In this document: piece by piece, positions 1 to 15,659 of the stretch
How the letters are laid out: the number at the start of each line of letters is the position of its first letter
Numbering within the stretch: the stretch's first letter is position 1
Source: a bacterium
GTDB taxonomy: Bacteria; RBG-13-66-14
DNA length: 15,659 bases
Direction: 5' to 3'
Assembly (NCBI GenBank): GCA_035528375.1
Contig: DATKYS010000138.1
Span: forward strand, 1 to 15,659
Program-made: the position numbers and the translations under genes
The notes under the pieces: model-generated
Seen by the model: the letters and a program-made list of their open reading frames with translations, nothing else
Databases searched by the model: none
What the model was told of the DNA's origin: nothing

Positions 1-300
1 CGGCCCGCAGAGGGGCCGCCCTACATTCCCCCTCTCCCTGTGGGAGAGGGCCGGGGTGAGGGCTGCATTATTGTCCTTCTCCCTCTTAGGGAGAGGGCTA
101 GGGTGCGGGTCGGGCCGACCTGAAGGTCGGCCCCTACATCATCGCAAAACGCGGCGGACCGCTCCAGGGGCAGCCCTACATCATCGTGGTCACGGATGAG
201 AGGCGAGCCCGCCCCCCTCTCCCAGTAGGAGCGGCGCGCCGACGGGATTAAGGGTTAGGGCTACCTTAAAAAAACGGGCCGACCGGTCGGTCGGCCTCCG
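1..300. repeat. Intergenic palindromic repeat block 1 (gene-free left end)
   Basis: No gene is supported in 1-358; the stretch holds several short inverted repeats. Bases 1-26 are a GTAGGG-type unit read on the minus strand. Bases 30-50 and 78-98 are CCCTCTCCC/GGGAGAGGG-type hairpins. Bases 112-136 carry a stem with arms GGGCCGACCT and AGGTCGGCCC followed by CCTAC. Bases 150-184 are another GTAGGG-type unit on the minus strand. Bases 198-274 are a reversed CCCT-ACCCTTAAT/GGGAGAGGG unit with an inner GGCGCGCC palindrome (233-240). The same elements recur in the other three blocks of the window. Function is unknown. Confidence 0.75.
268..296 (-). terminator. Terminator-like hairpin with T7 on the minus strand
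   Basis: Read on the minus strand, arms GGCCGACC and GGTCGGCC (289-296 and 277-284) enclose a 4-base loop and are followed by CG and seven T. This has the form of an intrinsic terminator. No minus-strand gene ends just upstream, because the next gene to the right is on the plus strand. It may therefore be a repeat-family member that only resembles a terminator, or it may block antisense transcription. Confidence 0.4.
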
Positions 301-358
301 CGTCGAAGGCGGGGGAAATATTGTAAAATATAAAAATCCTCCGGCGGAAAGGGTCGTG

Positions 359-979
359 ATGTTCGTCATCTTATACGTCATGCGGGCGGTGTTCCGCTTC
401 CTCTTCACCTTCGGGCCCCTGGCCATGGTGCGGATGGTCACCGGGATGACCTTCTCCCCCATCGCGCAGAGAATTTCGTGGAAAAGGCTCCCCGCCGAGG
501 CGGAGCGTCTCGGTCTCACCTTCACCCGGTCGAAGTCCTACAGCGAGTTCGGGGAGATAACCGGAACGGTCCGCGGGCACGGGGTGGAGGTGGAACCGGA
601 CTCGGACGCCATGGTTTCGGTGGGTTTCGGCCCGTGCAAGATCAACCTGGTGACGAGACGGCCGTCGGAGCGGCCCGACGAGGGGATGGAGGACTTCACC
701 ACGCCGAGCGGCGCGTTCAATTTAATCTTCCACACGCGCCGCGCCGCCCCCGAGCTGGCGGAGGTCTTCCGCACCGATCCGGAGCTGACGCGCGCCTTTC
801 ACCGCTATTACCTGCGCTGGATGTGGCGCCTGGATAGCATCTACGTCTTCGAGACCCGGATAATCTGCAACTTCACCTGGGGCCAGTACTTCTTCTTCCG
901 CATCCCGGCCGGTTACCTGGAGATGCTCGTGGAGGACACCGTGGGGCTGGCGGAGAGCCTGGAGGCCGCGCTGGCATAA
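359..979 (+). CDS. Hypothetical membrane-anchored protein
   Basis: I do not recognise this family. The product is about 206 residues. Residues 2-28 are strongly hydrophobic with scattered Arg (FVILYVMRAVF, then FLFTFGPLAMV), which looks like one N-terminal membrane anchor. The rest is soluble and mixed alpha/beta. It includes a GEITGTVRGHGVEVEP segment, a pattern of alternating Gly and beta residues, and an aromatic-rich stretch (RYYLRWMWRLDS) near residues 155-166. The ATG at 359 is preferred over the in-frame GTG at 356 because AAAGGG (348-353) lies five bases before the ATG but too close to the GTG. A TAAAAT box at 324-329 could be a -10 element, with no convincing -35. It stands alone, 229 bases before the next gene. 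It reads as a genuine gene: GC-rich third positions, a good start and a sensible fold pattern. Confidence 0.7.
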   Translation: MFVILYVMRAVFRFLFTFGPLAMVRMVTGMTFSPIAQRISWKRLPAEAERLGLTFTRSKSYSEFGEITGTVRGHGVEVEPDSDAMVSVGFGPCKINLVTRRPSERPDEGMEDFTTPSGAFNLIFHTRRAAPELAEVFRTDPELTRAFHRYYLRWMWRLDSIYVFETRIICNFTWGQYFFFRIPAGYLEMLVEDTVGLAESLEAALA

Positions 980-1114
980 TCAACTAATTATCGCCTGGAA
1001 ATATCGAAATATCCCGCTATACTGTTTCCCGGAGCCCGGCGGGCGTTTAAAGAAGCGGTAAAAAGAGGGTAAGGTACACCGGAACGCCCCGCAACGCGAA
1101 TCCACCATCGCTCC

Positions 1115-1147
1115 CGGGGGCGGCTCATCCCGCCCCCGTATCTTTAT
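1115..1147 (+). terminator. Candidate terminator hairpin after the 359-979 gene
   Basis: Arms CGGGGGCGG (1115-1123) and CCGCCCCCG (1130-1138) enclose a 6-base loop and are followed by TATCTTTAT. The stem is strong but the T-tract is interrupted, and it lies about 135 bases after the stop codon, so termination is possible rather than sure. Confidence 0.35.
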
Positions 1148-1171
1148 CCCCGGCACTCGATGACGTATAAT
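1143..1171 (+). promoter_or_regulatory. Sigma70-type promoter of the GNAT gene
   Basis: A consensus -10 box TATAAT (1166-1171) follows a weak -35 TTTATC (1143-1148) with a 17-base spacer. The predicted start near 1178 leaves a leader of about 30 bases before the ATG at 1209. Confidence 0.5.
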
Positions 1172-1178
1172 ATCCACG

Positions 1179-1188
1179 GGAACGTTCC
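1179..1188. promoter_or_regulatory. Perfect palindrome GGAACGTTCC at the predicted transcription start
   Basis: A perfect 10-base palindrome lies 7 bases after the TATAAT box, over the predicted start site of the GNAT gene. That is a usual place for a repressor operator. It could also be chance, and no regulator gene lies beside it. Confidence 0.3.
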
Positions 1189-1208
1189 GTAGAAAAACGG
1201 GGGCGCGG

Positions 1209-2030
1209 ATGCTGCGGGAGCTCCGGGATTACGAAAAGCTGCGCGGCCTGCTGGCGGAGAACCCCCCGGCGACCGCCATGATCGCTTACACACTCTTCCA
1301 CCAGACGCCGGAGCCCGGCGAGCCCTTCCGGCTCTGCCTGGTGGACGACCCGGAAAACCCGGCCTGCGTCCTTGTGGCCAGTTGGGGCAACCTCTTCTTT
1401 GCGAGGGATCCGGAGAAGCTCGACCTGGCGCTGGAGTACTTCGATTCCGCGGCCTACCGGGAGCTGGTCGAGGGGGTCTTCCGCGACGACCCGAAGACCG
1501 TGGCGGATTTCCTCGAGGCCTACCGCTTCGCCGGACTCCAGGAGAGTTGCTGCGAGCGGCTGCTGAAGGTGGGGGAACCCGTTTGGCGGACGCGGTGCTG
1601 GGTCCACTACTGGGACTCCCCACCGCCCCGGGAGCCCCGGATCCCCCTGGCGCCCTTGAAGCCGGAGCACGCCCGCGTGGTGGAGGCCCACTGGGAGTTC
1701 GGCGACCACGACGAGGGCTCCATCGCTTACATCCGCTGGCGAATCGAGTCCGGCCCCAGCCTGGCCTTCTACGACGAGCGGGGCGAGCCGGGTGCCTGGT
1801 GCATCACCCACGGCTCGGGCTCCCTGGGTAACATCTACACCCGTCGGGCTCACCGCCGCCTGGGTCTGGCCCAGGAAATCTCCTTCGGGATGATCCGGGC
1901 CGTCCTCGCGGGCGGCTGGCTCCCCCACGCCCACATCAAGCAGGAAAACGAGCCGTCCCTGGCCCTGGCGCGCAAGGTCGGCCTCGAGCGCGGCGACGAT
2001 GTCTCCTGGATTGCCGTCCGCCGGCGGTAA
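1209..2030 (+). CDS. GNAT-family N-acyltransferase
   Basis: A 273-residue protein whose C-terminal half (about 145-273) looks like a GCN5-related acyltransferase fold of the FR47/glycine-N-acyltransferase-like type. This type moves an acyl group from acyl-CoA to an amine. Supporting features are a beta-strand ending GAWCITHGSGSLGNIYT, then motif A YTRRAHRRLGLAQEI (about 210-224) in the place of the pyrophosphate-binding R-x-x-G-x-G/A loop, and HIKQENEPSLALARKVGLE (about 242-260), the usual Asn-rich strand and helix near the family C-terminus. The N-terminal half (1-140) is less clear and may be a degenerate second GNAT-like half, as in GLYAT-type enzymes. The substrate cannot be read from the sequence. 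It starts at ATG 1209 with only a weak GGGGG-rich ribosome site and has its own promoter (TATAAT at 1166). It converges on panC across a repeat-filled gap. Confidence 0.8.
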   Translation: MLRELRDYEKLRGLLAENPPATAMIAYTLFHQTPEPGEPFRLCLVDDPENPACVLVASWGNLFFARDPEKLDLALEYFDSAAYRELVEGVFRDDPKTVADFLEAYRFAGLQESCCERLLKVGEPVWRTRCWVHYWDSPPPREPRIPLAPLKPEHARVVEAHWEFGDHDEGSIAYIRWRIESGPSLAFYDERGEPGAWCITHGSGSLGNIYTRRAHRRLGLAQEISFGMIRAVLAGGWLPHAHIKQENEPSLALARKVGLERGDDVSWIAVRRR

Positions 2031-2047
2031 TTTTTCCCGTTCCCAAA

Positions 2048-2400
2048 TGCAGGGCGGGGCGTTTATGCCCCGCCGTTTCCATCCCGTACCACGGCCTGCG
2101 ATGACGTAGGGGCCGACCGACGGCGCGCCGTTCAGGTCGGCCCGCGGGCGACCGTGGACGGTCGCCCCTACGTGTCGGATATGCGTTAGATATACGTAGG
2201 GGCGGGTGTCTAAACCCGTCCGTTGTGGCAGCCCACCCCCGTTCCCTACCTTGCCCATCACCCCAGCCCGTCGGCGCGCCGCTCCCTGGAAGGGAGAGGG
2301 GACACACGGCAGCCCTCACCCTTAATCCCGTGAGCGAATGCTCCTCCCACAGGGAGAGGGAAATACGGGCCGACCTGAAGGTCGGCCCCTACGAGGGTCG
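2048..2400. repeat. Intergenic palindromic repeat block 2 (gap 2031-2421)
   Basis: This 391-base gap between the convergent GNAT and panC genes has no supported gene. Contents in order: a hairpin GGCGGGG/CCCCGCC (about 2050-2075) followed by GTTT, usable as a weak terminator for the GNAT gene; a composite inverted repeat (2105-2172); a GTAGGGGCGGGT/ACCCGTCC unit (2196-2222); a CCC-rich unit with GGCGCGCC (2273-2280) and GGGAGAGGGG; a second CCCTCACCCTTAATCCC unit with GGGAGAGGG (about 2309-2360); and a GGGCCGACCT/AGGTCGGCCC hairpin (2367-2391). Confidence 0.75.
2105..2172. repeat. Composite nested inverted repeat
   Basis: CGTAGGGGC at the left end and GCCCCTACG at the right end are complementary. 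Between them sit two hairpins back to back. GGCCGACC...GGTCGGCC contains an inner GACGGCGCGCCGTT-like palindrome. GGGCGACCGT/ACGGTCGCCC has a 2-base loop. It looks like two repeat units fused tail to tail. Confidence 0.6.
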
Positions 2401-2421
2401 GGAGGATACCCCGACGGTGGT

Positions 2422-3273
2422 CTAGGTCAACAGGACGTTGTCTATCAGCCGGGTCTCGCCGAAGTAGGCGGCCACCAGGGCCACGGCACCGTCAACCCCC
2501 ACCCTGGCCAGCGGTCGCAGGGTCTCGCGGTCCGCAATCTCGTAGTAGTCCAGCATGCAGTCGGGCGCCAACTGGCGGAGGTAGTTCACCCCGGCCTCGC
2601 GCAGCTTCATCGCGTCGCGCTCTCCTTCATCGAATTGCTTCTCGACGAGCTGCAGGGAGGCGTATAGCTCGCGGGCCTGTCGGCGCAGGTCCGGGCTCAG
2701 ATACCGGTTGCGGCTGCTCATCGCCAGTCCGTCGGCCTCGCGCGCGATGGGGGCGGGGAAAATCTTCACATCCAGGTGGAGGTCCTGGACCATCCGCTTG
2801 ACGACCTGGCACTGCTGGTAGTCCTTCTGCCCGAAGACGGCCGTGTCGGGGCGGACGATGTTGAAGAGCTTCAGCACCACGGTGGTTACGCCGGCGAAGT
2901 GCCCCGGTCGCGCCGCGCCGCACAGCACCTCGGTCAGGGGACCGGTGACCCGCGCCTCGGTGGCGTGGCCCTCGGGGTACATCTCCTCGATGCTCGGGTG
3001 GAAGAGGCAGTCCGTCTTCTCCTTCCGCAGGAGCCCCAGGTCACGATCCAAGTCGCGGGGGTAGCGGTCGAAATCCTCGCCGGGGCCGAACTGCGTCGGG
3101 TTGACGAAGATGCTCACCACCACCCGCTCGGCAAGTTTATGCGCCAGCCGGACCAGCGACAGGTGCCCCTCGTGCAGGTAGCCCATGGTCGGGACGAGGG
3201 CGATGCCGTACCCCTGCGACCGTTGCCGGCGCGAGTACTCCGCCATCTCGTCCACGCTGAAGATGCTCTGCAC
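2422..3273 (-). CDS. panC: Pantothenate synthetase (pantoate--beta-alanine ligase)
   Basis: PanC condenses pantoate and beta-alanine with ATP, via pantoyl-adenylate, to give pantothenate, the precursor of coenzyme A; it is cytosolic. At 283 residues it has the normal family length. All signature motifs are visible: the HIGH-type PTMGYLHEGH (28-37), FVNPTQF (56-62), RPGHFAGVTTVV (122-133), FGQKDYQQ (147-154) and the KMSKS-like DGLAMSSRNRYLS (181-193). The start is a GTG. The upstream gene's TAG ends two bases before it, so translation is probably coupled to that gene. panB and panD are not nearby. Transcription most likely comes from the promoter upstream of 4958. It converges with the GNAT gene. 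Confidence 0.97.
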   Translation of the reverse strand: MQSIFSVDEMAEYSRRQRSQGYGIALVPTMGYLHEGHLSLVRLAHKLAERVVVSIFVNPTQFGPGEDFDRYPRDLDRDLGLLRKEKTDCLFHPSIEEMYPEGHATEARVTGPLTEVLCGAARPGHFAGVTTVVLKLFNIVRPDTAVFGQKDYQQCQVVKRMVQDLHLDVKIFPAPIAREADGLAMSSRNRYLSPDLRRQARELYASLQLVEKQFDEGERDAMKLREAGVNYLRQLAPDCMLDYYEIADRETLRPLARVGVDGAVALVAAYFGETRLIDNVLLT

Positions 3274-3275
3274 GG

Positions 3276-4958
3276 CTACATCCCGAAGAAACCGAGGCCG
3301 AAGAGGATGAACTCCGCGAGGAGGGAGTCCCCCTCGAGGGTGACACGTCCCCCGGTGACGGCGGCGTTGAATCCCATCCCGGCCGACATGCCCGGCATCC
3401 CGGTCGCGTACACGGCGTCGGGGCCTTCCGTGGCGTCCAGGAGCGCGGGCATGTCCAGCCAGGCCGCCAGGTTGACCGGCTCCGTGGTGGAGGCGGCCGA
3501 CGACCGGAAAGCCCCGTCCCCGGCGAGCGTGTTCGCCCCGCCGAAGTTCTCCGCGATGAACTCCGCGGACGGGCCGTCCGGCGTCACCACCAGGCAGCCG
3601 TTAAACTCCAAAAGGTAGAGGCTCTTGCCCTCGTCCAGCTCCAGTCGCAGGCCGGGAACGCCGCCGACGGTGACCTCCTCGCCCTGCGCCGGGACGCCCT
3701 CCGTCACCGACATGAGCGCGATCAGGCCAAGGGCGAGGGCGGCCGGGTCGGGGCTCTCGAAGTAAAACGCCAGCCGGGGGTCGGCGTACTCCACTTCCAT
3801 GTCCAGCAGGTCGTCGAGGAAGTCCGCCGCGACCTCGCTTTGCGGTTCCCCGGGCAGGGCGTGGAGCGACATCCCCACCGTGTCCCCGGCCAGGGCGTCC
3901 AGCTCCCCGAGCGCGGCGAGGACCTCGGGCGGCATTTCCGGCTCCGGCGCGGGGGGCGGAGGGAGCGGTAGATAGTACAACTGCTTCTTGTTCTCGGGTA
4001 TCGCCTCCACCGAGACCGCCGCTTCCTGAACGTAGAACGCCAGCCCCAGCTCGGCGAGGGTCGTCAGCGGGCGCGCCAGGTGCGCCTCGACGGCGATAAG
4101 GCAGTGGTCGGGGTAGCGGCCCATGAGCCCGTTGACCTGACTTTGACCACCGAAGGCGTCCAGGAGCTCGACCGGCTCCCCCTCGGACAGGGTGAGGTCC
4201 ACCCGGATTCCGCCGTCCGGGCCGGGGACCAGCGCCACCCCCACCGCGTCCAGCCTCTCCTCGAAGGGCGTCAGCTCCGGCTCCGTGTAGCTCTCCGACC
4301 ACCAGTCGTACACGGGCAGGCGAACCAGGCCGTGGAGGTCCACGTAGGCCGCCAGGGCGAGCCTCTTCGGGAGCTGCGACGTGCACGTCCGGAACCGCGC
4401 CGAATCGCCCAGCCCGTACCCGTGGTGAACGACGTGGGACAGCTCCTCCACCGACTGCGAGGAGTAGATGAGCTCGTCGGTGTAGGCGATGACGTTGTCC
4501 TCGCCGCCGAAGGCGCGGAAGCCCTCGAAGCCCTCGGGCAGCTCGAGGGCGCCCAGCTCGTCAACGAGCGCGTCCAGGAGCGCGAAGATTTCGGGGTTCC
4601 GGGGGCGCAGCATGAGGGTCAGCTCCGGCTCCATCCACTCCGAGTCCGGGTCGGGGGTGGTGAGGTACAGGGCCAGCTCGGAGCGGACCAGCCCGAAGAG
4701 CTCCTCCAGCGTGTACTGCGCCAGCGCCTGGGGGAAATCCTCCTCCTCGGGCGGCCACCCGGAGAAGAGACCCGCCAGGAGCGGTTGGTTCGCGAGGGAT
4801 TCGTAGTCGAGCAGGAGGTCCGGCACGTAAATCGCGACCAGGGAGTCGTCCGGGGCGCCGGTGAGCATCGGCTGGTTGAAGACGTCGGCCGGCAGCGAGT
4901 CGGGGCTAAGAACACCCAGGAGCGACAGGATTGTGCCCAGCAGGGAAAAGGCCGCCAT
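3276..4958 (-). CDS. Secreted DUF3352-like protein of unknown function
   Basis: A 560-residue acidic protein. Residues 1-24 (MAAFSLLGTILSLLGVLSPD...) form a hydrophobic leader consistent with a signal peptide, though it has no basic n-region. The mature part begins with a segment like DUF3352 proteins: a stretch on the pattern P-D-D-S-L-V-A-I-Y-V-P-D-L, then LEELFGLVRSELALYL and later repeated L-rich beta/alpha elements. It contains a short Pro-rich stretch (PLPPPPAPEPEMPPE) near the middle and ends in a hydrophobic tail (LLAEFILFGLGFFGM). There are no catalytic motifs I can name. The ATG at 4958 has a GGGGGA ribosome site (4963-4968) five bases away. It is the first gene of a two-gene operon with panC, two bases apart. 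Assignment to DUF3352 is from overall pattern only. Confidence 0.75.
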   Translation of the reverse strand: MAAFSLLGTILSLLGVLSPDSLPADVFNQPMLTGAPDDSLVAIYVPDLLLDYESLANQPLLAGLFSGWPPEEEDFPQALAQYTLEELFGLVRSELALYLTTPDPDSEWMEPELTLMLRPRNPEIFALLDALVDELGALELPEGFEGFRAFGGEDNVIAYTDELIYSSQSVEELSHVVHHGYGLGDSARFRTCTSQLPKRLALAAYVDLHGLVRLPVYDWWSESYTEPELTPFEERLDAVGVALVPGPDGGIRVDLTLSEGEPVELLDAFGGQSQVNGLMGRYPDHCLIAVEAHLARPLTTLAELGLAFYVQEAAVSVEAIPENKKQLYYLPLPPPPAPEPEMPPEVLAALGELDALAGDTVGMSLHALPGEPQSEVAADFLDDLLDMEVEYADPRLAFYFESPDPAALALGLIALMSVTEGVPAQGEEVTVGGVPGLRLELDEGKSLYLLEFNGCLVVTPDGPSAEFIAENFGGANTLAGDGAFRSSAASTTEPVNLAAWLDMPALLDATEGPDAVYATGMPGMSAGMGFNAAVTGGRVTLEGDSLLAEFILFGLGFFGM

Positions 4959-4989
4959 GGAATCCCCCGTTCCGGCGAAGGTTCGGGAG

Positions 4990-5019
4990 ATTATAGGTCG
5001 AGACGCGCCGTGTCGGCAA
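4990..5019 (-). promoter_or_regulatory. Promoter of the DUF3352-like/panC operon
   Basis: On the minus strand, TTGCCG (5014-5019) and a perfect TATAAT (4990-4995) are separated by 18 bases. The predicted start is about 25 bases before the ATG at 4958. The -35 lies only 7 bases from the divergent tRNA promoter -35. Confidence 0.6.
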
Positions 5020-5026
5020 GCCGCCC

Positions 5027-5055
5027 TTGACCGGGCACCCGTCTTGGGCTAAAAT
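5027..5055 (+). promoter_or_regulatory. Promoter of tRNA-Cys
   Basis: TTGACC (5027-5032) and TAAAAT (5050-5055) with a 17-base spacer give a near-consensus sigma70 promoter. The start falls a few bases before the tRNA 5' end, so the 5' leader is very short. Confidence 0.65.
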
Positions 5056-5066
5056 CCCCCCCTGCC

Positions 5067-5141
5067 GGCGGCATAGCCAAGTGGCTAAGGCAGAGGACTG
5101 CAAATCCTTCATCCCCGGTTCGAGTCCGGGTGCCGCCTCCA
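5067..5141 (+). tRNA. tRNA-Cys (GCA)
   Basis: A complete 75-base tRNA. The acceptor arms GGCGGCA (5067-5073) and TGCCGCC (5131-5137) pair fully. The D-arm, a 7-base anticodon loop CTGCAAA with anticodon GCA, a short variable loop, and a T-arm with GGTTCGAGTCC are all present. The base before CCA is U73, the known identity base for bacterial tRNA-Cys, and the 3' CCA is encoded. It has its own promoter and terminator. Confidence 0.97.
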
Positions 5142-5154
5142 GCTTTTATGAAAG

Positions 5155-5178
5155 AGCGGTCCCCGGACCGCTTTTTTT
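5155..5178 (+). terminator. Rho-independent terminator of tRNA-Cys
   Basis: Arms AGCGGTCC and GGACCGCT meet in a tight loop and are followed directly by an unbroken run of T to 5178. It starts 13 bases after the tRNA CCA. Confidence 0.88.
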
Positions 5179-5205
5179 GCCTTCGGCGCGGGAAGGGTGT
5201 ATATT
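5177..5205 (+). promoter_or_regulatory. Candidate promoter of the secreted propeller gene
   Basis: TTGCCT (5177-5182) overlaps the end of the tRNA terminator and lies 17 bases before TATATT (5200-5205). This leaves a leader of about 75 bases before the ATG at 5286. Confidence 0.45.
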
Positions 5206-5285
5206 AAAGGTGGGGTGGGTTGATCCCTCTTCCCAGGTTTAATCGTTCAAGTGGTTCGAAGCGTCTTTTGTGAAACGAGGCTACG

Positions 5286-6851
5286 ATGAAGAGGCTTTTT
5301 TGCGTTGTTTTCGCGCTGGTATTCGTCGGCGCGGCGTCCGCCGGCGAGTGGCACATCGAAACGGTGGATTCGGAGGGCTATGTGGGCTGGTACACTTCCC
5401 TGGCGCTGGACTCCTCCGACTATCCCCACATCTCGTATTACGATGTGTGGAACCGGGATCTCAAATACACCCACTGGGACGGCGGTTCTTGGCAGACAGA
5501 GACAGTTGACTCGGAGGGAAGCGTAGGTGAATGGACATCCCTGGCATTGGACTCTAACGATTACCCCCACATCTCGTATTACGACTACACCAACGGAAAC
5601 CTAAAATACGCCCGTTGGGACGGCAGCTCTTGGCAGACAGAGACAATTGACTTGGGAGGTCAGTACACATCCCTATCAATAGATTATAACGGTTATCCCT
5701 GCATCTCGTATTATGAACCCAACAATGGAGATTTAAAATACGCCCGCTGGGACGGCGGCTATTGGCTGACTGAGACCGTTGACGAGGGGGATGACGTAGG
5801 CATGTGGTCCTCTCTGGCGCATGATTCGTCTGGCAAACCTCACATTTCGTATTACGACCTCACCAATACAGGCCTTAGATACGCCTATTGGACAGGTAGT
5901 ACTTGGGGTCGCGTAGCCGTTGATACGAAGTGGCATGTGGGCGAATACACCTCACTCGCGTTGGATTCCTCTGGCTACCCCCGAATCATGTATCAGGAAT
6001 ACTGGTCCAACGGCAGTTATTTAAAATACGCTCGGAGGCTCGAAGACAAGTGGATATTTTTGGACGTTGACACCGAAGACGCAGGCTACTACACTTCCCT
6101 CGCGCTGGACACTTCCGACCGACCTCGCATCTCGTACCGAGGCAACGGGAATCTCAGATACGCAAGCTGGACCGGCAGCTCTTGGCACATTGAGACCGTG
6201 GACTCGGAGGGAAGATACACCTCCCTTGCGCTGGACTCCCTCGGCAACCCACATATCTCATATTACGCCAACGAAGCTCTAAAATACGCTTATTGGGATC
6301 CCGGGCCGGGGGTGGAGGGGGCGGAGGTTTCCGCGAACACCTGCGACGAGGGCGTGCTGGTCGGCTGGACGATAACCGGCGACGCACCGGCGAGTTTTAA
6401 CGTCCTGCGGTCGGCGGGGGAAAATGAACCGGATGCAATCTCCGGCGCTCTTCCCGGAACGGCGGCCCGCTGGCTGGATAGCGATGTAGAAGCTGGGGGC
6501 GAGTACCTCTACTGGCTGGAAGCCATCGAGGAGGACGGGACGGTGAGCCGCTTCGGGCCGACGGAGGCGGTGGCGTTCCCCGGAGCAGCTCGGGAGCTTG
6601 CGTTATCAATCTACCCCAGCCCGGTGAAGGGTTCATTCACGGTTGATTACACGCTGCCCGAGGACGGCCGTATAAGTATATCGCTCTACGACCTTTCGGG
6701 ACGGCGTGTATCAACGATTCTCGACGGTGAGATGACCGCCGGGCGCCATGATATTTCCTACGACGCCTCGGCGCTTCCACCGGGCGTTTACCTCGCCCGC
6801 CTGGCGACCGATTCCGGCTCCCTCACCCGGCGGGTGGTGATTGCGCGTTAA
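5286..6851 (+). CDS. Secreted seven-repeat beta-propeller protein with T9SS-type sorting tail
   Basis: A 521-residue exported protein. Residues 1-19 are a classic signal peptide (MKRLF, hydrophobic core, ASA then Gly). Residues 21-340 hold seven repeats of 39-50 residues, each near W-x-x-ETVDSEG-x-YTSLALDSS-x-x-PHISYYD-x-x-N-x-x-LKYA-x-WDGSSW. They start at about 21, 71, 118, 162, 209, 258 and 302. This suggests a seven-bladed propeller, probably for binding or display. Residues 341-433 resemble a fibronectin type III-like domain. Residues 434-521 match the FlgD-like/Por-secretion tail: IYPSPVKGSFTVDYTLPEDG, then ISLYDLSGRRV, GRHDISYDASALPPGVYLARL, ending RRVVIAR. Such tails direct export through the type IX system in Bacteroidota and related phyla. 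The start ATG has a weak CGAGG site. The repeat DNA is visibly more AT-rich than the neighbouring genes. The ligand is unknown. Confidence 0.85.
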   Translation: MKRLFCVVFALVFVGAASAGEWHIETVDSEGYVGWYTSLALDSSDYPHISYYDVWNRDLKYTHWDGGSWQTETVDSEGSVGEWTSLALDSNDYPHISYYDYTNGNLKYARWDGSSWQTETIDLGGQYTSLSIDYNGYPCISYYEPNNGDLKYARWDGGYWLTETVDEGDDVGMWSSLAHDSSGKPHISYYDLTNTGLRYAYWTGSTWGRVAVDTKWHVGEYTSLALDSSGYPRIMYQEYWSNGSYLKYARRLEDKWIFLDVDTEDAGYYTSLALDTSDRPRISYRGNGNLRYASWTGSSWHIETVDSEGRYTSLALDSLGNPHISYYANEALKYAYWDPGPGVEGAEVSANTCDEGVLVGWTITGDAPASFNVLRSAGENEPDAISGALPGTAARWLDSDVEAGGEYLYWLEAIEEDGTVSRFGPTEAVAFPGAARELALSIYPSPVKGSFTVDYTLPEDGRISISLYDLSGRRVSTILDGEMTAGRHDISYDASALPPGVYLARLATDSGSLTRRVVIAR

Positions 6852-7035
6852 AAAAACGCGGCGGCCCGCAGAGGGCCGACCTAAAGGTCGGCCCCTACGA
6901 GGTTATCGTGCGATTCGAAACGTAGGGCGGGGATTCCTATCCCCGCCGCGTTTTACCCTCACCCTAGCCCGTAGGCGAGCCTCCCCCCAGAGGGGGGAGG
7001 GGAAAATGTAGGGCGGAGCTTCTACGCCCCGCCGC
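6852..7035. repeat. Intergenic palindromic repeat block 3
   Basis: It fills the gap between the convergent propeller and RND genes. In order: a GGGCCGACCT/AGGTCGGCCC-type hairpin (6873-6898); a linker; a GTAGGGCGGGGA/TCCCCGCCG hairpin (6922-6948) followed by CGTTTTA, which could end propeller transcription; a CCCTCACCCTAGCCC unit with CTCCCCCC/GGGGGGAG arms (about 6956-7002); and a GTAGGGCGGAGC/GCCCCGCCG hairpin (7008-7033), which on the minus strand could help end the RND transcript. Confidence 0.75.
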
Positions 7036-7046
7036 GGGGAGGGCGG

Positions 7047-9794
7047 TCATACCTTCAACCCCCAGCGCTCCACCACCCGCACCAGCGCCGGGAGGAAGAA
7101 AACGCTGGTCAGGAAGCACGCCGCCACGCCGACCATGAGCGCTATCCCCATCGAGGAGAAGCCCTGCATCCGGGCGAAAATCATCGAGCCGAAGCCGATC
7201 CCCGTCGTCAGGCTGGTCAAAAACACCGCCCGCCCCGTCCGCGACAGCGTGACATCGAAGTTACCCTCCCGGCGGTAGCGGTGGATGATGTGCACCCCGT
7301 CATCTATACCGATGCCCAGCACCAGCGGCACGGCGAAGATGTTCATGTAGTTGACCTTCACCCCGCAAAGCGCCATCACCCCCAGCATGACGACGCTCCC
7401 CGCCGCCAGCGGCACCATGGCCAACAGCGTCGTGTGCAGCTTGCGGAAATCGAGGAACAACAGCACGAAGATAGCACCCAGGGCGATGAGGGTGGCCAGC
7501 TCCCCGTCCTGCCCGGCCTCGTCTATCATGGACAAAAAGAGCTGCGGCGTGCCCACGCTCTCCGGTTCCACCGCCCCCACACCGTCCGAGAAGGCCCGGA
7601 GCCGGTCCTGGTCCGCGAAGAGGTCGAAGCGGGGGAATACTGTAACCAGATAGCGGGTGCCGTCGCGGCTCAGGTATCGGGAGCGCATTTCCGGAGTGAG
7701 GTCGGTCTCGGTGATTTCTTTTGAATTGGCGAAACCGGGCTCACCGCCGGCCCCCAGGAGCCAGTCCCGCTGCGCCCTGAAGTAGGCCCGCTGGAAATCG
7801 GTCAGCCGCCGGGCGGCGTCATCCGCTTCTCGGCGCAGGGACTCCGCGAGCGCCACCAGCGGCTTCGTCGGCGAGTCGTAGCCGGTGAGCGTCTCGCAGC
7901 GACGCTGGAGTTCGGACTTGACCGAGGTCTCCGCGATGACCCGGAGCTCGAGGAGGTTGAGCTGGAGCCGCTCCAGCTCGTCGGCCATGCCGAGCACCTG
8001 TCCGGCGGTCACCGGCGGCGGTTCCGCCCAGGCGGCCACGGCGTCGTCAATGCCGCGGATTACGGGCGCCCGCTCCCCCTGGTCCGCCTCCGCGGGAATG
8101 AACCGCGAGACCGTGTCTATCTCCCCCACGTAGCCCTTGTCCTTCAGCCGGTCGTAGACCTCCCGGGAGCGCTCCACGGAGTCGGTCACCACCAGGGAAT
8201 AATCGGGGGAGAGGTCGAAGTGGTCCTCGATGAGGCCGGCCAGCTCGATGGACTCCAGCCCCTTGGGCTCCATGTTGTAGATGTTCCAGTCGAATCGAGT
8301 CCCGAGAAGCGCCGCAACCAGCAAACCGCCCCCGACGAGCAGCCCGGCGGCGGCGAAGAGCCAGGGACGGCGGTCCATGGCGCGTCCGACCGCGCCCAGG
8401 AGCGGCAGCTCCACCGCCAGGCCCTTGGGGAGCTTGACGGCGACGCCCCGCCTGCGCGCCCGCCGTTCCCGGAGTGATTCCCGGATGGAAAGGAGCGCCG
8501 GCAGCACCAGGAGCATGGCCACCAGGGCCAGGATTATCGAGACGCCGCTTACGAAGCCCAGGTCCCGGACGCCGCGCATCTCCCCGGCCAGCATGGACAG
8601 AAAGGCCGCCGCCGTGGTCAACGCGCCGGTGAGAATCCCCATCCCGCTCCGCCCGAGCCCCACGGCCAGCGCCTCCTCCATCGGGCGTCCCTCGCTCCGC
8701 GCCTCGTTCACCCCGCTCAGGATGTGAATCGCGTAGTCTATCCCCAGCCCCACGATGAAGACGGTGAAGAACATGCTGAAGAGGTTGAGGCAGCCCGAGT
8801 AGAGCTGCATGGCGCCGGCGCTCCACACCAGGGCCAGCAGGAGGGGGATTCCGGCCAGAAGCGGGGCGACGACGATGCGGAAGAATACGATCAGGGCCAG
8901 AAGGACGAGGATAAGTGCCACGATTGTGGACCAGGCCATATCACCCATCCCCGCCTCGTACTCGTCGCGGGCGAGCGCCAGAGCCCCGGCCAGGCCGACC
9001 TCGATCCGCCCGGCGAAGGGCTCCTCCGCCGCGGCGGATTTGCAGACGGCCTCGATGTCGTTGACGGCCACGACCACCCGGTCCATCTCGTCAATGGAAA
9101 AGGTGGGCTGGAGCCAGATGAGAAGGAGGCTCCGGTCGGCGGAGAAGATGTAGGGTTCGCCCAGGGAGAGCTCGCGCACGGCCCGGCGGGCGGTATCATC
9201 CGGCGCTGCGGTGATCTCCCCGGCGCCGTAGCGGCCGACGTTTTCCGCGAAGCGGTACAGCCCCTCGATCCGCATGATGGCGTCGCTCTCTCGCTCCCGG
9301 GTTTCGACGCCGCCGCCCACGTAGGTCTTCTCCAGGGAATCGTTCAGCGCGGCGAGGGTGTGGTCGAGCGCCGGGGACTCGAAGACGGGAGCGAGGTCGT
9401 CCAGGTCGTCCGCCGAGAGCAGCATCAGACCGTGATGGGAGGCGAAGTCGTCGTCCAGGCGGTAGTTGACCCAGCGGACGTAGGAGTCCATCGCGGTCAG
9501 GCGCGGAGCCAGGCGGTCGGCGAACCGGGCCATCAGCTCGGGATTTTCGCCCCGGACCACCACGGTCACGAAGTTCGCCGAGTCGTAATGCTTGGTGATG
9601 TCGCTGAAGGCCACCACCTGGGGGTTGTCCTCGGGCATTATCTCGGTGAGGTTCGTCCTGATTTCGAGCCGCTCGGCCAGGTAGCCGGCTCCCAGGGTGA
9701 CGACGACGGCCCCGGCAAGTATCCACCACCGTCGGCGGTGGGTGAAGCGCCCCAGGGCGCCGAAGAATCGCGTACGCAGGTTCTCGTGTTCCAT
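7047..9794 (-). CDS. RND/MMPL-family transporter
   Basis: A 915-residue inner-membrane protein with the two-fold RND plan. TM1 (about 23-40) is followed by a large periplasmic loop (41-285) and a five-helix bundle (286-435). TM7 (about 479-497) is followed by a second large loop (498-765) and a second bundle (766-905). The paired motifs GLGIDYAIHI (349-358) and GIGIDDGVHII (827-837) match the Asp-containing TM4 motifs of proton-driven RND/MMPL proteins. The architecture is like HpnN (hopanoid transport) and other 'predicted exporters of the RND superfamily' that act without a fused outer-membrane channel. The second loop includes a probable coiled coil (about 600-670). The ATG at 9794 has GAGG (9802-9805) seven bases upstream. 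No adaptor, TolC or hopanoid gene lies nearby, so the cargo cannot be named. Lipid or hydrophobic cargo is an inference from the family. Confidence 0.9.
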   Translation of the reverse strand: MEHENLRTRFFGALGRFTHRRRWWILAGAVVVTLGAGYLAERLEIRTNLTEIMPEDNPQVVAFSDITKHYDSANFVTVVVRGENPELMARFADRLAPRLTAMDSYVRWVNYRLDDDFASHHGLMLLSADDLDDLAPVFESPALDHTLAALNDSLEKTYVGGGVETRERESDAIMRIEGLYRFAENVGRYGAGEITAAPDDTARRAVRELSLGEPYIFSADRSLLLIWLQPTFSIDEMDRVVVAVNDIEAVCKSAAAEEPFAGRIEVGLAGALALARDEYEAGMGDMAWSTIVALILVLLALIVFFRIVVAPLLAGIPLLLALVWSAGAMQLYSGCLNLFSMFFTVFIVGLGIDYAIHILSGVNEARSEGRPMEEALAVGLGRSGMGILTGALTTAAAFLSMLAGEMRGVRDLGFVSGVSIILALVAMLLVLPALLSIRESLRERRARRRGVAVKLPKGLAVELPLLGAVGRAMDRRPWLFAAAGLLVGGGLLVAALLGTRFDWNIYNMEPKGLESIELAGLIEDHFDLSPDYSLVVTDSVERSREVYDRLKDKGYVGEIDTVSRFIPAEADQGERAPVIRGIDDAVAAWAEPPPVTAGQVLGMADELERLQLNLLELRVIAETSVKSELQRRCETLTGYDSPTKPLVALAESLRREADDAARRLTDFQRAYFRAQRDWLLGAGGEPGFANSKEITETDLTPEMRSRYLSRDGTRYLVTVFPRFDLFADQDRLRAFSDGVGAVEPESVGTPQLFLSMIDEAGQDGELATLIALGAIFVLLFLDFRKLHTTLLAMVPLAAGSVVMLGVMALCGVKVNYMNIFAVPLVLGIGIDDGVHIIHRYRREGNFDVTLSRTGRAVFLTSLTTGIGFGSMIFARMQGFSSMGIALMVGVAACFLTSVFFLPALVRVVERWGLKV

Positions 9795-9917
9795 GAATGG
9801 TCCTCGGCGGGCGTTTGCTGAATCGGGGCCCGGTCCGGCGTCACAGTGCCTGCACGGTAGTTTAGCACTTTCGGGGCGGACGGGAGAAGGCCGTTCTCGT
9901 GCGGGAATAGTTCAAAG

Positions 9918-10335
9918 GTAGCCCTCACCCCCATCCCCGTCGGCGCGCCGCTCCCTAAAAGGGAGAGGGGACCAGCGCAACCCTCACCTGCAATTGCGAT
10001 GATGTAGGGCGGCCCCTCCGCGGGCCGCCGCGATTGATATAACACCACCTTTTTTTCGAAGGCAGCCCTAACCCTTAATCCCTCTCCCACGGGGAGAGGG
10101 ATGCGGGCCGACCTGAAGGTCGGCCCCTATGAGGTTGCCGTGCGGTTCTAAATGTAGGGCGGGGACTTTAGTCCCCGCCGTTTTTTCAAAGGCAGCCCTC
10201 ACCCTTAATCCCTCTCCCACAGGGAGAGGGAAACCGCCTCAATCGTCACCCCTACCCCGTGCCTCGCAGGCCTCCCACGGGGAGAGGGAAAAATAGGGAA
10301 ATGCCGATAACATAAAGACGGGTTCAACCCCGCCC
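9918..10335. repeat. Intergenic palindromic repeat block 4 (gap 9795-10360)
   Basis: The 566-base gap between the RND start and the receiver gene holds no supported gene and is mostly repeats. In order: GGTAGCCCTCACCCCC with GGCGCGCC (9942-9949) and GGGAGAGGGG; a GTAGGGCGGCCC/GGGCCGCCGCG hairpin (10003-10032); T7; GGCAGCCCTAACCCTTAATC with GGGAGAGGG; a GGGCCGACCT/AGGTCGGCCC hairpin (10105-10129); a linker; a GTAGGGCGGGGAC/GTCCCCGCCG hairpin (10153-10180); T6; a second GGCAGCCCTCACCCTTAATC with GGGAGAGGG (to about 10230); a degenerate copy (to 10288); and a reversed CGGGTTCAACCCCGCCCC unit (10318-10335). The RND promoter should lie near 9859-9864 (TAAACT on the minus strand), but no good -35 is seen. 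Confidence 0.78.
10157..10186 (+). terminator. Terminator-shaped repeat unit with T6
   Basis: Arms GGCGGGGAC and GTCCCCGCC with a TTTA loop are followed by G and six T, a textbook intrinsic-terminator shape on the plus strand. No plus-strand gene reads into it, so this is either a mobile or portable unit or a barrier to antisense transcripts. Confidence 0.4.
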
Positions 10336-10360
10336 CTCGGCGACCGGGATTCCCGCCGGC

Positions 10361-10759
10361 CTAGCCCTGGCTGGTCAGAAGCTCCCGGACCTTGGTCAGG
10401 AGCTCCCGGGAATCGAAAGGCTTGGTGATGTAGTCCACCGCGCCCTCCTGCATGGAGGTTATCTTGGCGCGGCTGCCCGTCTTGGCCGATATCATGGCCA
10501 CCGGTATCTCCGCCGTGGACGGATCCACGTGCAGGAGACGGAGCACCTCCCACCCGTCCATGTCGGGCATCATGATGTCCAGAAGAATCAGATCGGGGCT
10601 GTACCTCTCGGCGAGCTCGAGCGCCTCCAGGCCGTTGGCGGCCTTGAGGACGTCGTAGCCCTGGCTGCGGAGTATCATCTCGACGATGGTGACGATGTCC
10701 GGCTCGTCGTCGGCGACCAGAATCACCTTCGTCTGCGGCGAGGTGGTGGAGTTTTTCAT
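10361..10759 (-). CDS. Stand-alone receiver-domain response regulator (CheY-like)
   Basis: A 132-residue single REC domain with no output domain. The acidic pocket is D17-D18-E19, the phospho-acceptor is D61 in LLDIMMPDMDGWEV, the switch Ser is S91 (MISAK) and the conserved Lys is K113 in ITKPFD, so phosphorylation should work. Such proteins pass phosphate to partners in trans or act through protein contact. It lies 69 bases downstream of the GGDEF/EAL gene on the same strand, with its own plausible promoter in that gap. AAGG stands four bases before the ATG. Joint expression with, and signalling to, the EAL protein is inferred from position only. No histidine kinase is in the window. Confidence 0.93.
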   Translation of the reverse strand: MKNSTTSPQTKVILVADDEPDIVTIVEMILRSQGYDVLKAANGLEALELAERYSPDLILLDIMMPDMDGWEVLRLLHVDPSTAEIPVAMISAKTGSRAKITSMQEGAVDYITKPFDSRELLTKVRELLTSQG

Positions 10760-10786
10760 GACACCTTAAGTCACACCGTCATCTAA

Positions 10787-10815
10787 AGTATAGACCCAGT
10801 TTCGCTACGTTTCCA
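10787..10815 (-). promoter_or_regulatory. Candidate promoter of the receiver gene
   Basis: TGGAAA (10810-10815) and TATACT (10787-10792) on the minus strand are separated by 17 bases. They lie between the EAL gene stop and the receiver ATG, so the receiver may be expressed apart from the upstream gene. Confidence 0.5.
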
Positions 10816-10828
10816 GAGGGCGCAAGCG

Positions 10829-12112
10829 TCAGTAGGCCCGCGAGGGGCGTTCCAGGTAGTAGCCCTGCCCCAGCTCCACCCCGATCTCCCGCATCATCTC
10901 CAACTCCTCGGCCTGCTCTATCCCCTCGGCGATGACGCGGCTGCCGGTGCGGCCGGCCATTTCCAGGAGGGTTTTCAGGAGCTCCTGCTTGATCTTGCTC
11001 TCGTGGATGCCGGAGACCATGGAGCGGTCGAACTTGAGGAAATCGGGCTGGAGCTCGGCGATGGTCGAGAGGGAGGAGTACCCTGCGCCGGCGTCATCCA
11101 CGGCTATCAAGAACCCCTCTTCCTTGAAGGTGACCAGGGTGCGGCAGAAGGCGGCCAGGTCGTGGATGGCGGTGCGCTCGGTAAGCTCGAGCACGACGTT
11201 CTCCTTCAAGAGGTTGCTCTCGACGCCGAAGTCGGCGCTGAAGCTGGGGTCGGAGAAGCTGACGGCGGCGGTGTTCAAGAAGAGGAGCTCCCCGTCCTTG
11301 ACGTGCTCGGGGGCGACCAGAACGGCGTGACGCCGGCAGAGCCGGTCCAGGGCGTGGCCGAACTCCGAGCGGGCGGCGAAGTTGAACAGCCGCTCCGCGT
11401 TCTCGAAGATGGTGTTCGGGGGGCCCAGGGAGAGCGCCTCGTGCCCTAAAACTTTCAGGTCGCCCAGGTACATGATGGGCTGGAAACGGGTCCGGATGCG
11501 CTCCCCGGCGATAATCTGCGCCAGCTCGCGGTACTGGAGCATCTCCTCGCGCTTCTCGGCGTCCACCGCCATGTCCCGGGCGTCCCGGGCGGCGGTGTAC
11601 ACCAGGCGCTCGAAGCGGATGAGAGGGTCGTCCACGAAGAGGGAGTAGCCGATGTTGACGTCGAAGCCGTTGGCGGCGAGCTCTCGGCCCACCGCGCTGG
11701 CGGAGAGGAACTCCCTCACCAGTTGCGCGACCTCCGCCAACTCCTCCGTGGTGAGGCCCTCCCTGGCGAAGAAGAGGAAAAAGCTCCCCGTCCGAATCGC
11801 CTCTTCAAACAGAAGCCCCTTGTCGCCCATGACCTGGTCGTTGAAAACACCCAGGAGCTGGGCCAGGCTCATGATAAGGTCGTCGGTGGACTGCCAGCCG
11901 AAGGAGTTTTCCAGCCCGGCGGTCTGGGAGAGGTCCACGCAGATGACGCCCACGGTGCGGTGGTTGACGTCTATGAGCTTGCGGATTTCGCTCAACGCCA
12001 CCGGCAGGGTGGGCAGGCCGGTCAGCCGGTCGTAGAGGAGGTTGCGGTAGCGCAGTAGCTCTGCGCGCAACCGCGGATCGGGCTTGTCGGGCCTGTTGCC
12101 GTCGTCTATCAT
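10829..12112 (-). CDS. Degenerate GGDEF plus EAL-domain protein (cyclic-di-GMP signalling)
   Basis: The preferred start is ATG 12112 (427 residues, beginning MIDDGNRPDK) with GAAGAG six bases upstream. A GTG at 12181 would add 23 residues of Cys/Arg-rich sequence with no family likeness. Residues 20-185 are a GGDEF-like fold (YDRLTGLPTL at the start), but the active-site slot reads RTGSFFLF (about 107-114), so diguanylate cyclase activity is not expected. Residues 200-427 are an EAL domain. E225-A-L, N280, E309/E312 (ELTE), D339-D340 (DDAGAG), K360, E396 (EGIE) and Q416 are present, which are the metal-binding and catalytic positions of cyclic-di-GMP phosphodiesterases. The Arg of the usual EALxR is missing (EALSL) and the loop is DDAGAG instead of DDFGTG or DDFGAG. 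It may be a weak phosphodiesterase or a cyclic-di-GMP sensor. No membrane segment or PAS domain is present, so input probably comes through another protein, perhaps the neighbouring receiver. Confidence 0.88.
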   Translation of the reverse strand: MIDDGNRPDKPDPRLRAELLRYRNLLYDRLTGLPTLPVALSEIRKLIDVNHRTVGVICVDLSQTAGLENSFGWQSTDDLIMSLAQLLGVFNDQVMGDKGLLFEEAIRTGSFFLFFAREGLTTEELAEVAQLVREFLSASAVGRELAANGFDVNIGYSLFVDDPLIRFERLVYTAARDARDMAVDAEKREEMLQYRELAQIIAGERIRTRFQPIMYLGDLKVLGHEALSLGPPNTIFENAERLFNFAARSEFGHALDRLCRRHAVLVAPEHVKDGELLFLNTAAVSFSDPSFSADFGVESNLLKENVVLELTERTAIHDLAAFCRTLVTFKEEGFLIAVDDAGAGYSSLSTIAELQPDFLKFDRSMVSGIHESKIKQELLKTLLEMAGRTGSRVIAEGIEQAEELEMMREIGVELGQGYYLERPSRAY

Positions 12113-12440
12113 TGACGTCTCTTCGCGGTGGCCGGGTATGCGTGGCGGAATGCTACGGCAAATTGCGGCGCACCGACTCACCTTAAACGGAATACGATTC
12201 GCGCCCCGGCTCGCACCTCCCCGGTGGGGAGAGAAATTTCAAAGTAGGAGAAGTGTACAACTTTCACACAGCTATGTCATCAAAAAGGTGTCCGGACAGG
12301 GTACTCCGGCGTTCACGATCTTCTCGATGCCGGGAAGCGAGTCCGGGAGCCGCTTTACATGAGATCGGGTCATCGCCGGATCGAACCCGTCGGGCTCGGG
12401 ACATCCCGGGGGAGCCGCCGGAGGACGGGGTCCCGTCCTT
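12113..12440. other. Gap between the mscS-like and GGDEF/EAL genes
   Basis: A 328-base gap with no supported gene. It holds one truncated repeat (about 12202-12237, CTCCCC/GGGGAG type) and, directly after the MscS stop, a GGACGGG/CCCGTCC inverted repeat (12423-12439). That inverted repeat lacks a T-tract in the direction of transcription. No convincing promoter for the GGDEF/EAL gene was found here. Confidence 0.45.
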
Positions 12441-13556
12441 TTATGGACGCAATTTGCGTGCCGTGCTCCCCGGCGGCAGGTGGATCGTCCGGGTCGGGAA
12501 GGGGATTTCAAGACCGCTCCCGGCGAGGGCCCGGGCCAGATTGACGTTTACCGCGTTCGTCACGACCCAGCTCACCGCGTAGCTCTTGCACCAGCAGGTG
12601 AGAGTGAAGTTGAGGGAGAAGTCGCCGAAGGTGAGGAAGTAAACCGCCGGCTCCGGTTTTTTAAGAACCCCATCGGTGGCGCGCACCGACTCCAGAATTA
12701 CCTCCTCGGCCCTCTCGGGGTCGGTCCCGTAGGCCAGACCGATCTCCAACACGATGCGATACCTGCGTGAGGGCTGGGAGAAGTTCTCGATGTACTCGTC
12801 GGAAATCTTGGAGTTGGGCACCGTGACGGTGTTGCCGTCCAGGGTCACGATGTCCGTGGAGCGCATCCCGATGCGTTTCACGTCGCCGTAAACCCCGGCC
12901 ACCTTCACCCGGTCGCCGTTCCTGAAGGGACGGTCCGCCATGAGCACGAAGCCCGAAATCATGTTGGCCAGGGTATCCTGGGCCGCCAGGGCCACCGCCA
13001 GGGAGGCCACCCCCAGGGCGGTCACCAGAGCCACGATGTCCACCCCGAAGTGCTCCAGCACGATGATGACGCCGATGGCGTACACCGCCACGGTGAGGAC
13101 CTTGCGGATGAGGGGGATGAAGTCGGTGCTGATGACGACGCCGGACTTGCGCTCGGCCTCCTCAGCGTACCAGCGGAAGAAGGCCAGTACGGGATTTACA
13201 AGTAACCGGGCGCCGACGAGCGCCGCCAGAACGAAGAGGACCCCCCCGAGGATTGAGTCGAGCACGGGAGGGCTGTAGGGATACAAGGCCCAGGCGGCGT
13301 AGAGGGAGCCGACGATGACGCCCCCTTGCAGCGGACCGGCCAGGGAGGCCAGGATGCGCTCGCCGAGGGGGGTCCTGGTTTTTTTCCGGTTCACGGCCAG
13401 ACGCAAAAAGACGGCCTTGAGAACCTTGGCGACGATTACTCCCAGTAATACGACGGCCAGGCAGTAGACCGCGGCGATGACGTAGTAGTCCCAGGTCAGC
13501 TCGCCGGTGATCGGCGCGGCGGAAAAGATGTGTCTGAAGACTTCGCCTATTGGCAC
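12441..13556 (-). CDS. MscS-family mechanosensitive ion channel
   Basis: A 371-residue membrane channel that opens under membrane tension to release solutes after osmotic down-shock. Probable helices are at about 24-48, 72-92, 102-124 and 150-166, then the pore helix region 167-203 (ALGVASLAVALAAQDTLANM), which has the Gly/Ala packing pattern of MscS TM3. The cytoplasmic beta domain follows: FRNGDRVKVAGVYGDVKRIGMRST, with VPNSK at 246-250. The C-terminal domain ends near GLEIPFPTRTIHL, as in the family. It is longer than E. coli MscS (286 residues), with extra N-terminal helices. The start is GTG with a strong GGAGG (13564-13568) seven bases away. It is the last gene of an operon, 25 bases after the YggS stop. 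Confidence 0.95.
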   Translation of the reverse strand: MPIGEVFRHIFSAAPITGELTWDYYVIAAVYCLAVVLLGVIVAKVLKAVFLRLAVNRKKTRTPLGERILASLAGPLQGGVIVGSLYAAWALYPYSPPVLDSILGGVLFVLAALVGARLLVNPVLAFFRWYAEEAERKSGVVISTDFIPLIRKVLTVAVYAIGVIIVLEHFGVDIVALVTALGVASLAVALAAQDTLANMISGFVLMADRPFRNGDRVKVAGVYGDVKRIGMRSTDIVTLDGNTVTVPNSKISDEYIENFSQPSRRYRIVLEIGLAYGTDPERAEEVILESVRATDGVLKKPEPAVYFLTFGDFSLNFTLTCWCKSYAVSWVVTNAVNVNLARALAGSGLEIPFPTRTIHLPPGSTARKLRP

Positions 13557-13581
13557 GGTCGTTCCTCCATGATTGAAGATG

Positions 13582-14301
13582 CTATGGGTTGACTGTACAG
13601 GAGGTCTGGGCCGCGAACCCCCGGAAAAGGGCGGAGCCCACGCGCACCATGGTCGCCCCCTCCTCCACCGCCACCTCGAAGTCGTTGGTCATCCCCATGG
13701 AGAGCTCGGTGAAGCCCCCGAGGCCGTGGCGGCGGGCCAGCTCGTCGCGCAGCCCGCGCAGGGCGCCGAAAACGGGCCGCGTGTCCCCGGGCTCGGCCTC
13801 GAAGGGGGCCATCGTCATCAGCCCCCGGGGCGAGATTCCGGGCAGCGAAAGGAGCGCGGGGAAGCTCTCGGTGAGCGAGTCCGGGTCGAAGCCGTGCTTG
13901 GTGGCCTCATCGGCGACGTTGACCTCGAACAGGACCGGCGTCGGTCCGCCGGCCGAACGCTCGGCGACCGCCCCGGCGAGCTCCGCGGAATCCACGGAAT
14001 GGATGAGGGAGAAGCGGGACAGCACCTTGTGGATTTTATTTTTCTGCAGGGTGCCGATGAAGTGCCACTCCAGGCCGCAATCGCCGACTTCTGTGAACTT
14101 GGCCAGCGCGTCCTGGACGCGGTTCTCGCCGATGACGCGGACCCCGGCCCGGGCCAGGAGGGGGAGCGCCTCGGCGCCCACGTACTTCGTCGCGGCGACC
14201 AGGCGGATCCCCGCGGGGTCCCGGCCGGCGCGCGCGGCCGCGGCGGCGATTCTCCCCCGCACCGCGGCCACGTTTTTTTCGAGGGCTTCGTAGTCGTACA
14301 T
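13582..14301 (-). CDS. YggS/PROSC-family PLP-binding protein
   Basis: A 239-residue single-domain TIM-barrel protein like alanine racemase's N-terminal domain. It binds pyridoxal 5'-phosphate and is known to keep PLP and amino-acid/keto-acid balance, with no firm enzyme activity. The PLP lysine is K39 in RLVAATKYV. Family motifs follow: [12 protein letters not shown] (58-69), [14 protein letters not shown] (77-90), [15 protein letters not shown] (124-138), LMTMAPFE (161-168) and [27 protein letters not shown] (200-226), the phosphate-binding end. The start is ATG 14301 ([10 protein letters not shown]), not an upstream in-frame GTG at 14373 whose extra 24 residues are Arg/Pro-rich and lie inside the NamZ gene. 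A GGAG (14310-14313) lies eight bases before it. The NamZ stop is two bases before the ATG, so the two are probably coupled. Confidence 0.95.
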
Positions 14302-14303
14302 GG

Positions 14304-15569
14304 TCAGGGCTCCGGGGGGTACAGGCGGTACGGCTCCACGGAGGCGGCGAACCGCTCCGCGTCGGCGGCCCAACGGTCGAGGAGCTCCCCCGCCCCGATC
14401 TCGCCGGCAATCAGCCGACCCAGCGAATCGTCGCCCGCCATTTGCCGCAGGTACGTCCGGTCCACGACCAGCGTACCGGCGTGGCGGACGGCGAGGAAAT
14501 CGTAGCCGTACACCGCCAGCCGGAGCGGGTCGAAGGTGTTGCGGTCGGTGACGGTGACCTCCACCCCCCGGCAGGCCTTCCCGCCGTAGCGGCCGTCGCT
14601 GGGCGAGTGGGGGGTGAACTCGGTGACGGCGTAAACCGCCCCGGGGCAGTGGGCCTCCCAGTAGAGCGCCAGCCCCTCGGCGTCCAGCCAGGGCGCCCCC
14701 ACCCGCTCGAAGGGCGCGTCCGTCCCCCGGCCCACCGAGAGGTTCGCCGGCTCGAAGAGGCCGATACCGGGATAGACGAGGGCTCCCTCCAGGCGGGTGA
14801 GATTCGGTGAAGGCGGACGCCAGACCGGCCCGCCCGCCTGCTCATCGAGGCACTTTTCCGGGGCGTACCCTTCCAGCCCGACGACCTCCACCCGCGCTCC
14901 GGGGAGGAGCTCGCCGGCGATCCACCGCGCCAGCTCGCCCGGGGTGAGCCCGTAGCGGATGGGGACCGGTAGTTTGCCGACGAATGAATCGGAGAGAGCG
15001 TCCGGGAGCGGGCCGGAAATCCGCGTCCCCAGGGGGCAGGGGCGGTCCAGGACGACCAGCGGCACCCCCGCCTCCCGGCAGGCCGCCAGGCAGAGGTAGA
15101 GGGTGGAGGTATAGGTGAAGAAGCGGACGCCGGCGTCGGCCAGGTCGTAAACGAGGGCGTCCAGGAGCTTTAGGTCGGCGGGGTCCGGCGCCCTCCCGCG
15201 GCCGTAGAGGCTCTTGACCACGAGGCCGGTGGCACCCTCCACCGTGTCGGCCAGGTCGCCGAAGGAGTCGGCCCCCAGCCCGTGCTCCGGGGCGTAGAGC
15301 CAGGCGAGCTCGACGTTCTCCGCGCGGTAGATGATTTCCCAGCTCGGCGCGCCCGACGCGTCCACGCTCGCCGCGTTGCAGACCAGGGCGACCCGCCGGC
15401 CGTCCAGGGCACGGAAGCCGTCCCCGGAGAGCACCTCGACCCCCGTCCGAAAAGGAACGGGGGCCGTCTCGGGGGCCGGGTCCGCCACGGGGGCCTCGCC
15501 GACTTCCCCACCGCAGGCGGTGGCGAGGAGGATGGATGAAACGGTACAAAGTGCGGTGGCTCCCCTCAC
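14304..15569 (-). CDS. NamZ-like (DUF1343) exo-beta-N-acetylmuramidase lipoprotein
   Basis: A 421-residue probable lipoprotein. The lipobox LLATAC puts the lipidated Cys at 19, followed by a short Pro/Ala linker. The rest matches DUF1343, whose characterised member NamZ removes terminal N-acetylmuramic acid from peptidoglycan fragments. Landmarks are YAPEHGL (92-98), SLYGRGRAP (120-128), DLADAGVRFFTYTSTLY (142-158), VVLDRPCPLGTRISGPLPD (172-190), WRPPSPNLT (250-258), LVYPGIGLFE (264-273), LSVGRGTDAPFERVGAPWLD (277-296) and GVEVTVTDRNTFDP (335-348). It differs from typical members: DIQDVG is DLADAG, DRPNP is DRPCP and EGTN is EPAN. The start is GTG 15569, chosen because it places the lipobox correctly. 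It is first in the operon with yggS and mscS, with a good promoter upstream. A role in cell-wall turnover is inferred from the family. Confidence 0.9.
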   Translation of the reverse strand: MRGATALCTVSSILLATACGGEVGEAPVADPAPETAPVPFRTGVEVLSGDGFRALDGRRVALVCNAASVDASGAPSWEIIYRAENVELAWLYAPEHGLGADSFGDLADTVEGATGLVVKSLYGRGRAPDPADLKLLDALVYDLADAGVRFFTYTSTLYLCLAACREAGVPLVVLDRPCPLGTRISGPLPDALSDSFVGKLPVPIRYGLTPGELARWIAGELLPGARVEVVGLEGYAPEKCLDEQAGGPVWRPPSPNLTRLEGALVYPGIGLFEPANLSVGRGTDAPFERVGAPWLDAEGLALYWEAHCPGAVYAVTEFTPHSPSDGRYGGKACRGVEVTVTDRNTFDPLRLAVYGYDFLAVRHAGTLVVDRTYLRQMAGDDSLGRLIAGEIGAGELLDRWAADAERFAASVEPYRLYPPEP

Positions 15570-15610
15570 GGCGTCTCGCTGGTTCGAGTGGTGTTTTATC
15601 CGGTCCGTTG

Positions 15611-15640
15611 AGTGTACGGGACTTGGGCCGCCGGTGTCCA
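15611..15640 (-). promoter_or_regulatory. Promoter of the NamZ-YggS-MscS operon
   Basis: On the minus strand TGGACA (15635-15640) and TACACT (15611-15616) are separated by 18 bases. The -35 differs from TTGACA at one base and the -10 from TATAAT at two. The predicted start leaves a leader of about 35 bases before the GTG. Confidence 0.55.
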
Positions 15641-15659
15641 GCCCCGGCGGGAACGGGGG

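Follow-up and report, generated by a model that had tools for sequence, protein, structure and literature searches.

The window, a 15,659-nucleotide stretch that forms contig C138 of a 2.63 Mb assembly (144 contigs, reported as 100% complete), carries short hairpins that share a GTAGGG flank and differ in their stems, which raises the question of what these units are and how a mixture of stems came to stand in one genome. All of the window's hairpins lie in four intergenic gaps, around 1–355, 2031–2421, 6852–7046 and 9795–10360, among ordinary genes (pantoate ligase, GNAT protein, Por-tail protein, MMPL transporter, response regulator, EAL protein, MscS channel and others). At 5286–6851 the window encodes a secreted protein in which a unit of 126–144 bases recurs about seven times; it has a Por-type C-terminal sorting domain and many partial relatives in sister genomes. 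REP elements are tiny hairpin-shaped DNA repeats that occur in many bacteria. As set out below, the units are very probably REPs of the GTAG type, non-autonomous elements read as single-stranded DNA (ssDNA) hairpins by the HUH transposases known as RAYTs (TnpA-REP), lineages of which would have spread the stem classes.

A covariance model (R1) built from units of this genome recovered 11 units in the window at E < 1e-5. Six stem classes were distinguished genome-wide: A (GGGCCGACC), B (GGGCGACC), C (GGGCGGGT), D (GGGCGGACC), E (GGCGGGG) and F (GGCGGCCC). Class A accounts for the minus-strand units at 112–137 (GTAGGGGCCGACCTTCAGGTCGGCCC, 37.9 bits), 2367–2392 (37.9 bits), 6873–6898 (37.6 bits) and 10105–10130 (29.3 bits, tag decayed to ATAG). 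A class B unit at 2146–2171 (minus strand, GTAGGGGCGACCGTCCACGGTCGCCC, 36.6 bits) stands tail-to-tail, across a 24-base spacer, with a slightly decayed class C unit at 2196–2221 (plus, 32.1 bits); likewise, the class E2 unit at 6922–6947 (plus, GTAGGGCGGGGATTCCTATCCCCGCC, 37.5 bits) is tail-to-tail with the A unit at 6873–6898, with 23 bases between them. The remaining matches, all on the plus strand, are a class E variant at 7008–7033 (32.6 bits), a class E1 unit at 10154–10179 (GTAGGGCGGGGACTTTAGTCCCCGCC, 39.6 bits), a class F unit at 10004–10029 (31.8 bits) and a unit with a GGCGGGGC stem and the decayed tag GCAG at 2049–2074 (27.3 bits). Besides these 11, a class F unit (GCGGCCCC..GGGCCGC; GTAGGGCGGCCCCTCTGCGGGCCG on the minus strand) is truncated by the window start (1–24, minus), and a long-loop class A unit at 2106–2143 (plus), recognized from its sequence and a DNA fold of −14.8 kcal/mol, is head-to-head with the B unit at 2146–2171 across the spacer GC. 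A weak match of only 9.1 bits at 276–296 (plus) is probably a class A remnant that has no tag.

All the units named by the initial annotation were found, with positions off by at most 1–2 bases, and those at 2049, 2106 and 7008 had been overlooked. The flank that it described as fixed is an exact GTAGGG in 9 of the 11 strong units, the exceptions being the ATAG at 10105 and the GCAG at 2049; the self-complementary arms that it listed are present, with mismatches in the stem at 2196. Nine GTAGGG tags in the window had 7 or more of 10 pairs at a fixed offset; in 300 dinucleotide shuffles there were 0.05 such tags on average and never more than 2. Folded as ssDNA, most of the window's units were much more stable than their own shuffles, class F being the weakest (z −2.75).

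Across 1.21 Mb of the same genome we counted 397 units, 9 of them inside genes, in a shared 26-base format of an unpaired GTAG and a 22-base hairpin (stem 8–10 bp, loop 2–6 bases). Within 404 kb, 121 of 310 GTAGGG sites had at least 7 of 10 pairs at the fixed offset, compared with 0–8 hairpins among the 39–599 sites of each of nine other hexamer tags. Among 59 distinct units, 94.2% of cells paired, a percentage inflated because units were selected for pairing, and the covariation score was 0.698, compared with 0.179 for shuffles and no more than 0.168 with partners slid; sliding the partner by one column lowered pairing to 51–55%. Cells changed on both sides numbered 152, against 54 in shuffles. 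The proposal that the two arms change together, the fold being kept rather than the stem letters, was thus borne out genome-wide. The list of classes with many perfect copies is independent of the pairing-based selection. Class composition from the fetched stretches was discarded because those contigs had been picked by hits.

The genome holds one PF01797 gene, at C91:11737–12210, whose 157-residue product, P0001, scored 109.4 bits against NF047646, the NCBIfam equivalog for REP-associated tyrosine transposases (cut-off 80). Its nearest relative of solved structure is the TnpA-REP 4er8. P0001 carries the motifs DHLH (HUH), YIWENP (Y..NP) and WQ..D..R, the residues of the last of which contact GTAG in the E. 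coli enzyme (PMC6006769). With an HUH motif, a Y---NP motif and a low (single) copy number, as in RAYT/TnpA-REP class 2, P0001 is, on sequence grounds, a RAYT. On the 5′ side of its gene a class D unit ends 12 bases upstream of the start codon, and on the 3′ side a long-loop A unit, the form seen at 2106–2143 in the window, starts 8 bases past the stop codon, followed at 75 bases by a D-like unit. GTAGGG hairpins on both sides of a RAYT are the published layout of a REPtron.

The initial annotation had known no named family or function for the repeat; in fact, the units agree with the published definition of GTAG REPs (PMC3733652), and a cognate transposase is present in the genome. GTAG REPs have a 5′ unpaired GTAG (GTRG), a palindrome of 20–40 bases with a 5–13 bp stem and a short loop, high copy number, a mainly intergenic location, inverted dimers and an association with a RAYT, and the units here show each of these features. 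The adjacency of P0001 and the RAYT–hairpin pairs of this genome and its sister species support the REP identity, and we infer that the RAYT cleaves and spreads the units, acting on ssDNA.

Three sister species of the genus have three, one and two RAYTs, and all six copies have GTAGGG hairpins about 100–200 bases from the domain; two near-complete family-mates have no intact RAYT. Across the genus, RAYT lineage I stands beside classes D and A, lineage II beside B and C, lineage III beside E1 and lineage IV beside E2. The window's own genome still has a lineage I RAYT; of lineage IV it keeps a relic of 25 codons (G000:C130:6401–6475, minus strand; L151). This relic adjoins an E2 hairpin with an insert in its loop, which is about 28 bases long and includes GCTCGCTGCGCTCGG. 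The window's E2 unit (6922–6947) thus belongs to the class of this dead RAYT, and its E1 unit (10154–10179) is identical to hairpins beside lineage III RAYTs in two sister species. The RAYT of this genome (L001) clusters with Chloroflexota RAYTs (L171–L177; 47–52% identity) and not with sister-species RAYTs (about 34% identity), which suggests that it was acquired by horizontal transfer.

Perfect copies were counted by pattern in this genome (G000) and three compared genomes (G001, G002 and G003, in that order after G000). Class A gave 73/35/31/22 copies, class B 58/27/12/0, class C 102/20/29/3, class D 31/4/12/4, class E1 20/42/42/2 and class E2 30/57/6/34; in the two RAYT-less family-mates, perfect copies were confined to class A, with 4 in one and 0 in the other. 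Over the four genomes, the share of a class tracked its cognate RAYT for E1 (P = 2e-14), E2 (P = 1e-19) and, weakly, D (P = 0.03), did not differ with RAYT presence for A and B, and ran opposite to prediction for C (P = 7e-6), with P values that serve as a guide only because copies are non-independent and the genomes are only four. Classes B and C are most frequent in this genome, in whose 144-contig assembly their partner, the lineage II RAYT, was not found. Either that RAYT is missing from the assembly, or it has been lost, or RAYT I mobilizes several classes; for orphan classes in general we infer RAYT loss as the cause.

Since different RAYT lineages stand beside different stems or loops, the mixture of stems resembles a set of layers, deposited by several lineages. 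A rival concerns the origin of the mixture and leaves the REP identity untouched: the single resident RAYT, of lineage I, would mobilize every stem class. It is the sole intact RAYT here, with D and long-loop A hairpins on its two sides, and B and C are abundant without their partner. We nevertheless regard this as unlikely, as the RAYT lineages of sister species adjoin different classes, the shares of E1, E2 and D track their RAYTs, and loops track RAYT phylogeny. Under the layered reading, a RAYT would recognize the loop and the unpaired GTAG, and would need a stem that is paired and of set length, ignoring most stem letters; letters that are mostly unread would be free to drift by compensation into new classes; each of lineages I–IV would spread one or two classes; and classes would persist as orphans after their RAYT was lost, leaving a mixture in one genome.

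The strong covariation could also be keeping an RNA fold, that of a structured element which works in transcripts (in their processing, stability or regulation), and the initial annotation had proposed a search of transcripts. Placement might be read in the same way, with units lying downstream of genes and at 3.49 per kb in convergent gaps against 0.61 per kb in divergent ones (approximate figures, because genes came from a simple codon-usage caller), as might the 53 G.T cells against 33 A.C cells. In same-direction gaps, however, units split 83:82 between the two strands, showing no strand preference with respect to transcription; Rfam covariance models matched only a tRNA in the window; a mild G.T excess is likewise expected for ssDNA; and the same observations are accounted for by the GTAG tag and the neighbouring RAYTs, GTAG with a hairpin being the target of an ssDNA transposase (PMC8266576). 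The RNA reading is therefore very improbable. We give as little credence to the units being intrinsic transcription terminators, GC-rich hairpins of which about one fifth are followed by GYTTT (88 of 397). That fraction and the enrichment in convergent gaps would fit, but a T-run is absent from most units, the ones that have it in same-direction gaps split 23:20 between sense and antisense, and termination needs neither a 5′ GTAG nor a conserved loop; some units may nonetheless act as terminators after insertion. That the hairpins are not REPs but the decayed ends of a single IS200/IS605-type insertion sequence, a possibility raised at the outset and compatible with the fold common to RAYTs and IS200 transposases and with a match of P0001 to the IS200 model below its cut-off, is scarcely credible given hundreds of hairpins against a single Y1 gene, units with no IS body between them, and boundaries fixed at 26 bases for at least six stem classes, each in many perfect copies.

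The REPs also stand in inverted pairs: this genome has 34 closely spaced head-to-head pairs, and 42 that are tail-to-tail with spacers of 15–40 bases. The head-to-head spacer measured 2 bases in 33 of the 34 and was GC in 30; the length of tail-to-tail spacers depends on the classes joined (29 bases where A meets C, 20–24 where B meets C or E). Partners nearly always differ in class: same-class pairs numbered 1 of 34 head-to-head (6.7 expected) and 0 of 42 tail-to-tail (9.2 expected), and 0 of 17 and 0 of 18 in sister species, a preference that may possibly be an assembly effect through loss of perfect palindromes, 95 of the 397 units lying at contig ends. As to mobility, two presence/absence pairs differ by exactly 26 bases, at within-genome and cross-species paralogous sites, although these are repeated contexts and could reflect deletions. 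Orthologous empty sites were sought in the sister species, where the intergenic DNA proved too diverged.

A second abundant repeat, CCCTCACCC..CCC-T-CTCCC-loop-GGGAGAGGGG, shares these gaps (window 28–100, 2267–2363, 6955–7004, 9921–9972, 10061–10103 and 10191–10293), with 316 core hairpins in 1.21 Mb. In about one fifth to one quarter of copies the T is replaced by a second, tiny hairpin made of GT and a 4 bp stem; its arms covary (72 of 145, compared with 7 for shuffles). We found neither a GTAG tag nor a transposase partner for this repeat. We rejected GTCGGCGCGCCG as a free micro-palindrome, as nearly all its copies lie at the CCC_CTCCC site of the second repeat. The long-loop class A hairpins (window 2106–2143; L001:1911–1948, at the RAYT locus of this genome) have 12 additional bases with the palindrome GGCGCGCC, which is also present in the micro-hairpin of the second repeat.

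We also surveyed 66 related RAYT loci, drawn from Chloroflexota, Bacillota, Bacteroidota, Latescibacterota, Zixibacteria, Cyanobacteria and other groups, using a single RAYT protein as query, the RAYT alignment being insufficiently conserved. A GTRG hairpin lay within 300 bases in 39 of the 66, at a density of 2.03 per kb up to that distance against 0.17 beyond it (12-fold), and GTRG gave 78 hits where other tags gave 1–8. On the RAYT tree, the character ‘TTYA loop’ changed 5 times, compared with 11.5 for shuffles, and 0 of 500 shuffles reached so low a count. The clade of the RAYT from this genome (11 rows, support 98/98) had a TTYA loop in 10 of 11 by strict search, and in the eleventh in hairpins with one mismatch; stems vary widely within it. 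The loop thus tracks RAYT phylogeny across phyla, and stems drift by compensation. In vitro, cutting by the Stenotrophomonas maltophilia (Sm) enzyme requires GTAG, a single base of the loop is essential, and the stem must pair, with many complementary swaps tolerated (PMC8266576); a fixed tag, an enzyme-tracking loop and a drifting stem agree with these results. Tentatively, and with rather less than even confidence, we propose that a multi-phylum RAYT clade reads GTAG and a loop code, which is TTYA for the clade to which this RAYT belongs, that the stem drifts as a neutral tag of amplification history, and that close inverted pairs survive only if their classes differ.

These results give a name to a repeat that is common yet unlabelled in uncultivated bacteria and link it to a transposase; they supply natural covariation data that match in vitro work on one S. 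maltophilia REPtron, and a clean example of the unexplained preference for unlike REP pairs. We found no published description of this exact GTAGGG family in the literature. What is new is the presence of GTAG REP and RAYT members in an uncultivated lineage; the kind of element, its partner, orphan classes and the heterodimer preference have been described already.

The GTAG REP super-family (Di Nocera et al. 2013, PMC3733652) shares with these units the 5′ unpaired GTAG, a short perfect hairpin with a 2–4 base loop, high copy number, intergenic location with a convergent bias, head-to-head and tail-to-tail pairs, more hetero- than homodimers, and units flanking the RAYT. Here, the lineage and, as far as that study's descriptions show, the stems are others, and the head-to-head spacer is fixed at 2 bases, nearly always GC. 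Di Nocera et al. saw the same preference for unlike pairs and offered removal of long palindromes as a possible reason. The Sm RAYT/TnpA-REP system of S. maltophilia (group 3; Corneloup et al. 2021, PMC8266576) likewise has short REPs that are perfect palindromes, and its tolerance of complementary stem swaps predicts the stem pattern of this genome; the loop sequence differs here, and the protein is known from its sequence. Inverted REP pairs as a possible unit of movement are shared with REPINs (Bertels and Rainey 2011, PMC3116915), which are symmetrical, whereas the pairs here nearly always join two different classes. Finally, REP classes that have no RAYT are known as orphan REPs in Pseudomonas and Stenotrophomonas, where they have been attributed either to loss of the RAYT or to a change of the REP that flanks it (‘orthoswitch’; Nunvar et al. 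2013, PMC3686654), and here, in distinction, a RAYT relic adjoins a hairpin of the orphan class.
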